A DNA stretch of 64,000 bases, taken from positions 124,001-188,000 of the IMG/VR virus record IMGVR_UViG_3300031552_000001; one strand, written 5' to 3'. The stretch is from a virus. Both the position numbers and the translations under genes were made by a program. Position 1 is the first letter of the stretch; each line of letters starts with the position of its first letter. Under the pieces are notes generated by a model, which had not been told where the DNA came from, ran no database searches, and saw nothing but the letters and a program-made list of their open reading frames with translations. This document shows positions 1-64,000 of the stretch, in pieces.

Positions 1-281
1 CTGAGCTCTTTTAAATATACCCCAGAAGAAATTTGAAGAGGGGAAGCCAGGGCTACAACGTTTTTATCTTCTGGTTGAGAGCCGTTTCCAACACCTACGT
101 ATCTAGCTCTACGCTGAGTATAAGGAACGTCTGGGTCCGAAATAGTATTCCAAGCCACCAAGCTGGTTAATAGGTCTGCTCCGTCTGTAGTCATAACATT
201 ATGCCCAGAGCGAACGGAATCCGGAACCACTCTACCGGAGAGGTCTCTCATGAATATCTTAACGTTGTTTTTTACACTCAC
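1..281 (-). CDS. Partial tail/virion structural protein (N-terminal part)
   Basis: The reading frame begins with GTG at 281, overlapping the TGA of the preceding gene as GTGA, and runs off the left edge after about 93 codons. The visible part contains RARYVGVGNGSQPED, a pattern I associate with tail proteins of large phages (a short beta-rich segment with a G-x-G turn). It follows two big baseplate genes in the same direction, so a tail or fibre role is inferred from position. An in-frame ATG lies ten codons downstream as an alternative start. Confidence 0.7.
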   Translation of the reverse strand, partial: MSVKNNVKIFMRDLSGRVVPDSVRSGHNVMTTDGADLLTSLVAWNTISDPDVPYTQRRARYVGVGNGSQPEDKNVVALASPLQISSGVYLKEL

Positions 282-3200
282 GGCTTTCTCCGAAACGCGA
301 TGAAGTCGTAGTAATTGGCATCCGGAGTCACCATTGTTTCCAGGACAGTGATCGTTGAGGGGTCAGTAAATGTCAGCTCTCTATCATGGTTCGGTTCTGT
401 GCCAGCAGCACCGATAAGCCTGAGCTTATCCCCTTTTTCAAAACCAAGCTTGTAGGTAGCAGCATCCGCGGGCCCTTCAAATAAATAAGGAATGTGGGCG
501 TAAGAAGGATGAAGCTGAAGAGTGTTAGAGCTTGTGACTTGTAACTTGTTATTGATTATAGGCCTGGACACCATAACAAAGAACTCGGCATCTGAGGGAC
601 TAGGGTTCTCTAGGCTTCCATAAAAATCTCTCCCGTATGGAGCTCTTAGGAAATCGATCTTTTGGCCTCCGGGTGAGGGCTCTGATGTCGTACTTACGCT
701 ATCAATTTTGACTCTGCCGCTATTGATATACTCGGTAATGAGAAATTTTCCGTCATTGGACGGATCGTTCGAATCACTCACGTTTACGGTTAAGCCTACC
801 ATACCAGGAGTAAACACGTCTCTCCACTCAGAGGAAAGCCCTATGCCGTAAGCTGTGCCGTATCCCGCCTCCATGATATAACCGGCAGGAGATGCGCTAT
901 AGTAAAAACGCATCCGCTCCATCCTACGCTTATGGAGAAACGGCCTAACCACTCTGAATCTTTGCCCCGAAGCAGAAGTTAACGCAAGTTCAGAACCGTC
1001 TGTGTTTCTCAACAAGACTCGGTCTTCTTCAAGGTAAGGAGCAACGGGCTTTTCTAACCAATCTACCCCTGTCTCGAGAACTGCGCTAGGGTGCCATACC
1101 TTAACAACATACGTAGAGTTGTACGCTACGATTCTATAAATTCCCGCGTTTAATCCCCCAACAAACTCTAGCTCCCTACCAATAGAAGAGGGGGACATCC
1201 CCGACAGACCTCCTATAGTGGAAACACCGGAAACAGGGGTGTTAACTGCGGCAGTTGACCCCCCTCTCACTATAGAATCTATCAAATACTCCCCTTTGTT
1301 TACTCCGTCCTCTATACAAAGAAAATCCCCCACCCTAACATGGTTCCTCAAAAATCCAGCCAGGGAGGACTGCACGATATCGGTGCCGTCTGTTACTAAG
1401 TCCGTCTCCCAAAGTACAGTAGGGTTTTCTCTCCTTAAAATGCAGCAGGCAAGCCCAGACCCGTACTGAAACGCAGTCGCATCTAGCGCAGTTTTTGCGA
1501 GCTCGGCCGTTACGTACTGATCGGGGTCTACAGAACACGCAACCCACCCTAGCTTTAGAGTGTTGGCGTCTATCACCTCTTCTATTTCATACATCCCCGG
1601 AGTCGTAGAAGACGATCCCGCCTGTCCAGGCAAAATTGCTAAAATATCGCCCTCTTGGGGAGGTAATCGCCCTTCGTCAAAAGTAGGAAACCCACTAGTT
1701 GCATCGTGTTTTCTTGGACGTATGTAGTCCACATCCCACCCAGTTACGGAAGTAGCATGAACGTCTCCACTAACGTTTACAGTCTCCACGTCAGTTAAAA
1801 GCTGCGGCGTTCTAGTCCCAAAAGGATACGACCCTACGTTCCATAAAACACTACCTTGATGATTGAGATCGTTCGCCCTAGCCGTAGCTTCTAAACCCCA
1901 AGGGTTGTCATAGAATTTCAATGTACTGCCGATACCAAGAGCTTCAGTAACCACTACGTCGTCTGAAAGCTCCAGCAAAGCCGCGCTAATAATATTGACG
2001 TACGTCGGTTTTATAGCCCTGATGAACTCAAGAGCAAATTGAGCGTCGTTAGAGTCAAAAACGCTACTATCCACAACGACTTTGAATGTGAAAAACTTCA
2101 AAATCTCCAACCCATAAAGGGACCTGGACCACCATAGAGGGTCTTTCACATAATCCGATACAGTAACCCCCTTAGATATGGGAGCAAACCTCGATATAGC
2201 ATCCCCTGCTTTGTATAACTCTGTAGTGACTGGGTTGGTTTCCAACCCCACTAGGGTGGGGTATAGGTACACCCGTCTGAAACCTGTTCTCCCCCCATTC
2301 TCGTCTAGGTCTTCTACGAGAACTCTCCCTAACACTGTTCCGGCCGTATCGACCGAGAAGTTCTCTTGAACTTCTAAGATAATCCCGTCTTCTTCCGCGA
2401 AAGGCAATCCCAATAAAATTTGAAGGCCCAGCCTCATGTTAGCTACGGTAGGACCATTGGTGTACGCAAATACCAGCCCTTTAACAGCACTCAAGTACGG
2501 AGCGCGCGTTCTTTTCTGCGTAAGGTCGTCCCTGGACAAATCTACCAAACGCCCGAAGTTTCGCTCAATTACGGCCGAGTTATCATACAGAGCACACTCT
2601 GCCCAAAAACGATCTGGTGCAGGGGACTCTAAGCTGAATAGCCCTCCTACAAAAGTCAGGTAGCCAGCTTCTATGAAATAGTCGAGGTTTTCTCTTAGAA
2701 CTACAGGAGGATCTTCTATACTCTCCTGCAACACAGGAGCGCTTACCAATTCGGTGGGTACTTTTATTGCCGAGTTATGAATTACCTTCTTAGCCTTAAA
2801 CACTATCCCGAATTTAGAAAATGGACGAGTACTAAGATTGATTCCTGGAGGTATAAAGCTAATAAGAGCCCCTGCTGCCGCGTCTACGTCTTCATCAGAA
2901 GCGGAAGTGGGGACTAGCTTTAATTCTCTAACTACTCTCTGGAAAATAGTCCGGTCTACATCCCTTCCTGTCTTTCCTCTTTCAACCCATTGTATTGACG
3001 GATTGCCAGAGTCCGCTCCAGAAGCTAACAAATTACTTATGACAACAGAATCTTCGCTAACATACTGTCGTATTTTGTAAGTTCCTGGATTATCTCCGTT
3101 GAGAACCTCTATATGCCCGCCTACAGAAGTGGGCCTCATATTCTGTAGCCCGCTTATAGTGACTACACCCCCGGATTCTACTATGCTGGCGTCACTGCCT

Positions 3201-4543
3201 TCGTTTTCCGCAGAACCCAAATCTCCTAACGTAAACTCAAACCCTAACCTGTCGCCAGAGGCACCTACAATTTGAGCGTAAATCTCAGCAGACAGGCCTA
3301 GGTCAGAGCGCACTACATCAAACACTACTAAATCCCCAGCACGAACCCCTTCTTCCTCGAAATTTGAGCCGGGCACGTGAAGTAGATGAGGTATTCTCCA
3401 CGAGGCTCCTACTATACCTTCTGGTATCGCACTCTCATTAACAACGGCTAAGGAAAACCTACGGGCCAAAATAAAGCTGATAGACGAGCCGTTTTGGAAA
3501 AACGGTAAGGGCCCTCCGGGCGGATCGGAGGGATAAACCAAAGTGACTGTTGTGGCCCCTCCTATTGATTTAATCTTATAAGACCCTACATCCAACCCTG
3601 AGCGAATAGTTACGTAGTCTCCCTCTTGAGCATCTGCAAAAGGAGAGCTCGCAGAGCTGACTACGTTAGACCCTAGAGAGGTAACCAAATCTGAGCCGGA
3701 ATGCAGCTCATAGCTTTGATTGACCACCCTCTCCAAGACATATGAGGAGTCATTGACTACGATAATTCTGCCTTTGGGGCCGTAGTTTCCCAAAAGGTTC
3801 GTAAAGTCCGTACGATCTCCGTCCCCTACATCCCCTAACGGGGTATAAAAAATAGAGGTAGTACCTACTCCAGGGGTAACCCCTATATTTCCTGACGAAC
3901 CCCCCGTTCCGCTGTCTGTCTTACCTACGATTATTCTTTGGTCATAAAATTCGGTCAAGTTAGTGACCATGCTGAATTCTTGCCATCTTCTCTGAAAATT
4001 GGGTTGAATGGTACTCAAAGCCTTATTGTAATCGTTACTCCAAAGCTTGATTATCTCAGCGCCTATAAGTTGAATAGCGGAAGACCAGATGGCAGTAATC
4101 TTTTCTCTATCTTCCACCAGCTTCCAAAAATCGGAGATGTATTCCCATAAGAATTGAGCTTCGGGAATGATGTTCTCTCCACAGGGTACTCGGGATAATT
4201 GAATGTTTACGGTAGCTGTAATAGGGAGGCTATCCAACTCCCCGTCGTTAACCACAAGCTCCACTACATAGTAGCCGGTCTTATCTGGTATAAAGGACAC
4301 CGCTGAGGAATTCGGGCGTATGTCTTTAAGGCTAGAGTCGACTATCTCACTGCCAATAGGAACTTGGACAAATCTCCAATGAAAACTTATAGGCTGCCCT
4401 TCAGGATCGTAACTCTTCCTACCATCAAGCTGAATAATCGCGCCTATAACTGTGTCTATTTTTGCGTGGGCCAATAAGGCGACAGGTTTCTGATTATCAG
4501 AACCTGTAGTGGTAGTTGTAAATCTCCTGGATGGAGTGGCCAT
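278..4543 (-). CDS. Large baseplate/tail structural protein with N-terminal PKD domain
   Basis: 1421 residues. Residues about 17-115 form a PKD-type Ig-like domain (DGRKSYDPEGQPISFHW, later VVELVVNDGELDS). A helical segment (about 120-200) follows, then a long beta-rich body. The body carries several copies of a roughly 50-residue module with the pattern GD-x-L-x-I-x-x-G-x-x-x-G-x-Y-x-I, for example around EVLNGDNPGTYKI. The same module occurs in the neighbouring 840-, 1592- and 1112-residue proteins. Start and stop overlap the flanking genes by a few bases, indicating one operon. Large virion surface or baseplate protein is inferred from size, domain content and neighbours; the exact position in the particle is unknown. 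Confidence 0.85.
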   Translation of the reverse strand: MATPSRRFTTTTTGSDNQKPVALLAHAKIDTVIGAIIQLDGRKSYDPEGQPISFHWRFVQVPIGSEIVDSSLKDIRPNSSAVSFIPDKTGYYVVELVVNDGELDSLPITATVNIQLSRVPCGENIIPEAQFLWEYISDFWKLVEDREKITAIWSSAIQLIGAEIIKLWSNDYNKALSTIQPNFQRRWQEFSMVTNLTEFYDQRIIVGKTDSGTGGSSGNIGVTPGVGTTSIFYTPLGDVGDGDRTDFTNLLGNYGPKGRIIVVNDSSYVLERVVNQSYELHSGSDLVTSLGSNVVSSASSPFADAQEGDYVTIRSGLDVGSYKIKSIGGATTVTLVYPSDPPGGPLPFFQNGSSISFILARRFSLAVVNESAIPEGIVGASWRIPHLLHVPGSNFEEEGVRAGDLVVFDVVRSDLGLSAEIYAQIVGASGDRLGFEFTLGDLGSAENEGSDASIVESGGVVTISGLQNMRPTSVGGHIEVLNGDNPGTYKIRQYVSEDSVVISNLLASGADSGNPSIQWVERGKTGRDVDRTIFQRVVRELKLVPTSASDEDVDAAAGALISFIPPGINLSTRPFSKFGIVFKAKKVIHNSAIKVPTELVSAPVLQESIEDPPVVLRENLDYFIEAGYLTFVGGLFSLESPAPDRFWAECALYDNSAVIERNFGRLVDLSRDDLTQKRTRAPYLSAVKGLVFAYTNGPTVANMRLGLQILLGLPFAEEDGIILEVQENFSVDTAGTVLGRVLVEDLDENGGRTGFRRVYLYPTLVGLETNPVTTELYKAGDAISRFAPISKGVTVSDYVKDPLWWSRSLYGLEILKFFTFKVVVDSSVFDSNDAQFALEFIRAIKPTYVNIISAALLELSDDVVVTEALGIGSTLKFYDNPWGLEATARANDLNHQGSVLWNVGSYPFGTRTPQLLTDVETVNVSGDVHATSVTGWDVDYIRPRKHDATSGFPTFDEGRLPPQEGDILAILPGQAGSSSTTPGMYEIEEVIDANTLKLGWVACSVDPDQYVTAELAKTALDATAFQYGSGLACCILRRENPTVLWETDLVTDGTDIVQSSLAGFLRNHVRVGDFLCIEDGVNKGEYLIDSIVRGGSTAAVNTPVSGVSTIGGLSGMSPSSIGRELEFVGGLNAGIYRIVAYNSTYVVKVWHPSAVLETGVDWLEKPVAPYLEEDRVLLRNTDGSELALTSASGQRFRVVRPFLHKRRMERMRFYYSASPAGYIMEAGYGTAYGIGLSSEWRDVFTPGMVGLTVNVSDSNDPSNDGKFLITEYINSGRVKIDSVSTTSEPSPGGQKIDFLRAPYGRDFYGSLENPSPSDAEFFVMVSRPIINNKLQVTSSNTLQLHPSYAHIPYLFEGPADAATYKLGFEKGDKLRLIGAAGTEPNHDRELTFTDPSTITVLETMVTPDANYYDFIAFRRKP

Positions 4544-7065
4544 TACACGTCCTCTACCTCAACCAAAACATCCGTACCGTGGTTGAATCGTGTCAGCAAT
4601 TCTTGCTCTGATAGTACAGGCGCCGAAGATACGTCGTATCCGTCAGATATGCAAAAGGACAGATTTTGTATATCGCTAATAGTAGCAATACCACTCTCCG
4701 CATGCCCAATCTCTACTCTGGGATTACCTCCCCCTAAGTGTGCGGGGTAGTCAAACAACCGCTCTTCAAAATCTATAACAGGCAACGGGCTTTCATCTAC
4801 GAATAGCCGAAGACTTCCCCCTACGTTTTTCTCTAGCCGGTAAAGATGGAACATTGTCCAATCTATTGCATAATACGAACCCTCTAACGCCCTACCAGAG
4901 CGAATGGCAAAAAGATTTTCCCAGGCGTTATCGAAGGTCGCAAGCATCACAATTTTTCCGATATCTGGGCCGGCATCTGCGAATATCAGAGCAGTACGAT
5001 TTACTCCATCTAGTACTTGGGCCATAAGTCCAGTACTGACTCTCACTGGATTTAGCCCAGATACTCCGTAATCCGAAAGCGTCTCATCGTGGGTATAAGA
5101 GAACACTCTGGCTCTGAATTCTAAGGTCCATCCGCTATTCGACTGTAGAGTAGTGGCATACTCTCTTTTCAAATACGTATTGTCGGAAGCGCTATCATCG
5201 GATATTCTAACGAAGCTAGGGTCAATAATCTCATTCCACCGAATGGCAGGGTTTCCTGAGTCTGCCCCAGAAGCAGCAGGGTTATCGATAATAACCGAAG
5301 TAGGGTCTATGAATGCGGTAATGAGGTAAATGCCGGGGTTATCACCATTAAAAATTTCCAGGTAGTTCCCTGGAGCATCTGTGCTTATCCCAGTCAAGCC
5401 GCTTACGGTAACAACCGTACCAGACTTTACTATGCTGGCTAAAGAGCCTGAGTTGACCTCTGAGGACAAAGTGGACGGGGCTACTTCGCCCGACCCCATT
5501 TTAGTCCACATGGGGGAAGACGAAATGAAATCCTTCCAGTCTACCGCCTCGATGTTCGTAGAATACCTAGCCTGGCGTACGGCCATTCTAGCGATAGCCC
5601 TCCCAGAATTTGCGTTATGTAAAAAACCCAAACCGGGGCCCGGCATTCCTGACACGGGCAAAGAGGCGTAGTTCACTTCGATTATCGAAAGTATTTCGAC
5701 CCCTTCTTCTGTTTCCGAAAGTACGAAAAGTTCAGCGCTTATTCCCGGTGTAAGCACCAACCTGTATGTTCTTTCTATAGAGAACCCCACTACCTCTGAT
5801 TCGTAGGACGAGATTAACGAAGGGTTTCCTGCGCCAATTAGAATTCCAACACCCTGCTCGCCAGAAGAGTCTTGAAGAAAGGCGAGCCTAGCTTGTCTAG
5901 TTCCGTCATCAATGTATACCTCAATTCCCGTAGTCTCCACTAAAACATCCTGGAACAGCACTTCACCAGAGATCTTGATATCGAATAGAGTTTTTTCTGT
6001 AACTTTCGGTTCTGCTCGATAATACCCTATGCTTTCGACTAAAGAGCTTCTTTCTAGAACAAGACCTCTAGTACTTATGCTGCTACCCCCGCCTATAGTG
6101 CCAAAAGAGGAGGGTAGTGATTGCCACGCGCTTAGGGAATTTTCAGGAGGGTCCGTGCCTTCATAGTACGTTTGATTATTTGTAATGATAGAAGTTATGT
6201 GCTCTCCCCTGACTATGCCGTTCAATATGGGGTTAGTAACTATATTGAATAGATATATATCCTTCCACTCACTAATGCTCACTTGCGTAGCGTAGTTTCC
6301 GTGACCAAAAAACAGCCAAGGTTGTTGGTCTCTCTGTTCCTGAGAAGGTAACGTGGAGAAATCCGACACCGCTCCGGTAATTAGTAACTGGTCCGTATCC
6401 GAAGAAGCATCTTTCACATACAGTTTTACCAAATCCTGTTCTGGACACCAAAGTAGCTTGTACGTATTTGAGCCGTCCGCATTTAATGCCACTGCCTCAT
6501 CCCAATCGAAACTAGAGACGTAAGAGCCGCTAGGGGGCGTAGTAGCTGTCAACGCGGCCGAATGGATTTCAATTCTTTGAGTCCCTGCATTCGTAAAAAA
6601 CTTAACTGTCAGCCCTGAGTTGTTAATGAGAATGCCGACAAGAACTCCGCAAAAATCCGTACCGTCTACGGTAACCTCAGTTCTGTTTAAGCGCAGAGTG
6701 AATTCTGCCATTAGAGAATCTAAAGGTTCAGCAGGGGCTTCTAACCCTCCCATGAAGTAAACAGCCTCTTGGTTTTGGCTAGGAGTGTTCTTGTCAATTC
6801 TTAGAAAATCGTCCGGCAAAATGGACCTATCTGCCGGAACTCCAGGAGACCCTGACAAGGCTTGAAAGCTTATAGTAGGAGGAGGATCTATTTCCTCGGG
6901 GAGTTCCCCTCCTCGATAAAATACCGGACCTGTGCCCAAAAAAAGCTGTAAAGTAGAGCGATCTATCCCCGTAACCGCGTCTCTCAAACTGAACCTAGTT
7001 GATGCCCCTATCGGAGCGATAGAGCCGTCTAATGGGGCCATATTGGTGATAATAGGAGTTGTCAA
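4543..7065 (-). CDS. Tail/baseplate protein with probable lectin-like (ConA/LamG) domains
   Basis: 840 residues, beta-rich. The body can be read as about three jelly-roll-like units (roughly 90-280, 340-500 and 610-810), each with alternating short strands and phrases such as LEFRARVFSY and FHLYRLEKN that resemble concanavalin-type lectin folds; this is judged by eye. Between units two and three lies a copy of the EIFNGDNPGIYLI module that is strikingly similar to one in the adjacent 1421-residue protein. A receptor- or glycan-binding role is plausible. The final ATG-TGA overlaps the next gene, so the two are translationally coupled. Confidence 0.8.
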   Translation of the reverse strand: MTTPIITNMAPLDGSIAPIGASTRFSLRDAVTGIDRSTLQLFLGTGPVFYRGGELPEEIDPPPTISFQALSGSPGVPADRSILPDDFLRIDKNTPSQNQEAVYFMGGLEAPAEPLDSLMAEFTLRLNRTEVTVDGTDFCGVLVGILINNSGLTVKFFTNAGTQRIEIHSAALTATTPPSGSYVSSFDWDEAVALNADGSNTYKLLWCPEQDLVKLYVKDASSDTDQLLITGAVSDFSTLPSQEQRDQQPWLFFGHGNYATQVSISEWKDIYLFNIVTNPILNGIVRGEHITSIITNNQTYYEGTDPPENSLSAWQSLPSSFGTIGGGSSISTRGLVLERSSLVESIGYYRAEPKVTEKTLFDIKISGEVLFQDVLVETTGIEVYIDDGTRQARLAFLQDSSGEQGVGILIGAGNPSLISSYESEVVGFSIERTYRLVLTPGISAELFVLSETEEGVEILSIIEVNYASLPVSGMPGPGLGFLHNANSGRAIARMAVRQARYSTNIEAVDWKDFISSSPMWTKMGSGEVAPSTLSSEVNSGSLASIVKSGTVVTVSGLTGISTDAPGNYLEIFNGDNPGIYLITAFIDPTSVIIDNPAASGADSGNPAIRWNEIIDPSFVRISDDSASDNTYLKREYATTLQSNSGWTLEFRARVFSYTHDETLSDYGVSGLNPVRVSTGLMAQVLDGVNRTALIFADAGPDIGKIVMLATFDNAWENLFAIRSGRALEGSYYAIDWTMFHLYRLEKNVGGSLRLFVDESPLPVIDFEERLFDYPAHLGGGNPRVEIGHAESGIATISDIQNLSFCISDGYDVSSAPVLSEQELLTRFNHGTDVLVEVEDV

Positions 7066-7094
7066 AGAAATGACTCCCGCGTTATAGTAGACGA

Positions 7095-7475
7095 ATGCTC
7101 CGCACTATGGACCCGAGTATTGTACGTAAACTCCTCGAAGAGCAACCCGATACTCTCTCTGAAGAGGTCAAAAAAGAAGAGGAGCTTTTCCAAAGGCTGT
7201 CTTGCCCCATGTGCAAGGAGCGAGGGGGATGTGAAAAAAGACTTACGCCGCCAAAAGTTGTAGTAGATGAAACGGGGGCTGTGACGCTCCTGTCTTCCCC
7301 GTTCTCCTCCGAATATGCTCTTCCCCAAGGATACGCTCATTGTGCTCATTGCGGCACCGATTTCGACCCTCATTCAGGCGTCATTTCAAGAACGGAGACT
7401 ACGGGAATCGCCCCAGTCGACTCCGACCCGGCTTCTAAGATTCTCGTTCCACCTTTAGGCTCTCACCAAGAGTAG
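7095..7475 (+). CDS. Small zinc-ribbon protein encoded against the structural operon
   Basis: 126 residues on the plus strand, between and partly overlapping two minus-strand structural genes (41 bases shared with the baseplate-J gene tail). It has a coiled, acidic N-terminus (LLEEQPDTLSEEVKKEEE), then CPMC at about 37-40 and CAHC at about 83-86, a likely Cys4 zinc ribbon. The cysteine pairs and the reasonable composition favour a real gene over a shadow. No good Shine-Dalgarno is visible before ATG 7095; ATG 7107 is an alternative. Function unknown. Confidence 0.65.
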   Translation: MLRTMDPSIVRKLLEEQPDTLSEEVKKEEELFQRLSCPMCKERGGCEKRLTPPKVVVDETGAVTLLSSPFSSEYALPQGYAHCAHCGTDFDPHSGVISRTETTGIAPVDSDPASKILVPPLGSHQE

Positions 7476-10400
7476 TAAAAAAGCACGAGATTCTTCCAGT
7501 GCCGTTATACGGCACATCCATGCTTCCTCCTAGACGATTCTCTGTTCGATTTACAACCAGCTTTCGATCCAAGTCATGAGTTAAGGTGGCTAAAATAATA
7601 GGGTGGTCTACAGAAGACGCCCCTCTTCTAGTAGCAAAAGCTTCAATATCCGACACCTCTAATTCATCTAACGCCCCTAAATTATTGATATACTCCTCTA
7701 TGACAGCCCCTATATCTGCAGCCGAAGAACCTCCACGGTACGTGATTTGAGTAAACACATATGAAGGTAAAAAATGCCTTCCTAGAGGATTTGCGTTTAT
7801 GGGCCTCTCCGAGTCGGAACGCATAAGGTCATGAACCAATTTGGCGGTAGTGGAAGTCTCATAGGTAACTTTTAAATTACGACCGCTAACCTCAGTCATA
7901 TTCTCCGGGCTGTCACTATTACCTACAGGTAAAAACCTTCTGTCAAACGTTAATGAGACTTGCTCAAACGGTGAAAAAGTAAGATTGTTGTTCTCCACTA
8001 CATAAGTGTACCCGTCCGCCGTCATACCAGATTGAACCACTAACCTGTCGTTCCTGTTCAGGTTAAACTCATCCCCAGAACCTGACGACTCCACAGGGAC
8101 ATCGACGTAGTAGAAAGAGCCGTCGGTGCTTTCACTCATCTCAGTTGCACCTACTCGAAAGACTCCAGGCCTCACTAGTCTAAACGGCACCAGTTCTCCT
8201 GGCGCAAGCTGACCGTCGTCACTTTCATACTTGCCGACGGTTAGCATCTTTACAGAGCCGTAAAGCCCACCCCAAATCCTATAAGGATAGTTGGTCCCTG
8301 TAACCAAAAACAGCTTGGACGGGTTGCCTACAATCTCCAAAGCGGTTTCTGACCCAACTGAAGCAATAGGGTATACTCCTGCATTTTGCCCAGTAAGAAT
8401 CTCCAGTCTATCCCCCGCAACTACTCCCGAGCTCACGAAGGTGGCCGAGGCGTCTACAAAATCCACGGTAGTGGTCACATTTCCTCTACCGCTCAAGCTT
8501 ATGTCTTGCCTCTTTGTGGCAACCTGAAGTACCTCAGCCTGAGTAGGGACGGATTTGTAAATTCGAAAGGCGTGACTTACGTTTACGCTGCCCGCCGTAT
8601 TTACCCAAGAGAACAGTCCTGTAGCGAAGGGTATAATATCACCAGAAACGTAATCCACTTGTGGGTAGGTACCGGGGTCCATATCAAGCTCAGCTTGACT
8701 CACTCCCGGAATGGAGATCACTTCAAACGTGCCGTCTATATCGCCTCGAGTAGACTCGAAGATAGTGACAAAATTACCTATTTGCGTTCCTGGGCTATCG
8801 GTTAAGTCCTCCATTGTTATTGTAGATACGCCTGGGGTAAGAGTAGCGTCTCTGGACGACCCCGGGGCTTCTTGCAGTGCTATACTCTCGGTCGAGGTAG
8901 TCATTACCGTATTCAAACGAAGAACCTTATCGCTGACCACCTCCTCTATGACGTACTCTCCTGCGTCAGGGCCCTCATCGATATACAAAGCTTGGCCGAC
9001 TAGCGGATACGCTGAATTCATAGCGGTAAAGTCGATAAGAGAATTTGACGGCACAGACACTCTGTTAGAGCCGGCAATGGTCCTTAGCCCCGCGGGCTTT
9101 CCGAAAATGCCCAGCTCTTGAAAAGTTTCTCCGCCTGAATTACGGAACGGTATTTGTTCATTGACTTCTAATACGTCTCCTACTTCAATCTCTAGACCGA
9201 ATACTTGTGTTACTGATGGATCGGTCAACTCTAAGATAGATTCGAACTCATTAGGTGTACTTGTCTCATAGTTCCTAACGACTCTTAGGTATCTAGACTT
9301 TTCATCACCAGAACCCTCAGCCGGTAGAAGTCTATACCCATCAACCTCTGAGAAAAAATACTCCTTGGGCGTCCCATCGTTATCGTAATTTAATCTGCCT
9401 CCGGGCAACCCCGTTACGATCTCTACAGAAGTGGGTTCATGAAAATAAATGCGGGCTATGCCAGCAGAAGCTACCCCTACCGTGTAATGAATCCCTGTTA
9501 TTAGCTGAGACCATTCCACCCCACCGTCTGCAGCAGCTACAACTTCTATGTAATTGTCGGAAGGAAGCCCGTCCCCCGTACCCACACGCGCAACGGTATA
9601 TTTACCCTCATTGTCCGTGTTGAATATGTTAAGCCTATACCCAGGTACTACGCCTTCCGCTACGAAATCTACCTCTGCGTCATAGAGCCGAATGTTGACC
9701 GTTCCAGTGCCTACTTGAGATTCTCCGGTAAAGCTCTCCTGCTGCACCCCCTCGGCCCTGTTGGAAAAGACCCCTAACGCTCTAACGTCTATCGCTTCCC
9801 CATAAGGAATCGTTATTCCTGTAGGTTGAGAGCTAGAGTCTAGCAGCTCCACCTCCTTAACTCGCACTAAGGGCCTCTCTATGCCAGTAAAAGATCGATA
9901 AACGAGAAAGTCTAGGGGAGACCCCGAAGAAGGGAGCACGGAGTCTAATAAAGCCGTAGTGCCTGTTACCGAAATTATAGAGTAAGTCCCCTTACTCTGC
10001 CCCTCAAGTATTTCCAACACGTCCCCTTCTTCCACTCCAGCAAGAAGGAAATTAGTAGTCCCCGACACTCCAACTTGAGCACTACCCGCGGTAGCGACCA
10101 AATCGTCGCCTAAAAACACGCTTCCAAGAGGTATCTTCGTTATCCGGGGATCAACGAGGCTCACATTGAGCTCGTCAGCTATTCTGTAGCGTATTCCACT
10201 GCCGTCTCCCGTACCTAACGGCGTTACTGTCTTGGTCAGATCCCTATCCAGAAGAATAGTATCCCCCGTATCTAACCAATCGAATATTTCTCGAATAGTG
10301 TATATTCCTGCATCGTCCCCGTTCTCTATTACAACGGAATCTCCCACTTCCGCTCCAATAACTTCCAAGTCTGAACCAGAAGGCACATCAGGGCTAGCAT

Positions 10401-12213
10401 AGACCAACCGCGTGCCGTCTCTATCTCGTACCCTGTTTTTGATACTCACCTTCTCTACCACTCTAAAGTCGGTATCAAACGCCGCATCATTTGAACCAAG
10501 GGTATAAGGGGTAGAGGGGTCTTCTTCGTTAGTAAGACTTACCTGTATACGCACCACCCTTACGGGCGGAGAGATAGTCCCTCCGTTGCTGTAGTACTCC
10601 TCGTCCAAGACATCTAGTATTTCCAGTAGAGCTTGACCTCCGCCGTCGAGTATTTGGATATATCGCCCTACATCCTCCTCAGTTGGCTTCCACGGAACGT
10701 ACGGGTCTGAAGGGTCGGTGACGTCGTCGTACTGGCAAATAAGTATGTGGTCTGTTACGCCGTTTCCGAATCTATCTATGCTAGGTCTAAGGGCCTGGTC
10801 TTCTATTCTAGGCGTTACGTGAACGAACTCGTCCTCCCGCTCGCCGAAAGTCTCTAGGTCCACGCCAAAGTGCAAAGGGCTGCCATCTAACACACCCTCA
10901 AACGCTACTTCTCTTTGAATAGGAGCTCCTGCCCTTACAAACACATCTACCATACCGCCAATGTGTATTTCACCTGAATTTATTTGTATCTCCCCAGCAG
11001 GGGTAGTCGGCTGAAGTATTCCTCCAGGTATCCCAGAAAGAGTTATCGACGCCCTGGCTCTGGAAACAGAGAAGCTTCCTCCAGTGATACCGCCAGCTAT
11101 GGAAGGAGAGACCTGTATAGTTTGAAGGGATACAGCCGTGACGGTGTGCTCAGATACGACACCCGTAGAAACGTCCATGTACACAACATGGTCGCCTACC
11201 AACAACTCAGCCTCGAAGAAAGTATCCTCTAGTGTTCCGTCATGGGCGAGAATGGAGTTAGTGGGGTTAGTTAATGTAATAGTAGGCCCACCAGCCCCCG
11301 TGTCCCCCAAGAAATAAACAAAAGGTAAAGGCCTAGCCGACTCTCCTGTTACAATGTCGCGGTTCATTTCAGGGTCGCCGTAGCCTATAGCCTGCACTAG
11401 CCTTATGTTTTCAAACACTTCTAGAAGGCGGGCATTGATTCCCCTGAAAGTCACTAAAGACTTCTCTGTAAGAGAATTACTGACTCGAGTTATATAAGCA
11501 GCGGTGTTTTCCTTATCGGCGCCCTCTTCAAACTTGTACCTATTCTTCACTTTTACTACAGAGGGCAGCTCTTCTATTCCAGTAAGAGAGTTGGGCTCTA
11601 TATTGTAGTCCAGCCCCTCTTGCTCTGCTCTCACTATGATATCGAAATAGAACAAGTTATCTTCTGAATTGAAAAGCATATTACTGGAAGAGATAGCTTG
11701 ATTCTCTACCGGAAAAAATCTGTGCCCTGAGCCGTCGTAAACTGCGTTATTGGGAGTTACCGTAGCTCCTTGAGGCGCTGTAAAGTAAAGCCTAGCAATT
11801 CCGACAGAAGTACCGCCTGCTCTTCTCTTCCCAAAATAATTTGCGCAAAGGTTATCTGCCTCCCTCTCATTAAGATTGCCTGGATCCGCTAAAGACTGAT
11901 TAACAGACACCTGTTGGATTTGTCTTCTAAACGGTTCTAAGAGAATTTGGAGAGGCTTTACTAATAAGTCATCTAAGGGCTCTCCGTCTTGAAGAACCAT
12001 ATCGGGAAAGGCGGTAGCTAATCTATTCAGGATAAAAGTTCGTATAGGCGTATTGTAAGGGTCTGGGCCCAGTCTAGTTAAAAGAGGCAGGATTACCGTA
12101 GTGTAGAAAGAAGAGCCGGAGCTTGTGTCGATAGCCGAATCGTATTCTTGAATCCTCTCTTGAATGTACAGAGTGAGTTCTTCAAGGTCAGTAATCACGT
12201 TTATGTCAGACAT
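7435..12213 (-). CDS. Baseplate J-like wedge protein
   Basis: 1592 residues. The N-terminal 300 residues show the baseplate_J plan: a helical lead (EELTLYIQERIQEYDSAIDTS), then GIARLYFTAPQGATVTPNN, an E-G-x-x-Y-N-I-x-P segment (EGLDYNIEPNSLTGIEELP), a G-A-D-K-E-N motif and TFRGINARLLEVFENIR. The rest is a long insertion of repeated beta modules (for example EILTGQNAGVYPI, EILEGQSKGTYSI, VIENGDDAGIYTI). In related phages this protein forms the wedge-core ring of the baseplate. It is far longer than classical J proteins (about 300) or T4 gp6 (about 660), so the repeats are a large extension. Confident family call, exact role inferred. Confidence 0.85.
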   Translation of the reverse strand: MSDINVITDLEELTLYIQERIQEYDSAIDTSSGSSFYTTVILPLLTRLGPDPYNTPIRTFILNRLATAFPDMVLQDGEPLDDLLVKPLQILLEPFRRQIQQVSVNQSLADPGNLNEREADNLCANYFGKRRAGGTSVGIARLYFTAPQGATVTPNNAVYDGSGHRFFPVENQAISSSNMLFNSEDNLFYFDIIVRAEQEGLDYNIEPNSLTGIEELPSVVKVKNRYKFEEGADKENTAAYITRVSNSLTEKSLVTFRGINARLLEVFENIRLVQAIGYGDPEMNRDIVTGESARPLPFVYFLGDTGAGGPTITLTNPTNSILAHDGTLEDTFFEAELLVGDHVVYMDVSTGVVSEHTVTAVSLQTIQVSPSIAGGITGGSFSVSRARASITLSGIPGGILQPTTPAGEIQINSGEIHIGGMVDVFVRAGAPIQREVAFEGVLDGSPLHFGVDLETFGEREDEFVHVTPRIEDQALRPSIDRFGNGVTDHILICQYDDVTDPSDPYVPWKPTEEDVGRYIQILDGGGQALLEILDVLDEEYYSNGGTISPPVRVVRIQVSLTNEEDPSTPYTLGSNDAAFDTDFRVVEKVSIKNRVRDRDGTRLVYASPDVPSGSDLEVIGAEVGDSVVIENGDDAGIYTIREIFDWLDTGDTILLDRDLTKTVTPLGTGDGSGIRYRIADELNVSLVDPRITKIPLGSVFLGDDLVATAGSAQVGVSGTTNFLLAGVEEGDVLEILEGQSKGTYSIISVTGTTALLDSVLPSSGSPLDFLVYRSFTGIERPLVRVKEVELLDSSSQPTGITIPYGEAIDVRALGVFSNRAEGVQQESFTGESQVGTGTVNIRLYDAEVDFVAEGVVPGYRLNIFNTDNEGKYTVARVGTGDGLPSDNYIEVVAAADGGVEWSQLITGIHYTVGVASAGIARIYFHEPTSVEIVTGLPGGRLNYDNDGTPKEYFFSEVDGYRLLPAEGSGDEKSRYLRVVRNYETSTPNEFESILELTDPSVTQVFGLEIEVGDVLEVNEQIPFRNSGGETFQELGIFGKPAGLRTIAGSNRVSVPSNSLIDFTAMNSAYPLVGQALYIDEGPDAGEYVIEEVVSDKVLRLNTVMTTSTESIALQEAPGSSRDATLTPGVSTITMEDLTDSPGTQIGNFVTIFESTRGDIDGTFEVISIPGVSQAELDMDPGTYPQVDYVSGDIIPFATGLFSWVNTAGSVNVSHAFRIYKSVPTQAEVLQVATKRQDISLSGRGNVTTTVDFVDASATFVSSGVVAGDRLEILTGQNAGVYPIASVGSETALEIVGNPSKLFLVTGTNYPYRIWGGLYGSVKMLTVGKYESDDGQLAPGELVPFRLVRPGVFRVGATEMSESTDGSFYYVDVPVESSGSGDEFNLNRNDRLVVQSGMTADGYTYVVENNNLTFSPFEQVSLTFDRRFLPVGNSDSPENMTEVSGRNLKVTYETSTTAKLVHDLMRSDSERPINANPLGRHFLPSYVFTQITYRGGSSAADIGAVIEEYINNLGALDELEVSDIEAFATRRGASSVDHPIILATLTHDLDRKLVVNRTENRLGGSMDVPYNGTGRISCFFTTLGESLKVERES

Positions 12214-12221
12214 AACTCACC

Positions 12222-12878
12222 TCACAGCACAAGGGCACTAACTGCATCAGTACCGCCCGCGCTTTCTATGAATACTCTAGCTCTGGCTTGCATGTGCTCT
12301 TCATAAACCTTTAAGTCTACAAGGTTCGCACTTAACAATCTTTCGCTTAAAGGAAGTGTCGGTACCGCAATTTGAGCCGCTCTGATTTGAGAAACCGTCG
12401 TGCTTACAGCCCTAGTAATGGACGCCAGTACAGGCTGCATATCTCTGCTAGTAGAAACCTTGCCCACTATCTGCTGTAACCCTCCTCCTCTAGAAGGGTT
12501 GAACAAATCAGAGCCCGGAGACTGAAGAATCCATTTAGTGAATAACTGTATCAGCTTCAGTATCCCATCTATTTTCTGGGTCTTATTCCCTATTTCAAAT
12601 TCGATCTTTGAAGACTCCACCTCTCTAGAAAAAGAACTGCTCAGTACCTCAATTGAGGAAATAGGGCCGGTATTATCGGGTAGCTGCGCGTAAATCGTTT
12701 TCTTATTTACTATCATAAACTCTGGGACTTCTACCTCATTTACTGTCACCTTCATAGCTGTAGAGAAGTTACGGCCTTTAAGTTCTATCGTCAAAGGGGT
12801 GAGGCCTTCAACAAACCCCGGTATAGCCAGCACGGGAAGAATGTCTCTAAATTTAATCACTTCCAGTTGATAGGCCAC
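12222..12878 (-). CDS. Baseplate protein with IPT-like N-terminus, possibly gp25/W-like
   Basis: 218 residues. Residues about 20-95 read like an IPT/TIG Ig-like fold (PLTIELKGRNFSTAMKVTVNE). The C-terminal half has GSDLFNPSRGGGLQQIVGK followed by amphipathic helices (ITRAVSTTVSQIRAAQI), reminiscent of the gp25/GpW baseplate wedge family where a P-x-x-G-x-G-L element precedes a helix. It lies directly upstream of the J-like gene, the usual partner of gp25-like proteins. The gp25 resemblance is weak and is inference. Confidence 0.7.
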   Translation of the reverse strand: MAYQLEVIKFRDILPVLAIPGFVEGLTPLTIELKGRNFSTAMKVTVNEVEVPEFMIVNKKTIYAQLPDNTGPISSIEVLSSSFSREVESSKIEFEIGNKTQKIDGILKLIQLFTKWILQSPGSDLFNPSRGGGLQQIVGKVSTSRDMQPVLASITRAVSTTVSQIRAAQIAVPTLPLSERLLSANLVDLKVYEEHMQARARVFIESAGGTDAVSALVL

Positions 12879-12881
12879 GAG

Positions 12882-13322
12882 CTATTCCTCTGGTGCCGCA
12901 ACATCCGCCACGTCAGTGTATTCCTCCGGCGACGCCACTTCAATGGGCTCTTGGTCCTTAACCTCTTCCACGACCTGGTCCAACTCATTCACAATTGCAA
13001 GGAGTCTGTCCAGTTTTGTAGGTCGGTTAGTGTCGCTGCCTCCAAGAAAATTTGCTCGAGCAACTTCACTCTTTCCCGCTTCTTCTATGGCATCGGGGTT
13101 GTAGGAGTAAGGGTCATATTGAGCCGCGTTAGACCTTTCGGATTCTCCATTTCGCTGAATCTGGTCTCCCATCAACTGCTCAATGGTAACCGTGGCAAAG
13201 GCACTGTTTGCTTCTGCGCTGCGGATAAAAGAAAAGGCATCTGCTATAGCGTCTCGAAGTCGCTTTCCCGTACTAGGGTCTAAATTAGCATCTACAAACG
13301 CAGCAAGAGAATCTTCACTCAT
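12882..13322 (-). CDS. Small hypothetical protein of the baseplate operon
   Basis: 146 residues, acidic C-terminus (PEEYTDVADVAAPEE). The ATG overlaps the end of the 1112-residue gene and the stop sits just before the next start. The predicted composition is helical at both ends with a disordered middle. No recognised motif. Its conserved placement between two baseplate genes suggests a chaperone or a small virion protein. Confidence 0.7.
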   Translation of the reverse strand: MSEDSLAAFVDANLDPSTGKRLRDAIADAFSFIRSAEANSAFATVTIEQLMGDQIQRNGESERSNAAQYDPYSYNPDAIEEAGKSEVARANFLGGSDTNRPTKLDRLLAIVNELDQVVEEVKDQEPIEVASPEEYTDVADVAAPEE

Positions 13323-16300
13323 AGATCCAACTCCCCTAAGTCATTTTCAGTGTCACTGAAATCCTCATCTGCGTCCGTCGAAGTTTGAACAGCCTTCGCT
13401 AAGTCCCTTTGATTTAAAAAGTCAAACCTAGTCCTAGACACCCTAGGCAAATCTTTTACAGCGGCCCTAGATGCACTCATTACTGCACCACTAAACGACC
13501 CCGTTTCATCGTCTGTCTCGTACAGTAAAGTAAATCTTCCCCTTCTAAGCAAGTCCGCGGCCCTATCGTACTTGCGATCTACAAAAGCGTCTATGAGATT
13601 ATCTACGGCTGTCACTGACACGGCTTCGTAAGAAGCCAAAACAGCACTCAGATTGTTTGGGTTGTTAACTATCTCAGACGTGTACTCGTCTTCTCTGTGA
13701 AGGTCGTCGCTAAGAATAGAGAGCAGCTCAGCCACTATCCTCTTAGCTTGATTTCTAGAAGAAGTGAAGTTCTGACCCGGCAAAATAGCGGTAGTACACG
13801 CGTTATCTAGCAGCTCTACGCCTTCATCGAACCTATTCTTTTTCAACAAATTCGACGAGGATGAAAAAGACTTAAGCTTAGCTATAAGTTCCGAAAACGC
13901 TTTTGCTGACGCACTACGTATTTCGAAGCCTGCCCTTTCGACGGTAGAAGGTAAGCCCCTCTCTAATAGCAGCGTCGTGCCGCCAGACACTCCCGATACA
14001 GCAACTTCTGACTGCCCTACAACCTTCAATAGGTCTCCGGGTACCACAGTAGAAAACTTCCACCGATTTTCTAGCTTATCAACTGCCTCAAAAGAAGAGA
14101 GCAGACTGTAAACGGTAGAGGCGCTCAAGCCCAATTCAGCGGGCGAAGAGGTAGTCGTAAGATACGTATTAGGGCCAGAGTCAGTAAGATAAATACGGAC
14201 TTGCTCTCTGAAAATCCTATACGGCAACCCTGACTCCTTAACGTCAAAAGCAGAGCGATCTAGGTCTAACGAAGAGGTACTGGGAATAGACGAGATCCTA
14301 TAAGTTCCTGCACTACTTTCTCCCCGTATCTCTACCTGGTCGTTTGCTTGTACGCCAATAGCAGAAAAGTTCTCCCCGCCAAGGCCCGTAACTCTAGAGA
14401 GAGTAGGAACTGTCTCCAGTAACCCTTCTGCTAATTCAACAGTAACGACTTCTGCGCTCAATCCTGACTGCGCCCCCACTAGGTCTGCTAATTCAGAGGG
14501 AGACAGCAAGTTTGTTGTATCGCTTTCACCTTCCCTATAGCCAAGAATCAAGTGGGCAGATTCCTCTTCAGTTACCGCGGCACCTACAGGATTCCGTATT
14601 CTCAAGAACCTGCCGGAAATTTGTATAAAAGGGTTCATTTTACTGCGTATTCTTAGGCATACTCGAGTAGGGTCTCCTGACACTAATTCAGCCTTCACAT
14701 GCCAATTAAGCTTTGCACCGTCATGGCCTGTATCGAACACCCCACTCTCCGACTCTATGTCCGACACTATCTGCGCGGCCGTCCTAGACCCAGCCGTAAG
14801 CTGCGCCGTTTTAATAGAAGGCCCCACCCTTACTGCGTCACTTGCCGAAGGGGACGTAGTCAGCGCAGGTAAGAAATTGAAGTTTGTAGTTCCTGAACCG
14901 GCAGAGAACTGCCCGCGGAGTTCTAGACCACTAGAGAAGTCGGGGGTTTTTCCTCTAACATCTATTACGCACTGCGTAGCACTTATCACTTGAATGACTT
15001 CAAAGCGCTCCCCTGCGCTATCTTTGATATAGGCTCCGACATGCCCAGACTGGAACCCTATAGCCCCTTCATCGCCAGCAGAGAATGTAGATACTGTTAG
15101 AGTTGGGTCTGAAAAAAGGATATCTCCAAAGGCCGCTGTCTGCAAAATCCTCAGATCTTCTATAAACCGCAAATGAAGATCAGTTAAACTTCCTCCTCCG
15201 GAACTTCCGCCATTGATTACCATAGTAATTACATCGGGGGTGCCGGGGCTATTAGTAAGTGCCCACTCGAACTTCAGGTCTCCGTTTGCTGGAGTAGTGC
15301 CAGGATAAACGTCGTGATTAGCAGAAGCGTCCGCACCGTTTCTGACCAACACCCCGTTAACGAAAATATCTACGTCCTGAACAAAATCACCTGAACTATA
15401 GTCTCCCAACTGCGCGTCTAAATTAGGACTTCCTCCTGCTCCAGTAACATTGGTATCTGCTGCGATGTTTGACGTAACCACCGCCACGGTCTTATCCCTA
15501 GTTACAGACCCTCCAGTAGAGGTAAAATCCGGAAAAGCTACGGCGGCACCTAAGTGCTTAAAGCCTAAAGGCATAAATCCTGTCAAAGTGACTGCTGTAG
15601 TAGTAGCAGTCGATACCGAACCCTCCTGAACTTCCGGGTCGACGATAACATGTAAGTTACGAGCATCAGACGGTATAACGTAGGCTTGACTATTTCTGGC
15701 ATTCAGCACCGCACCTACAACGTCGTCCAGCCCTATACTGATAGGAGAACCGCCGCTGCACGATAATACCAACGGGGCAGATATTGGTAGCTCCCAGGGT
15801 CCTGCGCTAGTTAACACAGAAGCCGGTTCACCGTCCCCTATTACCCTTCCGTAATGCCGAAGGTTGGGCGGTATCGGTCGAGGCGGACTTCTGTACTTTA
15901 AAAGCGTGGGGTCAGAAAAAGCAGTTAGAGCCTTTACACTGATTTTGTTAGCTAAGGCCTCCAAAAACATCTTTCGATTTAGGGCTAGATTGTCGACATC
16001 GGTAGAACCAGCCACAGATTCATAGGTAGCGGCGAGTCTGCTACTAACCGCCGAAAGGACTGAAGTAGACACCCTAGCTGGCAAGTCCAACGCTAAAAAA
16101 GAGTCGAGCAGCCCTAACAAAGACGCTAACTGATCTAAAAGGCGCTCATGTAATAACTCTAAGGACGCTAGATTCTCTAGTATTAACCCCCTAGCCTCCT
16201 CCCTTGGGCGCACAAAAGCTCCTCCTCTTTCCGAGGAAACTAGATTCTTACGAAGCTCTTCGGCAAATGAATCCATCTGTTTAATGAAGCGATCGGTCTC

Positions 16301-16657
16301 CGGTCGGTCCGTCACAGATTGGGCGGCATCCAAAGAAAGGACTGCCGTTCTTGCGTTTGATAAAGTGGCCGTGTCCCTAACAGGCGCGCCTATTTGTCCT
16401 AAATCATCCAAGGATACGAGTATGTCTTCTAATACTGCCACCTCTTGCACTAGCGTAGCGTTAAGCTGATTTGCAGCAAGCCGCGCTATGTAAAACACTG
16501 AGTCTGGATTCAGGAGAAAAGTAACAGCTGCCATTTCCAATAGCTGTCGGTATTCAGTAGTGGTGTTGAGCGTTCCTCCACTACTGCCGGGAGAGAGCCC
16601 TGCCCTAAAAATCTTCGACACTTCAGTCAGAAGCTCTGCTCGTGTAAAATCAGTCAT
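13319..16657 (-). CDS. Large virion structural protein
   Basis: 1112 residues. Residues 1-260 are strongly helical (long heptad-like stretches around LLHERLLDQLASLLGLLDSFLALDL), the middle is beta-rich and the last 200 are helical again. A module EIRGESSAGTYRI around residue 790 matches the beta repeat in the J-like and PKD proteins. Residues about 300-600 have Ser/Thr/Gly-rich strands. The coiled ends and beta body suit a fibre or wedge element, but I do not recognise the family. It overlaps the next start by four bases. Confidence 0.75.
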   Translation of the reverse strand: MTDFTRAELLTEVSKIFRAGLSPGSSGGTLNTTTEYRQLLEMAAVTFLLNPDSVFYIARLAANQLNATLVQEVAVLEDILVSLDDLGQIGAPVRDTATLSNARTAVLSLDAAQSVTDRPETDRFIKQMDSFAEELRKNLVSSERGGAFVRPREEARGLILENLASLELLHERLLDQLASLLGLLDSFLALDLPARVSTSVLSAVSSRLAATYESVAGSTDVDNLALNRKMFLEALANKISVKALTAFSDPTLLKYRSPPRPIPPNLRHYGRVIGDGEPASVLTSAGPWELPISAPLVLSCSGGSPISIGLDDVVGAVLNARNSQAYVIPSDARNLHVIVDPEVQEGSVSTATTTAVTLTGFMPLGFKHLGAAVAFPDFTSTGGSVTRDKTVAVVTSNIAADTNVTGAGGSPNLDAQLGDYSSGDFVQDVDIFVNGVLVRNGADASANHDVYPGTTPANGDLKFEWALTNSPGTPDVITMVINGGSSGGGSLTDLHLRFIEDLRILQTAAFGDILFSDPTLTVSTFSAGDEGAIGFQSGHVGAYIKDSAGERFEVIQVISATQCVIDVRGKTPDFSSGLELRGQFSAGSGTTNFNFLPALTTSPSASDAVRVGPSIKTAQLTAGSRTAAQIVSDIESESGVFDTGHDGAKLNWHVKAELVSGDPTRVCLRIRSKMNPFIQISGRFLRIRNPVGAAVTEEESAHLILGYREGESDTTNLLSPSELADLVGAQSGLSAEVVTVELAEGLLETVPTLSRVTGLGGENFSAIGVQANDQVEIRGESSAGTYRISSIPSTSSLDLDRSAFDVKESGLPYRIFREQVRIYLTDSGPNTYLTTTSSPAELGLSASTVYSLLSSFEAVDKLENRWKFSTVVPGDLLKVVGQSEVAVSGVSGGTTLLLERGLPSTVERAGFEIRSASAKAFSELIAKLKSFSSSSNLLKKNRFDEGVELLDNACTTAILPGQNFTSSRNQAKRIVAELLSILSDDLHREDEYTSEIVNNPNNLSAVLASYEAVSVTAVDNLIDAFVDRKYDRAADLLRRGRFTLLYETDDETGSFSGAVMSASRAAVKDLPRVSRTRFDFLNQRDLAKAVQTSTDADEDFSDTENDLGELDL

Positions 16658-17137
16658 CTACATAGATGCTTGCCAGCGAACCATGGGTGTTGTCGAGCGA
16701 AAAAACGTCTCCCGCTTAATAGTTTTGGGTTGAAACCTTTTTCGATACTCAGCGCTATATCGATAGAGCGGCAAAAAAGGAGCGGCAAAGTTTGAAGTTT
16801 TCCACTTCTCTGTCTGGGAAACCACTACTTCTACCTCATCAAACATGAAGTCTTCGCGAAGCTGAGTCACCTCCATCTTTTTTATATCGCTGCGCGTAAG
16901 TTTTGCTGTAAGCCTTTGAAGGTACTCTGCATCCCACCCAAACAAGTCGCATACTTCATGAAAACTGAGCCCCTCATCTCTTTTATGCCCTTCTACAAAT
17001 ATATACTGGAAGGCCCTTTTCCACTCTAAGGAGTGCTGCCTAGAGCCTTTGTACAAGACATAGTCGAATACTGCCCTCCTCAATACGGAAGCCCATAACA
17101 TTTTCCCGCCGTGAACTAACTTTTCGTTTTTGGTCAT
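16658..17137 (-). CDS. Helical protein, phage family with F-x-x-V-C-x-L-x-G-x-D motif
   Basis: 159 residues from ATG 17137, which overlaps the preceding stop as TGATG; a TTG one codon upstream is less likely. Residues 12-85 contain LWASVLRRAVFDYVLYKG, a stretch with A-F-Q-Y-I-F, and FHEVCDLFGWDAEYLQRL, a pattern seen in many phage hypothetical proteins and suggestive of a helix-turn-helix. The C-terminus is basic and aromatic. It could be a DNA-binding or small structural protein; the placement in the baseplate operon does not decide it. Confidence 0.75.
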   Translation of the reverse strand: MTKNEKLVHGGKMLWASVLRRAVFDYVLYKGSRQHSLEWKRAFQYIFVEGHKRDEGLSFHEVCDLFGWDAEYLQRLTAKLTRSDIKKMEVTQLREDFMFDEVEVVVSQTEKWKTSNFAAPFLPLYRYSAEYRKRFQPKTIKRETFFRSTTPMVRWQASM

Positions 17138-18780
17138 CAAGTCACCGTAATCGTAGGAGTAGACGGAAGTAGGGCTAAATCAGGAACATCTGGCCGCCTT
17201 GGAGCAAAAGACCCTACCACTCGAGAAGCCTGTATTGTAGCCGAGCCGGCAGCAATTCCGGTAACAAGAAGAGTGCCTTCAGAGGTGACAGTCACGGTAA
17301 CTTTTGTCTCGTCGCTAGAAGAAAAGTCTAAAAGGGCGTTGAGTGCTTCACTCCCTGCTATAGGCTGCAAGTTCGAAGAAGCTAGTGTAAGGTCAATCTC
17401 CACAGACTCCCCGACAGCTAAGGACAACGCCGTCGTTGAGTACGTAATTGAGGTCAAGTACGGGAACAAAATCTCTTGGATGTCTATTCCCGCCGCATCC
17501 GGTATGTAGATTGACGCCTGTAGCGTATGATCTCCCGCCCCCAGTCCTTGTACAAATACGTCAAATACACTTTCTCTGGGTAAGTCTATTTCTACTCGCC
17601 CATTCTTGTCTGTGGTGACATGCAACTCCGAAGCTATAATGTTATTCCTGACCATGGTGGGCTCAGCACTGAACGGCATGCCAGCAATAACCTTAATCGG
17701 GTACCCTTCTCTCGGGTGAAACAGCAGAGTTACGTTCTTCAACGGGTGAAGACTCGGGTCTGTAAAACACCCAGAAACCCTGCACATATCCGAGTCCGTG
17801 CTTACCGGAACTTCGGACGGGGGATACACTACAAAATCAAATACATTGGTTTCCGACGGACCCAATGGGTCTATAACCGCTATTGTCCGAGTAGGCCCAC
17901 CGTAATACCCCGAAGGGGGGCTCAATCGAATAATATACTCCTTTCCGCTCGGCCCAGCAGCCCCTTCCAATATCAAGGAGGCTTCTCCAGCGGCATCAGT
18001 ATCCAATTCCGTAATAAACGTGTCATCTGGTGAACTGAAAATGCGAACTCTTACGTCTTCTACTGGATTAGGGGTAGGAGTTTCGGTATCCACCACAGCA
18101 AAAGTAACCATCACCCCACTCATACCTGTAGCGCCTTCAAACTCAAAAATATTAAAATCAGGACTCGTAGGGGGGTATTTGGCTACAAACGTCTTCAAAG
18201 CTTCAGGAAGGAAAGAAACTCCTTCCTTATACAAAAGGGCCTTGTATGTTGTTCCTCCCGCAGTGGCGGGCACTGAAAAATGCGCTTCCCCACTTCCAGG
18301 TACAGCCCCTCCTGTGTATCCATACGCTATAAATGTGTCCGAATTGTCAAGTATTGTAACTCGTACGCCGTCTATAGGAGACGACCCCTCGTCTACGGTT
18401 CTTATAGTTACGTTACCTGACCCCAAAGGAAACAGAGGGAACTGCCTACAAACATGAAGCTCATACTCATTCAAAATTAAGCCCACGGAGTCGATGTTTA
18501 TTCGTACTAAGTACCTCTCCTCTACAAGAGAAGTGTTTCCTGAAAAAACATATCTATACAGGCCAGGTAGATTAGTGCCGTCTACCTCAAATGGAACAAG
18601 CACTGTAGGAGATGGCCCCCATGAGGAGCCACTCCACCATTGTTCATCGGATACCCTCTGAATGGTGACTTCTATATCTGACGCTATTCCTACAACCCCG
18701 AGTCCTGTATCGGAATCTATTGCCGCAATATCAATTGGAAAGTCATCCCCTAAATTCCATAATTTTTGATCACTCGGCAT
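17137..18780 (-). CDS. Virion protein with repeated Ig-like domains and C-terminal Big_2 domain
   Basis: 547 residues from ATG 18780 (Shine-Dalgarno GGAG six bases upstream). Several beta units resemble carboxypeptidase-regulatory-like/prealbumin domains (NVTIRTVDEGSSPIDGVRVTI; VTFAVVDTETPTPNPVEDVRV; CRVSGCFTDPSLHPLKNVTL). The last 100 residues have the Big_2 pattern: strand, LAVGESVEIDLTL, then SSDETKVTVTVTSEGTLLVTGIAAGSATI. Such domains decorate phage tails and promote weak surface adhesion. No catalytic motif is present. Confidence 0.85.
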   Translation of the reverse strand: MPSDQKLWNLGDDFPIDIAAIDSDTGLGVVGIASDIEVTIQRVSDEQWWSGSSWGPSPTVLVPFEVDGTNLPGLYRYVFSGNTSLVEERYLVRINIDSVGLILNEYELHVCRQFPLFPLGSGNVTIRTVDEGSSPIDGVRVTILDNSDTFIAYGYTGGAVPGSGEAHFSVPATAGGTTYKALLYKEGVSFLPEALKTFVAKYPPTSPDFNIFEFEGATGMSGVMVTFAVVDTETPTPNPVEDVRVRIFSSPDDTFITELDTDAAGEASLILEGAAGPSGKEYIIRLSPPSGYYGGPTRTIAVIDPLGPSETNVFDFVVYPPSEVPVSTDSDMCRVSGCFTDPSLHPLKNVTLLFHPREGYPIKVIAGMPFSAEPTMVRNNIIASELHVTTDKNGRVEIDLPRESVFDVFVQGLGAGDHTLQASIYIPDAAGIDIQEILFPYLTSITYSTTALSLAVGESVEIDLTLASSNLQPIAGSEALNALLDFSSSDETKVTVTVTSEGTLLVTGIAAGSATIQASRVVGSFAPRRPDVPDLALLPSTPTITVT

Positions 18781-18792
18781 AAGCAACTCCGT

Positions 18793-19734
18793 CTACAAAG
18801 TTCTACGTGGTGCGGCAGGAAATTGGGGTTCTGCTATCTCAAACGGGTCAGAGGCGGCAGCCATTATAGTTAAGAGGTCGAAAGTCTCTTCATCTGGGAC
18901 CACAAACTCCCGAACAAAAGACGTGCCGTTAAACACAGCTCTCCACTTACTGCCTCGAACTAATGATACCTCCGCGTGACCTACCGTGTTCGTAGTTATT
19001 GTAATCGGGGCCCTTGTAAGAGCTATCTGGTAGTCACCTACAGAAAAAGCTTCGTCTACGCCATAGAGGCTTATTTCTTGCCCCTCTAGAGGCATACCTC
19101 TGCCGTCAATAAGGTCTACTGTAGCCGTAGAGCGGTCTTCCAAAGGCACAACAGAAGTGGCTTCACTTTGAAACGGGTCGGACTCATCACTTGTAAAATC
19201 GTTGTCTGTATTCAGGTATTGTACTTTGTAATACCCGCCGCTTTCCCCGTCATGGTCAGTGAACCAATAGAGGTTTTGGCCTTCGACAAGTTGGACGTGC
19301 GCCTCTTCTCCTATATCTTCATCCCCCGCTGACCAGCCAAAATCTGCAATGGAACTCCCGCCTACGATTTCCAACTTAGAGGCAGTTCCTACCTCCTGTG
19401 ACGTCAGTACCAGTTCTCCTCCTACTTCACTGGCAATCGTTTCGCCCAATGCAGCGTTAATTTGAGGTGCTAGCTGCGCAGCGCTTAGAGGGTTTGTCCC
19501 TGTAAACGCGATATTCACTTGTGGCCCCGAGTCCACTTTTACCTGAAGCACCTCTCCAGTGACGTTGTACGGGCTGCCTATAGGGGGCTGTAACGTTGCG
19601 GGTTGCGGAGTCGTATCCGTCAAGTCAACATACGTCCCCGATATGCCTGTTGTGGACCGTTTGAGCTTAATGACATTGTAAAGTGCCAGGGTGGACTCAA
19701 TATCAGATACGTGTATGGTTAAAGAGACAGCCAT
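18793..19734 (-). CDS. Tail structural protein with Ig-like segment
   Basis: 313 residues. The N-terminal part (LTIHVSDIESTLALYNVIKL...) is beta-rich with an A-A-Q-L-A-P-Q-I-N-A-A-L helix. Residues about 205-250 (TATVDLIDGRGMPLEGQEISLYG) look like a carboxypeptidase-regulatory-like domain, matching the style of its upstream neighbour. It ends in a basic P-R-R-T-L. Probably a minor tail or baseplate surface protein, by position. Confidence 0.75.
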   Translation of the reverse strand: MAVSLTIHVSDIESTLALYNVIKLKRSTTGISGTYVDLTDTTPQPATLQPPIGSPYNVTGEVLQVKVDSGPQVNIAFTGTNPLSAAQLAPQINAALGETIASEVGGELVLTSQEVGTASKLEIVGGSSIADFGWSAGDEDIGEEAHVQLVEGQNLYWFTDHDGESGGYYKVQYLNTDNDFTSDESDPFQSEATSVVPLEDRSTATVDLIDGRGMPLEGQEISLYGVDEAFSVGDYQIALTRAPITITTNTVGHAEVSLVRGSKWRAVFNGTSFVREFVVPDEETFDLLTIMAAASDPFEIAEPQFPAAPRRTL

Positions 19735-19739
19735 GGCGC

Positions 19740-19871
19740 TTACCCTTCAGACCTTAGTTTGAGGAAGACAATAAACGGAGCGGGAACACCCACTCCGGAT
19801 GGAACAGGGACCTGGTTTTGTATTGTCTTGGCCGCCAAAATCTTAGGACGTCCAGCAGGCTTAATTTCCAT
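19740..19871 (-). CDS. Very small protein in tail operon (43 aa)
   Basis: ATG at 19871 is preceded by AGGATCGAGG and the frame ends at TAA (19742-19740), six bases before the start of the 313-residue gene. The product begins MEIKPAGRPKILAAK and is Pro/Val-rich. The tight fit between flanking genes and the good ribosome-binding site argue for a real gene. Function unknown; perhaps a minor virion component. Confidence 0.6.
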   Translation of the reverse strand: MEIKPAGRPKILAAKTIQNQVPVPSGVGVPAPFIVFLKLRSEG

Positions 19872-19885
19872 GCCTCGATCCTACC

Positions 19886-20536
19886 CTAAAAGACAATTAA
19901 GTCCACGGTTTGCTCGTATGATACCCGAAGAATAATGTTCGTATTAGGAGCCGGGTTAAACGTCGGGCTCTCTCGAACGCCGTCATCAACCAAAGATATG
20001 TGAAGCTCCGAATTAGCTGACTGCGTTCCCGGATTGGGCCCTCCGGCACAAGCCCCGTGAAACGCCCATACCTTTACAGTCTCCCCTTGTGTAAGTCTCT
20101 GCCGCATATTGTGAAACGGGTTTTTAATTGAAGAGGTCCACGCGTTTATCCAAGTGTGCCAGTAGTATTTCCCGCACACACTCCCCTCGTAACCCGAAGT
20201 GGAATACCCGTACTGAAGCATATTTACCCAAGAAACTACCCCTTGGATAAAGTAATCGCCGTCTACTGGCGCGGTAAAACGATGCGTTGTCGTATTGAAG
20301 TTACTCCCCAAGTCCCATGTAATGGTGTCTAAATTTATGTCCACTTCCCCAATAGCGCACGATTGAGCAGACGCTAGTTTAACGTTCAAATCGCACACGG
20401 TAGAGGTAGGGCGAGTTAGAATAAAGCCAGAGTAGGTTTTACCGAGACCATGGGGCACTGTATTGTCTACCCACGGCTGTAGGGTGACTCCAGTAAGAAG
20501 AGCAGTACCTGGAAACCTATATGGAGTTCTCGGCAT
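19886..20536 (-). CDS. C1q/TNF-like tail fibre or receptor-binding protein
   Basis: 216 residues. HRFTAPVDGDYFIQGVVSWVNM in the middle matches the hallmark of C1q/TNF-like jelly-roll folds (F-x-x-P-x-x-G-x-Y-x-F). It is followed by a second set of strands ending NSELHISLVD. Such trimeric jelly rolls are common at phage fibre tips. The central segment is rich in Trp, Tyr and Cys (YYWHTWINAW), which would suit carbohydrate contact. No signal peptide. Receptor binding is inferred. Confidence 0.75.
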   Translation of the reverse strand: MPRTPYRFPGTALLTGVTLQPWVDNTVPHGLGKTYSGFILTRPTSTVCDLNVKLASAQSCAIGEVDINLDTITWDLGSNFNTTTHRFTAPVDGDYFIQGVVSWVNMLQYGYSTSGYEGSVCGKYYWHTWINAWTSSIKNPFHNMRQRLTQGETVKVWAFHGACAGGPNPGTQSANSELHISLVDDGVRESPTFNPAPNTNIILRVSYEQTVDLIVF

Positions 20537-20553
20537 ACGCCTGCCTTGTCTTA

Positions 20554-20802
20554 CTACGTTCTGTTTTCGTCGCCACCTGAAGCTATAAAGTCTTCTATTT
20601 CAAGACTCAATATTTCCTGAAGCGTATCCAAGTTTTGAGTTCCAGCTTTCTCAGAACCCGTTCTGCCTTTCAAGACAGCTCTCATAAACTTCACTTCATT
20701 CTCTAAACGAGCCTTCTCTTTATCCCCCCATTCTTTAACAGCAGTCTTCAAAGCATCGAGGTTTGCGTCTCGTTCTCTTTTTGTAGGGGGCCTCTTAGCC
20801 AT
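20554..20802 (-). CDS. Small charged coiled-coil protein
   Basis: 82 residues, highly charged and helical (KTAVKEWGDKEKARLENEVKFMRAVLKG). It lies between the fibre protein and the sigma factor with an eight-base gap to the latter, so probably shares its transcript. No recognised domain. Confidence 0.7.
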   Translation of the reverse strand: MAKRPPTKRERDANLDALKTAVKEWGDKEKARLENEVKFMRAVLKGRTGSEKAGTQNLDTLQEILSLEIEDFIASGGDENRT

Positions 20803-20809
20803 AAAACCC

Positions 20810-21604
20810 TCAATAATACTTTTTGATCTTCTCTGCGATAGAATTTCGCAAACGAGATACCTTTGACGGGCTCATATTGAGCTTGTTAGCTATCTCGCCG
20901 GGTCGAAGTTGCGGCTTTCCGCCATCGCCAGTAGTATGCTCCCATACTAACATTTCTTCCGGCGAAAGCTCTGGTTTGATAAACCTAGCTATTTCAGTAG
21001 CTCTAGAAGGCATATGAGTAGCCGGGTCTAAGCCGTACGGAGCAGAAGAAGAATATACCGCTTTTCTTCCTTCAGACAGAGCTCGCTCAACTTCAGGTAA
21101 CGACCATTCGAGATATTCCGAAAGCTCTTGTGATGTAGGTTCTCGACCTAACTGGTCGTCCAGAGTGGCCATCGCGCTGTCGAACACTCCTCGACGGGCT
21201 CCGGTACGAGTTTCAACGATACGGGCAGGGTTTTGGTATGTGGTAAGGAATCTTTGTGGGGCCTTTTTTAGGTAACTACCCACCCACGTGCCCAGTTTGC
21301 CTTTATCTGGGTCATAGGTTCGAAGCGCGCGAAGAAACTGGCTATTATGCTCCGCGTGGATTACCGCGGGGGGCATATCTATTCCGGCCCACCTGTTCGC
21401 GCTTTGCCGAATCATCCCTCTAAATTGGGTCAGCAACGGTCTTAGTTTATCGGGGTCTTCGTTGCTGTCTTTCCACTCTTTCCAGAGCGCGTAATCTTCG
21501 TGCGTCTGTCTTTTAGACGCATCCTTTTCCAGCCACTCTTCGAATTCTGTGTCGGTTATCGGACCAGAAGCATTTAGAGCTTCGATAGAAGAAGGAATAG
21601 ACAA
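20810..21604 (-). CDS. Sigma-70-type RNA polymerase sigma factor
   Basis: 264 residues. Region 2-like segment at about 87-131 (ALRTYDPDKGKLGTWVGSYLKKAPQRFL, then NPARIVETR). Region 3-like at about 148-180 (TLDDQLGREPTSQELSEYLEWSLPEVERALSE). Region 4-like helix-turn-helix at the end (LRPGEIANKLNMSPSKVSRLRNSIAEKIKKYY). Region 1 is minimal. It would redirect host RNA polymerase to phage promoters; the GGNATAAGA motif in this genome is a candidate target (inference). It is embedded in the structural operon, typical of late-gene control in large phages. Confidence 0.85.
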   Translation of the reverse strand: MSIPSSIEALNASGPITDTEFEEWLEKDASKRQTHEDYALWKEWKDSNEDPDKLRPLLTQFRGMIRQSANRWAGIDMPPAVIHAEHNSQFLRALRTYDPDKGKLGTWVGSYLKKAPQRFLTTYQNPARIVETRTGARRGVFDSAMATLDDQLGREPTSQELSEYLEWSLPEVERALSEGRKAVYSSSAPYGLDPATHMPSRATEIARFIKPELSPEEMLVWEHTTGDGGKPQLRPGEIANKLNMSPSKVSRLRNSIAEKIKKYY

Positions 21605-21617
21605 GAGGATCCTCTAC

Positions 21618-22544
21618 TTATAGCGCCAGCACCCGGTCTACTACTCCCTTATCAGAGCCTGTAAGGGGCTTTTCCTTATCTAGAAATTTCCGCCTTTGTC
21701 CTTTTTTTCCGTCGAACAAGGGGCTCAGAGAAAGCTTAGCGTCTGAGGCCCCCCTGTCTTTCATCTCTTTAGTCGGACAAGGGCATCTGCTGGCGAGCTC
21801 CGTACCTAGATCGGGGTTTACAGGAAGGTTTTCTTCGTTGTCTTTCAACGCCCCCTTTCCGTCCACCAACCCGGTAAGAGGAGGGGTGTACGCCTCTTCT
21901 GCCGTTTTTCTTAAGTAGCAAATCAGGGGATCACTAGAGATGGGGTCTAACGAGCTCATATCGCCTCCTACCGACGACCATTTTTGCTTAGGTTTTGGAG
22001 CAGGCACATAGTCGTCAAGTTTCGCTCCACCCGGAGAGATGCCCGCCATCGGGCCCACCTCTGCCATAGACTTATGAAGTTTGTTTTGAGCCGAAGAGGT
22101 ACTATCCGCAGTGGGGAATTTAGTGCCTCCTGTTATAGGCAATCTAAGGTCTTGACCCGCTGTTGACGCCTTTTTAATTGCCGGTGTTGGTACGGCAGCT
22201 AATGATCGTCTTTCTGCTTTTCTTTCAGCAAGCCTTCTAGCACGAGCAGCTCGATTATTTGCCTCCTGTTGTATATTTCTCTCCAAACTATGACGTATAA
22301 CAGGAACCGCTCCACTAATAATAGCGCCCGTAGCCATAGTACCCGCCAACCAACGAGGCACGGACTTTACCCCACTCGGCAGTATTTTCCCTCGTTGCAC
22401 AAGATTGCTCGCCGCCCCAATAACAGGTCCGCTCAACGCCCCTAATGCCCCAAACTGTAAGGCTTGACGTTGCCTCTCAGACTTATTCAAAAAGGCTGAT
22501 ACCTTTGTAAGTTCATCTAGGAAGAAAGGTACCCAATTTTGCAT
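21618..22544 (-). CDS. Virion-associated protein candidate with DELTK tag and hydrophobic segments
   Basis: 308 residues if started at ATG 22544, which overlaps the previous stop as TGATG. A start 36 bases upstream would need a longer overlap. The N-terminus reads MQNWVPFFLDELTKVSAFL, one of four neighbouring genes with an F-x-D-E-[LI]-[TS]-K motif. Two glycine-rich hydrophobic stretches (ALQFGALGALSGPVIGAA; LAGTMATGAIISGAVPVI) are followed by a basic coiled segment and a long disordered tail. Unknown function; internal virion or membrane-active protein possible. Confidence 0.75.
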   Translation of the reverse strand: MQNWVPFFLDELTKVSAFLNKSERQRQALQFGALGALSGPVIGAASNLVQRGKILPSGVKSVPRWLAGTMATGAIISGAVPVIRHSLERNIQQEANNRAARARRLAERKAERRSLAAVPTPAIKKASTAGQDLRLPITGGTKFPTADSTSSAQNKLHKSMAEVGPMAGISPGGAKLDDYVPAPKPKQKWSSVGGDMSSLDPISSDPLICYLRKTAEEAYTPPLTGLVDGKGALKDNEENLPVNPDLGTELASRCPCPTKEMKDRGASDAKLSLSPLFDGKKGQRRKFLDKEKPLTGSDKGVVDRVLAL

Positions 22545-22702
22545 CACTTCACTAATCCTGCCCTTTTCAGTCGTTCGCATTTCTCTACCGTCATTTTCTT
22601 TTTGTACTGGGCTTCTGCTTTCCTGGCATGCGCCTTCTGAGAAATAGACGGCGATGCTTGGGTTTTCTTTAACAACTTAGTGCCTTTTCCGATTGCGATC
22701 AT
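22544..22702 (-). CDS. Small basic protein (52 aa)
   Basis: ATG 22702, preceded by the purine-rich GGAGCTGGTC. The frame ends at TGA whose last base is the first base of the next ATG. The product is strongly basic (MIAIGKGTKLLKKTQ...YKKKMTVEKCERLKRAG), which suits a nucleic-acid-associated or packaged peptide. It fills an otherwise empty gap precisely, which supports reality. Confidence 0.65.
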   Translation of the reverse strand: MIAIGKGTKLLKKTQASPSISQKAHARKAEAQYKKKMTVEKCERLKRAGLVK

Positions 22703-22711
22703 GACCAGCTC

Positions 22712-22933
22712 CTATATACCACCACGGGTTACGATTTCAGGCTCCTGCCAGTATACTTGATTCGGAATATAGTCAGAATTGGGTTCTTCATCTTGTGTAA
22801 GAAGCGACGAATACGGCCTATCGTTTCTCATATCCATTCCGTCCTCTTTCTCCGATTGTTGGCTCTCGAGTATCTTACTCAACTCATCGAAAAAAGCAGA
22901 GGTAGTATTAGCAAAAGCGTTTTCGGCCATCAT
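22712..22933 (-). CDS. Small protein with N-terminal FFDELSKI motif
   Basis: 73 residues from ATG 22933 (AAAGGGG seven bases upstream; a second ATG follows at once). MMAENAFANTTSAFFDELSKIL carries the shared motif of this cluster; the rest is acidic and probably disordered (SEKEDGMDMRNDRPYSS). No domain recognised. Same direction and tight spacing as its three motif-bearing neighbours. Confidence 0.7.
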   Translation of the reverse strand: MMAENAFANTTSAFFDELSKILESQQSEKEDGMDMRNDRPYSSLLTQDEEPNSDYIPNQVYWQEPEIVTRGGI

Positions 22934-22940
22934 TACCCCT

Positions 22941-23390
22941 TTACGAGACGAGGCTCTTATACTCTTTGATGTGTTTACACTCATACCCGGGATTCACGCT
23001 GCCCCTAAATTTCCAATCGTTACACTGACACCCTAAACCCCCTCCTGACAGTTCACGCACCTCGTAAGTCTTTCCCGGTAAAGATTTGCTTTTTATCTTA
23101 CTCACGGGTTTTCCTTTAGCCAACGAGTGCATGGACTGCACATGCATTCTGAGCTTATCGTCTGCGAGGGGGTTGCGCACAAAAGCGTCTACGAATGTTG
23201 GATCCTTCACTTGGGTTAGAAGTTTTGTCCATTTATCCGCTCCTGCTCTAGGGGAGAAAAAATAGTCTACCTTTCTTTGTACGCGCTCTTCTTTAGGGCG
23301 AAAGAAGTCGGTAACTCTTCGCCAAAGCTCTCGCAGCCCTGCGATCTTAGTTATCTCGTCTTCGAAAGCAGCAAGGCCTATAGGATCCAT
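22941..23390 (-). CDS. SWIM-type zinc-finger protein with N-terminal DEITKI motif
   Basis: 149 residues. N-terminal MDPIGLAAFEDEITKIAG shares the cluster motif. The C-terminus has C121-x-C123 and, 14 residues later, C138-x-H140, the SWIM zinc-finger arrangement (CxC-n-CxH) known from DNA-binding and protein-interaction modules. The phrase GLGCQCNDWKFRG is typical of SWIM. A packaged DNA-binding protein would fit both features, but this is inference. Confidence 0.8.
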   Translation of the reverse strand: MDPIGLAAFEDEITKIAGLRELWRRVTDFFRPKEERVQRKVDYFFSPRAGADKWTKLLTQVKDPTFVDAFVRNPLADDKLRMHVQSMHSLAKGKPVSKIKSKSLPGKTYEVRELSGGGLGCQCNDWKFRGSVNPGYECKHIKEYKSLVS

Positions 23391-23393
23391 ACC

Positions 23394-23612
23394 CTAACCT
23401 TGCGCTTGCATCTGCTCGTAAACTCTGCGACCTAAAAGATACTTATCGAGCTCCTTCTTCCCTAAGTGATAGCCGGTAGCCCCAATTCCAATAAGCCCCA
23501 ACGGCTTCCCATACTGTTTCAGAAAAGGCATCAGTTTCTGGGAATGCTCCAAAGCGGCGCCCGCCGCTGATATCTTTGTCAACTCGTCCAAAAACGCTCT
23601 CATGCTAAACAC
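23394..23612 (-). CDS. Small protein with N-terminal FLDELTKI motif and Gly-rich hydrophobic segment
   Basis: 72 residues from GTG 23612 (AGGAG five bases upstream). An ATG three codons later gives MRAFLDELTKIS. After the tag comes one glycine-rich hydrophobic stretch (KPLGLIGIGATGYHLG) and a charged tail. It is the first of the four tagged genes in transcription order. Function unknown. Confidence 0.75.
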   Translation of the reverse strand: MFSMRAFLDELTKISAAGAALEHSQKLMPFLKQYGKPLGLIGIGATGYHLGKKELDKYLLGRRVYEQMQAQG

Positions 23613-23620
23613 GGTAACTC

Positions 23621-26600
23621 CTATGAGCTCAACAAGCCTCTGCTAATTTGTAGCTCTTCCACATAAGCGCGAATTCTACCTCTGGCTCTACCCCTTGGGT
23701 CTAATTCTGGCCTAATCCCAGACGCGGCCTCGTCTCTGCCAACGATGCCCGGACGCTGCACACTACCAGGATTTGCTACTCCTTCCATAAGTGCGTGTAG
23801 AGCTCTCGTGCCGGGAGAAGTAGAAGCTCCTTCCTTTTCAGGCAACTGCACGTCTGTATTGTAGTCCCCAAAAGCCCTACTATGGAAGCCCTCTATCATA
23901 GCGTCAGGGTCTGTGACTTTTCCGTCATCGCCAAATTCTAGATTTTGAGTGCCTAGAATATCCACCATGTTAGCAATAGGGCGCCTAGTAAAGTCTCGGA
24001 TGAACTCATGAACGTTACCCCCTCTCTCCTTGATAAGGCTGTACACCAAGGATAAGCCATCAATAGACTCTTCTACACTACCCGGTACTACGGAGTATTT
24101 GAATTTTTTATCCGAGGTGGTTTCTACATCTACAGTCCCAGGTTCTCCATCAGGAGGGTCAGTTCTACGAGCTTGATCCGTTTTCCATCTTTTCAACAAC
24201 TTATCCTGCTGTTCTTGCCCCAGACTCACATCATCCGTAATAGCCATAGTGCCCAGTAGGGGCGAGTACACAGTCTCCGTTATCTTGTCATTCTTCCATA
24301 TATCCTTAGAAAACCAACCGGGGCGAATCGCGTCCTCAAGGGCAAGCCCGGACCTTTCTACCCTACCGGAACCGGGTATTTGTGTGTACACCAACGTTAT
24401 CTTTTCTGGTACGTCGATCACATCCCCCGAACCAGACGATTTTTTGTTCTCCAAGAAGTAAGAAGTGGGAATGCCAAGAATGTCTGATTGACTCTGTGTC
24501 AGTGACGAAGTTCCGGCTTCTGTGACTTTTTTTACTTTACCTAAAGAGGGTACTATTATTCCCGTCTTTAGTTTGCTGCTTGCCCACATTCTAACGACGG
24601 TTTTACGTATGGTCGTAGTAGAAGAAGTTCTGCTAAGTTGCTTAACTCTAACCTCCGACTCTTCTCCGCGCTGCTCGGACATGCTAGCGGGGTCGAGGCC
24701 CTCCGCTAGTTTCAGCGCGTTCACTACTAAAGTTTGCTCTTTGCCATTTTCAGAAATTTCCGTTCCAAGCACCCCTAAAAACTCATCATCTAACCCTCTA
24801 TGTGTTCTGGCATACACGTAACGAATCGAGGTCGACCCTCCCTGTTGGCCTATGGCATGTGTGTAAGAGTAAACCTTTCCTAGAAACTGAGTAGGCAACA
24901 TTCGTCTGCCAAGCGTCTTCTCGAGTTGTTCCACTACATAAGGGGAAGGAGACGCGCGATCTATAATTACACCAGGAAGGCCTGCAACAACATTGGCGTT
25001 AAAAACACCAGAAATAGTGAGTTGTCGGGCAGACCATCTGTGTAGAAAGAACTGAAAGTTGGCTAGTCTTTGCAAATAGTGAATTTTTTGGGTCTTTTTT
25101 ACGTTCCCGACGGAATCAGATGCATAGGCTGCTTTTATCCCCCACCTGTGGCCGTCCGTAGCCCATTCGAACTTCGGCACGATCCCAGAATGTACCTCAT
25201 GAGGGAGTAATACCCTGGCCCCTTGAGAGAATGAAGCCTTCAACAACTTGCCTCTAACATCCCTGATGTTAGGCGCCAGGTATTCACTCCCTAACAATTG
25301 AGCCCCTTGTCTGCCTCCCGCTAGCATTCCTAACCCAGCATGACAAGAAAGCCTCGTCACCTCTCTCATAAAGTTTCGACTATAGGTTAAATCGAAATAT
25401 TGATCCGGAAACACCACGTTGCATCTAGGAGGAGACACGAAAAATGCTTCAGGAAGAAATAGCTGATTATACAACATGCTAGCACCCGGCACTTTGAGCG
25501 CCTTAGTGCTTTTTTGCACAATTGCTTTATTCAAAAGCGAGTCCAGATTCTCCTGTGACAGCTTAACCAAGTTAAGTGCCTTGGACAGCTTATCTGATAT
25601 GTTCCCTCCAGAATCTTCAGTAGGCAGCCTATCAATAGATGTCTGTATGTCTTCGCTTATGCTCTTAAGGTCCGACGACACACTTTGGGCATTGTCTGCT
25701 CCCGAAGTCTCTACTCGCGTTGCCCCCGCTACGACCTTATCGTAAATCCCCAACAAACTTGTTCTGGCTCTTGCAGCAGACGAGAAAGACGCCCCCTCCT
25801 TACCGATGGCAGTTTCCAACATATGAATAACTTCGACCATTGAGGTAAGCACTCTTTTAAGATCTCCCTTTATTGCACTCCCTTCCGCTGCATCTAGAAA
25901 AGTAGTACTGCCTACCTTCACCGTTCTTTTAGTAGTAACATCACCCCCAGGTACATATCGAGCACACGGGTTTGGGTAGATATTATGGAAGATGTACCTG
26001 TTAACGTGATTTAAGATATCTCTGAACGACACTAAGGACCCTATTGAGGTCATGCCGTTTCGTATCCATTCCATAAAAGCCTTTGCGGCGTACAATCTGG
26101 CTGAGGTCTTATCGGCCGTAACCGCGCCTAACATACTCAGTAGCCCGTAGCGCAACTCTGCAATAGTAAAGAAGTCATTGACCCCGTTATATCCCTTAAA
26201 ATCACTATTTCTGTATTTCAGACCGCCTACAGCTTCAAGAAGGTGAATAAGCCCACCGAGCAACCCACTGCAACTTTGATACTCAGGAGACTTCGGAGCG
26301 GTTGTAATGAGAGAGGAGATTACCCATTGATGGCCGCCAAGGTTATCAAAAATACCGTCTCCAGCCCCAACAAACTGATGTGTCTTGTCCGTAAGGCCGT
26401 TGCCGCTAGCAGAATAGTCAGAGAAGAACTGGTAGCATGTATCCCAATATGATGAGAGGTCCATACATTGCAATACATGCTGTCTACTAGATGAGGCCTT
26501 CTTGTAATGGAACCCAATCACCTCTCCCGTAAACAAGAGTTTATACGCGAAGTCTGCCGTCTCATTTCGATCCATATCGTTCTGCTCTACCCTTACGGTA

Positions 26601-26851
26601 GTGCGAACTTTCGCAGTCTTGTCCGCAGTCTTCCTGGCTATTTCGACTTCGTCGTCCGTTAAATATGAATCCAAATAGAAGAGGTGGACCAACGTCCTAG
26701 GCAGGAAATGAAGACTCATATCTGTAGGTATAATTTGAATCGCTGCCGTAGCAGGCATGTCCGGTTGAACAGTTACATTTGCGGATATGACAGGCACCTC
26801 AATGCCTTCCATGAACAACCTAAGCCCTAATGGAGAAACTTTAGTTGGCAT
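23621..26851 (-). CDS. Baseplate hub-like structural protein
   Basis: 1076 residues. The start (LRLFMEGIEVPVISANVTVQPDMPATAAIQI) resembles N-terminal beta domains of tail hub proteins, and HRWSARQLTISGVFNANVVAGLPGVIIDR resembles the G-x-F-x-x-x-L-x-P-G element of hub proteins such as gpD. Helical segments lie around 330-470 and the tail is disordered. It sits between the tape-measure-adjacent genes and the small tagged genes. The hub assignment is inferred from pattern and location. Confidence 0.7.
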   Translation of the reverse strand: MPTKVSPLGLRLFMEGIEVPVISANVTVQPDMPATAAIQIIPTDMSLHFLPRTLVHLFYLDSYLTDDEVEIARKTADKTAKVRTTVRVEQNDMDRNETADFAYKLLFTGEVIGFHYKKASSSRQHVLQCMDLSSYWDTCYQFFSDYSASGNGLTDKTHQFVGAGDGIFDNLGGHQWVISSLITTAPKSPEYQSCSGLLGGLIHLLEAVGGLKYRNSDFKGYNGVNDFFTIAELRYGLLSMLGAVTADKTSARLYAAKAFMEWIRNGMTSIGSLVSFRDILNHVNRYIFHNIYPNPCARYVPGGDVTTKRTVKVGSTTFLDAAEGSAIKGDLKRVLTSMVEVIHMLETAIGKEGASFSSAARARTSLLGIYDKVVAGATRVETSGADNAQSVSSDLKSISEDIQTSIDRLPTEDSGGNISDKLSKALNLVKLSQENLDSLLNKAIVQKSTKALKVPGASMLYNQLFLPEAFFVSPPRCNVVFPDQYFDLTYSRNFMREVTRLSCHAGLGMLAGGRQGAQLLGSEYLAPNIRDVRGKLLKASFSQGARVLLPHEVHSGIVPKFEWATDGHRWGIKAAYASDSVGNVKKTQKIHYLQRLANFQFFLHRWSARQLTISGVFNANVVAGLPGVIIDRASPSPYVVEQLEKTLGRRMLPTQFLGKVYSYTHAIGQQGGSTSIRYVYARTHRGLDDEFLGVLGTEISENGKEQTLVVNALKLAEGLDPASMSEQRGEESEVRVKQLSRTSSTTTIRKTVVRMWASSKLKTGIIVPSLGKVKKVTEAGTSSLTQSQSDILGIPTSYFLENKKSSGSGDVIDVPEKITLVYTQIPGSGRVERSGLALEDAIRPGWFSKDIWKNDKITETVYSPLLGTMAITDDVSLGQEQQDKLLKRWKTDQARRTDPPDGEPGTVDVETTSDKKFKYSVVPGSVEESIDGLSLVYSLIKERGGNVHEFIRDFTRRPIANMVDILGTQNLEFGDDGKVTDPDAMIEGFHSRAFGDYNTDVQLPEKEGASTSPGTRALHALMEGVANPGSVQRPGIVGRDEAASGIRPELDPRGRARGRIRAYVEELQISRGLLSS

Positions 26852-26854
26852 AGT

Positions 26855-28840
26855 TTAAACAACCGGGTCTATGGGCGCCCCGTCAGCGTCCTCTGCGGTA
26901 ATACCAGAAGTGTCCGTGTCACTTACAGGAACATTTCCATTGTAAGCCTCCTGCAAAAGCAGGGAGCGCCGTTCTGCACTTAACGCAGTAGATTGAATAG
27001 TGCCGTTCTGCCCGTATACGTACGCTAGCGAATCTGGACTGTCCCCTTGTTCTGTGTTGTCTGAGCTGTCCGTATTTCCGTACACTTCATCGAGGGTTAA
27101 TGCAATTTTATCCGCATTAGGCTCAGTTCTATCGATATCATTCGGAAGGTCTGCTTCTGCTTCAGCGATACTTTCATCAATATTTTCTTGAGATTCAATT
27201 AGCCCAGAGTAATCGGCCCCTCCATACGCCAAGTCGTACGAGGCGTCATTCGGTCGAGAAGCCGCATTGGGTGTGTATTCCACAGACTTGAACACGTCCC
27301 CTATTTTTGCGTCTCCTACTCTATCTAACCACCCCTCCCAGGTTCTACGAGCTGCGCCGCCTACGAACATGCTCACCCCGGGAATGAACGCTCCGTCTTT
27401 TAACCCATCTCCGATCATCTTTACGTTTTGTGGGGTTATTCCTATAGCGGAGGTAACGACTCCCAAGGGGTTCTCGACAAAATTAGCAGCTGTAAGCAGC
27501 ATCCCATATCCTTCTCTTACAGCGGACACTACAGAAGAAATAGTGCTGAGAAGATCTCCAGCCGCGGCCCTGATATTGAATAGGGCGAGTTGCTGCTGAA
27601 AAGCACGCATAAAGAAATTGCGCCCTTCTGCGTCAGACATAACTTTCGCATACTGACTTTTAGTGAGCAAATCTTTCAGAGATGTGGGAAGGGTACGAGT
27701 AGGGTACTCGTCGTAGTTCTCATAAATCATACCTCTAGATGTGTTTGTTACCGCAGATACCCACGATGGTGCAAATTTGGCAGGGCCCATAATCGTCAGC
27801 TTATTTCCGGGAATCAGAACGCCGTTCACCTCTATGCTTCCGAATCGATCTCCCGTGGCTACGTCAAAACTCGAGGTGCCTACTGATACGATATTTGCGG
27901 AAGACGCAGCAATTTCTCCCTCAGCAGATAGGGTAAGAAAACTGGCTGCTCCAATCGGCATTCGTAACGTTCTTCCACCCAACAGTCGGTTGGCAATGTC
28001 TAGTTTATCACCGAGCCAAGTCGCCGCTGAATTCCAAGCCTGTACTCCACTCCTAAGCAAAGCTAGCGCACTGTTAGTTTGGGGCAACTGGGAAGATAGG
28101 CTTCCTGTCATATTTTCTCGACGCACTGCTAAAGTAGTAGAAACAAACTTTTTACGGCTTTCTTCCAAAGCCTGATTCAGTATCTCTAAGCTCTCTGCTC
28201 GTACGCCTGGGAATCGAGTTTCTCCAATAACAGAATACTCGTGGTAGTCCGTCATCAGCATTGTCATGGAAAACGAGACTTGATAAGGGCTATCCGCGTC
28301 ATCTACAGCAACGGCGCTTAACGGGTACCCTTCTATAACAAGCGTGTCGTACGCAAGGTAGCATCTTGCATTGAGCTGTACGAGCTTAGATCCCCGAAGG
28401 TAGTTTTCGTAATTGTACCAAAATTGAGCTCTCCAGTTAAAGTCCTCCGTATTCATTAACTGGCCGCTGAATGTAACCATTCTAGGACGCTCTCCAAAGA
28501 AGTACACAAAAGTGTCTCCGAACGTCTCAATGATTTGCTGCCGCTCCATGCGCTGGTCTTGTACTTGTTGTAAAATAAAATCTGAGTATTCTGATACCCT
28601 CCCCATGCCTCCCGTAGTTTGTGCAGATTCCGGTACGGCCGAGCTAGAAGCTAGGGGTATGGGCTCTCCGGTCGGTCTTCTAACAGAGAGTACTGCATAA
28701 GTGTCGTCTTTTATTTGAATGCCGCGATAAGGTCTACGTATAGCAGCATCCTCTTTTAGCACCTTTTGTGTTTCTAGTGCCTGTCCTCCAGACAATCGAC
28801 TCTGAGACTCAAAGCTGTCTCTTTCCAAGAAGATGAACAT
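26855..28840 (-). CDS. Tail/baseplate protein adjacent to tape measure
   Basis: 661 residues. Residues about 105-210 contain FGDTFVYFFGERPRMVTFSG, LMNTEDFNWRAQFWYNYENYLRG and YLAYDTLVIEGYPLSAVAVDDA, a motif set I associate with a baseplate/tail-tube-end protein encoded near tape measures in large myoviruses. The C-terminal 150 residues are acidic and disordered. Start and previous stop overlap as TAATG. Confidence 0.75.
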   Translation of the reverse strand: MFIFLERDSFESQSRLSGGQALETQKVLKEDAAIRRPYRGIQIKDDTYAVLSVRRPTGEPIPLASSSAVPESAQTTGGMGRVSEYSDFILQQVQDQRMERQQIIETFGDTFVYFFGERPRMVTFSGQLMNTEDFNWRAQFWYNYENYLRGSKLVQLNARCYLAYDTLVIEGYPLSAVAVDDADSPYQVSFSMTMLMTDYHEYSVIGETRFPGVRAESLEILNQALEESRKKFVSTTLAVRRENMTGSLSSQLPQTNSALALLRSGVQAWNSAATWLGDKLDIANRLLGGRTLRMPIGAASFLTLSAEGEIAASSANIVSVGTSSFDVATGDRFGSIEVNGVLIPGNKLTIMGPAKFAPSWVSAVTNTSRGMIYENYDEYPTRTLPTSLKDLLTKSQYAKVMSDAEGRNFFMRAFQQQLALFNIRAAAGDLLSTISSVVSAVREGYGMLLTAANFVENPLGVVTSAIGITPQNVKMIGDGLKDGAFIPGVSMFVGGAARRTWEGWLDRVGDAKIGDVFKSVEYTPNAASRPNDASYDLAYGGADYSGLIESQENIDESIAEAEADLPNDIDRTEPNADKIALTLDEVYGNTDSSDNTEQGDSPDSLAYVYGQNGTIQSTALSAERRSLLLQEAYNGNVPVSDTDTSGITAEDADGAPIDPVV

Positions 28841-29070
28841 TAGCTTTGTCCTGCTGTATAGCGTTCTTTAAGAAGAAACTCTTTGAATAGAGGTTCTACT
28901 TCTGAACCGGGATCGGTGCCCACAGACAATCTGTATATCTCCCTATTAACCAAATGAAGAAATACGTCGTCCACGTTAATCCTATCCACCAAGCGAATGG
29001 TAATTTTCCCCCTCTCCTGAGCCGTGAGGGTTAGTTTTTGGTCAAACCTGGAGCTCTCTTCATCCGCCAT
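28840..29070 (-). CDS. Small tail protein between tape measure and baseplate genes
   Basis: 76 residues, with beta-helix-like character (KLTLTAQERGKITIRLVDRINVDDVFLHLVNREIY). It overlaps the following start by one base and lies nine bases after the tape-measure-like gene. No recognised motif; probably a small tail assembly or baseplate component. Confidence 0.7.
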   Translation of the reverse strand: MADEESSRFDQKLTLTAQERGKITIRLVDRINVDDVFLHLVNREIYRLSVGTDPGSEVEPLFKEFLLKERYTAGQS

Positions 29071-29078
29071 TTAGTCAC

Positions 29079-32000
29079 CTATTGAGCTACCACAGGATTA
29101 GCTTCTTTGACGTCCTGTGCAGCCTTTCCTAAATCGTCTCCCAAAACCTTTCCTACAGCCGTGACAAATCGTTCATTGGCTGCGATATATTTCATTTGCG
29201 ACTCTTCGGCAGCCGTGCGTTGTGCGCCTGCTCCTTGCCCCAATGCCCCCGGAGCCGCTTTAGCTAAAAGCTCTTTTAGTTCCTTAATTTCTCCCCCTGA
29301 TATCTTACCGCCGCTTTTTAGCATCTCATCTACCCTAGCGGCGATTTCTGGGCTTTGAAATAAGTCCACTCCGCTGCTACCTACCAACCTATTCTTAAAC
29401 TTCTCTAGGGCCCTCTCGTCCATTTCTCCCATGTTACCTATTGCTGCTAATCTACCGAGTTGCTGCCCAACCATTCCGCCTCTTCCATACAGCAACAAAT
29501 CTATTTCTTTTCTTCCCATTTTTTGGGAGCTTGCAATTTCACCTAACGCCTGTTCACCGGCAGTAATATCCCCCGCAGCGAAGCTACGTCTTGCACCCTC
29601 CAACCTACTAGTGATCCCCGCTCTTACGCCACTTATTCCCTTAAGAGGGCCTTGAGACCCAGCAATAGACTGCATTCTAGAGCGGCGCTCGTCTTCGTAC
29701 TGCTTCCGCTGAACTGCGGACACGTTACCCATGCTTTGGAGAAATTGCTTTTGCTCTTCTGGAGAGGAAGATTTAAGAAAGGCAGCTATCTTCTCCGCAG
29801 CAACATCGCCGCTACTCACAGCGGCGGCAAACGGGTTGTTAGGGTTGTCCGGAGCTTCCCCGTTAAGGATTTTTGCATACTCTTCGATGTCCTTTGCCAA
29901 AAACTTGTCCGAACTCATTGCCGCTTGAACATCAGATTCATTTATTCCTCGAGACCCTAGATATCTGGCGGCCTCTCCCACCGCGCCGATTAGGGTCCCT
30001 GGAAGAGTGCCAATTCCTCCTGCCAATAGTCCAGAACCACCTCCAGCAACGGCGCCCTTCCCTACCGCCTTTAAGAACCCACCAAACCCAAAGCCACCAG
30101 CGGCTTCAGTCATAGCTTCAATATTATCTTGCCGAAATTCCTCTATCTCCTTCGGGGTGGTGGGGATTTGTATGTCCCTAGCCATCTTTCCGAAGTCCAT
30201 AGCGTGTTTGGCATTTTCGTAACCGAGCTCCTTTTGTCCGGCGGCAATAACGTCTAGTTCCGCTTCCGCAGAGTCCACACCGCCAGGGGAAGCTTCCTCA
30301 AGAAGTCTCATGGCTTTAGCCGCTTCAGGGTCCTGCTTCAACAGCCTGGCTATGGCTTGCCGGTGCTTAACTGGGTCTTTTTTAAGCTTCTCCAGCATCG
30401 CCGAATTTCTGGGTGAGTTGTAAATAGCCCTCATTCTAGCGCTGACTGTATTTAGCGCAGCTCTCTTACCTTCCGTCTCACCGCCAAAAAGGTCCCCCAA
30501 CGAGGCGTTGGTTGCTCTAGTATAGGATCGACGAGCCACCCTTTCCGCATTCTCTAAATTAGCGACGAGCCCTCCTCCTACTGCTACATCACCTACTCCG
30601 GCTTCTCCTGTTCTAGTCTCCATGCCGGCAGCCATCAGCGCCCTAGTTTGGGGAGTCAAAGAACTTCCACCAAATGGGCCGACCCCCAACAAGGCGGATG
30701 CCCCTCCTATTACCGACCCGGCTACCATTCCGGGCACCATTCCAAGTGAGCCCGCTGCGGTTCCTGCCGCCACTCCCCCCATAAACCTAGAGCCAAACCC
30801 CTCCTCCCCAATTCTACCTATAGCTCCGCTAAACATATCCCCTTGCGCAAAAGACTGGCCTACGTTACGAATACCCATGGACTCCCAAGAGGCCGTACTG
30901 CCGCCCCCAGATCCCGCTATCATAAATCTCTGGTTCATCGTCATTCTAGGGATAGCCTTTGTTCTACCCATTATATTGTTAACGGCTCTATCTGTAGCGT
31001 CGCTTAACTGTGCGGCTATGCCCTCTCCGAGCTCGGATAAGGGACGAGTAATCCCTTCCCGATAGGCGTGCTTAACTGCATCTCCTAGCCCCGCCAAACT
31101 TCTGTTTCTTCTCTCGTCGAGACGCCTAAAGGAGTCATCCAAAGCGGCAGCATTTGTTCTATCTTGTTCTGCCTGGATTCTAGGCAGGTCCTTAATCAGT
31201 TTCTGAACCATATCAGCCTGGCGCTGATTGGACCCAGTAATGAGCTGAATGAACCTATTCTGAACGGGATCAGAAGCCCCGGCATAACCGGCTTTAACCA
31301 TAGCCTGCTGTATTCCCTGGGCCATACCAGCAATGCCGCCTTGCTGAGCCATAGACTGGCCTAATTGGTCTGCGCGATTAAAGAAGGAAACAGCTAGGGA
31401 TTTGTTGCCTTGGATTCTTCCTTTTCCTCTTCTCTGCAACTCCTCAACACCAATTTCACCCCTTTGGAATCGAGCTAAAAGCTCCTCATCCATTTGGCCG
31501 GTGAATTCACCCCCTTTAATTTCCCCCAGTCCGGCCATCATTAAACGGCCCATGCCCGTTTGGCCAAAGCCAGACATTACCTGCTGAAGCCCCCCCGCAA
31601 GCATTCGTTGCCCCTCAGCGCCCCCTACACCTCCTGTGAAGTTACGTATATCCTCTTGAGAAAACACCCCAGCTCTAGTTGCCGCAGATACTTGCCCAAA
31701 AAGTTCTTGCCCAAGCCGCGCGCCAGAGGCTAACCGCCCTCCCATCTGATACGACATCTGAGCGCCTTGCTGCATTGCGCCCACCATAGCTCTAGCCCCT
31801 CCAGGCCCAGCCGCTTTTGTCGCGGCAGCAGTCCCTAAAACATCCTGCGCCGTCCACATCCCCATTTGTTGAAGCTGATTAACTAAAGGAAGGGCTTCTT
31901 CAAGAGTGGTGCCTAAAACCTCTGCCATAGTTCTTGTTTGACGAACTATATTCTTGAATCGAGTCTTGAATTGATTAGCATCCCCTACCCCCTGCAACAT

Positions 32001-32759
32001 TCCCATAGACCCGGCTCGGTCCATAAGAGTGCGCATCTCTTTCATGCTAGTCATAACGTCTTCTGACGCTAATTCATGCATAAAAGAGGTTATGTTCTTG
32101 ACCATACCCGCGGCGGGTTTGCCACCTAAACCAGCTCCTGGTTGTCCAAACTGGGGCTCGAAATACTGAGAAGACATACGACGAACATCCTGAAAATTCT
32201 GCACGCCTTCATATATATTCTCCCCAACTTGCCCTATTGCCTTACCTGCTAGATAATAGGGAACAGCTGCCGTTGCGGCACCGGCTATGCCGCCCCCAAG
32301 AGCTCCCAAACCTGCTCTAAGGCCGCCACTAGAAAACGCCCCAGCAATATTGCCAGCCGCGTACCTCAAACCCATCCCCTCGGCGCCCCCCATAACGCCC
32401 GCTCTCATGCCCAAAGTCCCCCCTGTGCCCGCACCAAAAGCCCTACTCACTCCCGTAAAAGGGTCGAGTAATCCTAGAGGGTTTCGGTACCCTAGAAGGC
32501 TCGCTGCCATGGTACCGCCAGCCGCGATACCCGGAATGGCCATTGCAGCCCCTCCAGCTAAACTGGTCCCCAAATCTGGAGCAGAGGGGTCCATATGCAT
32601 ACCGTAAGAAGGAGCCGGAACAGGATAGGGATTAGACATCGAGGAAGACGCGCCGCCTCCTCCCAGCACTCCTACTTGATGGGCAAATGAAATCTGGTTG
32701 GAGAACATTACTTGCTGTCCTCCAACTAGTCCTGAAATCTGAGTACTTGATAACGCCAT
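29079..32759 (-). CDS. Tape-measure-like / internal tail protein
   Basis: 1226 residues, Ala/Gly/Met-rich and mostly helical, with repeated hydrophobic glycine stretches (GGAAMAIPGIAAGGTMAASLLG; GALGGGIAGAATAAVPYYL; AAGTAAGSLGMVPGMVAGSVIGG) and coiled regions, the usual composition of tape-measure proteins with membrane-active segments. If it spans the tail lumen at about 1.5 angstrom per residue, a tail near 180 nm would follow (rule of thumb). No lysozyme-type motif seen. First gene of the minus-strand operon, facing the divergent LacI-like gene. Confidence 0.75.
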   Translation of the reverse strand: MALSSTQISGLVGGQQVMFSNQISFAHQVGVLGGGGASSSMSNPYPVPAPSYGMHMDPSAPDLGTSLAGGAAMAIPGIAAGGTMAASLLGYRNPLGLLDPFTGVSRAFGAGTGGTLGMRAGVMGGAEGMGLRYAAGNIAGAFSSGGLRAGLGALGGGIAGAATAAVPYYLAGKAIGQVGENIYEGVQNFQDVRRMSSQYFEPQFGQPGAGLGGKPAAGMVKNITSFMHELASEDVMTSMKEMRTLMDRAGSMGMLQGVGDANQFKTRFKNIVRQTRTMAEVLGTTLEEALPLVNQLQQMGMWTAQDVLGTAAATKAAGPGGARAMVGAMQQGAQMSYQMGGRLASGARLGQELFGQVSAATRAGVFSQEDIRNFTGGVGGAEGQRMLAGGLQQVMSGFGQTGMGRLMMAGLGEIKGGEFTGQMDEELLARFQRGEIGVEELQRRGKGRIQGNKSLAVSFFNRADQLGQSMAQQGGIAGMAQGIQQAMVKAGYAGASDPVQNRFIQLITGSNQRQADMVQKLIKDLPRIQAEQDRTNAAALDDSFRRLDERRNRSLAGLGDAVKHAYREGITRPLSELGEGIAAQLSDATDRAVNNIMGRTKAIPRMTMNQRFMIAGSGGGSTASWESMGIRNVGQSFAQGDMFSGAIGRIGEEGFGSRFMGGVAAGTAAGSLGMVPGMVAGSVIGGASALLGVGPFGGSSLTPQTRALMAAGMETRTGEAGVGDVAVGGGLVANLENAERVARRSYTRATNASLGDLFGGETEGKRAALNTVSARMRAIYNSPRNSAMLEKLKKDPVKHRQAIARLLKQDPEAAKAMRLLEEASPGGVDSAEAELDVIAAGQKELGYENAKHAMDFGKMARDIQIPTTPKEIEEFRQDNIEAMTEAAGGFGFGGFLKAVGKGAVAGGGSGLLAGGIGTLPGTLIGAVGEAARYLGSRGINESDVQAAMSSDKFLAKDIEEYAKILNGEAPDNPNNPFAAAVSSGDVAAEKIAAFLKSSSPEEQKQFLQSMGNVSAVQRKQYEDERRSRMQSIAGSQGPLKGISGVRAGITSRLEGARRSFAAGDITAGEQALGEIASSQKMGRKEIDLLLYGRGGMVGQQLGRLAAIGNMGEMDERALEKFKNRLVGSSGVDLFQSPEIAARVDEMLKSGGKISGGEIKELKELLAKAAPGALGQGAGAQRTAAEESQMKYIAANERFVTAVGKVLGDDLGKAAQDVKEANPVVAQ

Positions 32760-32841
32760 TTGGGGTTAAGCTACCACTGATAGACACCCAAGAACACACC
32801 TTAGATGTCTGTTTCTAACCTAAAAATTGCACACCCATACT

Positions 32842-32850
32842 GGAATAAGA
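32842..32850 (+). promoter_or_regulatory. GGNATAAGA promoter-like motif upstream of LacI-like gene
   Basis: GGAATAAGA, one of about ten intergenic copies. A hairpin follows (AGAAGG-CAAT/ATTG-T-CCTTCT) before the TGGAG ribosome-binding site of the gene at 32903. Promoter function is inferred from recurrence and position. Confidence 0.5.
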
Positions 32851-32902
32851 AATATGAACAGAAGGCAATTATTGTCCTTCTACAACCTACCTGGAGTTTA
32901 AA

Positions 32903-33739
32903 ATGTCAGTCCGCAACCTTGAGATCCTTGCAAGCAATTACGCCTTTTCATTTCCAACAAAAATGCTCACAGCTATCAAAGAAAACGCAGTGTCGGGCCA
33001 AACAATAAACTATCGCACAACATTAGGCGGCAGAGCTGACATAGAGCAGAAGCGCCTAAGCTCTGTTCTAAATATGCGCCCGGTACCTGGAGTCATAGGT
33101 ATTTCTGTCCGGCCAGACCCAGAGTTTGTTGAAATGTACCGGCAAGCAGGAATATCTCTTGTCATCATCGACGAAGAGGCAGAAGGGGCGTCCACTATCG
33201 CAGTCGATAACTACAAGGGCGGGGTATTGGCCGCAAGAAGATTTCTTGAATCTGGAAAGAAAATCCCAGGCATCGTTTGCGGAAGAACAGAAGTCAAAGG
33301 TGGGATCAACGCAGTACAAAGACTACAAGGGTTCCAAGACACTCTGGAAAGCGCTGGAAGAGAGAAAGTTCTTTCTCAAAACATCAAACAAGTCCTAGAT
33401 TACTCTTACCAGGATGGGATCGATTCCATGCAGGAATTCTTCCGTCAACAAAACCCACCTGACTTCATATTCTCCGCAGCAGGCGACGATTGCGCCGTCG
33501 GAATATTGAGAGCCTCTGTGAATTTTGGACTTAGTGTTCCAAAGGACCTCTCGGTCATGGGCTTCGATGATCTGGAAATGGCAAAAATGACTACTCCCAC
33601 ATTAACGACGATACGGCAGCCTATAAAAGAAATTGCTGCAAGAGCGTATGGCATAGCGTCTACTATGGGGAATAGGTACATAGACAGCCCAGAACAGATA
33701 GTACTGGAACCAACTCTTGTAGAAAGAGACTCGGCGTAA
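32903..33739 (+). CDS. LacI/GalR-type ligand-binding protein lacking the DNA-binding head
   Basis: 278 residues. The sequence follows the LacI effector-domain plan: PGVIGISVRPD, ISLVIIDEEAEG, AVDNYKGGVLAARRFLESGKK, VQRLQGFQDTLESAG, PPDFIFSAAGDDCAVGIL, VPKDLSVMGFDDLEMA and TPTLTTIRQPIKEIA. The roughly 60-residue N-terminal helix-turn-helix and hinge of LacI proteins are absent; the ATG (TGGAG upstream) starts directly with the sensor fold. Without a head it cannot bind DNA in the usual way and may sense a sugar or nucleotide, or act through a partner. A perfect terminator follows. Very unusual as a phage gene. Confidence 0.85.
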   Translation: MSVRNLEILASNYAFSFPTKMLTAIKENAVSGQTINYRTTLGGRADIEQKRLSSVLNMRPVPGVIGISVRPDPEFVEMYRQAGISLVIIDEEAEGASTIAVDNYKGGVLAARRFLESGKKIPGIVCGRTEVKGGINAVQRLQGFQDTLESAGREKVLSQNIKQVLDYSYQDGIDSMQEFFRQQNPPDFIFSAAGDDCAVGILRASVNFGLSVPKDLSVMGFDDLEMAKMTTPTLTTIRQPIKEIAARAYGIASTMGNRYIDSPEQIVLEPTLVERDSA

Positions 33740-33750
33740 CCCAAAACAAC

Positions 33751-33777
33751 AAAGGCCTCCTAACGGGAGGCCTTTTT
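33751..33777 (+). terminator. Rho-independent terminator after LacI-like gene
   Basis: AGGCCTCC, four-base loop TAAC, then GGAGGCCT running into TTTTT; a textbook intrinsic terminator 12 bases after the stop codon. Confidence 0.9.
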
Positions 33778-33802
33778 AGCTGTAAAAATAAGCCAGCATA
33801 TG

Positions 33803-33811
33803 GGTATAAGA
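33803..33811 (+). promoter_or_regulatory. GGTATAAGA promoter-like motif upstream of a structured RNA
   Basis: Exact GGTATAAGA, with TGTAAAAA about 22 bases upstream. No plus-strand gene follows for almost 800 bases; instead an RNA-like structure begins six bases downstream. It may drive that RNA. Confidence 0.5.
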
Positions 33812-33816
33812 CGAAT

Positions 33817-33916
33817 GTTGGAACTACGAACGTGGAGCGCGACCTTGATGGTACGCAGCAAGACCGTCGTAGTGTCTGGTGGCGACATAAAGAGGCCTCA
33901 GCTACCGGACTCCAAC
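33817..33916 (+). ncRNA. Candidate structured RNA, three-way junction
   Basis: Three helices meet without unpaired bases: outer GTTGGA 817-822 / TCCAAC 911-916; second ACTACGA 823-829 / TCGTAGT 867-873; third GTCTGGTGGC 874-883 / GCTACCGGAC 901-910 (two G-U pairs); positions are 33xxx. The second arm contains an inner GCG-ACC/GGT-A-CGC hairpin. The third arm's loop holds the self-complementary octamer GAGGCCTC, which could allow dimer formation. It lies just after GGTATAAGA and the preceding terminator. A weak AAGAA/TTCTT hairpin with a T-run ends near 33952. No known family recognised. Confidence 0.55.
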
Positions 33917-33918
33917 AA

Positions 33919-34218
33919 TTACCCTCGCCCCAAGAATCCGTGCTTCTTTTTTATCTCCTCTTGCTGCTGTTGATTTGCGTCAGCTCCTTCTGTAACAGCT
34001 TCGACTTCTGTCTTATCTTCAGTCTTACAAAGTATGCGAGCGTAGTACCCCCTGACCGCATTCCTACATCGTCTACACAGATCTCCAAACGACGTCTTCT
34101 CGTTTGAGAATGTAGCCTCAAATTCTGGGCCTGCGGGAGAAGGCAACTCAGATACGTTTTGGTTCTCTTTTCTCCCGCACCTATCGCACACTACTTCAAC
34201 TACATCTCTTCTGGCCAT
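33919..34218 (-). CDS. Small zinc-ribbon protein
   Basis: 99 residues from ATG 34218 (AGGAG five bases upstream). MARRDVVEVVCDRCGRKE and a later DLCRRCRNAVRGYY give two CxxC pairs, a Cys4 ribbon. The C-terminus is Glu/Gln-rich (NQQQQEEIKKKHG). Probably a nucleic-acid- or protein-binding accessory factor; function unknown. Confidence 0.8.
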   Translation of the reverse strand: MARRDVVEVVCDRCGRKENQNVSELPSPAGPEFEATFSNEKTSFGDLCRRCRNAVRGYYARILCKTEDKTEVEAVTEGADANQQQQEEIKKKHGFLGRG

Positions 34219-34268
34219 TTTAGCTCCTCTTATATAAGTTACAGACCTTTTGGTTCTCATGCCTCTGA

Positions 34269-34511
34269 TTATGTATTTTGTGGGTATGTGATGTGGCCGC
34301 GCAATTTCTGATATATGTATCCTTCCACAGCCAGCCTTTCAATCTTCACCAAACCATCCGAGTAGTCAGGATGAAGAACCATACTAGCCTCGAAAGCTTC
34401 TACCTCTTTTCGGCATAAGACTCGCAGAGGAAGAGCATTACCCCTATCAGACTCTTTCTTAGCTTCAGTCAGCTCTGACTCTGAAAAAGGAAATTCTAGT
34501 TCAAGCTTCAT
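34269..34511 (-). CDS. Small hypothetical protein
   Basis: 80 residues, mixed alpha/beta (MKLELEFPFSESELTEAKKE; GLVKIERLAVEGYIYQKLRG). The start is preceded by AAAAGGAGC. Same direction as, and 50 bases upstream of, the zinc-ribbon gene. No motif recognised. Confidence 0.7.
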   Translation of the reverse strand: MKLELEFPFSESELTEAKKESDRGNALPLRVLCRKEVEAFEASMVLHPDYSDGLVKIERLAVEGYIYQKLRGHITYPQNT

Positions 34512-34532
34512 ACGGGCTCCTTTTAGCTAGTT

Positions 34533-34541
34533 TCCATAAGA
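34533..34541 (+). promoter_or_regulatory. TCCATAAGA promoter-like motif
   Basis: Variant of the GGNATAAGA motif in the divergent gap, about 50 bases upstream of the plus-strand gene at 34591. The two leading G are replaced by TC, so support is weaker than for other copies. Confidence 0.35.
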
Positions 34542-34590
34542 TCGCTAGCCTATACATATTTTCTATGTTGGACATATTCAAGGAGGAATT

Positions 34591-34923
34591 ATGGGTTACC
34601 CAATAGCTCATCTGCCTTATCAGCGTACAGAAAAAGCAAAAAATGTTGTTTCAATTACAGTACCAAGAACCTGTTGGAAGCCGTGCGGGCCCGATGACGA
34701 CATTACAGCATGCTTGACGTGCTGCCTCACGATAAACGGTACAAACTACCATTTAACGGCGTATGCCGTAATGACTAATTCAGAGCTAGGACAAACTGCT
34801 GTTCACGCTCAATTTAACGACGAAGTAGACAAAATATACGAGTTAGGAAGACCAGTCGGGCCCTTCTGCACAACAGAAATTGACGGGCGAGACTACCTCC
34901 TAACTATAATCCCATACTGCTAA
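34591..34923 (+). CDS. Hypothetical cysteine-containing protein
   Basis: 110 residues; perfect AAGGAGG eight bases upstream. It contains TCWKPCGPDDD and ACLTCCLTING in the first half and a C-terminal PFCTTEIDGRDYLLTIIPYC. The cysteines may bind metal, though their spacing is irregular. First gene of the plus-strand cluster leading to the DNA ligase. Function unknown. Confidence 0.75.
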   Translation: MGYPIAHLPYQRTEKAKNVVSITVPRTCWKPCGPDDDITACLTCCLTINGTNYHLTAYAVMTNSELGQTAVHAQFNDEVDKIYELGRPVGPFCTTEIDGRDYLLTIIPYC

Positions 34924-34934
34924 GGAGCGTGTTT

Positions 34935-35297
34935 ATGGTATGCCAACGATGCGGGTATTGTTGCATTATGTGTTTTGTACCTATCGTAGTAGACGGAAGG
35001 GTAAAGAAAAAACCCCTCGGAGTTAAGTGCCCTCACCTTACAATAGAGCCTGACGGTACCGCAAGCTGCGCTGTTCATAACGAACCTTGGTATAAAGAAA
35101 CCCCTTGCTTCTCCCACGGTAACCCGGACCTAGACCCGGATTTTGCTGCAAACCCCTCCAAGCCGTGCGCAATAGGAGTAATTCGCCGGAGTCACAAGCT
35201 GAATGTTTTACACGACGTTGTTGCTGATGTAGAGCTGGAAGACTTAGGCCCTTACCCAGTAGAAGAAGAAGACGACGTAAAAGAAAACCTTTCATAG
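34935..35297 (+). CDS. YkgJ-like CxxCxxCC cysteine-cluster protein
   Basis: 120 residues from ATG 34935 (GGAG seven bases upstream; a GTG at 34929 is too close to it). MVCQRCGYCCIMC followed by KCPHL and CAVHNEPWYKETPC matches the Fe/Zn-binding YkgJ-type family (CxxCGxCC near the N-terminus, later C-P-x-L). Biochemical role in phages unknown; a small metal-binding enzyme or oxygenase-like factor has been proposed for the family. Acidic tail. Confidence 0.8.
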   Translation: MVCQRCGYCCIMCFVPIVVDGRVKKKPLGVKCPHLTIEPDGTASCAVHNEPWYKETPCFSHGNPDLDPDFAANPSKPCAIGVIRRSHKLNVLHDVVADVELEDLGPYPVEEEDDVKENLS

Positions 35298-35331
35298 CAA
35301 AGCGCGTGCTCTGCTCTAACCAGGGACAGTT

Positions 35332-36744
35332 ATGAGAAGATTCTTACAGCATCAAGGAAGAACAAGTGCACCTCAGTTATGGGAAATAGAAGTATTCGGC
35401 AACGCCGTAACACTAACATGGGGCCAACTTGGCGGCGCTATGCAACACACCACTCAAACCTTCAGTGGCGTAAATATAGGTAAAGCCAATGAAAAGACTC
35501 CTATACAGGTAGCACAAGAGTGGGCCGATAGACAAATACTTCTACGTACCAGAAAAGGGTACGTAGAAGTCGACCTTGAGACAAATAACCCAATAGAGGA
35601 GGCAGCCTCCTCTGAAATAGACTGGGAGAAGGAGCTGCCTCAGAATCTTCGGTTCTTCAAACCACAAAATAGTCTTAATGCCTACTGCACGAAACTTCTA
35701 CAAGAAAAGAAAGCTACACTCCTGCGAAAAAGAGACGGGATGATGCACATCCTCTTAGTAAAAGAGGACGGAGATGTGGCCGTATACTCATCTACGCTTC
35801 AGGCGTGCCATAAAGACGAGCCTGAAATTCCGTGGGCCAGAAGATACCCTCATCTAGTAAAAGAGGTACGAGATTTAAATTTACCGGGCGGGACTGTGTT
35901 GTTGGGGGAGTTATGTACTGCCGCATGTCACGGGCACAAGGACACATTCGGCATGCCCGTAGACGATTACAATTACGTAAGCACCATCACGAAATCCCTG
36001 ACAAAATTAGCGCTAGAGAAGCAGAAAGAAAAAGGGTTCCTAGGTTTTTGTATTTGGGACATTGGGTTTTGGGCAAAAGAATGCGTCCTACAATCATGGA
36101 CAGCTGATCAGCGATTCCTAAAAATAGGACAAATCCTGAACAACTCCAGTCGTCTTTACTTGACCTTTCCAGAAAGCGTGTACCTGCAAAGCTCTTATGC
36201 TGTCGTCCAGTCTTGGGATTCTAACGACCTAGAAATGGACTATGAATCCGATGATATGAGGAATGAGGTGTTGGAGCTCGCTAAAACCTTACAGTGGGAA
36301 GGTTGGGTAGTTATAGACGGGAAAGTTCCTTACGACAGCAGGTCTCATAGCTTTCACGGTAAAGCCGAACGGCCGAAGTTTATATGTAAACTAAAGCCTA
36401 AACTAGAAGCAGACTTTATAGCTAGATGGGACCCAGACAACGGCATAGGTAGTTGGGGTAAGGGTAAGAAGTCTGCTGGAGTAGGTTCTGTAAATCTGTA
36501 CCTATGGGATCCTGAAAAGAAAGAAGAGGTTTTCATCTGCGAAGCCGGAGGCGGTCTCACTGACGCAGATGTAAAATACTTCGCCAATCCTAGACTTTAC
36601 CCACTTGTATGGGTTGTCGAATTTGACTCTTGGACCCCAAAGGGGGCTTTACGATTCCCTGTGTTTTTAAGAGAACGAAGCGACAAAAAGCCAGAAGAAT
36701 GCACAACAGACCAGAGACCTTCACCAAAAGGAGAAGAGGAATGA
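35332..36744 (+). CDS. ATP-dependent DNA ligase with N-terminal WGR domain
   Basis: 470 residues. Residues 1-80 form a WGR-like domain (LWEIEVFGNAVTLTWGQLGG, then RKGYVEV), a module known from PARPs that contacts DNA ends. The nucleotidyltransferase core follows: motif I K133-R-D-G, motif III LLGEL (E193), motif IV E323-G-W-V-V and motif V K353-L-K-P. It would seal nicks using ATP through a lysyl-AMP intermediate. The neighbouring polynucleotide-kinase-like gene suggests a DNA or RNA end-repair pair. Disordered basic/acidic tail. Overlaps the next start as ATGA. Confidence 0.88.
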   Translation: MRRFLQHQGRTSAPQLWEIEVFGNAVTLTWGQLGGAMQHTTQTFSGVNIGKANEKTPIQVAQEWADRQILLRTRKGYVEVDLETNNPIEEAASSEIDWEKELPQNLRFFKPQNSLNAYCTKLLQEKKATLLRKRDGMMHILLVKEDGDVAVYSSTLQACHKDEPEIPWARRYPHLVKEVRDLNLPGGTVLLGELCTAACHGHKDTFGMPVDDYNYVSTITKSLTKLALEKQKEKGFLGFCIWDIGFWAKECVLQSWTADQRFLKIGQILNNSSRLYLTFPESVYLQSSYAVVQSWDSNDLEMDYESDDMRNEVLELAKTLQWEGWVVIDGKVPYDSRSHSFHGKAERPKFICKLKPKLEADFIARWDPDNGIGSWGKGKKSAGVGSVNLYLWDPEKKEEVFICEAGGGLTDADVKYFANPRLYPLVWVVEFDSWTPKGALRFPVFLRERSDKKPEECTTDQRPSPKGEEE

Positions 36745-36962
36745 GGCGACACCCTAGAGAAATAATAGTTAGTGAAGCCGAAACAAAGCTAGCGTCTACC
36801 GTTGTAGAAACAATGTCACACTATAAGCTCACAGGAGGAGAATACTTATCTGTACTAACAGAAGTGTTTAGTCGCCTATTTCTTAACTTCTTGAAATACG
36901 AGATACGCAGAGAACGTCACGGAAACACAGACACCCCCGGAGGATTATTAGATGAGTCCTGA
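36741..36962 (+). CDS. Small helical protein coupled to ligase
   Basis: 73 residues from ATG 36741, overlapping the ligase stop as ATGA, with GGAGAAGAGG upstream. MRRHPREIIVSEAETKLASTV and YLSVLTEVFSRLFLNFLKYEIRRERHG are amphipathic helices. It overlaps the following kinase start by 11 bases, so the three genes are translationally coupled. No family recognised. Confidence 0.75.
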   Translation: MRRHPREIIVSEAETKLASTVVETMSHYKLTGGEYLSVLTEVFSRLFLNFLKYEIRRERHGNTDTPGGLLDES

Positions 36963-37416
36963 CAAATGCAACACAGGTATCCTTGTTATACTTAGAGGGC
37001 TTCCCGGAAGCGGAAAAAGCACCTTAGCTAAGAAAATAGAGGAGACAGTAATGCTGCAAGACACGGTGATTTGCAGTGCAGATCGATTCTTTGAAGGCCC
37101 TAACGGGTACGAGTATAAAAAGGACCTTCAAGGAATAGCCCACACAGTCTGCCAAATTAGGGTTGAATACTTTATGCAGAAAGGGAGGCCTGTAATCATA
37201 CTTGATAATACGAATATCAAAAACAAGGCTATGGTTCCCTATATAGATTTAGCCGAAAAGTTTAATTACTCGGTCTACTACATATTAGTTGGAGGTCTTA
37301 CTCCTCAAGACATTGAGTGCTACGCCCAAAGACAGCAGCATGGTGTTCCTCTAGAACATATTGAGAGGATGGCATCCGAGTTTGAACATCTTATGGAGAG
37401 TGCAAGTGCATCCTAA
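36952..37416 (+). CDS. P-loop kinase, polynucleotide 5'-kinase-like
   Basis: 154 residues. Walker A GLPGSGKST at 16-24, CSADRFFEG, then VIILDNTNIKNKAM, the pattern of the T4 Pnk kinase domain/AAA_33 family (D-N-T-N after a beta strand). Only the kinase half is present; no phosphatase domain follows. It probably phosphorylates 5'-OH ends of nucleic acid so that the adjacent ligase can seal them; a small-molecule substrate cannot be excluded. Confidence 0.8.
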   Translation: MSPDKCNTGILVILRGLPGSGKSTLAKKIEETVMLQDTVICSADRFFEGPNGYEYKKDLQGIAHTVCQIRVEYFMQKGRPVIILDNTNIKNKAMVPYIDLAEKFNYSVYYILVGGLTPQDIECYAQRQQHGVPLEHIERMASEFEHLMESASAS

Positions 37417-37777
37417 CAAAACACAAGAACAAGAATATGGGAGAGTGAAACAGACGTTTGTTCCGCCTTACAAACCCATAACTGTGACCGACGCAGAGCT
37501 GGCCTTCCCAGCTAAAGTAGTCGGAACTCTACTACCAAAATGGGAAGAAATACCCGAAGAGTTTAGGCGCATGCAAGGGTCGTGGGTCAGTATCGTTAAT
37601 ACGTGGTTTTGCCGCGGCATAGAAGACACTTTTTCTGTAAAGAAAGAGCATGACGCTAACAAGGTGTGGAGACACCTTGCAGCCTGTATGCACTCCTTTG
37701 AGCCCGATCACGCGCACAAAATTGCAGGAGTAGCTTACTTAATGTCCCTTTGGGTTGAGCCTCCATCAGCGCTATAG
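37406..37777 (+). CDS. Small hypothetical protein downstream of kinase
   Basis: 123 residues from GTG 37406 (GGAGAG five bases upstream), overlapping the kinase end by 11 bases. An ATG at 37361 would be buried in the kinase gene. The product has ELAFPAKVVGTLLPKWEEIPEEF and NKVWRHLAACMHSFEPDHAHKIAGVAYLMS, mostly helical. Several families of small phage proteins look like this; none named. Confidence 0.75.
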   Translation: MHPNKTQEQEYGRVKQTFVPPYKPITVTDAELAFPAKVVGTLLPKWEEIPEEFRRMQGSWVSIVNTWFCRGIEDTFSVKKEHDANKVWRHLAACMHSFEPDHAHKIAGVAYLMSLWVEPPSAL

Positions 37778-37816
37778 TGGTTTGCAACTAAACCCCCCGC
37801 TAAAGGAAGGCACGTC

Positions 37817-38566
37817 ATGTGGTCAAAAAGAGTAGACAAGTCAAAAATCCATCCCGGACTTGTTGAAGTCGTAAGGCGCACATTGGAGACATTAAGGAAG
37901 GAAGTACAGCCTTTCATGGTGTATTCCGGGCTTAGAACTTTCGAAGAGCAAAACAGGCTATACGCTATAGGAAGAACAAAGCCGGGAAAAGGCATCGTGA
38001 CAAAAGCCAGAGGAGGCCAAAGCATGCATAACTACGGTCTTGCAGCAGATTTGGCCCCGTTCAACCTTTTGACTAAAGACCCAGACGATATTTGGTGGCC
38101 CGACCCGGAAGAGAGGGCTGGTAGTGTATGGCAGCCATTAGGGGAGATACTAGAAATGACTGCCCGACAAGAGGAGGAAGAGTTACCTGACGACATAGAT
38201 ATAGAATATGAGTGGGGCGGCAGGTGGAGGTTTAGGGATGTTCCTCATTGCCAGGTAAGAACTACCGTAAAAGAGCTTAATGCGGGCCATTACCCTTGGT
38301 GTGACGACGTCGAGTGGCTTGTAAATGCGCACACGACTTTTCTATTTGGGACAGACTGGATGATTAGAAGAGTCCAGCGTTTACTTACAGACCAAGGCTA
38401 CAATTTAGGCCCCGTGGATGGAGTTAGCGGAGCAAGAACTGTCTCGGCAATTATGCAATTTAGAATCAACAATAAAATCGGAAGAGAATACAGTCCGCTA
38501 AGCAAACTATTTATAGAGGCTCTGGTTAGAAAAGACCACGAGGATAGGAGCCGAAAGAGAACGTAG
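37817..38566 (+). CDS. Endolysin: M15 L-Ala-D-Glu-type peptidase with peptidoglycan-binding domain
   Basis: 249 residues. The M15/VanY-like catalytic half has YSGLRTFEEQNRLYAIG, then SMHNYGLAADLAPF (zinc ligands H71 and D78) and DVPHCQV (H144). The C-terminal part VQRLLTDQGYNLGPVDGVSGARTVSAIMQF (about 190-220) is a PG_binding_1 repeat. The order catalytic then binding is opposite to many Gram-negative-phage modular endolysins. No signal peptide, so export would need a holin. Cuts peptide cross-bridges in host peptidoglycan. Confidence 0.88.
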   Translation: MWSKRVDKSKIHPGLVEVVRRTLETLRKEVQPFMVYSGLRTFEEQNRLYAIGRTKPGKGIVTKARGGQSMHNYGLAADLAPFNLLTKDPDDIWWPDPEERAGSVWQPLGEILEMTARQEEEELPDDIDIEYEWGGRWRFRDVPHCQVRTTVKELNAGHYPWCDDVEWLVNAHTTFLFGTDWMIRRVQRLLTDQGYNLGPVDGVSGARTVSAIMQFRINNKIGREYSPLSKLFIEALVRKDHEDRSRKRT

Positions 38567-38569
38567 AAA

Positions 38570-38833
38570 ATGAACCAACAAAAAGACCAGAAAGAAGCAA
38601 TAGGGTACGCCATGACAGTAGAGGAGATAGGAGAAAAGCTAGGACTGTCAAAATCTGTTGTAGACAGGATATTGAATAAGGCTTTGGCCAAGTTAAGAAA
38701 AATTCCGCATAGAGGCCTTTTGGAGTGCGAAGCGGACAGGGAGTCTTTTCACCCTACGACCCAAAAAAGAAGGTTAGAGCCTACTCACTTTCGTAGCGTG
38801 GATGACTATTGGCCGGAATTTCTGTTGAAGTAA
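38570..38833 (+). CDS. Small sigma-region-4-like DNA-binding protein
   Basis: 87 residues. Residues 15-44 (MTVEEIGEKLGLSKSVVDRILNKALAKLRK) match the helix-turn-helix of sigma-70 region 4 almost word for word. No region 2 is present, so it cannot melt promoters alone. It could act like a region-4 decoy, an activator or an anti-sigma-type adaptor. Starts four bases after the endolysin stop. Distinct from the full sigma factor at 20810-21604. Confidence 0.78.
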   Translation: MNQQKDQKEAIGYAMTVEEIGEKLGLSKSVVDRILNKALAKLRKIPHRGLLECEADRESFHPTTQKRRLEPTHFRSVDDYWPEFLLK

Positions 38834-38904
38834 GCCCAAACATCAAACTTGTCAGCCCTCTGTAGTAGGTTCACGCAAAGAGGACATACACAAAGGAGTC
38901 TAAA

Positions 38905-39915
38905 GTGGAACCCAAGAAGCTAATCAATCATTTCGTTATTTGCCTAGACCGCAGTGGCTCAATGCAGCCTATACGCAAAAACGCCGTAGATACGTATAAC
39001 CAAAACGCTAGATCTATCCGAGATGGGGCTAAAAACAGCGGGCAGGAGGCTACAATCTCCCTTACAACATTTGGAGGGAGTGTATTAACCCATCACTTTT
39101 GCGATCCGGTAGATAGCTTAAGTAGCGAGTACTCTGACTACCGCCCTATGGGGACCACTCCGCTATTCGACGCAGTAGCTAATATGATCTATAAGTTGAA
39201 GGACCGTAAAGACTCTGAAGACGACAATGTGAGCTACATGTTCATAATCATCACGGATGGCGAAGAGAATGCTTCTAGCATCCAAGCCGATGAATTCAAT
39301 CGATTAGTGGCTAGTGTTCAAAAGACAGACCGTTGGAGCTTCGCCTTTCTAGTGCCCCCAAACGCCGCCCGTAACTTCTGCCTCAAATTCAATATCCCAG
39401 AAGGGAATGTGAAAGAGTGGGAGGCAACTGCACGGGGGATGCAAGAAGCTGCTCGGCAGGTAGACGCAGGAATTAGCAGCTATTATGCAACTCGTTCGTT
39501 GGGGATGAAGAGTACGACTGGCTTCTTTCAAACAGATATGGCCAAAATCTCGGTACATGAAGTAAAAAACCGACTGGTTGATATCAGGGACAAGGTAAAG
39601 CTTATTGACGTGAACCGCACTTCGGCTATTCGAGAGTTTGTAGAGCGCGAATTAGGGCAAAGCTACCAAACTGGGCGCGCTTTCTACCAGCTCATAAAAG
39701 ACGAGAAGATACAGTACCACAAGAAGGTCATGCTCAAGGACCGAGGAGATAACGCGGTATATGCCGGCACGGAGGCTCGTCATCTGCTTGGACTACCTGA
39801 TGGGGTGGATGTTCGTGTTCGCCCTGGAGATCATGCTAACTGGGATATTTTTGTACAAAGCACCAGCGTCAACCGAAAACTTCTACCAGGCACTAAACTC
39901 CTGTACCTACTCTAG
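38905..39915 (+). CDS. von Willebrand factor A (VWA) domain protein
   Basis: 336 residues from GTG 38905 (AAAGGAG six bases upstream). MIDAS metal site: D15-x-S-x-S (LDRSGSM), a GTTPLFDAV threonine loop and IIITDGEEN. The remainder has a helical linker and a C-terminal beta domain (KKVMLKDRGDNAVYAG...VFVQ-type ending WDIFVQSTSVNRKLLPG) that looks specific to phage VWA proteins. VWA modules bind partner proteins through Mg2+; role in the phage unknown. Confidence 0.85.
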   Translation: MEPKKLINHFVICLDRSGSMQPIRKNAVDTYNQNARSIRDGAKNSGQEATISLTTFGGSVLTHHFCDPVDSLSSEYSDYRPMGTTPLFDAVANMIYKLKDRKDSEDDNVSYMFIIITDGEENASSIQADEFNRLVASVQKTDRWSFAFLVPPNAARNFCLKFNIPEGNVKEWEATARGMQEAARQVDAGISSYYATRSLGMKSTTGFFQTDMAKISVHEVKNRLVDIRDKVKLIDVNRTSAIREFVERELGQSYQTGRAFYQLIKDEKIQYHKKVMLKDRGDNAVYAGTEARHLLGLPDGVDVRVRPGDHANWDIFVQSTSVNRKLLPGTKLLYLL

Positions 39916-39954
39916 CACCTACGAAGAAGCTGCTTTTATCTAGGAGGCTACACA

Positions 39955-40389
39955 ATGTACGGCGACACCCGTCCTTCCTTCAAAGAAATTTACATGCAGC
40001 TTGCATGTAATCTAGCAAAACGGTCTACATGCAAAAGACTGAAAGTGGGCGCAGTAATTACCTCTATGGACTACAGAAAAGTTCTATCCGTAGGGTACAA
40101 CGGCAATGCTACCGGCCTTCCAAATTGCTGTGACAGCGAAGAAGTAGGTAACTGTGGTTGTATACATGCGGAAATGAACGCCATTATAAACTGTGATTCA
40201 CCAAGACACACAGAGAAGATTGTATTTGTTACTGTGTCCCCTTGTATGGCCTGCGCCAAAGGACTGATAAATTTGGGAAACGTAAAGGGGGTATATTACC
40301 TCGAGGAGTATAGAAAAAGGGACTCTATAGAGTTATTGCGAAGCGTAGGGATACCGACCGTGCCGCTTCAACCAAAAAGAGAACTGTAG
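39955..40389 (+). CDS. dCMP/cytidine deaminase-family protein
   Basis: 144 residues. Zinc-deaminase signature H71-A-E73 (CIHAEMNAI) and SPCMAC (C97, C100), with an N-terminal KRLKVGAVIT strand-helix typical of dCMP deaminase. It would convert dCMP to dUMP, feeding dTMP synthesis during phage DNA replication. GGAGG precedes the ATG. Length near normal for phage enzymes. Confidence 0.88.
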   Translation: MYGDTRPSFKEIYMQLACNLAKRSTCKRLKVGAVITSMDYRKVLSVGYNGNATGLPNCCDSEEVGNCGCIHAEMNAIINCDSPRHTEKIVFVTVSPCMACAKGLINLGNVKGVYYLEEYRKRDSIELLRSVGIPTVPLQPKREL

Positions 40390-40450
40390 TCTTGTGAGTA
40401 AACGTGGGCGTAAGCCATTTCGCCTTTCAAGTACAGGAGGAGTGATTTAG

Positions 40451-40798
40451 ATGGAATACGAATCAAAGCCTTTAATCTGCAATGCTTGCAGAAAGAAACC
40501 CGCGATCGGTGTCTGCTGTAGTTGTATGGGGGCAATCAGTCATGCATATTGTGAAGACTGTCTGTCCAACGGCATAGAAGTGTGGACAACCCTGGTAGGC
40601 GGATTGATGGGTTTGACTCCAGATACAGTAGGAGACGGGGTAAAGCCTATTATCCAAGCAACCTGTAAGTTCAACAACAAATCGGAAAAAGATTTGTGGA
40701 AAGAAGTTGAAGAGGCGAGCAACAGCTACGATGAGTACCTAAAACGAGAATATGAGGCCAAAAGGTCACGTAGAAGTGCTCTCAAAGGAAAGAAATAA
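40451..40798 (+). CDS. Cys-rich zinc-binding protein
   Basis: 115 residues. Residues 10-37 hold CNACRKKPAIGVCCSC and AYCEDC, three CxxC-type pairs suggesting a zinc module of B-box or treble-clef type. A loop rich in Gly follows, then a basic helical tail (KREYEAKRSRRSALKGKK). AGGAGGAG lies upstream. TAATG overlap couples it to the next gene. Function unknown. Confidence 0.75.
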   Translation: MEYESKPLICNACRKKPAIGVCCSCMGAISHAYCEDCLSNGIEVWTTLVGGLMGLTPDTVGDGVKPIIQATCKFNNKSEKDLWKEVEEASNSYDEYLKREYEAKRSRRSALKGKK

Positions 40799-41073
40799 TG
40801 CTAAGAAAACTTCCTTCGATACGGCACCCTACGATGGAAAAGGGTACGCCTATAAGAGTTGACCCCCGGCCTGTAGACCCGTTTCTTGACACCGTGACAG
40901 ATATAACTGACCTTCAAGGCAATGTAATATTTACTGGAACGCGCAGGCAGTGGCAGAAATGGGCTAGAGAAAAGGAAGACAAAATCCGGCTGTCTTACGG
41001 ACTCACTCCTAGAGGGGGTTCGACTGGTAAGTTGCGCCGCAAACTGGACACCGCTGACCAACTGCTCCGTTAG
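40798..41073 (+). CDS. Small basic hypothetical protein
   Basis: 91 residues, translated from an ATG overlapping the previous stop (TAATG). IRVDPRPVDPFLDTVTDITDLQGNVIFTGTRRQWQKWAREKED suggests a beta strand followed by a helix; the rest is basic. Its 3' end overlaps two minus-strand genes convergently (41009-41073). Confidence 0.7.
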   Translation: MLRKLPSIRHPTMEKGTPIRVDPRPVDPFLDTVTDITDLQGNVIFTGTRRQWQKWAREKEDKIRLSYGLTPRGGSTGKLRRKLDTADQLLR

Positions 41074-41191
41074 GGGCTCTCGACGGTACAGTCTTCCTCT
41101 TGCACTTGGGGCACATTATCCTCTTGGCCAGGGCTGCTGTTTTGGCTTTCCCTTTCAGCAGCCCTCTCGTTCCCATCACTACTTTGGACAT
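41009..41191 (-). CDS. Zinc-ribbon protein overlapping two other genes
   Basis: 60 residues from ATG 41191, with AAAGGAG six bases upstream. MSKVVMGTRGLLKGKAKT, then CPKCKRKTVPSRAP and QRCPVCGATYQSNPL form a convincing CxxC-x-CxxC ribbon. It occupies another frame of the same strand as the end of the 182-residue gene and also overlaps the plus-strand gene end. The excellent ribosome-binding site and motif favour a real gene. Confidence 0.7.
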   Translation of the reverse strand: MSKVVMGTRGLLKGKAKTAALAKRIMCPKCKRKTVPSRAPNGAVGQRCPVCGATYQSNPL

Positions 41192-41618
41192 TAGGTTCTC
41201 CTTTGGGTTCTGGCTCTGCTGGCAAGGAGTCAATATCTACCCCCATAAACCATTCCAGCATGAAATCTCGATAGTTTCTTCTCAACTGAAATTTATGCCA
41301 ATCTTTAAAAAGGGCCTCAATGTCCAGAGGAGTTATCTTGTTCTCTACCCCCAAACGATCGAGTATATCGTTAACAGCCATAATCGTCATGCGTGTAGAG
41401 ACAGCAAACTGCTCATCCAAAAGAGTCTCAGACTTCGCCAGTTCCCTTTGGTTGTCCCAAATGGTTTTAATGGTCAGAGATAGTTTACCCAAGCGCTGTG
41501 TAATAACGTCCAATTCGGAAAAAACTTTAGCCTCTAGCTGCTGGAGAGATAATTCTAACTCTTTTCGTGTTTTTCGACGCTGTTGAGGGCTTTTGAACGG
41601 TCTTTTTATTGCTTTCAT
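41070..41618 (-). CDS. Helical hypothetical protein with disordered tail
   Basis: 182 residues. Basic N-terminus (MKAIKRPFKSPQQRRKTRKE), then long coiled helices (LQQLEAKVFSELDVITQRLGKL; TRMTIMAVNDILDRLG) and an acidic, disordered last 45 residues. The disordered tail is where the zinc-ribbon gene overlaps in another frame. The start overlaps the preceding gene's end by 92 bases. Function unknown. Confidence 0.7.
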   Translation of the reverse strand: MKAIKRPFKSPQQRRKTRKELELSLQQLEAKVFSELDVITQRLGKLSLTIKTIWDNQRELAKSETLLDEQFAVSTRMTIMAVNDILDRLGVENKITPLDIEALFKDWHKFQLRRNYRDFMLEWFMGVDIDSLPAEPEPKGEPNVQSSDGNERAAERESQNSSPGQEDNVPQVQEEDCTVESP

Positions 41619-41934
41619 CTGGCGCTTTCTCGGAGGCGCTGCTAGCCTCCACCACTACTGAGTTCTCCAATGAGGATACCTCTTTGGTAATTGGGTCTAT
41701 ACGGTCTTCTTCTATTCCTTTGATTATAGATTCAATAACTTCTTGTGGTACGACTTCTCTTCCGCGAACGCGGTTCTCAGGCCTAACGCATCCGGGAGCT
41801 GGAATGCCCTCTTGGGTCTCTAGAGCTTCGGTATCCAAAAACTTGGAAAGGTGATTTGTGACACTGTTCCACACAGCTAGTTGTTGCTTCAAGCCTTCGA
41901 TTTTGTAAAGGGTATCAAACAGAGATTGTGCCAT
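41527..41934 (-). CDS. Hypothetical protein with Lys/Ser-rich tail
   Basis: 135 residues; AGGAG eight bases before ATG. MAQSLFDTLYKIEGLKQQLAVWNSVTNHLSKFL is helical, followed by EVVPQEVIESIIKGIEED and a disordered basic tail (NKKTVQKPSTASKNTKRVRI). The tail overlaps the next gene's start by 92 bases in another frame. No domain recognised. Confidence 0.7.
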   Translation of the reverse strand: MAQSLFDTLYKIEGLKQQLAVWNSVTNHLSKFLDTEALETQEGIPAPGCVRPENRVRGREVVPQEVIESIIKGIEEDRIDPITKEVSSLENSVVVEASSASEKAPDESNKKTVQKPSTASKNTKRVRIISPAARG

Positions 41935-41956
41935 GTGAAATTTCTCCTATAAGAGG

Positions 41957-41965
41957 GGCATAAGA
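41957..41965 (+). promoter_or_regulatory. GGCATAAGA promoter-like motif upstream of a structured RNA
   Basis: GGCATAAGA on the plus strand inside a minus-strand operon gap, with TGAAAT about 21 bases upstream. The DNA it faces encodes no plus-strand protein but a hairpin-rich segment that ends in a T-run. Confidence 0.45.
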
Positions 41966-42080
41966 ATCATGCTGGACCTCAGCGTTGAGGGGTGGCTCCC
42001 TCAACAGGGTTGGCCCGGAGCGAAACCGGCCAGGACGATAGCGGTGCCGAGGATCGGTCGAGTGATTCGTCCTGTTTTTT
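41966..42080 (+). ncRNA. Candidate small RNA with three hairpins and terminator
   Basis: Hairpin 1: GTTGAGGG 41984-41991 / CCCTCAAC 41998-42005, perfect. Hairpin 2: GGCC-C-GG 42012-42018 / CCGGCC 42026-42031 with a GNRA-like AGCGAAA loop. Hairpin 3: AGGACGA 42032-42038 / TCGTCCT 42067-42073 with an inner CCGA-GGA-TCGG, followed by GTTTTTT as in an intrinsic terminator. CCTCA 41977-41981 can instead pair TGAGG 41986-41990, which excludes hairpin 1, so two states are possible. The gap (41935-42093) holds no credible gene. Confidence 0.5.
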
Positions 42081-42093
42081 AGCCGTTCGCTTA

Positions 42094-42807
42094 TCAAGCT
42101 AATATCCACGACAAAAACCTCTTCTTCAAATCAGAGCCGGCAGCGATGTCCTTTCGTATAGACTTTAGGGTATAAATGCCGGGCTTCCTAGAAATTCTTG
42201 CCATCTCCAAGTTATCTATGTCCCTTGTTGTTTCATGTACCGCATCATACCTTATTTTACGCGCTGTGTGTTTAAAGTAAACATCGGCTTTACCTTCAAG
42301 CTGATACCACAGTTTAACCAAAAGGTCTGCAATCTTAGAAGGGGGTAGGTTACAAAATCGCTCTCCTACAACAATCGGGATCTTCTCAATACCGTCAGAT
42401 TGTCTACCTTCTCTATTCAGGGAGCGTATATGAGCTCCTTTGGATGGAGGGTCAAGAAACAGCTCACGGTTACACGAGGGGCAAACCGTGTGCATGTAGG
42501 CGAAGTTTGCGGTCTTTATGGGCTTTCCACAATCTTCGTAACCGCACCAATACATCTTGTCATCTCCCCCTCCGTGAAGTCTTTTCCCAGACTCCCATAT
42601 AGTCACCATGAAGGGCACCAGCTTATGCAGACGAGCCGATCTTCTGCTATCAAAAACCAGCTCTATCTTATAATCCGCCTTGTCCTTTTTATCATCCTCT
42701 GCCTTTTTTATGTCTTCAGGGGTAAGTGGGCGACGGGGTCTGCCTACAGATATTCTCTGAGAAGCGGGGATTAGTGCTACGGGGCTGTCTGGGAGGTCGT
42801 ACGCCAT
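42094..42807 (-). CDS. Zinc-binding hypothetical phage protein
   Basis: 237 residues. A CGYEDC...CPSC pair around residues 88-112 (WCGYEDCGKPI; HTVCPSCNREL) is a Cys4 zinc site. A C-terminal helical region (IADLLVKLWYQLEGKADVYFKHTARKIRYDAV) follows. Possibly a DNA-packaging or recombination accessory factor; the genes around it are uncharacterised. Lys/Asp-rich N-terminus. Confidence 0.75.
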   Translation of the reverse strand: MAYDLPDSPVALIPASQRISVGRPRRPLTPEDIKKAEDDKKDKADYKIELVFDSRRSARLHKLVPFMVTIWESGKRLHGGGDDKMYWCGYEDCGKPIKTANFAYMHTVCPSCNRELFLDPPSKGAHIRSLNREGRQSDGIEKIPIVVGERFCNLPPSKIADLLVKLWYQLEGKADVYFKHTARKIRYDAVHETTRDIDNLEMARISRKPGIYTLKSIRKDIAAGSDLKKRFLSWILA

Positions 42808-42814
42808 CTGTAAC

Positions 42815-43321
42815 TCAGCCCCTTACAGGGGCCGCCCCCTTTCTTCCACCTAAAGGCCCTCCTCCGGATGGAGTAGACGGACCAACAAGCGGGGATTCGG
42901 TGACTTCCCTCTTTGGTATAGCGGAAACAAAAGACTCACATATCAAGTGGGCTGCCGCGCGAATGTCTTTGGATGCAAACGAAATGGTCCACGCATACTT
43001 CGTCTTGCCGTTCTTTCTGATAAACTGCTTACAGATATGGGCGTCGCAATCTGAACTGGTCTCTACCGCCTTCAAAACAGGATCAACAATCTTTAGGAGG
43101 AACTCTTTCTCGTTATCCTGCTTTACCCTTCCCAGCATATGCGCCTGACCTATTCCGGCCCTTACTTCTATGATCTCAAACAGCTGGGTAGCTTGCAGAG
43201 CGGAAGCGGTTTGATTAGCAGTATGCTCTGCGTAATCCTCTTCGCTTAAATCCGGGGCGTCGTACTCGCTAACACCACTTTGGTGTTGGTTGTCGTCAAA
43301 AAAAGGAGTCTGGTCTTCCAT
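42815..43321 (-). CDS. Hypothetical protein
   Basis: 168 residues. An acidic N-terminus (DLSEEDYAEHTANQ) is followed by an alpha/beta core (LFEIIEVRAGIGQAHMLGRV; FLLKIVDPVLKAVETSSDCDAHICKQF; YAWTISFASKDIRAAAHLICESF) and a Gly/Pro-rich end. Directly upstream of the zinc-binding protein in the operon. No family recognised. Confidence 0.72.
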   Translation of the reverse strand: MEDQTPFFDDNQHQSGVSEYDAPDLSEEDYAEHTANQTASALQATQLFEIIEVRAGIGQAHMLGRVKQDNEKEFLLKIVDPVLKAVETSSDCDAHICKQFIRKNGKTKYAWTISFASKDIRAAAHLICESFVSAIPKREVTESPLVGPSTPSGGGPLGGRKGAAPVRG

Positions 43322-43591
43322 TTAAGGCCTTCTTTCCATTTGGATTACGTTATCGGGAGACCCCGTGTCTAACAGAGCCCTATAGTCCTCAACCAATCCC
43401 TCACATCGAACGATTGCCATAATAAGGCCGTTCTCTACAACCTTAAACGCAGGCCAATCTTGCATGAGAGCTTGTCTAGCCGCACTGTCCATCTCTCGTA
43501 CTCTGGAATGAATACAGTCCCTTGCCCGCTTAAATGCGAAAAGGTCTTTTTCGACCTCCCTGAGCTCCGTTATTATCTCGTCACGCTTCAC
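43322..43591 (-). CDS. Small helical protein
   Basis: 89 residues from GTG 43591 (AGGCGG five bases upstream). Entirely helical (ITELREVEKDLFAFKRARDCIHSRVREMD; VENGLIMAIVRCEGLVEDYRALL), suggesting a coiled-coil. Its stop lies directly before the next ATG. Function unknown. Confidence 0.7.
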   Translation of the reverse strand: MKRDEIITELREVEKDLFAFKRARDCIHSRVREMDSAARQALMQDWPAFKVVENGLIMAIVRCEGLVEDYRALLDTGSPDNVIQMERRP

Positions 43592-43603
43592 GAATTCCGC
43601 CTA

Positions 43604-43789
43604 TCAGTTATCCGCTCGAGTGCCGCTAAACTCCCTCGTGCGAATCCCGTAACGAAGTATACACTTACTCAACTTCATCTCTTCTTGGGCACGAAGCACT
43701 TTTTGCCTAACAACCTCTCTCCACGTAAGGGCCAATTGAATCGCGTCAGGGGTTACACCAAACAATAAACGGTCAATCCACTTTAGCAT
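43604..43789 (-). CDS. Small basic helical protein
   Basis: 61 residues; AAAGGAG six bases before ATG 43789. MLKWIDRLLFGVTPDAIQLALTWREVVRQKVLRAQEEMK looks like a helix pair. The start overlaps the previous gene's end by 17 bases. No recognised motif. Confidence 0.65.
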   Translation of the reverse strand: MLKWIDRLLFGVTPDAIQLALTWREVVRQKVLRAQEEMKLSKCILRYGIRTREFSGTRADN

Positions 43790-44267
43790 TCTGTACTCCT
43801 TTCGCTTCCAAATAAACTACTTGGGAAGATGGAACCCTCCCCTCGTACCTAACCTCTCGCCTGACCACCCTTCTAGGCTCATTGCCGTCCTCTTCGAACC
43901 TGACTATCTCAAGTAAGCTCCAAGGCTCCCCGTACGGAGTAATAACCCGGCCCATGCGATCAACAAACAAATCACAGGCGCTACTGTCCCACGCATGGTC
44001 CTTGAATTCCGCGTGAGCTTTCTTGAATACTCCAGCTCGTTCTAAATCAGTTTCTCTAATCTCCGCCATGTCTTTGGAGATTGCTTCGCCTAAACTCTTT
44101 ATAAAATCCCCTACCTCTTTTTCATTTGAGGTATCTAGTCTAACTGGGTGGCTTCCATGGGACTCTGCGTAGTCCTCCGGCAGTAAGCACCAATTGACCA
44201 GTTGTTGAACCGTGTTCTTTGGGATTACTCCGGCCTCTACCAGCATCTTTGAAGCTACGTGTTTCAT
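43773..44267 (-). CDS. Hypothetical protein
   Basis: 164 residues. Helical N-terminus (VEAGVIPKNTVQQLVNWCLLPEDYAES), a central EKEVGDFIKSLGEAISKDM segment and a C-terminal beta part (VVRREVRYEGRVPSSQVVYLEAKG). Starts 128 bases before the end of the preceding gene, in another frame. An ATG seven codons later is an alternative. Function unknown. Confidence 0.68.
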   Translation of the reverse strand: MKHVASKMLVEAGVIPKNTVQQLVNWCLLPEDYAESHGSHPVRLDTSNEKEVGDFIKSLGEAISKDMAEIRETDLERAGVFKKAHAEFKDHAWDSSACDLFVDRMGRVITPYGEPWSLLEIVRFEEDGNEPRRVVRREVRYEGRVPSSQVVYLEAKGVQNAKVD

Positions 44268-44799
44268 CTTCTTTCTCGAGTTCCATAGAGGTTTTTATCG
44301 CCATGACTATATCTTCGGGGTCTTCACTTCTATATTTGGAGCAGCAAAGGATCAAAGTGTCTTCTGGCAGAGACTTCAGTCTTTTTACGCGCACACCCAG
44401 AAGGGAGTCTATTCTGCTCACAGGGAGTTTACGCCCATCTACATCAAACCACTTTCTTAATAAGTCTTCTCCATCAACACCTATCGCCCAACCAATGCCA
44501 TACATGTTTTCCTGCTGAGCTAGCAGCATCATATCTACTACTATTTGAAACGGCTCAGCTCCGTCGCTATAGTATTCTTGCAATACGGGAACGTTGCTTA
44601 GTGCCCCGTCCCAAGAAACCGAATCTTCTTCTAATTCTAAATTCTCAGACCATCTGCGAGCGCGCGCAAAAGAATCGTCGTTGTCCAACTCTAGACTTTT
44701 TACGTGGCCTCCAGAAAGTATCTCACGAACCAAAGAGCAAATACCGTCTATGGTGTCGGGCAGCGCGTATTTTTCTGTACGGATAAACAACTTTCCCAT
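44140..44799 (-). CDS. Hypothetical protein
   Basis: 219 residues; GAGGGG ahead of ATG 44799. Alpha/beta composition (ALPDTIDGICSLVREILSGG; PVLQEYYSDGAEPFQIVVDMMLLAQQ; RVKRLKSLPEDTLILCCSKYRSEDPEDIVMAI). The last 43 residues overlap the next gene in another frame and are low-complexity. I see no catalytic motif. Placed directly after the ribbon-helix-helix gene. Confidence 0.7.
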   Translation of the reverse strand: MGKLFIRTEKYALPDTIDGICSLVREILSGGHVKSLELDNDDSFARARRWSENLELEEDSVSWDGALSNVPVLQEYYSDGAEPFQIVVDMMLLAQQENMYGIGWAIGVDGEDLLRKWFDVDGRKLPVSRIDSLLGVRVKRLKSLPEDTLILCCSKYRSEDPEDIVMAIKTSMELEKEDETRSFKDAGRGRSNPKEHGSTTGQLVLTAGGLRRVPWKPPS

Positions 44800-44806
44800 T
44801 TGCCCC

Positions 44807-45016
44807 TCAAATCTGTTCTACGTCAGGCATCTTTTCTTTTTCTAGCAAAGACACAAAATGCTCCATCACTATAGCGGAGATAGATTTGTGTTTACGTTTC
44901 GCGTACCCGCAAAGTTCCCGCTTCAGGCCCGGCTCAATCATTAAGTTAAGTCTGGCCGTCCTTAGCGGCCCTCTACCTGCTTTAGCCTTACGAGATTTTC
45001 TGCCTACTTTACCCAT
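44807..45016 (-). CDS. Ribbon-helix-helix (Arc/MetJ-type) DNA-binding protein
   Basis: 69 residues. Strongly basic start (MGKVGRKSRKAKAGRGPLR) followed by TARLNLMIEPGLKRELCGYAKRKHKSISAIVMEHFVSLLEKE, the strand-helix-helix pattern of RHH repressors. Probably a dimeric DNA-binding regulator of phage genes; no operator identified. Confidence 0.75.
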   Translation of the reverse strand: MGKVGRKSRKAKAGRGPLRTARLNLMIEPGLKRELCGYAKRKHKSISAIVMEHFVSLLEKEKMPDVEQI

Positions 45017-45017
45017 T

Positions 45018-45329
45018 TCACTTTTCCGAAAAAGTACGATTCGCTCCCATTTCCTGCTCAGGGTCTAAACATGCGTAAGAGTGCAGTAACCCTTCCAGTC
45101 CTGGTATTGGGTAGCGCTCCAGTATCAAACTAATGACGGTACTGTTCATTTTACACACAAGATTCTCTAACTCTGGTTCCTCTTCAACTATCTCGCCCTT
45201 AAATTTCTCCGTCATTTTCTGGTCCACGTATTTATGTAAATCTAAGTCAGCGGCCAAAAAGTGAGGAAGCCACATCCAAGCTACTTCCCACTTACCTTCT
45301 TTGTGTTTTTTTTGATGGACTAAATACAT
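45018..45329 (-). CDS. Small hypothetical protein
   Basis: 103 residues. EVAWMWLPHFLAADLDLHKYVDQKMTEKF is helical, and NLVCKMNSTVISLILERYPIPGLEGLLHSYA is a hydrophobic helical stretch. GAGG lies upstream of the ATG. Two bases before the RHH gene, so co-transcribed. Function unknown. Confidence 0.7.
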   Translation of the reverse strand: MYLVHQKKHKEGKWEVAWMWLPHFLAADLDLHKYVDQKMTEKFKGEIVEEEPELENLVCKMNSTVISLILERYPIPGLEGLLHSYACLDPEQEMGANRTFSEK

Positions 45330-45346
45330 GTAACCCTAAACCTCTC

Positions 45347-45718
45347 CTAGTTGTCATAGGGCAGCGCAAACTCCAGCTCTACACCATCCGCCATTACGCC
45401 CAACAAATCTCGAACGTGCATAAAGCAATGTCTGGCACTCAACTTGTTAGCGTCCTTCATATGGCCCCTAAAAAGAACTCGGTCACCGGGGTTCAATTCG
45501 GTGACGATAAAGGGCTGTTTAGTCTTACCAGGAAGCGTTTCTTTATAGCCCTTGCCCGCAGACAAGACTTTACCTATGGCGTACCCAATTCTTTCATATA
45601 GGTTACCTTCTGGCAGGTAGAGGCCGCCGTCTGTTTTTCTGTTAGGGTCCTCTACCTCCACGAGTACCCAAGGCCCGTGAGCCTTAACTTTAGTTACGTC
45701 GATACGCTCTGTGCTCAT
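45347..45718 (-). CDS. GroES-like co-chaperonin
   Basis: 123 residues. It follows the Cpn10 layout: KVKAHGPWVLVEVED, then GGLYLPEGNLYERIGYAIGKVLSAGKGY, ELNPGDRVLFRGHM and a final RDLLGVM. The mobile-loop region (DPNRKTDGGLYLPE) is present, which contacts GroEL. Phage versions such as T4 gp31 replace host GroES to fold a capsid protein; no GroEL gene is visible here. ATG overlaps the previous stop. Confidence 0.8.
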   Translation of the reverse strand: MSTERIDVTKVKAHGPWVLVEVEDPNRKTDGGLYLPEGNLYERIGYAIGKVLSAGKGYKETLPGKTKQPFIVTELNPGDRVLFRGHMKDANKLSARHCFMHVRDLLGVMADGVELEFALPYDN

Positions 45719-46017
45719 TAAACAGACTCCAACCCAGAACCTTCTTTATCTTGCAGCTCAGTCAACTTATCGTTGAAGGCCTTTTTAAACCAAGAGGTAC
45801 CTTGCGTAGCTACAAACGAGCCGTTAATTTGATCTTTGAGAATGTGGACCCCTTCAGTTCCAGGAACCTTAAATACAATACGGACGCACGTTTTGCTTGC
45901 TCCGTCCGTATACTGAGTAAGAAAGGCCTCCAAAGGAAGAATACCCGTAATCTTATTGGGGCCTGCTTCTTTAGAATCTGCAAAAACAAATCCGCTGTTT
46001 TTTGACTCTTCGCTCAT
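45718..46017 (-). CDS. Small hypothetical protein
   Basis: 99 residues with GGAG before ATG 46017. FVFADSKEAGPNKITGILPLEAFLTQYTDG and KTCVRIVFKVPGTEGVHILKDQI look like a compact alpha/beta domain. Overlaps both neighbours by a few bases. No family recognised. Confidence 0.7.
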   Translation of the reverse strand: MSEESKNSGFVFADSKEAGPNKITGILPLEAFLTQYTDGASKTCVRIVFKVPGTEGVHILKDQINGSFVATQGTSWFKKAFNDKLTELQDKEGSGLESV

Positions 46018-46298
46018 AATTCTTCTCCTTTAACAGGTAAATTAGAAACAGTAGGGGTACAGCCGCACACTCGTATAATCACCTGCTGGTCCGGAGCGTC
46101 CGGAAACACTACAGGGTAATACTCCACCTTCTTTTGACACAAAGGGCACGCTCCTTGTGTCGGGTAATTTAACGGTTCTAGCTTAGCTAGCCCTCCCTTT
46201 GACGTCTGGCAGTCTTTCAGTATTAGTTTCAGAAGCTCGTCCATCTTCTTCTCTATTCGAATGGACGCCTGAAGTAGCTGGCGAAGTATTAAGCTCAT
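46014..46298 (-). CDS. Small zinc-binding protein
   Basis: 94 residues; GGAG nine bases before ATG. Helical start (ILRQLLQASIRIEKKMDELLKLILKDC), then ACPLCQKKVEYYPVVF and IRVCGCTPTV, two Cys pairs likely binding zinc. Its first 116 bases lie inside the preceding gene in another frame. Confidence 0.7.
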   Translation of the reverse strand: MSLILRQLLQASIRIEKKMDELLKLILKDCQTSKGGLAKLEPLNYPTQGACPLCQKKVEYYPVVFPDAPDQQVIIRVCGCTPTVSNLPVKGEEL

Positions 46299-46755
46299 TA
46301 TCTACGATCTCCAAGCAGGAAGGGACGGCCTCCTCGATGTAGTAAACACACGCGCCTTTAGCTGATGTCTCAAAATGTATTCTTGTTCCGTCTTCTAGCA
46401 CCAACTCCCTCAAGATTACCCGTGTAGGTAACCCTATTTCTTCTCCGTTAAGACTTACTACCTTCCGACTTAAAAGAAGGTCTTTCAGACGTTTTAATGA
46501 AGCAGGGTTCGTACTGTCCGGCCCGGGACCAAATCCGTTTGTGGCACGGTAGAAAGACCTAATAGGCATATCTTTAAGTCTGTACTCTTTAAGAGTAACG
46601 AACCCTTTCATTGAAGGCGCTAGTTGCATTCGCCCTCGGCACAGAGGAGTAACGCAAGAAAATGAGGATTCGTCCCCCAGTAGATAGGAGATCTCCTTAG
46701 AGTCTCCCCCTAACTGGATAATACTCTTACAGGTATGACAAATTACGTACCTCAT
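46183..46755 (-). CDS. Zinc-binding hypothetical protein
   Basis: 190 residues from ATG 46755, overlapping the previous stop as TGATG. N-terminal CHTCKSIIQLGG with SCVTPLCRGRM gives a Cys4 site. The central part (SLNGEEIGLPTRVILRELVLEDGTRIHFETS) is beta-rich. The final 40 residues are disordered and overlap the next gene in another frame. Confidence 0.72.
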   Translation of the reverse strand: MRYVICHTCKSIIQLGGDSKEISYLLGDESSFSCVTPLCRGRMQLAPSMKGFVTLKEYRLKDMPIRSFYRATNGFGPGPDSTNPASLKRLKDLLLSRKVVSLNGEEIGLPTRVILRELVLEDGTRIHFETSAKGACVYYIEEAVPSCLEIVDNELNTSPATSGVHSNREEDGRASETNTERLPDVKGRAS

Positions 46756-47111
46756 CAAAGGGAACCTGCTCCTGTAAGAGGGTCGTTATACTCCGCACCC
46801 GGCCCGTCCTGTTCAATATCGGGGTTCTTCTCAGAGGTATTTTCTTCCCCCTCAAGAAAGGCACCTTCCGCAGGTAAGGGAGCAAGTTCGAACCCCGTTT
46901 CTGGGTTTACTTCAACATCAGGTGCTTTAGTCTCCCTCATACGACTAAGAAGCTCGGCTTCCTTCATTAAGGCAATCACTGCTACGGCCGTATCGTCTTC
47001 TATGTGAATAGACAGCTCCCTGATGCCATTTGACAACACCAAGGCTTTCGGCGTGCTTTTCTTCGTTTCCAAATCAAAGATTTCACCGGCAATTCTAACA
47101 ACTCGTATCAT
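46755..47111 (-). CDS. Small hypothetical protein with beta-rich N-terminus
   Basis: 118 residues from ATG 47111 with AGGAGG four bases upstream; an upstream in-frame start is less likely. MIRVVRIAGEIFDLETKKS then IRELSIHIEDDTAVAVIALMKEAEL suggests a beta sandwich plus helix, followed by an acidic Glu/Pro-rich tail. It lies right after the frameshift pair, where tail proteins often sit. Confidence 0.7.
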   Translation of the reverse strand: MIRVVRIAGEIFDLETKKSTPKALVLSNGIRELSIHIEDDTAVAVIALMKEAELLSRMRETKAPDVEVNPETGFELAPLPAEGAFLEGEENTSEKNPDIEQDGPGAEYNDPLTGAGSL

Positions 47112-47134
47112 CGTGCCTCCTGAGTTGTTCAAAC

Positions 47135-47574
47135 TCAAATCCTTACATGGTTGCTTTTTTTTCTAAGTGCTTCTGCTTGCTGATTCCTTTCAGCAACCTT
47201 ACGTAAACGAGAGCGAAGTTTCTTTGCCCCTCCAGCGTGTGCCGTCCATAACGGCCTCACACGGAATCCTTGGTGGGATGTCCATTGCTTGAGCGCCTCT
47301 TTTTCCATATCGGATTTTTTTACTCGCTCTGCTTCCAAGAACGGGAACATGGTGTCTTTGTAAGACTTCAAGGCTTCTTCCACAGGCTCGTAGCTCCCAG
47401 CGGCGGCTCCCAGAATAGCTGTCACTAGCGCTTGAGTTTGAAACAACTCCGATTCTCTTCTCCGAATAGAGACAAGCAAGAATACGGACTCCAGCAAACT
47501 TCTTGGCGCCGGGGGAGTTTTCGCCAAGTCGTATAGCATGTGGGCTCTGGCCCATCCGGCTGGAGTCTCTAGCC
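47135..47574 (-). CDS. Downstream half of a probable -1 frameshift product
   Basis: The open frame from the shift site (47575-47581) continues for about 146 residues: WLETPAGWARAHMLYDLAKT, then helical text (ESVFLLVSIRRRESELFQTQALVTAIL) and a basic end. The first internal ATG (47539) has no ribosome-binding site, so translation as an extension of the 374-residue protein is more likely than independent initiation. Function unknown; comparable arrangements occur in tail-assembly chaperones. Confidence 0.6.
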
Positions 47575-48693
47575 ATTTTTTAGTTCGTCTAACGTCAAAA
47601 GTTTATTCACGCGGTCCTGAAACCACATTAGTTGTACAGAGAAATCCGCTACTAATTGAACGGGCCTAGAAGCTATGTAGCTAAACTTCTTCTCGAAATC
47701 TTTTTTGGACACTTGCTCTGTAGGAGTTCCTACGTCCTTTCGATGGTCTGGTAGTAGAGCATCGTTTACTGACACAATGCTACACACTAAACGGCAGGTA
47801 TTTATAAGCTCTTGAACGTATAGGGCAGAACCCGGAAAGTCATACACGTACTTTAAAATCCACAGACTTTCCGCTTGAGAAAACGTCCTAAGAGTAATGT
47901 TCAGCTTTCCTGGCACTATTGAAATCGTCTGAGACAGCTCCCCCTTCATAATCATGTCAGTAATGTCCAGTTTGTCTAATCTTCCCTCGATGCTGTCCCT
48001 TCTCTTTTGACTCATCAGAGTAGACCGAATGTCGTCAATCGCGGCAAAGTCTATCTGAGGCATTTCAGGCTCGAACTCTTTTTCAGCGTCATCTAGCTCG
48101 GTCCTGGTCTCTTCAGCTATAGAGGGCGAATTTTTCACTCTTCGGGGGTCGTGTTCCCCTTCTCTTTGAGCTTCAGCGGCCATTTCTAGGGCTTGTACAC
48201 TTTCTGGAGATAATTTGTGCTGTTGGGCAGCCATTTCGTTACCTTCTCTTAAAGAAACCGGCCCTTTTACTTTCCCTGATGCTAAGGCCTGATTTACAGG
48301 ATAAGCGGCTCCAACCCCTCTAACTGGGGTAGGATCTTTAGCTTCTGGTTTGGGTACTGGTTTAAACGGGGGGCTCTCTGGCTGAGGTGTAGACTGTAAA
48401 TCAGCCAAGGCTTTCATCTTATCTGAAGGGGGAGGAGGTACGTGCCCTAAAGGCGGAGCGTGCCCCTTAAGTATAGTGGACTTCTTCCTAGCGTCGGCTC
48501 GTTCTCTGACTCTTTTTGCATAAGATCTAGTGGTAAAGCTGGACACTGGCGGGCCATTTACTTCTTCGTTATACCCCATAGGGTCCGCCTTCATACCCGC
48601 AACGCGCGCTGCGTCTGGTGTTACACAAAACTCCCTTATCTCTTTGTCGCCAAGAGTAGGGTTAGAAGGATTGCCTGTTTTAGGGCTGTTCAT
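47569..48693 (-). CDS. Pro-rich assembly protein with conserved helical C-terminus (frameshift upstream half)
   Basis: 374 residues from ATG 48693, overlapping the previous stop as TGATG. Residues 1-200 are Pro/Lys-rich and disordered. Residues about 215-374 form a conserved-looking domain (RRDSIEGRLDKLDITDMIM; LSQTISIVPGKLNITLRTF; PVQLVADFSVQLMWFQDRVNKLL). It ends L-K-N-G with the slippery A_AAA_AAT directly before the stop. A tail or baseplate assembly role is inferred from the frameshift architecture only. Confidence 0.7.
   Translation of the reverse strand: MNSPKTGNPSNPTLGDKEIREFCVTPDAARVAGMKADPMGYNEEVNGPPVSSFTTRSYAKRVRERADARKKSTILKGHAPPLGHVPPPPSDKMKALADLQSTPQPESPPFKPVPKPEAKDPTPVRGVGAAYPVNQALASGKVKGPVSLREGNEMAAQQHKLSPESVQALEMAAEAQREGEHDPRRVKNSPSIAEETRTELDDAEKEFEPEMPQIDFAAIDDIRSTLMSQKRRDSIEGRLDKLDITDMIMKGELSQTISIVPGKLNITLRTFSQAESLWILKYVYDFPGSALYVQELINTCRLVCSIVSVNDALLPDHRKDVGTPTEQVSKKDFEKKFSYIASRPVQLVADFSVQLMWFQDRVNKLLTLDELKNG
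47575..47581 (-). other. Probable programmed -1 ribosomal frameshift site
   Basis: Read on the minus strand the heptamer is A_AAA_AAT, with AAA and AAT being the zero-frame codons, followed by GGC and TAG. After a one-base backward slip, TGG CTA GAG ACT continues in the open downstream frame. Position (two codons before the stop), heptamer form and the lack of a start signal in the downstream frame all fit programmed frameshifting. Confidence 0.6.
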
Positions 48694-49001
48694 CAAGAAT
48701 CCCCCTCAAACGCTTTATTCCAATCAGGCTCCACAGAGGTCTGCTTTGAAATACCTCTTGGTAAAGAGGTGGGAATCTCGGGCCTCAAAGCGGAGTTAGT
48801 AATAGGCCAATGCCTCTTGCACGTCTGGCAGTGAACGTTTACTCCTAGGTAGTTAGAGACAACCCTCCCCTCTTTTTTGCATTGAGGACAAAATCTGGAT
48901 TTATCTATGTTGGATGTCAGGTCTGCTTCTTCCTGAGAATCCGGAGACGGCTTTCCGACAGGTAAGCCAGACAAAGCTTCCTTACTTTTTGTCTTAGACA
49001 A
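48693..49001 (-). CDS. Zinc-ribbon protein
   Basis: About 102 residues from TTG 49001 (AGAGG six bases upstream), giving MSKTKSKEALSGLPVG; an upstream frame extension to 49040 is open but lacks a better signal. FCPQCKKEGRVVSNYLGVNVHCQTCKRHW is a clean CxxC...CxxC ribbon. Disordered flanks. Eight bases overlap with the preceding gene. Confidence 0.7.
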   Translation of the reverse strand: MSKTKSKEALSGLPVGKPSPDSQEEADLTSNIDKSRFCPQCKKEGRVVSNYLGVNVHCQTCKRHWPITNSALRPEIPTSLPRGISKQTSVEPDWNKAFEGDS

Positions 49002-49458
49002 AGTACCACCTCTGCTTAAGGGAAAAAGATACCAACCCATCGCTCACTACAGTGATCTTAGTGCTCAAGGCCCCCACCAAATGGATAGTTTTTTCAGGAC
49101 TCCTAATAGATATAGTGGCCCCCAACCTGTCAACTAAAAGCTCTAGCTCCTCTGCTGTTACAGAATCCGAAGGCATTGTAACAGAGACACTTGCAACCCA
49201 AACCGGCCCGTTTATAACATCTCCATCGGGAAGGACATACTTAGCTGGGGTCCTAATTAACGCTCTGAACTTCTTCTTAGCGCACCGGGCAAACGCTACT
49301 GCCGCCGCCTCAACCAGCATAGGGTTGTCTAAGCTTGTATGCTTTAAAGCTCCCACTACTTGTTCGAAAAGAAACCTAGGTTCCGCCTCCTCTGACAATT
49401 TTTGCTCAGGGGCCGTGCTCTCAAAAGTGGTAACAATTTGCATACGATTTCTATACAT
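48994..49458 (-). CDS. Hypothetical alpha/beta protein
   Basis: 154 residues (MQIVTTFES at the fifth-codon ATG 49443 is an alternative start; neither has a clear Shine-Dalgarno). ALKHTSLDNPMLVEAAAVAFARCAKKKFRAL is helical, and VWVASVSVTMPSDSVTAEELELLVDRLGATI and KITVVSDGLVSFSLKQRW are beta-rich. No family recognised. Confidence 0.7.
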   Translation of the reverse strand: MYRNRMQIVTTFESTAPEQKLSEEAEPRFLFEQVVGALKHTSLDNPMLVEAAAVAFARCAKKKFRALIRTPAKYVLPDGDVINGPVWVASVSVTMPSDSVTAEELELLVDRLGATISIRSPEKTIHLVGALSTKITVVSDGLVSFSLKQRWYFV

Positions 49459-49488
49459 AGAAAATGCACGTAGAGCAAGAAGGCAAAT

Positions 49489-49764
49489 TCATAGCATTCT
49501 TCTTTTGGTGGCTTTTTTAATGGCCTTCTTGATTACAGGCGGCTTTGGCTTCTCTATAGGAGGTCCTCTATTCACACGCCCATCATTTTCAAAAACAGAT
49601 TCACAGCTTAAGCAAGACAGGTCGCCGCCCGCTAATCGGGACAATAACTCCGGCTCTTCATTTCCACATATCGGACACCTTACGCGACCTCCTGTATGTC
49701 GACACCAATAGCACCCAGAACCCCCACAACTAGGACAAACCTGATATCCGTCTTTAAGTTTCAT
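49489..49764 (-). CDS. Multi-CxxC zinc protein
   Basis: 91 residues; TAGAGG before ATG. Cysteines: VCPSCGGSGCYWCRHTGG (CxxCxGxGCxxC, DnaJ-like), RCPICGNEE and LSCLSC. The C-terminus is basic (KKAIKKATKRRML). Likely two zinc sites; maybe nucleic-acid binding. Function unknown. Confidence 0.75.
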   Translation of the reverse strand: MKLKDGYQVCPSCGGSGCYWCRHTGGRVRCPICGNEEPELLSRLAGGDLSCLSCESVFENDGRVNRGPPIEKPKPPVIKKAIKKATKRRML

Positions 49765-49811
49765 GGCCTCTACCGATAGCTAAAAGAAGAGCAGTAGCTC
49801 TTCTTAAAGGT

Positions 49812-50753
49812 TCAAACCAGCTTCTTCGAAATGATGTAGCGTAACATAGCTTCCTTCTGGCCTATCTGTTCTACCGCTTTATCTAACCCAGGGCCTAATC
49901 TAGTATCTCCTAGAGTAAACCACGACCCCTCCTTCGATATCAGTCCGACATCCAGACTTAAACGGAATAAGTCGAGAAGTTTATTTATACCCCCACGCTT
50001 TCCAAGCGGCAGTCTAATCATCCTTGCGGGCCGAGCTAGCGTATTCGCTACTATGTCCACAACTATATCTTTCTCGCCTCCTTTAGTGCTGCCCTTAGCC
50101 AAAAACATCCTAGTGCTAAACTGGCTCACGAGTTTTTTTGCAGCCGTATCCACCTCTGCTTTCACAAAAAAGTTGCGGGGGTCTACGCTATACTTGCCCC
50201 TTACCTGATTGGTCATAACAATGCTGGAAGATGGATTAAGAATCGGTAGGGCCTTCTCCAAAAAATAGCCAATCATTGATGGCCAACACTCAGAGCTGCC
50301 GTACGTAGGCCGTAGACTCGTAACAGTGTCAAAAGAGAGAAGTAGTCTTTCCTCCCTATGACGCCGCAAAAACGTCATTGCTTCGTGTAACACGTACTCG
50401 CCATGGCCCGTAACAGTAACCAGCGAGGCTAAATCGACGCCTACCTCCTTCATGTAAGGGACGTCTAAATATTCCGTAGGGCATAGGGCTACAATAAAAC
50501 CATTATTTTGGGCTTGCCTCAGTATCTCATAGAGAATAGTGGTTTTACCGCAAGAATACTCTCCATAAAGTTCGACGGCCCCCGAAGGCAATCCCCCGCC
50601 AAGAGCTATATCTAAACTAAGTATGCCCGTATCTGTAGACCTACCTGCACTCACTTTTGAACTTTTCGATAGGCCTCCTAAAACGTCACACAGCTCAGAG
50701 TGCTTAGTACGAACAGAATTCTTCATGTCCTCTATAGACTTTGTAAACAGCAT
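49812..50753 (-). CDS. RecA-like recombinase
   Basis: 313 residues. STDTGILSLDIALGGGLPSGAVELYGEYSCGKTT has the RecA lead-in and Walker A (64-72). LLLSFDTVTSL fills Walker B, SIVMTNQVRGKYSVDP covers the L1/L2 region, and the end KEGSWFTLGDTRLGPGLDKAVEQI resembles the RecA C-terminal segment. The loop and C-terminus are shortened relative to bacterial RecA (about 350). It would drive strand invasion in recombination-dependent replication or repair. A GGGATAAGA motif lies about 45 bases upstream. Confidence 0.85.
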   Translation of the reverse strand: MLFTKSIEDMKNSVRTKHSELCDVLGGLSKSSKVSAGRSTDTGILSLDIALGGGLPSGAVELYGEYSCGKTTILYEILRQAQNNGFIVALCPTEYLDVPYMKEVGVDLASLVTVTGHGEYVLHEAMTFLRRHREERLLLSFDTVTSLRPTYGSSECWPSMIGYFLEKALPILNPSSSIVMTNQVRGKYSVDPRNFFVKAEVDTAAKKLVSQFSTRMFLAKGSTKGGEKDIVVDIVANTLARPARMIRLPLGKRGGINKLLDLFRLSLDVGLISKEGSWFTLGDTRLGPGLDKAVEQIGQKEAMLRYIISKKLV

Positions 50754-50797
50754 AAATGTCTCCTGTTACTGAACTAGGCGTAAGTAGTACACGCACT

Positions 50798-50806
50798 TCT
50801 TATCCC
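50798..50806 (-). promoter_or_regulatory. GGGATAAGA promoter-like motif upstream of RecA-like gene
   Basis: On the minus strand this reads GGGATAAGA, 45 bases before the RecA-like ATG, with a small GCGT/ACGC hairpin in the leader. Together with the plus-strand copies it shows the motif is used in both directions. Confidence 0.5.
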
Positions 50807-50913
50807 GAATAGAACTGAAACCTTGCGCCGGAAAACAGACGACTCGTTTTGTCATAAGTAAAGTGGAGAAGTTCTTACTCCTCACTCACCCCAGGGGAAA
50901 CGGAGACTACCCT

Positions 50914-51909
50914 ATGATTGAGCCAGAAGAAGTTCGCGCTTTAGTAGTTTGCTCGCCTGAACGTCTAGGCCTCCTAGCCGAGAGTATGGGAATACCTTTT
51001 CAGGAAGCGCAAGACATTAGAAGCCAAGCTACTAACTTGGTACTGGGAAAGTGTTCTTTATGCGGGGCTCCTGCACCGTCAGGCATATGCGAAGAATGCC
51101 AAGCTTCCAATTCTTCTATGTTTAACTGCTCAGGAGCAGAGTTCTTACAGAAGCTGAAGCCCGCAACCGTAGTTCTAAAAAGAACCTGTACAGAATGTAA
51201 CGCTCCTGTAGCTCTAAGCGCCTCGTACCTGCTTTGGAAGATTATCAGGAGGCCCGCCGCTAAGCCGAAAGGACTGTGTAAAGCTTGTCTGAAAAACAGA
51301 AAAAGCAAAAAAAGAGCGGAGTCTAGCTCTAACGCGGCAACACGGAGCAGCAACTTCATGTTCCGCCCGTTTGACGGGCATAAGGCCCTCGAGGCTATGA
51401 AGGAAACACTACGGAAAACTACCGATAGAAGCGCTATAAGCAAAAAAGGCTCAAATACTGAAAAACACAGGGTTTTTCAGGTAAAAGAAGAGTGGACGAG
51501 CAAAACGCCCGTCTATAACTCATTTGCACCAGACCTTCTGGTGTATCCGGAGGAACACATGTCAGAGCAACAAGCAGCTTCGCCTCAAAAAGAAAAACAC
51601 ACAAAAAATCCATTCACAACTGACCCCGGCAAAGTGGCCAACCTTCTCGGTCAGCTCAGCAGTGCCCCCTCTGCTAAAGAAGCAGAGAAGATTCTCATTG
51701 AGAATCGAAAAACTCTCACTGGCGCCTTTCATGACATTCGCCGAGCCGAGCGAGTGGGAATGCCTCTGTACGAGAGGTTCTTGAATCGAGCCGCAGAAAA
51801 CCGTGTTTGGGACAAAATTCGGCTTGCTCGTGACGGCGTCCTAACGGGCGTAGCATGCGTCTTCGGTTGGAAGGGCCTCAAGTGGGTGATCGGTTACATC
51901 CGCTCGTAG
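50914..51909 (+). CDS. Multi-zinc-ribbon protein with C-terminal hydrophobic segment
   Basis: 331 residues from ATG 50914 (GGAG eight bases upstream); a GTG at 50863 is possible. Zinc-type pairs: CSLCGAPAPSGICEEC, CTECNAP and CKACLKNRKSKK. The C-terminus ends with RDGVLTGVACVFGWKGLKWVIGYI, possibly membrane-associated. Within the frame, ATG 51559 has CGGAGGA four bases upstream, so a shorter product of 116 residues may also be made. Role unknown. Confidence 0.75.
   Translation: MIEPEEVRALVVCSPERLGLLAESMGIPFQEAQDIRSQATNLVLGKCSLCGAPAPSGICEECQASNSSMFNCSGAEFLQKLKPATVVLKRTCTECNAPVALSASYLLWKIIRRPAAKPKGLCKACLKNRKSKKRAESSSNAATRSSNFMFRPFDGHKALEAMKETLRKTTDRSAISKKGSNTEKHRVFQVKEEWTSKTPVYNSFAPDLLVYPEEHMSEQQAASPQKEKHTKNPFTTDPGKVANLLGQLSSAPSAKEAEKILIENRKTLTGAFHDIRRAERVGMPLYERFLNRAAENRVWDKIRLARDGVLTGVACVFGWKGLKWVIGYIRS
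51559..51909 (+). other. Possible internal in-frame start giving a 116-residue product
   Basis: Inside the 331-residue gene, TCCGGAGGAACACATG offers a Shine-Dalgarno as good as those of later genes (CCGGAGGA is used at 55632, 56053 and 62652). The product would start MSEQQAASPQKEKH, be mostly helical and end in the hydrophobic segment. Translation is a hypothesis. Confidence 0.4.
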
Positions 51910-51922
51910 GCATCAAGCCTGC

Positions 51923-51954
51923 AGCTAGGGTAGAGCGAAAGCTCTACCCTAGCT
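51923..51954 (+). terminator. Perfect 14-bp hairpin with GAAA tetraloop after zinc gene
   Basis: AGCTAGGGTAGAGC, GAAA, GCTCTACCCTAGCT. It lies 14 bases after the stop codon but is not followed by a T-run, so it could be a terminator variant, an RNA 3'-end stabiliser or a processing signal. The tetraloop is of the stable GNRA class. Confidence 0.6.
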
Positions 51955-52000
51955 TCCACTCAACAAGCAACACTTAGCCCGTGAAAGCGTCGATGTTTTC

Positions 52001-52009
52001 GGTATAAGA
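52001..52009 (+). promoter_or_regulatory. GGTATAAGA promoter-like motif
   Basis: Exact GGTATAAGA with TGAAAG about 19 bases upstream, about 205 bases before the histone-fold-like gene. The long gap contains the structured leader. Confidence 0.55.
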
Positions 52010-52020
52010 AAATTGGAACC

Positions 52021-52188
52021 CAATAGTGGCTCTTACATTACCAACAAGAACATTTCCTTAAAACAGTATGAGCCCACTGTTGAGTTGCCTAGTCTCCGCG
52101 GTGCGGGTTCGGGCTTTCCTAAATTTGTTCCTCCAATAAGTGTAGTTCTCCGGGGAAAGTCCGAACCTGCGCCGTAATTATTGTTTTT
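52021..52188 (+). ncRNA. Candidate structured leader or small RNA with 21-bp helix
   Basis: Stem A: CAATAGTGGCTC 52021-52032 pairs GAGCCCACTGTTG 52070-52082 with one bulged C. Stem B: 52099-52119 pairs 52154-52174 over 21 uninterrupted base pairs including three G-U pairs, with a 34-base loop. A T-run follows nine bases later at 52183-52188. Stem B is long enough to be an RNase III target. It begins after GGTATAAGA and precedes the histone-fold-like gene by under 30 bases, so it may be a leader or a separate RNA. Confidence 0.5.
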
Positions 52189-52215
52189 TACAACCCACTC
52201 CTCTAAGATGCGCTC

Positions 52216-52479
52216 ATGGCCAACAACGACGAAACAACAAGCGAAGTACCTCTCCTCGTAAAAATGAGCAAACTCATGGACGTATACAAGAGTATGCAAG
52301 AAGAGAACGAGGAAGGAAATATCGTACCTCTAAGAATGCATGTGTCTAAGGAGTTCAAAGAAGAGCTCAATGTGTTTATTCATAACACACTCTTTGACTG
52401 TGCCGAGCATGCTATTGAAAAAGGAAGAAAGAAGCTACTGCCAGAAGACGTGCCTTCGTCTTTACAGTGGGACGAGTAG
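52216..52479 (+). CDS. Histone-fold-like small protein
   Basis: 87 residues. LRMHVSKEFKEELNVFIHNTLFDCAEHAIEKGRKKLLPEDV (40-79) follows the histone-fold plan: a short loop, a long central helix, then G-R-K-K-L-x-P-E-D-V, which strongly recalls A-x-x-x-G-R-K-T-x-x-x-x-D-V of archaeal and bacterial single-domain histones. The preceding residues 12-29 would be helix 1. Start has no strong Shine-Dalgarno. If real it may compact phage DNA. Fold assigned by eye. Confidence 0.7.
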   Translation: MANNDETTSEVPLLVKMSKLMDVYKSMQEENEEGNIVPLRMHVSKEFKEELNVFIHNTLFDCAEHAIEKGRKKLLPEDVPSSLQWDE

Positions 52480-52491
52480 CTTTCAACGCCC

Positions 52492-52500
52492 AATATAAGA
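52492..52500 (+). promoter_or_regulatory. AATATAAGA promoter-like motif
   Basis: Variant of the motif (AA instead of GG) 13 bases after the histone-fold gene stop and about 90 bases before a strong terminator; no gene lies between them. Confidence 0.35.
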
Positions 52501-52512
52501 AGTTGGTTGGTT

Positions 52513-52592
52513 GAGACTTCACCTAAACTCGACGCTTTAAACGCTCGAGCTTAATGAGCTCCTCCGGAACCTCCGAAGTCTCTACCTTCCAG
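52513..52592 (+). ncRNA. Candidate structured RNA (or 3' UTR) before terminator
   Basis: GAGACTTC 52513-52520 pairs GAAGTCTC 52575-52582, a perfect eight-base closing stem. Inside, CTCGA (528-532) pairs TCGAG (545-549), extended by GC/GC across a bulge. The segment continues into the terminator at 52593. It could simply be the 3' UTR of the histone-fold gene. Confidence 0.35.
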
Positions 52593-52628
52593 GGGGTGAG
52601 CTGTCTCCAGGCGGCTCACCCCTATTTT
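52593..52628 (+). terminator. Strong convergent terminator
   Basis: GGGGTGAGC, 12-base loop, GCTCACCCC then TATTTTCTTTT. It lies between the plus-strand histone-fold gene and the end of the minus-strand pseudo-metalloprotease and may serve the plus strand. Confidence 0.85.
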
Positions 52629-53200
52629 CTTTTAACCAGTCCATATACACTTCTGAGAAAAATCACGTCTCTGTCCGTGACTGTATACACCCCGTTAAGC
52701 TCCCCGCCATACATGGCGCTTCCATGAATCTTATCATGAGTTAATCCAAGGCAATGACCTAACGCGTGGACAAAATCTCGCTCTAATTCTCCGACAGTTT
52801 TATGTTTCCATATAGGCTTTACAAATATAGTAGCTTTGGACAAAGTGCCTCGTTCATCTACCCAATATCTAGTGTACATGGTAGAAAAACTTTTGTCTTC
52901 TTTCCTAGATGCCGCCACTACAGAAATTACGTTCGAGCTTACTCCAACCTCGCCAGGGGTAATAAACAGGGGCAGCCCTACCTTCTTGTTCCAATATGCG
53001 GATGCGGAAATCAGGGCCTTTAGCAATTTTCCGTCATTTCTCTTGAGTTCTGTACTCACCGCTAAAAGAAGTGGCGGCCACTTTCGATCAAACGACTTTA
53101 TATCTGGGGGCAGGTACGATAGTTTTCGTCTATAGGGCCACACCAGCAGTGCCACCATCCCCAGAAGGGTAAGGACCCCTATCGTTCCTAGAAAAAGCAT
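52622..53200 (-). CDS. Membrane-anchored matrixin-like protein with altered catalytic site
   Basis: 192 residues. Residues 3-22 (FLGTIGVLTLLGMVALLVW) form a signal anchor. The C-terminal half reads D-F-V-H145-A-L-G-H149-C-L-G-L-T-H155 and S-A-M163-Y-G-G: the three zinc histidines and Met-turn of matrix metalloproteases are kept. The catalytic Glu of H-E-x-x-H is Ala (codon GCG on the minus strand). Therefore probably a non-catalytic zinc protein or decoy. A cell-envelope location is inferred from the anchor. Confidence 0.75.
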   Translation of the reverse strand: MLFLGTIGVLTLLGMVALLVWPYRRKLSYLPPDIKSFDRKWPPLLLAVSTELKRNDGKLLKALISASAYWNKKVGLPLFITPGEVGVSSNVISVVAASRKEDKSFSTMYTRYWVDERGTLSKATIFVKPIWKHKTVGELERDFVHALGHCLGLTHDKIHGSAMYGGELNGVYTVTDRDVIFLRSVYGLVKRK

Positions 53201-53274
53201 TTTCGAATCTCTCCGTGTTCAGTAAGACACTGCCCCGGAGCGTATCATTACAATGAGAAAGGGCCAATATTTCT

Positions 53275-53388
53275 ATGAAAAGAGAACTCATTTCTAATAA
53301 GGGAGACACTAAGGCGCCTCCTTTAAAGTCCGCAGTCGCTATTGGAGTTGTCTCTTTCCTGGCGGCTTTTCTCTTAATGACGTGTTGA
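53275..53388 (+). CDS. Small single-pass membrane peptide (37 aa)
   Basis: ATG 53275, AAAGGG about nine bases upstream. The charged start MKRELISNKGDTKAPP is followed by a hydrophobic segment (SAVAIGVVSFLAAFLLMTC) to the end. Too short for most annotation limits. It could be a holin-like, anti-holin or lipoprotein-like peptide. Lies between divergent genes. Confidence 0.5.
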   Translation: MKRELISNKGDTKAPPLKSAVAIGVVSFLAAFLLMTC

Positions 53389-53428
53389 GTGTGCAATAAA
53401 GTACACGAAATTTTTGAGGATAGGTGAG

Positions 53429-53647
53429 ATGAAGCACAAACTTGGAGCCACTGGGGATTTTCCTGAAGGAAAGCTAAACGAGCAAGATAAAGGAGGCCTT
53501 AAGCTTGCAGTAGGCGTCAAAAATGGCAAAGTGATAGTACACTTCGGTAACGAGCCCGTCCTTTGGATAGGCATGAATCCAGAAGACGCTAGGCAACTAG
53601 CTGCATTCTTAATATATAAAGCTAACCTCGCCGACCCACAATCGTGA
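53429..53647 (+). CDS. Small conserved phage protein (KLGATGDFPEGKL family)
   Basis: 72 residues from ATG 53429 (AGGTGAG directly upstream). MKHKLGATGDFPEGKLNEQD followed by GKVIVHFGNEPVLWIGMNPEDARQLAAFL matches a small family I know from phages and bacteria; function unknown. A perfect terminator follows. Confidence 0.8.
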   Translation: MKHKLGATGDFPEGKLNEQDKGGLKLAVGVKNGKVIVHFGNEPVLWIGMNPEDARQLAAFLIYKANLADPQS

Positions 53648-53668
53648 AGAGACTGCTTTTCTATTCCC

Positions 53669-54007
53669 TTAATATCTTACAAGGCGCCGAACCCGTAAGG
53701 CGGGGCGCCTCCAGTTTTTGCTCCCAGTTGCAGTTCTTCTCTTAGTGGGAAATTGTCTAGTCATGTACAAGGCCGGCTTACGCGCTTTCGCGGGCTTAGC
53801 AACTCGGACTACATTCACTATCGGGTACTTAACCTTCTCAACGATCGTGGGAGGACCAGGCTGTACGTACTCTGCGGTAGAATCACTCCAGTGCGTGATG
53901 GTCGTTACAGTTACGGAACCGAAACTCGCAGCGGTAGAATCACTCCAGTATGTGCTGGTCGTTCTTGTATAACAACACGGTTCTGTATAACTATACAAAG
54001 AGGCCAT
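53669..54007 (-). CDS. Uncertain ORF with internal 19-residue repeat
   Basis: About 112 residues from ATG 54007, with no clear ribosome-binding site. It has two copies of a repeat: T-T-S-T-Y-W-S-D-S-T-A and T-T-I-T-H-W-S-D-S-T-A, encoded by DNA repeats at 53931-53963 and 53874-53906 (30 of 33 bases equal, period 57 = 19 codons). The C-terminal part is encoded by the terminator and is basic. The repeat in codon register argues for coding; everything else is weak. Confidence 0.35.
   Translation of the reverse strand: MASLYSYTEPCCYTRTTSTYWSDSTAASFGSVTVTTITHWSDSTAEYVQPGPPTIVEKVKYPIVNVVRVAKPAKARKPALYMTRQFPTKRRTATGSKNWRRPALRVRRLVRY
53682..53719 (+). terminator. Rho-independent terminator
   Basis: AGGCGCC / GGCGCCT stem with an inner CCG/CGG pair and a TTTTT run after; 35 bases after the small conserved gene. 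The G+C-rich stem may act in both directions. Confidence 0.85.
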
Positions 54008-54051
54008 TGGGCCAAATACCCGTTTCTGCAAAGAAAACGCAACAACATAGT

Positions 54052-54110
54052 GATGTAGTCAAATGTAGTCAAACTTCACTGAGTGAGGAATGACTACATT
54101 TGACTACATC
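54052..54110. repeat. 20-bp perfect inverted repeat of tandem TGTAGTCAAA units at a start codon
   Basis: Left arm 54052-54071 and right arm 54091-54110 are perfectly complementary. The left arm contains two tandem copies of TGTAGTCAAA. The 19-base loop holds GAGGA and the ATG (54090) of the following gene sits at the arm boundary; the loop itself is nearly palindromic (TTCACTGAGTGAG). It could be an operator, an iteron-like site or an mRNA hairpin controlling translation. Confidence 0.75.
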
Positions 54111-54407
54111 CCACAGCAAGCAGGAGTAGGAGTGTCAATCTCATACGGAGTGCCCGTTTATACTTATTGTATTAGAGGTCTTCCAGGGTGTAACTGTGGG
54201 CTCAATAAGCATCGAGGCTCAGGATGCCCAGGAGCTCCTGTTTCCAATCGTGAATATCCCACACCAAAAGTAAACACAGACAAAGGAGACGCGGATGAAA
54301 GACCCGTTAAATACTATGAGGAAATTGATCGAAGAGGGGTTAATAAAAGAGACCTTCGTACATCACAAAATCATAGAAGACTACGGGGTACCTGCGCGTC
54401 TTCTTGA
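54090..54407 (+). CDS. Hypothetical cysteine-containing protein
   Basis: 105 residues starting within the inverted repeat (GAGGA directly before ATG). Residues 5-52 (DYIPQQAGVGVSISYGVPVYTYCIRGLPGCNC..HRGSGCPGAP) have a C-x-C/C pattern. The last third lies in another frame over the next gene's start and is basic, so the natural protein could be shorter. Unknown function. Confidence 0.6.
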   Translation: MTTFDYIPQQAGVGVSISYGVPVYTYCIRGLPGCNCGLNKHRGSGCPGAPVSNREYPTPKVNTDKGDADERPVKYYEEIDRRGVNKRDLRTSQNHRRLRGTCASS

Positions 54408-55149
54408 GCCAGCTCGTGAAGCTGCCTTCTCATTGTTACGCACTATGAACGCTACTTGGCGCGCCCCATGCCCTTATTGTGGTAAGGAAATTTTTATAGG
54501 GGACGGTATCTCTGGGAATTACGGAGTTAAATGGGGTCACCCAAAATGTGTTACTGCCTCGTTCGAAACCGGCACCTTACTAGCGTCTAAAGCCAACGCC
54601 GACAGAAGGCCGAAAGCTCTTACGAAAAGACTTAGAAAGTCTAAACAGCCAGAGCGCACGCAGTCTCTTTTGGTAGCTAAAGAAAGAGATCATTTGGCAG
54701 AGATTCCCGATTACGGAGATAAGACAAAAGAAATGGATATAAACACCTGTAAGTTTCCAAAAGAAACGGTTAAGATTCTAGTAGAAGTCTGCCGAGCATG
54801 GCCGAGCCAGCTAGTCGACCCATGCCCATACTTTGCGCCTATTCACATAACAACTTTACACCTACCGAGAGATCTTCGCTTAAATATTAAGATGCTTCTT
54901 ATGGATATGAAAAACGAATCCCTAAAATCTAAGACAGAAAAAATACAAAGAATGTGGGACGTGACGTGGGAAAAATATATTAAACAGTGGTTCGAGCGCT
55001 ACAAACGGACAATGGTACAAGCTCCCTTCTGTCCGATACACCAACTATCCCATGACCCAAAAGATCATGTTCAATTACACGTACAGACTCTCGACGGCAT
55101 CGTGCACCGTAAAGAACTATTGTGGTACTGCCCTGTCAGCGAAAAATAA
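54295..55149 (+). CDS. Hypothetical protein with zinc ribbon
   Basis: 284 residues; AAAGGAG six bases upstream. Helical N-terminus (RKLIEEGLIKETFVHHKIIEDYG), then CPYCGKEIFIGDGISGNYGVKWGHPKC (C-x-x-C...H-x-x-C). The remainder is helical and positively charged (KTEKIQRMWDVTWEKYIKQWFERYKRTM), with C/H pairs near the end (FCPIHQLSHDP; WYCPVSEK). A nucleic-acid-binding role is possible. Overlaps the previous gene by 113 bases. Confidence 0.75.
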   Translation: MKDPLNTMRKLIEEGLIKETFVHHKIIEDYGVPARLLEPAREAAFSLLRTMNATWRAPCPYCGKEIFIGDGISGNYGVKWGHPKCVTASFETGTLLASKANADRRPKALTKRLRKSKQPERTQSLLVAKERDHLAEIPDYGDKTKEMDINTCKFPKETVKILVEVCRAWPSQLVDPCPYFAPIHITTLHLPRDLRLNIKMLLMDMKNESLKSKTEKIQRMWDVTWEKYIKQWFERYKRTMVQAPFCPIHQLSHDPKDHVQLHVQTLDGIVHRKELLWYCPVSEK

Positions 55150-55160
55150 AATAAGGTAGC

Positions 55161-55169
55161 GGTATAAGA
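55161..55169 (+). promoter_or_regulatory. GGTATAAGA promoter-like motif
   Basis: Exact GGTATAAGA with an A-rich stretch about 20 bases upstream. A leader of about 110 bases follows, closed by GATAGA/TCTATC with small inner hairpins, then GAAGA/TCTTC and AAAGGA before the ATG at 55283. Confidence 0.55.
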
Positions 55170-55282
55170 GTAAAGAACAGGATAGAGACCTTCGCAAAAG
55201 GCCTCGCAGCCAAAGGCGGACGTTTATCTATCTAACGGAAGAAACAATCTTCTTGCCTCTTACTCTAACCAAAGGAAAAGAC

Positions 55283-55618
55283 ATGAATACCGATAACCTT
55301 GATGTGGTTGTGTGGAACACTGTCACGAATGAATTCACAACAGAGGTCTACGAGGTCAACGAGGATAGGGTGCCTCTACAGGGGGCCCAGCCGATGAGTC
55401 GTGCAGAGGGCGCCTCATCACTTCTTGAATACAAAGACCTGGAGTGGTTCGTGTCTTCACGGCAGCACGTCTACATCGGCATCCCAAAATTGTTGACCGG
55501 CGCGATATCCACTTTTGATTTGGCTTGTGCGGCTGTTGACGCCATGTTTGGCAGCCCGGAGTCGTTGGAGAAAATCAAAGCGGAACTAGGTCAAGTTTCC
55601 GCATTGACCTTTCACTGA
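55283..55618 (+). CDS. Small hypothetical protein
   Basis: 111 residues from ATG 55283 with AAAGGA upstream. VVVWNTVTNEFTTEVYEVN is a beta hairpin; LEYKDLEWFVSSRQHVYIGIPKLLTGAISTFDLACAAVDAMFG is alpha/beta with a hydrophobic core. GTG/GGC-rich codon use resembles the response-regulator gene after it. No family recognised. Confidence 0.7.
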   Translation: MNTDNLDVVVWNTVTNEFTTEVYEVNEDRVPLQGAQPMSRAEGASSLLEYKDLEWFVSSRQHVYIGIPKLLTGAISTFDLACAAVDAMFGSPESLEKIKAELGQVSALTFH

Positions 55619-55631
55619 GCCGGAGGAAATC

Positions 55632-55985
55632 ATGGATCAAGTCAAGAAGACTGTACTGATCGTGGACGACGAGCAAAACATCGCAAAGTCGATCTACAGG
55701 ATGTTCAAAGGGGCGAAGTGGAATCCTCTCATAGCGTCTTCTGTGTTTGAGGCTCTTCCACTAATCCCCAAGGCTGACGTTATCCTCTCGGATTACGACC
55801 TTGGTCCTGGAGGTTGCGGAAAAGACATCATCAAAGCCGCGGGAAAAATCCCCGTAGTGTTATTCACAGCAACAACAAAAGAAATTGACCATCCTTTCGT
55901 AGTGAAAAAACCCTCACCGTTTGAAGACATCTTGGAGGCAGTATCCAACACCCTTCGTCCGTCTTCCGACATCTTTGAAAAGTAA
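55632..55985 (+). CDS. Stand-alone response-regulator receiver (REC) domain
   Basis: 117 residues; CCGGAGGA precedes ATG. TVLIVDDEQNIAKSIYRMF has the acidic pair D12-D13; VILSDYDLGPGG carries the phosphoacceptor D54; VVLFTATTK gives the Thr; VVKKPSPFED gives the Lys-Pro. All conserved REC positions are present, and no output domain follows. A phage-encoded receiver could intercept host two-component signalling or work with a partner. GC-rich codon use suggests recent acquisition. Confidence 0.85.
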   Translation: MDQVKKTVLIVDDEQNIAKSIYRMFKGAKWNPLIASSVFEALPLIPKADVILSDYDLGPGGCGKDIIKAAGKIPVVLFTATTKEIDHPFVVKKPSPFEDILEAVSNTLRPSSDIFEK

Positions 55986-55996
55986 ACGCCTTCTCC

Positions 55997-56005
55997 GGTA
56001 TAAGA
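55997..56005 (+). promoter_or_regulatory. GGTATAAGA promoter-like motif
   Basis: Exact GGTATAAGA with TGAAAA about 21 bases upstream. A hairpin (CAGG/CCTG) and CCGGAGGA follow before ATG 56053. Confidence 0.55.
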
Positions 56006-56052
56006 CAGGTGATAGGCCAGGTATTTCTGCCTGCCGACAACCGGAGGAACTC

Positions 56053-56217
56053 ATGGCGAATTTCGTAGTAGTGAAATTGAAATGTCGAAAATGCGGCCGC
56101 ACGGTTAATCGCGCAAAGAACTCATGCGCATGTGATAAGCCCGATGTGGAGAAGGTAGAGATACCTGTCTTTACCAAACCAGGTAAGCGGGGTGCTAGAG
56201 CGTCGTCCTCTCCATAG
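56053..56217 (+). CDS. Small zinc-ribbon protein
   Basis: 54 residues from ATG 56053 (CCGGAGGA upstream). MANFVVVKLKCRKCGRTVNRAKNSCACDKPD has a CxxC and a CxC, typical of a very small zinc ribbon; the tail is basic. It ends just before a perfect hairpin terminator. Confidence 0.75.
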   Translation: MANFVVVKLKCRKCGRTVNRAKNSCACDKPDVEKVEIPVFTKPGKRGARASSSP

Positions 56218-56225
56218 CGCCCCGT

Positions 56226-56260
56226 GGGGATTCAGGTTTAATCGCCTGAATCCCCTATTA
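56226..56260 (+). terminator. Perfect 11-bp hairpin (terminator-like)
   Basis: GGGGATTCAGG, eight-base loop, CCTGAATCCCC, then TATTA. Nine bases after the zinc-ribbon stop; the T-tract is short. Confidence 0.65.
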
Positions 56261-56302
56261 CTTAGCTATGAGAAGCGGGTTCAAATCCCGCTCCCTGTAC
56301 CA
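56261..56302 (+). other. tRNA 3'-half remnant
   Basis: GCGGG-TTCAAAT-CCCGC is a perfect T-arm, followed by CTCCCTGT-A-CCA, the 3' acceptor strand plus CCA. No matching D-arm, anticodon arm or acceptor 5' strand (ACAGGGA expected) is found upstream; the preceding bases form the terminator-like hairpin. Either a decayed tRNA gene or a captured tRNA 3' end such as an attachment-site copy. Confidence 0.65.
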
Positions 56303-56320
56303 AATTTAGCATACCATTTT

Positions 56321-56397
56321 GTCCCCGTAGCTCAGATGGATAGAGTTCCTGCCCTCTAAGCAGAGAGTCGAAGGTTCGAGTCCTTCCGGGGACGCCA
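56321..56397 (+). tRNA. tRNA-Arg (TCT) with unusual anticodon loop
   Basis: 77 bases: acceptor GTCCCCG/CGGGGAC, G-CCA end, D-arm GCTC/GAGT, T-arm GAAGG/CCTTC. Anticodon loop CCTCTAA gives anticodon TCT, but position 33 is C instead of the near-universal U, and the first anticodon-stem pair is C-A. Encoded CCA. Probably decodes AGA. Confidence 0.85.
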
Positions 56398-56432
56398 AAA
56401 TGGAGCAGCTTTCGAACGATAAGACTTTACAC

Positions 56433-56509
56433 GGACCTGTAGCTCAGACGGTTAGAGCAAGCGGCTCATAACCGCACGGTCGGGGGTTCGACTCCCTCCG
56501 GGTCCACCA
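56433..56509 (+). tRNA. tRNA with CAT anticodon (Met-type; Ile2 possible)
   Basis: 77 bases: GGACCTG/CGGGTCC, D-arm GCTC/GAGC, anticodon stem AGCGG/CCGCA with loop CTCATAA, T-arm GGGGG/CTCCC-like, encoded ACCA. CAT serves Met unless C34 is converted to lysidine for Ile; the sequence cannot decide. Confidence 0.85.
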
Positions 56510-56516
56510 AAACGCG

Positions 56517-56593
56517 GGTTGTGTAGCTCAGTAGGTCAGAGCGCCGGTCTCCAAAACCGGAGGTCGTGGGTTCGACTCCCGCCCTTCCCGCCA
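56517..56593 (+). tRNA. tRNA-Trp (CCA) with poorly paired acceptor stem
   Basis: D-arm GCTC/GAGC, anticodon stem CCGGT/ACCGG with loop CTCCAAA (anticodon CCA), T-arm GTGGG/CCCGC, and G-CCA end. The acceptor 5' strand GGTTGTG pairs badly with CCTTCCC (about three mismatches), though the arms are otherwise perfect. May be decaying or need editing. Confidence 0.75.
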
Positions 56594-56616
56594 CTTCTAC
56601 AAATTGGGGGCTAAAC

Positions 56617-56756
56617 GGATAGGCCCTTTCTTGGCCAACTATTTGTCGAATAAAGTCGGACTTGTCCGAGCTTACCGCATACGCCCTCGGCTTCATGTCA
56701 CCGAAAGAAACGGTGCGTAAGTACATAATAGTTGGCCAAGAAAAGGTCTCATATCC
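56617..56756 (+). ncRNA. Candidate multi-branched RNA after tRNA cluster
   Basis: Closing stem: CTTGGCCAACTATT 56630-56643 pairs AATAGTTGGCCAAG 56727-56740, extended by CC-TTT/AAAA-GG and GGATA 56617-56621 / TATCC 56752-56756. Inside are TCGGAC-TT-GTCCGA, and CTTAC-C-GCA / TGCGTAAG enclosing CACCG-AAAGAAA-CGGTG. The element lies directly after tRNA-Trp with no gene inside, so it may be processed from the tRNA transcript. No family recognised. Confidence 0.55.
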
Positions 56757-56808
56757 TATTTTCTAGAAATGGGGGGCCGGCAACAAACAACACAGAAAGG
56801 TATTTGTT

Positions 56809-57045
56809 ATGATTGTTGAAGTGAAGTCACAAGAAGTGGATTACCAAAGAGCCGAGGAACTGCACATCGACGGCGAGCGTCGTTTAAGCGCACGCGATTT
56901 AGCCGAAGACGCCCCCGAAGACGCTACACTTTCGCGAAGTATGATCAGCTGTACAGAGGTGGCAGAATACATAAAGCTCGGTTTTGATGCTGCAAAGCGC
57001 GGAGAGACGTTAGAGATAAGGTACTCAAAGGTTGACGACCTGTAA
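56809..57045 (+). CDS. Small hypothetical protein
   Basis: 78 residues; AGAAAGG before ATG. EVDYQRAEELHIDGERRLSARDLAEDAPEDATL is helical, followed by TEVAEYIKLGFDAAKRGETLEIRYSK. Mixed charge. Function unknown; first gene after the tRNA region. Confidence 0.7.
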   Translation: MIVEVKSQEVDYQRAEELHIDGERRLSARDLAEDAPEDATLSRSMISCTEVAEYIKLGFDAAKRGETLEIRYSKVDDL

Positions 57046-57078
57046 GCCCGCCAAGAGCTTTTACTTCTATCAAATCAA

Positions 57079-57522
57079 ATGCAAACATTTCTCCCATACG
57101 CAAACTTTGAAGCTTCTGCCTCCGTACTAGATTATCGAAGGCTCGGAAAGCAAAGAGTAGAAGCCTTTCAGATACTGCAAACACTACAAGGCCGACCTAG
57201 TAGATGGGCTAACCACCCTGCTGTAATACAATGGAAGGGTTATGAGGACTCCCTCTCCTATTACGGAAGGGTAGTATGCCTTGAGTGGAGGGCTCGAGGA
57301 TACAAAGACAGCATGCTAGAAAAGTTCAAGGTAGCTTGTGTGCACACAAAGCCTCCATGGCTCGGCTTTGAGCCTTTTCACTCCTCACATCGATCAAACT
57401 TGCTGCGAAAGGACAAAGACTATTACTCTCAATTCGGCTGGAAAGAACCGGTGGACCTTCCATACGTGTGGCCGTCTAAGTTAAAAGCTGTACAGCAACT
57501 CGAGAGGCTGAAATGGCTCTAA
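57079..57522 (+). CDS. Pyrimidine-dimer DNA glycosylase-like protein (Pyr_excise/MSMEG_6728 type)
   Basis: 147 residues. MQTFLPYANFEASASVLDYRRLGKQRVEAFQILQTL and RWANHPAVIQWKGYEDSLSYYGRVVCLEWRARGY match the small family related to T4 endonuclease V, which excises UV-induced pyrimidine dimers. Length is right for the family. It would protect phage DNA. Overlaps the next gene by ten bases. Confidence 0.8.
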   Translation: MQTFLPYANFEASASVLDYRRLGKQRVEAFQILQTLQGRPSRWANHPAVIQWKGYEDSLSYYGRVVCLEWRARGYKDSMLEKFKVACVHTKPPWLGFEPFHSSHRSNLLRKDKDYYSQFGWKEPVDLPYVWPSKLKAVQQLERLKWL

Positions 57523-57968
57523 GACTGCATCAAGAAAAAGGCGTGAACCCAAGAATAACGGTCTGTAAGCAGTGCGGCAAAGATGTTGGCGTAGCGCTTC
57601 TTGGGTCTAACGAGTCCGTTTACGAATGTAACAATTGTGGTGTAAACCACATAGGAGGAAGACCAAAAGAATGCCCCTGCGGGGAGCGGTACCAATTTAC
57701 TAAAAAAAGAAACATAGGTGATACAGAGAAGCTGCCAGTAGAGTTATGCGACTCCTGTAAAGAGGAAGCAGAACTACACAATAAACTGGTCGAGGAGGGC
57801 GGAATCTATTGGAGATGCGCCAAGTGCCGCAGTCATGGCGTTGTTAAAAAAGAGTCTGAACTATCAAAGAAAGTCAGAGCCGAATTGACGTGCGAGCCTC
57901 CAGCCCTTTGTGAAGTAGAATTCGACGGCGACTGCCCTGCCTGTCAAAATAAGGAACACGATAAATAA
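57513..57968 (+). CDS. Multi-zinc-finger protein
   Basis: 151 residues; ATG lies in the preceding gene's end. CKQCGKDVG, YECNNCGVNH, ECPCGERYQF, LCDSCKEE, RCAKCRSHG and DCPACQNK give six Cys pairs, likely three zinc sites. The phrase IYWRCAKCRSHGVVKKES is known from small phage proteins. Function unknown. Confidence 0.78.
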   Translation: MALRLHQEKGVNPRITVCKQCGKDVGVALLGSNESVYECNNCGVNHIGGRPKECPCGERYQFTKKRNIGDTEKLPVELCDSCKEEAELHNKLVEEGGIYWRCAKCRSHGVVKKESELSKKVRAELTCEPPALCEVEFDGDCPACQNKEHDK

Positions 57969-58029
57969 CCTCCGTGACTGTACTCGGCTTTTTAAACACC
58001 GTGTCTATCTTCCATATTAGCGAGTCATA

Positions 58030-58147
58030 TGCTCTTTATTTAGAGCTGCATAGTGCAGCCTAGCTAAAGGCCGGTCAGGTTGTGATTGAGAGGGTTAAAC
58101 GTGCTATCTTTTCTCATTCATAGGCCGGCCTTTAGCTACGTTTAATC
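58030..58147 (+). ncRNA. Candidate pseudoknotted RNA in intergenic region
   Basis: Stem 1: TAGCTAAAGGCCGG 58061-58074 / CCGGCCTTTAGCTA 58125-58138, 14 bp. Stem 2: GGTTAAACG 58093-58101 in the loop pairs CGTTTAATC 58139-58147 (one G-U), starting at the very next base after stem 1, an H-type pseudoknot. Upstream, GCTGCA-TAG-TGCAGC and the alternative GCTCT/AGAGC hairpins sit at 58031-58059. The region (57969-58176) has no credible gene; the next gene starts 30 bases later, so it may be a control leader. Confidence 0.5.
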
Positions 58148-58176
58148 AACCCACAATCCTAAACAGGTACTGCAAT

Positions 58177-58425
58177 TTGATCCCCCAGCATACTTGCGTT
58201 TGCGGACTAAAATACAAAGACTTCCGAACGGGGTATACATACGAAACCGTTTACGAAATGCTGTGGTCGAGTAACGACGACCCTAGCACCTGGAAATACA
58301 AAAGACGACACACTGTTTTAGGCTTATGGCGCATGCTAAAGCAGCAGATGTGGGAACATCATTTGGAGTGTTGCGTAGCCGCGCGCGAATACGAAAAGTC
58401 TCTACGCGATAAAGTTCCTTTTTGA
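58177..58425 (+). CDS. Small conserved phage protein (C-x-C-G-x-x-Y-K family)
   Basis: 82 residues; the start appears to be TTG at 58177 with a weak upstream signal. HTCVCGLKYKDFRTGYTYETVYEMLWSSNDD and RRHTVLGLWRMLKQQMWEHHLECC match a family I know from phages; Cys and His pairs may bind zinc. Function unknown. Confidence 0.7.
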   Translation: MIPQHTCVCGLKYKDFRTGYTYETVYEMLWSSNDDPSTWKYKRRHTVLGLWRMLKQQMWEHHLECCVAAREYEKSLRDKVPF

Positions 58426-58439
58426 TTTGGAGTCTATAG

Positions 58440-58799
58440 ATGAATTCCTCGATGAGTGAGCGCGAAAAACTTCTCGATAAGATACGCAAGACGCTGAGTA
58501 AGTATGGCGTACAAGTGGTTGTTGATAAACAGCGCAATGGTTTTCCACAAGTAATTCAAGCCGCTATTAAAGGCGCTGACGGGAGGATACACACTCTTCC
58601 AAGACCTGCACGTCATTCTGATGTGATAAAGAAGATGCGAAACGAAGGAATCGACGACCGGCCTAACGAAGTACAAGGATTTCTCATTGATAACGGGTCT
58701 TTTTTCGATCGTAGAGCAGCAGCGGAGTTGGCCTTGTTCAATACGCAATGCAAAAAGCTAATTGCGCCACCTAATTTGTGCAGCGAGGACTTATGGTGA
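58440..58799 (+). CDS. Conserved hypothetical phage protein (qGF...SEDLW family)
   Basis: 119 residues; TTGGAG seven bases upstream. It has ARHSDVIKKMRNEGI, VQGFLIDNGSFFDRRAAAELA and the terminal NLCSEDLW, which match a widespread small family of phages and bacteria. Function unknown. Confidence 0.78.
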   Translation: MNSSMSEREKLLDKIRKTLSKYGVQVVVDKQRNGFPQVIQAAIKGADGRIHTLPRPARHSDVIKKMRNEGIDDRPNEVQGFLIDNGSFFDRRAAAELALFNTQCKKLIAPPNLCSEDLW

Positions 58800-58853
58800 G
58801 TAAGGTTTCGAAAAACAGAATTCGTTTGTACCTATTTATATGGAGGTATTTTG

Positions 58854-59387
58854 ATGGAGTTGAGAGTTGTTCGCGATCAAGATCCTATGTCTCCACGAGA
58901 TTGGGACAATCTCGGCACCATGGCCTGTTGGCACCGCCGGTACAAACTGGGAGACGAACAGCCGACTTGTTCGCCAGATGTTTATATGAGCGAATTAAAA
59001 GAGACCGAAGAACTGGCTCTTGTGCTGCCGTTGTATCTATACGACCACAGCGGAATTACGATGAGTGTGAAGCCGTTCTCGTGCCCATGGGATAGTGGCC
59101 AGGTGGGTTTCGTCTACGTGACGAAGACAAAACTGCTCAAAGAATTTGGCGCCGGATCGCTGACCGACGACGTGTTGGAGAAGGGCAGAAGGGTGCTCGA
59201 AGCAGAGGTTGTGGCGTACGATCAGTTTTTATGTGGAGATGTGTGGGGGTACGTTTTGGAAGGCGAAGAGTGCGACTCGTGTTTTGGATTTTTCGGTGAC
59301 GATCTTGACGGGATGAAGGCGAACTTGAACGAGAAATACCACGAGTTGTTGAAGGAGGCGTGGGATAAGAGGTTAGAGTATGTGTAA
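58854..59387 (+). CDS. Conserved hypothetical phage protein (SPREWDNLG family)
   Basis: 177 residues from ATG 58854 (GGAGG seven bases upstream). SPRDWDNLGTMACWHRRYKLGDE and LPLYLYDHSGITMSVKPFSCPWDSGQVGFVYVT are strongly conserved in a known family of unknown function. ESC-type Cys near the end (CDSCFGFFGDD). GC-rich codon use. Overlaps the next start by eight bases. Confidence 0.82.
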   Translation: MELRVVRDQDPMSPRDWDNLGTMACWHRRYKLGDEQPTCSPDVYMSELKETEELALVLPLYLYDHSGITMSVKPFSCPWDSGQVGFVYVTKTKLLKEFGAGSLTDDVLEKGRRVLEAEVVAYDQFLCGDVWGYVLEGEECDSCFGFFGDDLDGMKANLNEKYHELLKEAWDKRLEYV

Positions 59388-59709
59388 ACGTGGAAGGGCT
59401 GTAGTAATAAGTGTACCACCAAATTTAGATATTCGATACAACAATCCTGGAAGGGCTAGGCGAGACAGGATAGCCGTTGACCAATGCTTAGCACCTGAAA
59501 TCAAGAAACTTTGGCGTTTAGGCATAGCAACAACAGGCTGCTGCTGCGGTCACGGAAACCGCTCTGTTGCGTACATAGGTGTAGAAGAGCCAGACATAAA
59601 GAAAATGGAAGCGTTAGGTTATGAACATCACATACATAGCCTAGACCCCACCAGAGAAGACAACTTTACTCCACAGACCATCAGCCTGCCGCGCGCACGA
59701 CGCTCTTAA
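59380..59709 (+). CDS. Conserved hypothetical phage protein (GCCCGHG family)
   Basis: 109 residues. MCKRGRAVVISVPPNLDIRYN, VDQCLAPEIKKLWRLGIATTGCCCGHGNRSVAYIGV match a family common in phages; the C-C-C-G-H-G motif may bind metal. Function unknown. Confidence 0.8.
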   Translation: MCKRGRAVVISVPPNLDIRYNNPGRARRDRIAVDQCLAPEIKKLWRLGIATTGCCCGHGNRSVAYIGVEEPDIKKMEALGYEHHIHSLDPTREDNFTPQTISLPRARRS

Positions 59710-59827
59710 CAGTTGATGCATAAATTAAGGAAGTCCGCATTCAAAATTGTTGAAGTCTAGTAAGAGAGTAATTGACACCGTACTTGAGAGATTATGGCTG
59801 TACTAACGAGTTAGCGAGGAGGACATC

Positions 59828-60178
59828 ATGCCTATTACTAACAATGAAGTTTGGGAAAAGACGGTGAAAGCAAACACAGACGGTTACGGTGGAACGTGTA
59901 TCAAGGTGGCCAGAGAAGCTATGAGGCTACTTGATACGGAAGAATTTCTTTCACCTCTCGATAAAGATTCCGTACACAAGCTGATTACGCTGGCCGATAA
60001 ATCTTCAGGAGCGGGAGGGATAACTGGATTCATGGCGGGGTGTGTTGCGGCCATCATAAGTAAGTGCCATTCTCGCGGTGAGGAGTTCATTAAAGCGTGG
60101 AACGACCAGTACAGAAAATACATGCGGGACCCGGAAGACGACTCCGGTGTCGTAAATCCTGCTTTGTGGTCGGCGTAA
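59828..60178 (+). CDS. Hypothetical protein, paralogue of gene at 61311
   Basis: 116 residues; GAGGAGG upstream. MPITNNEVWEKTVKANTDGYG, IKVAREAMRLLDTEEFLSPLDK, HKLITLADK and KCHSRGEEFIKAWND align residue for residue with the 149-residue protein at 61311-61760. Helical. Local gene duplication. Function unknown. Confidence 0.75.
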   Translation: MPITNNEVWEKTVKANTDGYGGTCIKVAREAMRLLDTEEFLSPLDKDSVHKLITLADKSSGAGGITGFMAGCVAAIISKCHSRGEEFIKAWNDQYRKYMRDPEDDSGVVNPALWSA

Positions 60179-60208
60179 ATCGGGAAGAGTTCGAGAAGGA
60201 GAAGTGAC

Positions 60209-60547
60209 ATGAACGAACTAAACTGGAATCCCCACCGATTCCTTTATATTTACGGGATTACCGCTGAACAGTGGGCGGCCCGCTACGGGATCATTCCCTT
60301 CACTGACAAGTGTGAATGTGGAAGAGATCTCACAACGTCGATACCGTGGGCTCAAGGTTCGCTAAGGGGGTTGAGGGCGCCACCATGTGAATGCGGTAAC
60401 GAGAATCGGCCATACTGCGTGGTGAGGGATTCACGGTACGGCGATTTGTTCACGGGTGTTGAAGCTCAAATTTCCAAGCGGCGAGCTTCGCGTCGAGGTC
60501 CATACCGTTTTAGTGAAAAACGAAATAATCGAGGAGAAGAGTCGTGA
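60209..60547 (+). CDS. Hypothetical zinc-ribbon protein
   Basis: 112 residues; GAAGGAG upstream. DKCECGRDLTTSIPW and PPCECGNENRPYCVV give two CxC/CxxC pairs. The C-terminus is basic (SKRRASRRGPYRFSEKRNNRGE). Ends with GTGA overlap to the next gene. Confidence 0.72.
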   Translation: MNELNWNPHRFLYIYGITAEQWAARYGIIPFTDKCECGRDLTTSIPWAQGSLRGLRAPPCECGNENRPYCVVRDSRYGDLFTGVEAQISKRRASRRGPYRFSEKRNNRGEES

Positions 60548-61140
60548 GTGACGAAAGCAAAACAACGGAACCAGAGGAGTTGAAAGTCATATACGTGGGC
60601 GAGATCGGTGATGAGTTCGAATACGTGTTGGCCGAAAACGAGCAGGAAGCTGTGGACATTGTCCTCACTACTTGGGGCGGTGACGCAGATGATTTCTGTT
60701 TGACTGTTGAAGATTTGGGCTTGGCACCTCGCGGCCTAGCTGAGTCGGACATTATGAATGGCTGTACGGTAAAGCCAAATCTATTGATTTCGTGGTTAAT
60801 AGAGCGACTACATGAGGCTGAGGCATCACAGGACGCTGAGGCGAAAAAAGTAGAAGCACTTCATGCCCAGGCTATCGAGCACGGTGTTGATGTTGTGGCG
60901 TACCGTCATGACCTAGAGGTGGCGGAGTATGAGCGTGACCAAGCTCGTAAGGAGCTAGAAGAAAAGGCAAAAACCGCGAGTAAAAAAGCGATTGTCAATC
61001 ACACGTGCCCAGAGTGCGCAGACACGACCGACACCGAGACCGAGGTCGTTTGTCCGTCATGCAGTTATGGATTTTGCAAAAGATGCTGCAAGCCTGGTGA
61101 ATTATGCGACGAGTGCCAGGCAGAAGAAGGCCGTGAGTAA
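60544..61140 (+). CDS. Hypothetical protein with coiled-coil and C-terminal zinc cluster
   Basis: 198 residues from GTG 60544 overlapping the previous stop. N-terminal beta-rich part (ELKVIYVGEIGDEFEYVLAENEQEAVDIVL), coiled region (DLEVAEYERDQARKELEEKAK), then CPECADTTDTETEVVCPSCSYGFCKRCCKPGELCDEC, a RING/B-box-like cluster. Function unknown. Confidence 0.75.
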   Translation: MSDESKTTEPEELKVIYVGEIGDEFEYVLAENEQEAVDIVLTTWGGDADDFCLTVEDLGLAPRGLAESDIMNGCTVKPNLLISWLIERLHEAEASQDAEAKKVEALHAQAIEHGVDVVAYRHDLEVAEYERDQARKELEEKAKTASKKAIVNHTCPECADTTDTETEVVCPSCSYGFCKRCCKPGELCDECQAEEGRE

Positions 61141-61141
61141 T

Positions 61142-61327
61142 ATGAGCGAAGAAAACAAAAACGCCAAGATCCCTTGTACAAAGTATAACTACAATTGCGA
61201 GTGCGAAAACTGCGTCTTAGAGCGCAAACAGACTGGGGAATGGTGGCTAACAGAGGAAGGGATGATGGCGCTTACCGCAGCGGTCATTGTCGCGGCAAAA
61301 GGAAAAAGACATGCCTATTACGAATAA
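61142..61327 (+). CDS. Small hypothetical protein
   Basis: 61 residues; AGAAGG upstream. IPCTKYNYNCECENCVLERKQ gives C-x-C-x-x-C; the rest (WWLTEEGMMALTAAVIVAAKGK) is hydrophobic. Overlaps the next gene by 17 bases. Function unknown. Confidence 0.65.
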   Translation: MSEENKNAKIPCTKYNYNCECENCVLERKQTGEWWLTEEGMMALTAAVIVAAKGKRHAYYE

Positions 61328-61760
61328 TAAGGCTTGGGAAAAGCTGATGAAACAGAGCGCAGACCTTTACGGAAAGGCAATGATCAGAGTAGCTAGAGAA
61401 GCTATGCGGCTACTCGATACGGAAGTATTTCCTCCGCCTCTCGACAAAGGTTCTGCGCACAAATTGATTACGTTAGCCGCAGGAGAAAGAGGGATGCCTA
61501 GATTTATGGCGAAGGATGTTGCGACTATTGTAGGTCATTGCCATTCTCGCGGTGAAGAGTTCACCAAAGCGTGGCACGCGAGGCGCTTGAATACTTGCTT
61601 GGTAGAGCGGAAGGCAACCGCCCGCGACCCACGGAACGAAGCCGATGAATTACGCAAAGAAGTCGCTCGACTAAAAAAATGCCTAGATGCCATCAGGTGG
61701 ACATGTCAAGGCCGTGCTGTAAGGATGGCTGATGCTGCCCTATCACACACCGGAGAGTAG
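61311..61760 (+). CDS. Hypothetical protein, paralogue of gene at 59828
   Basis: 149 residues from ATG 61311 (AAAGGA upstream). MPITNNKAWEKLMKQSADLYG, IRVAREAMRLLDTEVFPPPLDK, HKLITLAAG and HCHSRGEEFTKAWH repeat the 59828 gene. A C-terminal coiled segment (EADELRKEVARLKKCLDAIRW) is extra. Function unknown. Confidence 0.75.
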   Translation: MPITNNKAWEKLMKQSADLYGKAMIRVAREAMRLLDTEVFPPPLDKGSAHKLITLAAGERGMPRFMAKDVATIVGHCHSRGEEFTKAWHARRLNTCLVERKATARDPRNEADELRKEVARLKKCLDAIRWTCQGRAVRMADAALSHTGE

Positions 61761-61863
61761 ACTACGCATTATGTTAGAGCGTAGCGGTAAGGCTATCGAA
61801 TCCGAGTAGGTTCCTAGTAGTCATGAAGAGGTGAAGGAGTATTTTTTGAAAAAGGAATACGAG

Positions 61864-62133
61864 ATGAGTACCACGTGTGAAGACTGTAGGTTTTACATTC
61901 CTTTATGCTACGGCCACGATAAAGGTAATTGCCGCGCAGAAATTCCCATGTCGTGTACAGGGGAAAAGAAAGTGATGTCGTACAATACAGTAGCCGATAA
62001 CTGTAAAGCGTTTTCCCCGCACACTTGTAGCGTATGTAACGAAAAAGATACGGAGTTTATTTCAGTGTACGGGGAGGCGTTTTATAGCAGTTGTTTGGAC
62101 GTAGATGATGAGTGTTCAGATTTCGAAGAGTAA
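61864..62133 (+). CDS. Cysteine-rich hypothetical protein
   Basis: 89 residues from ATG 61864 (AAGGA upstream). CEDCRFYIPLC, NCRAEIPMSC, NCKAFSPHTCSVCNEKD and an end with CLDVDDEC place 11 Cys in 89 residues, probably two metal sites. Acidic tail. Confidence 0.7.
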   Translation: MSTTCEDCRFYIPLCYGHDKGNCRAEIPMSCTGEKKVMSYNTVADNCKAFSPHTCSVCNEKDTEFISVYGEAFYSSCLDVDDECSDFEE

Positions 62134-62330
62134 GTTCAGATTATAATGTGGCAACGGGGAAGGTGGACGCGGACGATAACGCGTACGGGGACGAAAGAGA
62201 AGGTGCAAACGTGGGTATGGACGAGGACGGGAATGAAGATACGGACGAACTGAGTAACACAATTGTGAGTTTTGTTGTTTATCCTGAGGCGGGTGAAAGA
62301 AGAGATAGAAGTTGCGTACGACAAAATTAA
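62112..62330 (+). CDS. Uncertain acidic ORF
   Basis: At most 72 residues from GTG 62112, overlapping the previous gene. ADDNAYGDEREGANVGMDEDGNEDTDELSN is very acidic with repeated GGACG-type DNA. It could be a short DNA-mimic-like protein or a low-complexity chance frame. No ribosome-binding site is evident. Confidence 0.35.
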   Translation: MFRFRRVSSDYNVATGKVDADDNAYGDEREGANVGMDEDGNEDTDELSNTIVSFVVYPEAGERRDRSCVRQN

Positions 62331-62530
62331 GATTTCAAACCCTCCTGTGTGCGCTCAGAATTACCTTGGCGTGTATCATCGTGACTGTTATCGCTTCATG
62401 GGTGGTAATGAATGTATGGAATTTTGTTTCCAGGGAGATTGGCGCAGTTCAGATCGACTACATAGAGGCGTGCATTCCTGTGGGTATTATTACGTTTGCC
62501 GTTGCTCGGTTTAAGTTGGCGCTCCGATGA
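62312..62530 (+). CDS. Small two-pass membrane protein (holin-like)
   Basis: 72 residues from TTG 62312 (GAGATAGAAG upstream). Two hydrophobic segments: CALRITLACIIVTVIASWVV and YIEACIPVGIITFAVARF, with positively charged ends. The topology resembles small class II/III holins, but no lysis gene is adjacent; the endolysin lies 24 kb away. Confidence 0.5.
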   Translation: MRTTKLRFQTLLCALRITLACIIVTVIASWVVMNVWNFVSREIGAVQIDYIEACIPVGIITFAVARFKLALR

Positions 62531-62565
62531 TGGCGCTTACCGCATAGCTAGAGAAGCTATGCGGC
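62526..62565 (+). repeat. Rearranged remnant of the 61261-61411 region
   Basis: GATGATGGCGCTTACCGCA matches 61261-61279 exactly and is joined to TAGCTAGAGAAGCTATGCGG matching 61391-61410. In the intact locus these lie about 110 bases apart, so this is a deletion derivative or copied scar. It also forms the palindrome CCGCATAGCT/AGCTATGCGG. Confidence 0.7.
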
Positions 62566-62600
62566 ATAAATAGATCGAAGAAAAAACAGGGGTCTCTTCT

Positions 62601-62609
62601 GGGATAAGA
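62601..62609 (+). promoter_or_regulatory. GGGATAAGA promoter-like motif with inverted repeat at the start region
   Basis: GGGATAAGA is followed at once by TTATGAGAAAAG-GGTTA-CTTTTCTCATAA (62611-62639), a perfect 12-bp inverted repeat around the expected transcription start, then CCGGAGGA and ATG 62652. The repeat may be an operator or a 5' hairpin. Confidence 0.55.
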
Positions 62610-62651
62610 ATTATGAGAAAAGGGTTACTTTTCTCATAACCGGAGGACCCC

Positions 62652-63128
62652 ATGCAACCAGCTAAAACAACTCAAGAGATATACGAAGACTTTGCTGCTG
62701 CTCGAAAAAAAGCAGGGCTGCCGCCTCTTCCAATGCCGTCGAAAAATTTCAGTGTCGACCTTGTTAAGCGAGACGCAGAAGAGATTCAAACTAAGCTAGA
62801 CAAAAAAAGTGAGGTCATGCAGAAGTTGGATAGAATCCGCGCTATGTGCAACAAGAGCAAAGCGGGGGCTGTAGGGGCTGTAGAGACTGTAGTAGAACCT
62901 CGTTCCAATTACTTCATGAATGACCTGATCAAGTTGTTGGCCAGTACCTTAAAGACTCTAACCGCCGATATAGAAGCTCAAACTGTTAAGTGCAGAGAGG
63001 CCTCTTCCCTGACCGCGGTCAGTGAGCTCCAAAATGCACTGAAGGACTCAGCCTATCGCAACGAGGAGATAGAGGTAATAGTAAGTGAGTTGATTTTCAC
63101 ACTAACTGATGCTCAAAAAAGAGGCTGA
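62652..63128 (+). CDS. Hypothetical helical protein
   Basis: 158 residues; CCGGAGGA upstream. Helical throughout (YEDFAAARKKAGLPPL; KLDKKSEVMQKLDRIRAMCNKSK; LIKLLASTLKTLTADIEAQTVKCREA), with a Val/Gly repeat AVGAVETVV. Possibly a coiled-coil adaptor. Own promoter and own terminator, so a single-gene unit. Confidence 0.75.
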   Translation: MQPAKTTQEIYEDFAAARKKAGLPPLPMPSKNFSVDLVKRDAEEIQTKLDKKSEVMQKLDRIRAMCNKSKAGAVGAVETVVEPRSNYFMNDLIKLLASTLKTLTADIEAQTVKCREASSLTAVSELQNALKDSAYRNEEIEVIVSELIFTLTDAQKRG

Positions 63129-63166
63129 TTCCGTATTAAACTCTTGCTACCAATTAGAACTCTGGC

Positions 63167-63205
63167 AGAGTCGCACGATGCAATCACATCTCGTGCGACT
63201 CTTTT
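63167..63205 (+). terminator. Strong rho-independent terminator
   Basis: AGAGTCGCACGA, 12-base loop, TCGTGCGACTCT then TTT; a perfect 12-bp stem 39 bases after the helical protein stop. Confidence 0.88.
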
Positions 63206-63234
63206 AGCCAGTCCCTTAGAGGGGGGTTAGTTAA

Positions 63235-63486
63235 ATGAAAAATACAGAAGAAGTTTCCTTTCCTACTCTAACCCTAACTCACGAAAGGTTAACTCAGCTC
63301 TTTATAGACTCTATCGCTCCACCCTTAATAAAGGCTCTTTGCGGTAATGGAGCACTGGGAATGATTTCAGGAGCTGTCTCTATCCATAGAGTAATCGACG
63401 AGGGGTTGGCTAGGTTCAAAGAAGGCCTGAAGGTTATGCCGGAGCCGCAAGGGGCAGAACCGCTCGAATCTAAGCCAGAAGAATAA
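63235..63486 (+). CDS. Small hypothetical protein
   Basis: 83 residues; GAGGGGGG before ATG. TLTHERLTQLFIDSIAPPLIKALCGNGALGMISGAVSIHRVIDEGLARF is a helical domain; acidic tail (PQGAEPLESKPEE). Follows a terminator, so it needs its own promoter, not identified. Confidence 0.72.
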   Translation: MKNTEEVSFPTLTLTHERLTQLFIDSIAPPLIKALCGNGALGMISGAVSIHRVIDEGLARFKEGLKVMPEPQGAEPLESKPEE

Positions 63487-63551
63487 ACTTTGTCAGCAGA
63501 TGGTAAGCAAGACCGTGAAAGAGTTAGACCACCACGAGCCGAGATGTAACC

Positions 63552-63805
63552 ATGAAGTTTGAAACTGGACGTATTTACGTCGTAGCAGGTCGAGGACCCA
63601 TGCTTCTCGTAAAGTTACCAGACCCCTGCGCACAACCACTTTAATGATGTACACTCATGGGGGTAACCATTATTGGACTTCTGCTGAGGAGCTAGTGCGC
63701 GAAGCTGACTGTGACCTAGTACGAGTATTTGAGCATGAGAAAAAGCTACGAGGGCTGGAATGTCGAGACGAAGATTGCTGGTGTCGTAAGGTACTAAGAA
63801 AATGA
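63552..63805 (+). pseudogene. Apparently split small gene (frame change at about 63640)
   Basis: ATG 63552 opens MKFETGRIYVVAGRGPMLL...QPL and stops at 63644. A second frame starting ATG at 63644 (TAATG overlap) continues MMYTHGGNHYWTSAEELVREADCDL and ends at 63805. The two halves read like one protein, since MYTHGGNHYW is typical of a mid-protein core. A single-base change, sequencing error or programmed shift could explain it; two tiny coupled genes are the alternative. Confidence 0.5.
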
Positions 63806-63806
63806 A

Positions 63807-64000
63807 ATGCTTGAAATACGCATATACGTAAACCTGAAGAATATAGGCTCTATCGTTATTCTTCGTGACAGAACAGACCTTGGAAGGGTGTGCAACTACA
63901 CTGTGAAGAACCATAACAACCATCAGATTGGGCGCATCAAAGACTTCGATACTAAGAGAGGCGCCTGGCAGCTTCTCCTAGAAGCTCTGAAAGTCGTAGA
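63807..64000 (+). CDS. Partial hypothetical protein
   Basis: Starts at ATG 63807 directly after the previous stop and runs off the window after about 64 residues. MLEIRIYVNLKNIGSIVILRD, VKNHNNHQIGRIKDF and AWQLLLEALKVV suggest a small alpha/beta domain. Function unknown. Confidence 0.6.
   Translation, partial: MLEIRIYVNLKNIGSIVILRDRTDLGRVCNYTVKNHNNHQIGRIKDFDTKRGAWQLLLEALKVV

Follow-up and report, generated by a model that had tools for sequence, protein, structure and literature searches.

Self-complementary loop sequences with purine flanks are a feature of the retroviral dimer-initiation (kissing) loop, and only a small number of structured phage RNAs are backed by comparison between genomes. 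The pRNAs of phi29-type phages have left and right loops that are complementary over 3-4 nt (PMC12670572) and share about 12% of their sequence (PMC5340915). The locus described here lies in a 64,000-nt window, the whole stretch of DNA that was analysed, which spans bases 124001-188000 of an uncultivated virus record of 192,137 bases (a phage of about 192 kb). We read positions 33812-33921 of this window, with a probability of roughly 0.62, as a standalone plus-strand non-coding RNA gene that has an upstream box as its promoter, folds into a three-way junction and acts in trans.

Both ends of the record are alike in sequence around copies of this box at 80 and 192079, suggesting that the assembly is probably circularly closed or terminally redundant. 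The genome codes for a phage DNA polymerase, a DnaB-like helicase, a UvsX-like recombinase, a major head protein and a sheath-like protein, while a search for the terminase (phrog_2) gave no match in the genome, and the phage is a member of an uncultivated large-phage group with genomes of about 200 kb. On one side of the locus lies a minus-strand gene for a large protein, probably a tail protein (29079-32759), followed by a plus-strand gene for a LacI-type ligand-binding protein (32903-33739), which lacks the DNA-binding head, its PHROG match starting at profile position 68. The latter gene occurs at this place in this phage only (none of the five relative records tested and none of the corresponding loci carries it) and ends in a GGCCTCC hairpin with a T-run (33751-33775), the preceding terminator of the preliminary description, which was recovered in the terminator scan. 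On the other side are two minus-strand genes, one for a small Cys4 (zinc-ribbon-like) protein (33919-34260; homologues in G002, G005, L050 and L053) and one for an 80-aa protein (34269-34511; homologues in G002, G005, G006 and L050).

Several further genes deserve mention in their own right. Two different ATP-dependent ligase-like proteins (phrog_114) are encoded in the one phage genome, at L016:15200-16756 and at 35332-36744 of the window. A VWA-domain protein (phrog_26613) is encoded on the plus strand at 38905-39912, with Caulobacter phage Cr30, Mycobacterium phage Myrna and large Streptomyces phages among its named relatives. A PurZ homologue (2-aminoadenylosuccinate synthetase, phrog_1211, E 4.5e-54) at L014:15450-16634 (record 35450-36634) is accompanied by a PolA-type DNA polymerase, and the phage may have 2-aminoadenine (Z) DNA, as judged from these two proteins.

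The minimum free energy (MFE) structure of the plus strand at 33812-33921 (-43.4; z -4.1 to -4.3, with about 0.1% of shuffles equally stable) consists of helix 1 (33816-33822 with 33911-33917, 7 bp), helix 2 (33823-33829 with 33867-33873, 7 bp) and helix 3 (33874-33883 with 33901-33910, 10 bp, two of them G-U pairs), which join with no unpaired junction base. Helix 2 carries a head with an inner hairpin (33830-33866). This interval is the predicted structured core, and the wider interval of the preliminary description weakens the signal to a z of -1.5. That description had given helices of 6, 7 and 10 bp, G-U pairs in the third and a junction free of unpaired bases; all of these were found, except that helix 1 has 7 bp rather than 6. 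Its remark that such a structure is hard to explain by chance was likewise borne out by the structure prediction against shuffled controls that it had proposed. A junction whose helices all have at least 6 bp with at most 4 unpaired bases arose in 1 of 2000 dinucleotide shuffles, and one with zero unpaired bases in none of the 2000. Scanning both strands of the whole phage returned the former type of junction in 24 of 32,004 windows, among which this locus has the lowest energy and is alone in combining zero unpaired bases with helices of at least 7 bp.

No DNA relative was found in a DNA similarity search of the phage collection, the upstream terminator being the sole match, and viral contigs scanned for exact 21-mers gave no matches. 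Related viral contigs were reached via the DNA polymerase (59-72% identity) and further ones via neighbour genes, whereas prokaryote genomes searched with the neighbour genes yielded no relatives. A non-coding slot occurs at the same place in six phages, namely this one, G002, G005, G006, L050 (G007) and L063 (G008). In the relatives it lies next to where the large minus-strand gene begins, a gene with homologues in all slot-bearing relatives. On its other side come one or both of the small minus-strand genes, except in L063, where a frame of similar size takes their place. The ligase-like gene comes after the small genes in G002, G005, G006 and L050, and the slot is absent from L062 and L053.

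The slot of G006, a distant relative, was located by gene order alone, not by structure, and at minimum energy it adopts the same junction of three helices, with lengths of 7, 8 and 6 bp and 4 unpaired bases, a result reached by 4 of 2000 of its own shuffles. A covariance model built from the RNA of this phage alone ranked that slot at the top (E 0.077) when 57 kb of relatives were searched, and a search with the same single-sequence model within the slot gave an E value of 2.8e-4. In helices 1 and 2 each of the 14 pairs is a standard one in both phages, with five double changes, two one-sided changes, seven unchanged pairs and none broken; in helix 2, four of the seven pairs are altered on both sides in G006. 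Controls with slid partners gave 0-1 double changes against the five observed, and 22 of 500 letter shuffles reached the observed covariation score, which covers one genome pair, helix 3 being present in G006 but out of register and not aligned pairwise. In the helix 2 head, TGGA, CGACC and AAGACCG (33860-33866) are common to both phages. Sequence alignment of the two RNAs in the same register gave p 0.0035 when gaps were cheap and 0.08 when they were costly; a MAFFT sequence alignment fell out of register, and the covariance model was used instead. With two sequences compared, the compensatory changes in G006 are supportive of a conserved fold, not overwhelming.

In G002, G005, L050 and L063 neither covariance model found the same junction. 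The two-sequence model (this RNA with G006), which has low sensitivity, missed all four slots, its top match being an unrelated phi29 sequence. The slots of G005 (z -1.9) and L063 (z -3.1) are moderately structured, and that of G002 (z 0.04) is no better than its shuffles, with a sequence similarity between G002 and G005 at p 0.005. The fold has diverged or is absent in these four relatives, through either fast RNA evolution, as in pRNAs, or different contents in some slots. The covariance among relatives that the preliminary description had proposed as a check was seen in part, as five double changes in G006 but no shared fold in the other four. Two candidate conserved cores were rejected: exact short matches of GTGGAGCGCGACC in G003 and G005 lie in a VERDL-coding frame, do not share the fold and were put down to chance, and a helix 2 core picked out by eye as common to L050 (GGAGCGC...AGCAAGACC) was not significant (p 0.33).

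Directly 5' of the RNA core stands the box GGTATAAGA (33803-33811, plus strand), the motif copy reported in the preliminary description. It is enriched in the window (5 copies against 0.55 expected), and in the whole record 10 forward copies and 1 reverse copy were counted (control 2 and 0), of which those at 80 and 192079, with the same flanks, probably represent a single site counted twice where the ends overlap. The pattern GGNATAAG occurs forward and reverse 10 and 1 times in G002, 21 and 5 times in G005 and 14 and 4 times in G006, against 3 and 2, 6 and 2, and 7 and 9 times for the reversed pattern; in G007 and G008 it is found on both strands. Several copies of the box lie about 45-55 nt 5' of a ribosome site and start codon, and that of the RNA is one of the copies with no credible same-strand gene after it. 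Since the box is enriched, lies largely on one strand in the clearest relatives and has several copies placed before ribosome sites and start codons, a GGNATAAG-like box probably serves these phages as a promoter element, and it offers a way into the transcription programme that they follow. Boxes stand just 5' of the RNA in five of the six slots (GGTATAAGA, GATATAAGA, GGCATAAGG, GGGATAAGT and GGCATAAGG), oriented along the plus strand, and the slot of L050 has GGTGTAGAG only. The RNA may have a promoter of its own in this phage-type box, which is conserved in the slot.

A second candidate non-coding RNA preceded by GGTATAAGA was found via the box at about 52001-52190 of the window (plus strand). 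It comprises a 23-bp rod hairpin, a 5' hairpin and a T-run, is more strongly folded (z about -6.2 to -6.8) than the RNA at 33812-33921, has no plausible frame directly after its box, and has TTGGAAC near its 5' end in common with the RNA at 33816.

Computation shows the fold, how rare it is, the retention of the slot, the box and the paired changes found in one relative; that the RNA is transcribed, acts in trans or dimerises is inferred. The locus is probably a real, uncatalogued phage RNA gene without an assigned function. An unlikely alternative is that it works in cis within the minus-strand operon, which would run from the small genes through the slot to the tail gene, as a leader, a processing site or an insulator between the Cys4 gene and the tail gene, the plus-strand fold being a by-product. 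The slot is indeed flanked by minus-strand genes in the relatives, and the minus strand of this phage folds too (z -3.0), but the plus strand folds better here (z -4.1), in G006 (-2.8 against -0.9) and in L063 (-3.1 against -0.9). In addition, the G-U pairs, which belong to helix 3 here and to helices 1 and 2 in G006, become A-C mismatches on the minus strand, so that the strand-specific z and the G-U pairs in both phages favour the plus strand. The plus orientation of the box in five of six slots also speaks against a cis element, as do the plus-strand LacI-like gene and its terminator, which stand between the RNA and the tail gene here.

Still less probable is a fold that arose by chance in a neutrally evolving gap. 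It would agree with the failure to see the fold in four of the six slots and with the similar scores that permissive model searches give to unrelated sequence, but it sits poorly with the sole junction of its kind among 32,004 windows and with the recurrence of that junction, with five double changes, at the syntenic place in G006.

The preliminary description also held that the locus codes for nothing on the plus strand. Two mechanically called ORFs do run through the region on that strand (33800-33973, 57 aa, and 33832-34107, 91 aa), but the 57-aa frame begins 5' of the box motif, and no peptide resembling either ORF is kept in the related slots. We regard it as very improbable that the locus is the 5' start of a small-protein mRNA: an ATG follows soon after the box in four slots, and in L050 a ribosome site lies ahead of a 44-aa frame, whereas the frames are unlike in length and sequence, that of G005 stops at once, this phage and G006 have no ribosome site, and the base changes preserve pairs. 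At the 3' side, a weak possible terminator (AAGAA-TCCGTGC-TTCTT with a T-run, 33932-33952, plus strand) was recognised from sequence and fold inside the minus-strand gene, at its 3' end; this AU-rich hairpin was not flagged by the terminator scan.

The self-complementary sequence announced for the loop was found as GAGGCCTC at 33892-33899 in the loop of helix 3, where it is predicted to be mostly unpaired (probability 0.67-0.99); an 8-nt palindrome appears in the shuffled helix 3 loop with p=0.016. G006 has a palindrome GGGCGCCC (p=0.13) and G002 has GGGGCCCC, for both of which partial or extensive pairing within the monomer is predicted, and no 8-nt palindrome stands at the corresponding place in G005 or L063. 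The loop (GAGGCCUC) thus appears accessible in this phage, but because its palindrome is weakly conserved, dimerisation is put forward as a hypothesis only. The earlier claim of a non-coding three-way-junction RNA after GGTATAAGA is accordingly upheld by the shuffles, the scan, the slot and G006, the self-pairing loop being its weak part. The sequence AGGCCTC is common to the arms of the LacI-gene terminator (33751-33775) and the loop of the RNA (33892-33899). Pairing between them is conceivable; the sharing is probably a coincidence, given that the relatives have no LacI-like gene.

For a standalone, trans-acting RNA gene, the following course may be envisaged. The GGTATAAGA box would act as promoter of a plus-strand RNA of about 110 nt, helices 1-3 would provide a rigid scaffold, the helix 2 head (TGGA...CGACC...AAGACCG, common to G006) could be a binding site for a protein or another RNA, and the GAGGCCUC loop of helix 3 could serve, in this phage, as a docking or dimerising loop. 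The most likely role would be that of a regulatory or assembly RNA, made together with plus-strand genes including replication genes. With its delimited gene, its likely class of promoter, its conserved place in the group, its compensated fold and no match in Rfam, the RNA lends itself to study by probing and deletion.

Rfam release 15 matched neither this locus nor the relatives. The pRNA model RF00044 found nothing in the window or the relatives (phi29 control, 145 bits), and the gp16-type packaging ATPase PF05894 is absent in this phage (G000), G005, G006 and G007 (phi29 control, 697 bits). Since both the pRNA model and the phi29 ATPase fail here and succeed in phi29, the RNA is not classed as a pRNA. 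A central three-way junction, a pRNA feature, is present here, and a 3-nt loop match (UGA/UCA) between the inner loop of helix 2 and the loop of helix 3 was seen by eye, of a kind that chance often produces between loops as long as these (5 and 17 nt). A structural or packaging RNA acting like phi29 pRNA and multimerising by its loops in a virion assembly machine would fit the similar size, the one closing helix with two arms, the fold kept despite sequence drift, the self-complementary loop and the neighbouring structural gene, but is highly improbable in view of the unmatched RF00044 model, the missing phi29-type ATPase here and in three relatives, the sheath-like protein and genomes of about 200 kb in the group, and the lack, as judged by eye, of a distinctive left/right loop pair. 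It is equally far-fetched that the RNA is the founder of a large-phage RNA family that self-assembles by palindromic loops in virion assembly or packaging, convergent with phi29 pRNA.

Compared with phi29-type pRNA (RF00044), the RNA is alike in being phage-encoded and about 110-120 nt long, with a central junction, two hairpin arms, a sequence that drifts while the fold stays, and a loop able to pair between molecules. It differs in having no Rfam match, no gp16-type ATPase in its genome, one self-complementary loop where, by eye, no distinctive left/right loop complementarity was seen, zero unpaired junction bases, and a genome that is ten times larger and codes for a sheath-like protein. 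With the retroviral dimer-initiation loop it shares a self-complementary, purine-flanked loop, but it is not an RNA genome, and its putative dimerisation is weakly conserved. Set beside phage-encoded small regulatory RNAs (reviewed in PMC12197685), it stands apart by its three-way-junction fold and by having no known sequence family or target, and it resembles them as a short intergenic non-coding gene with its own, here putative, promoter.
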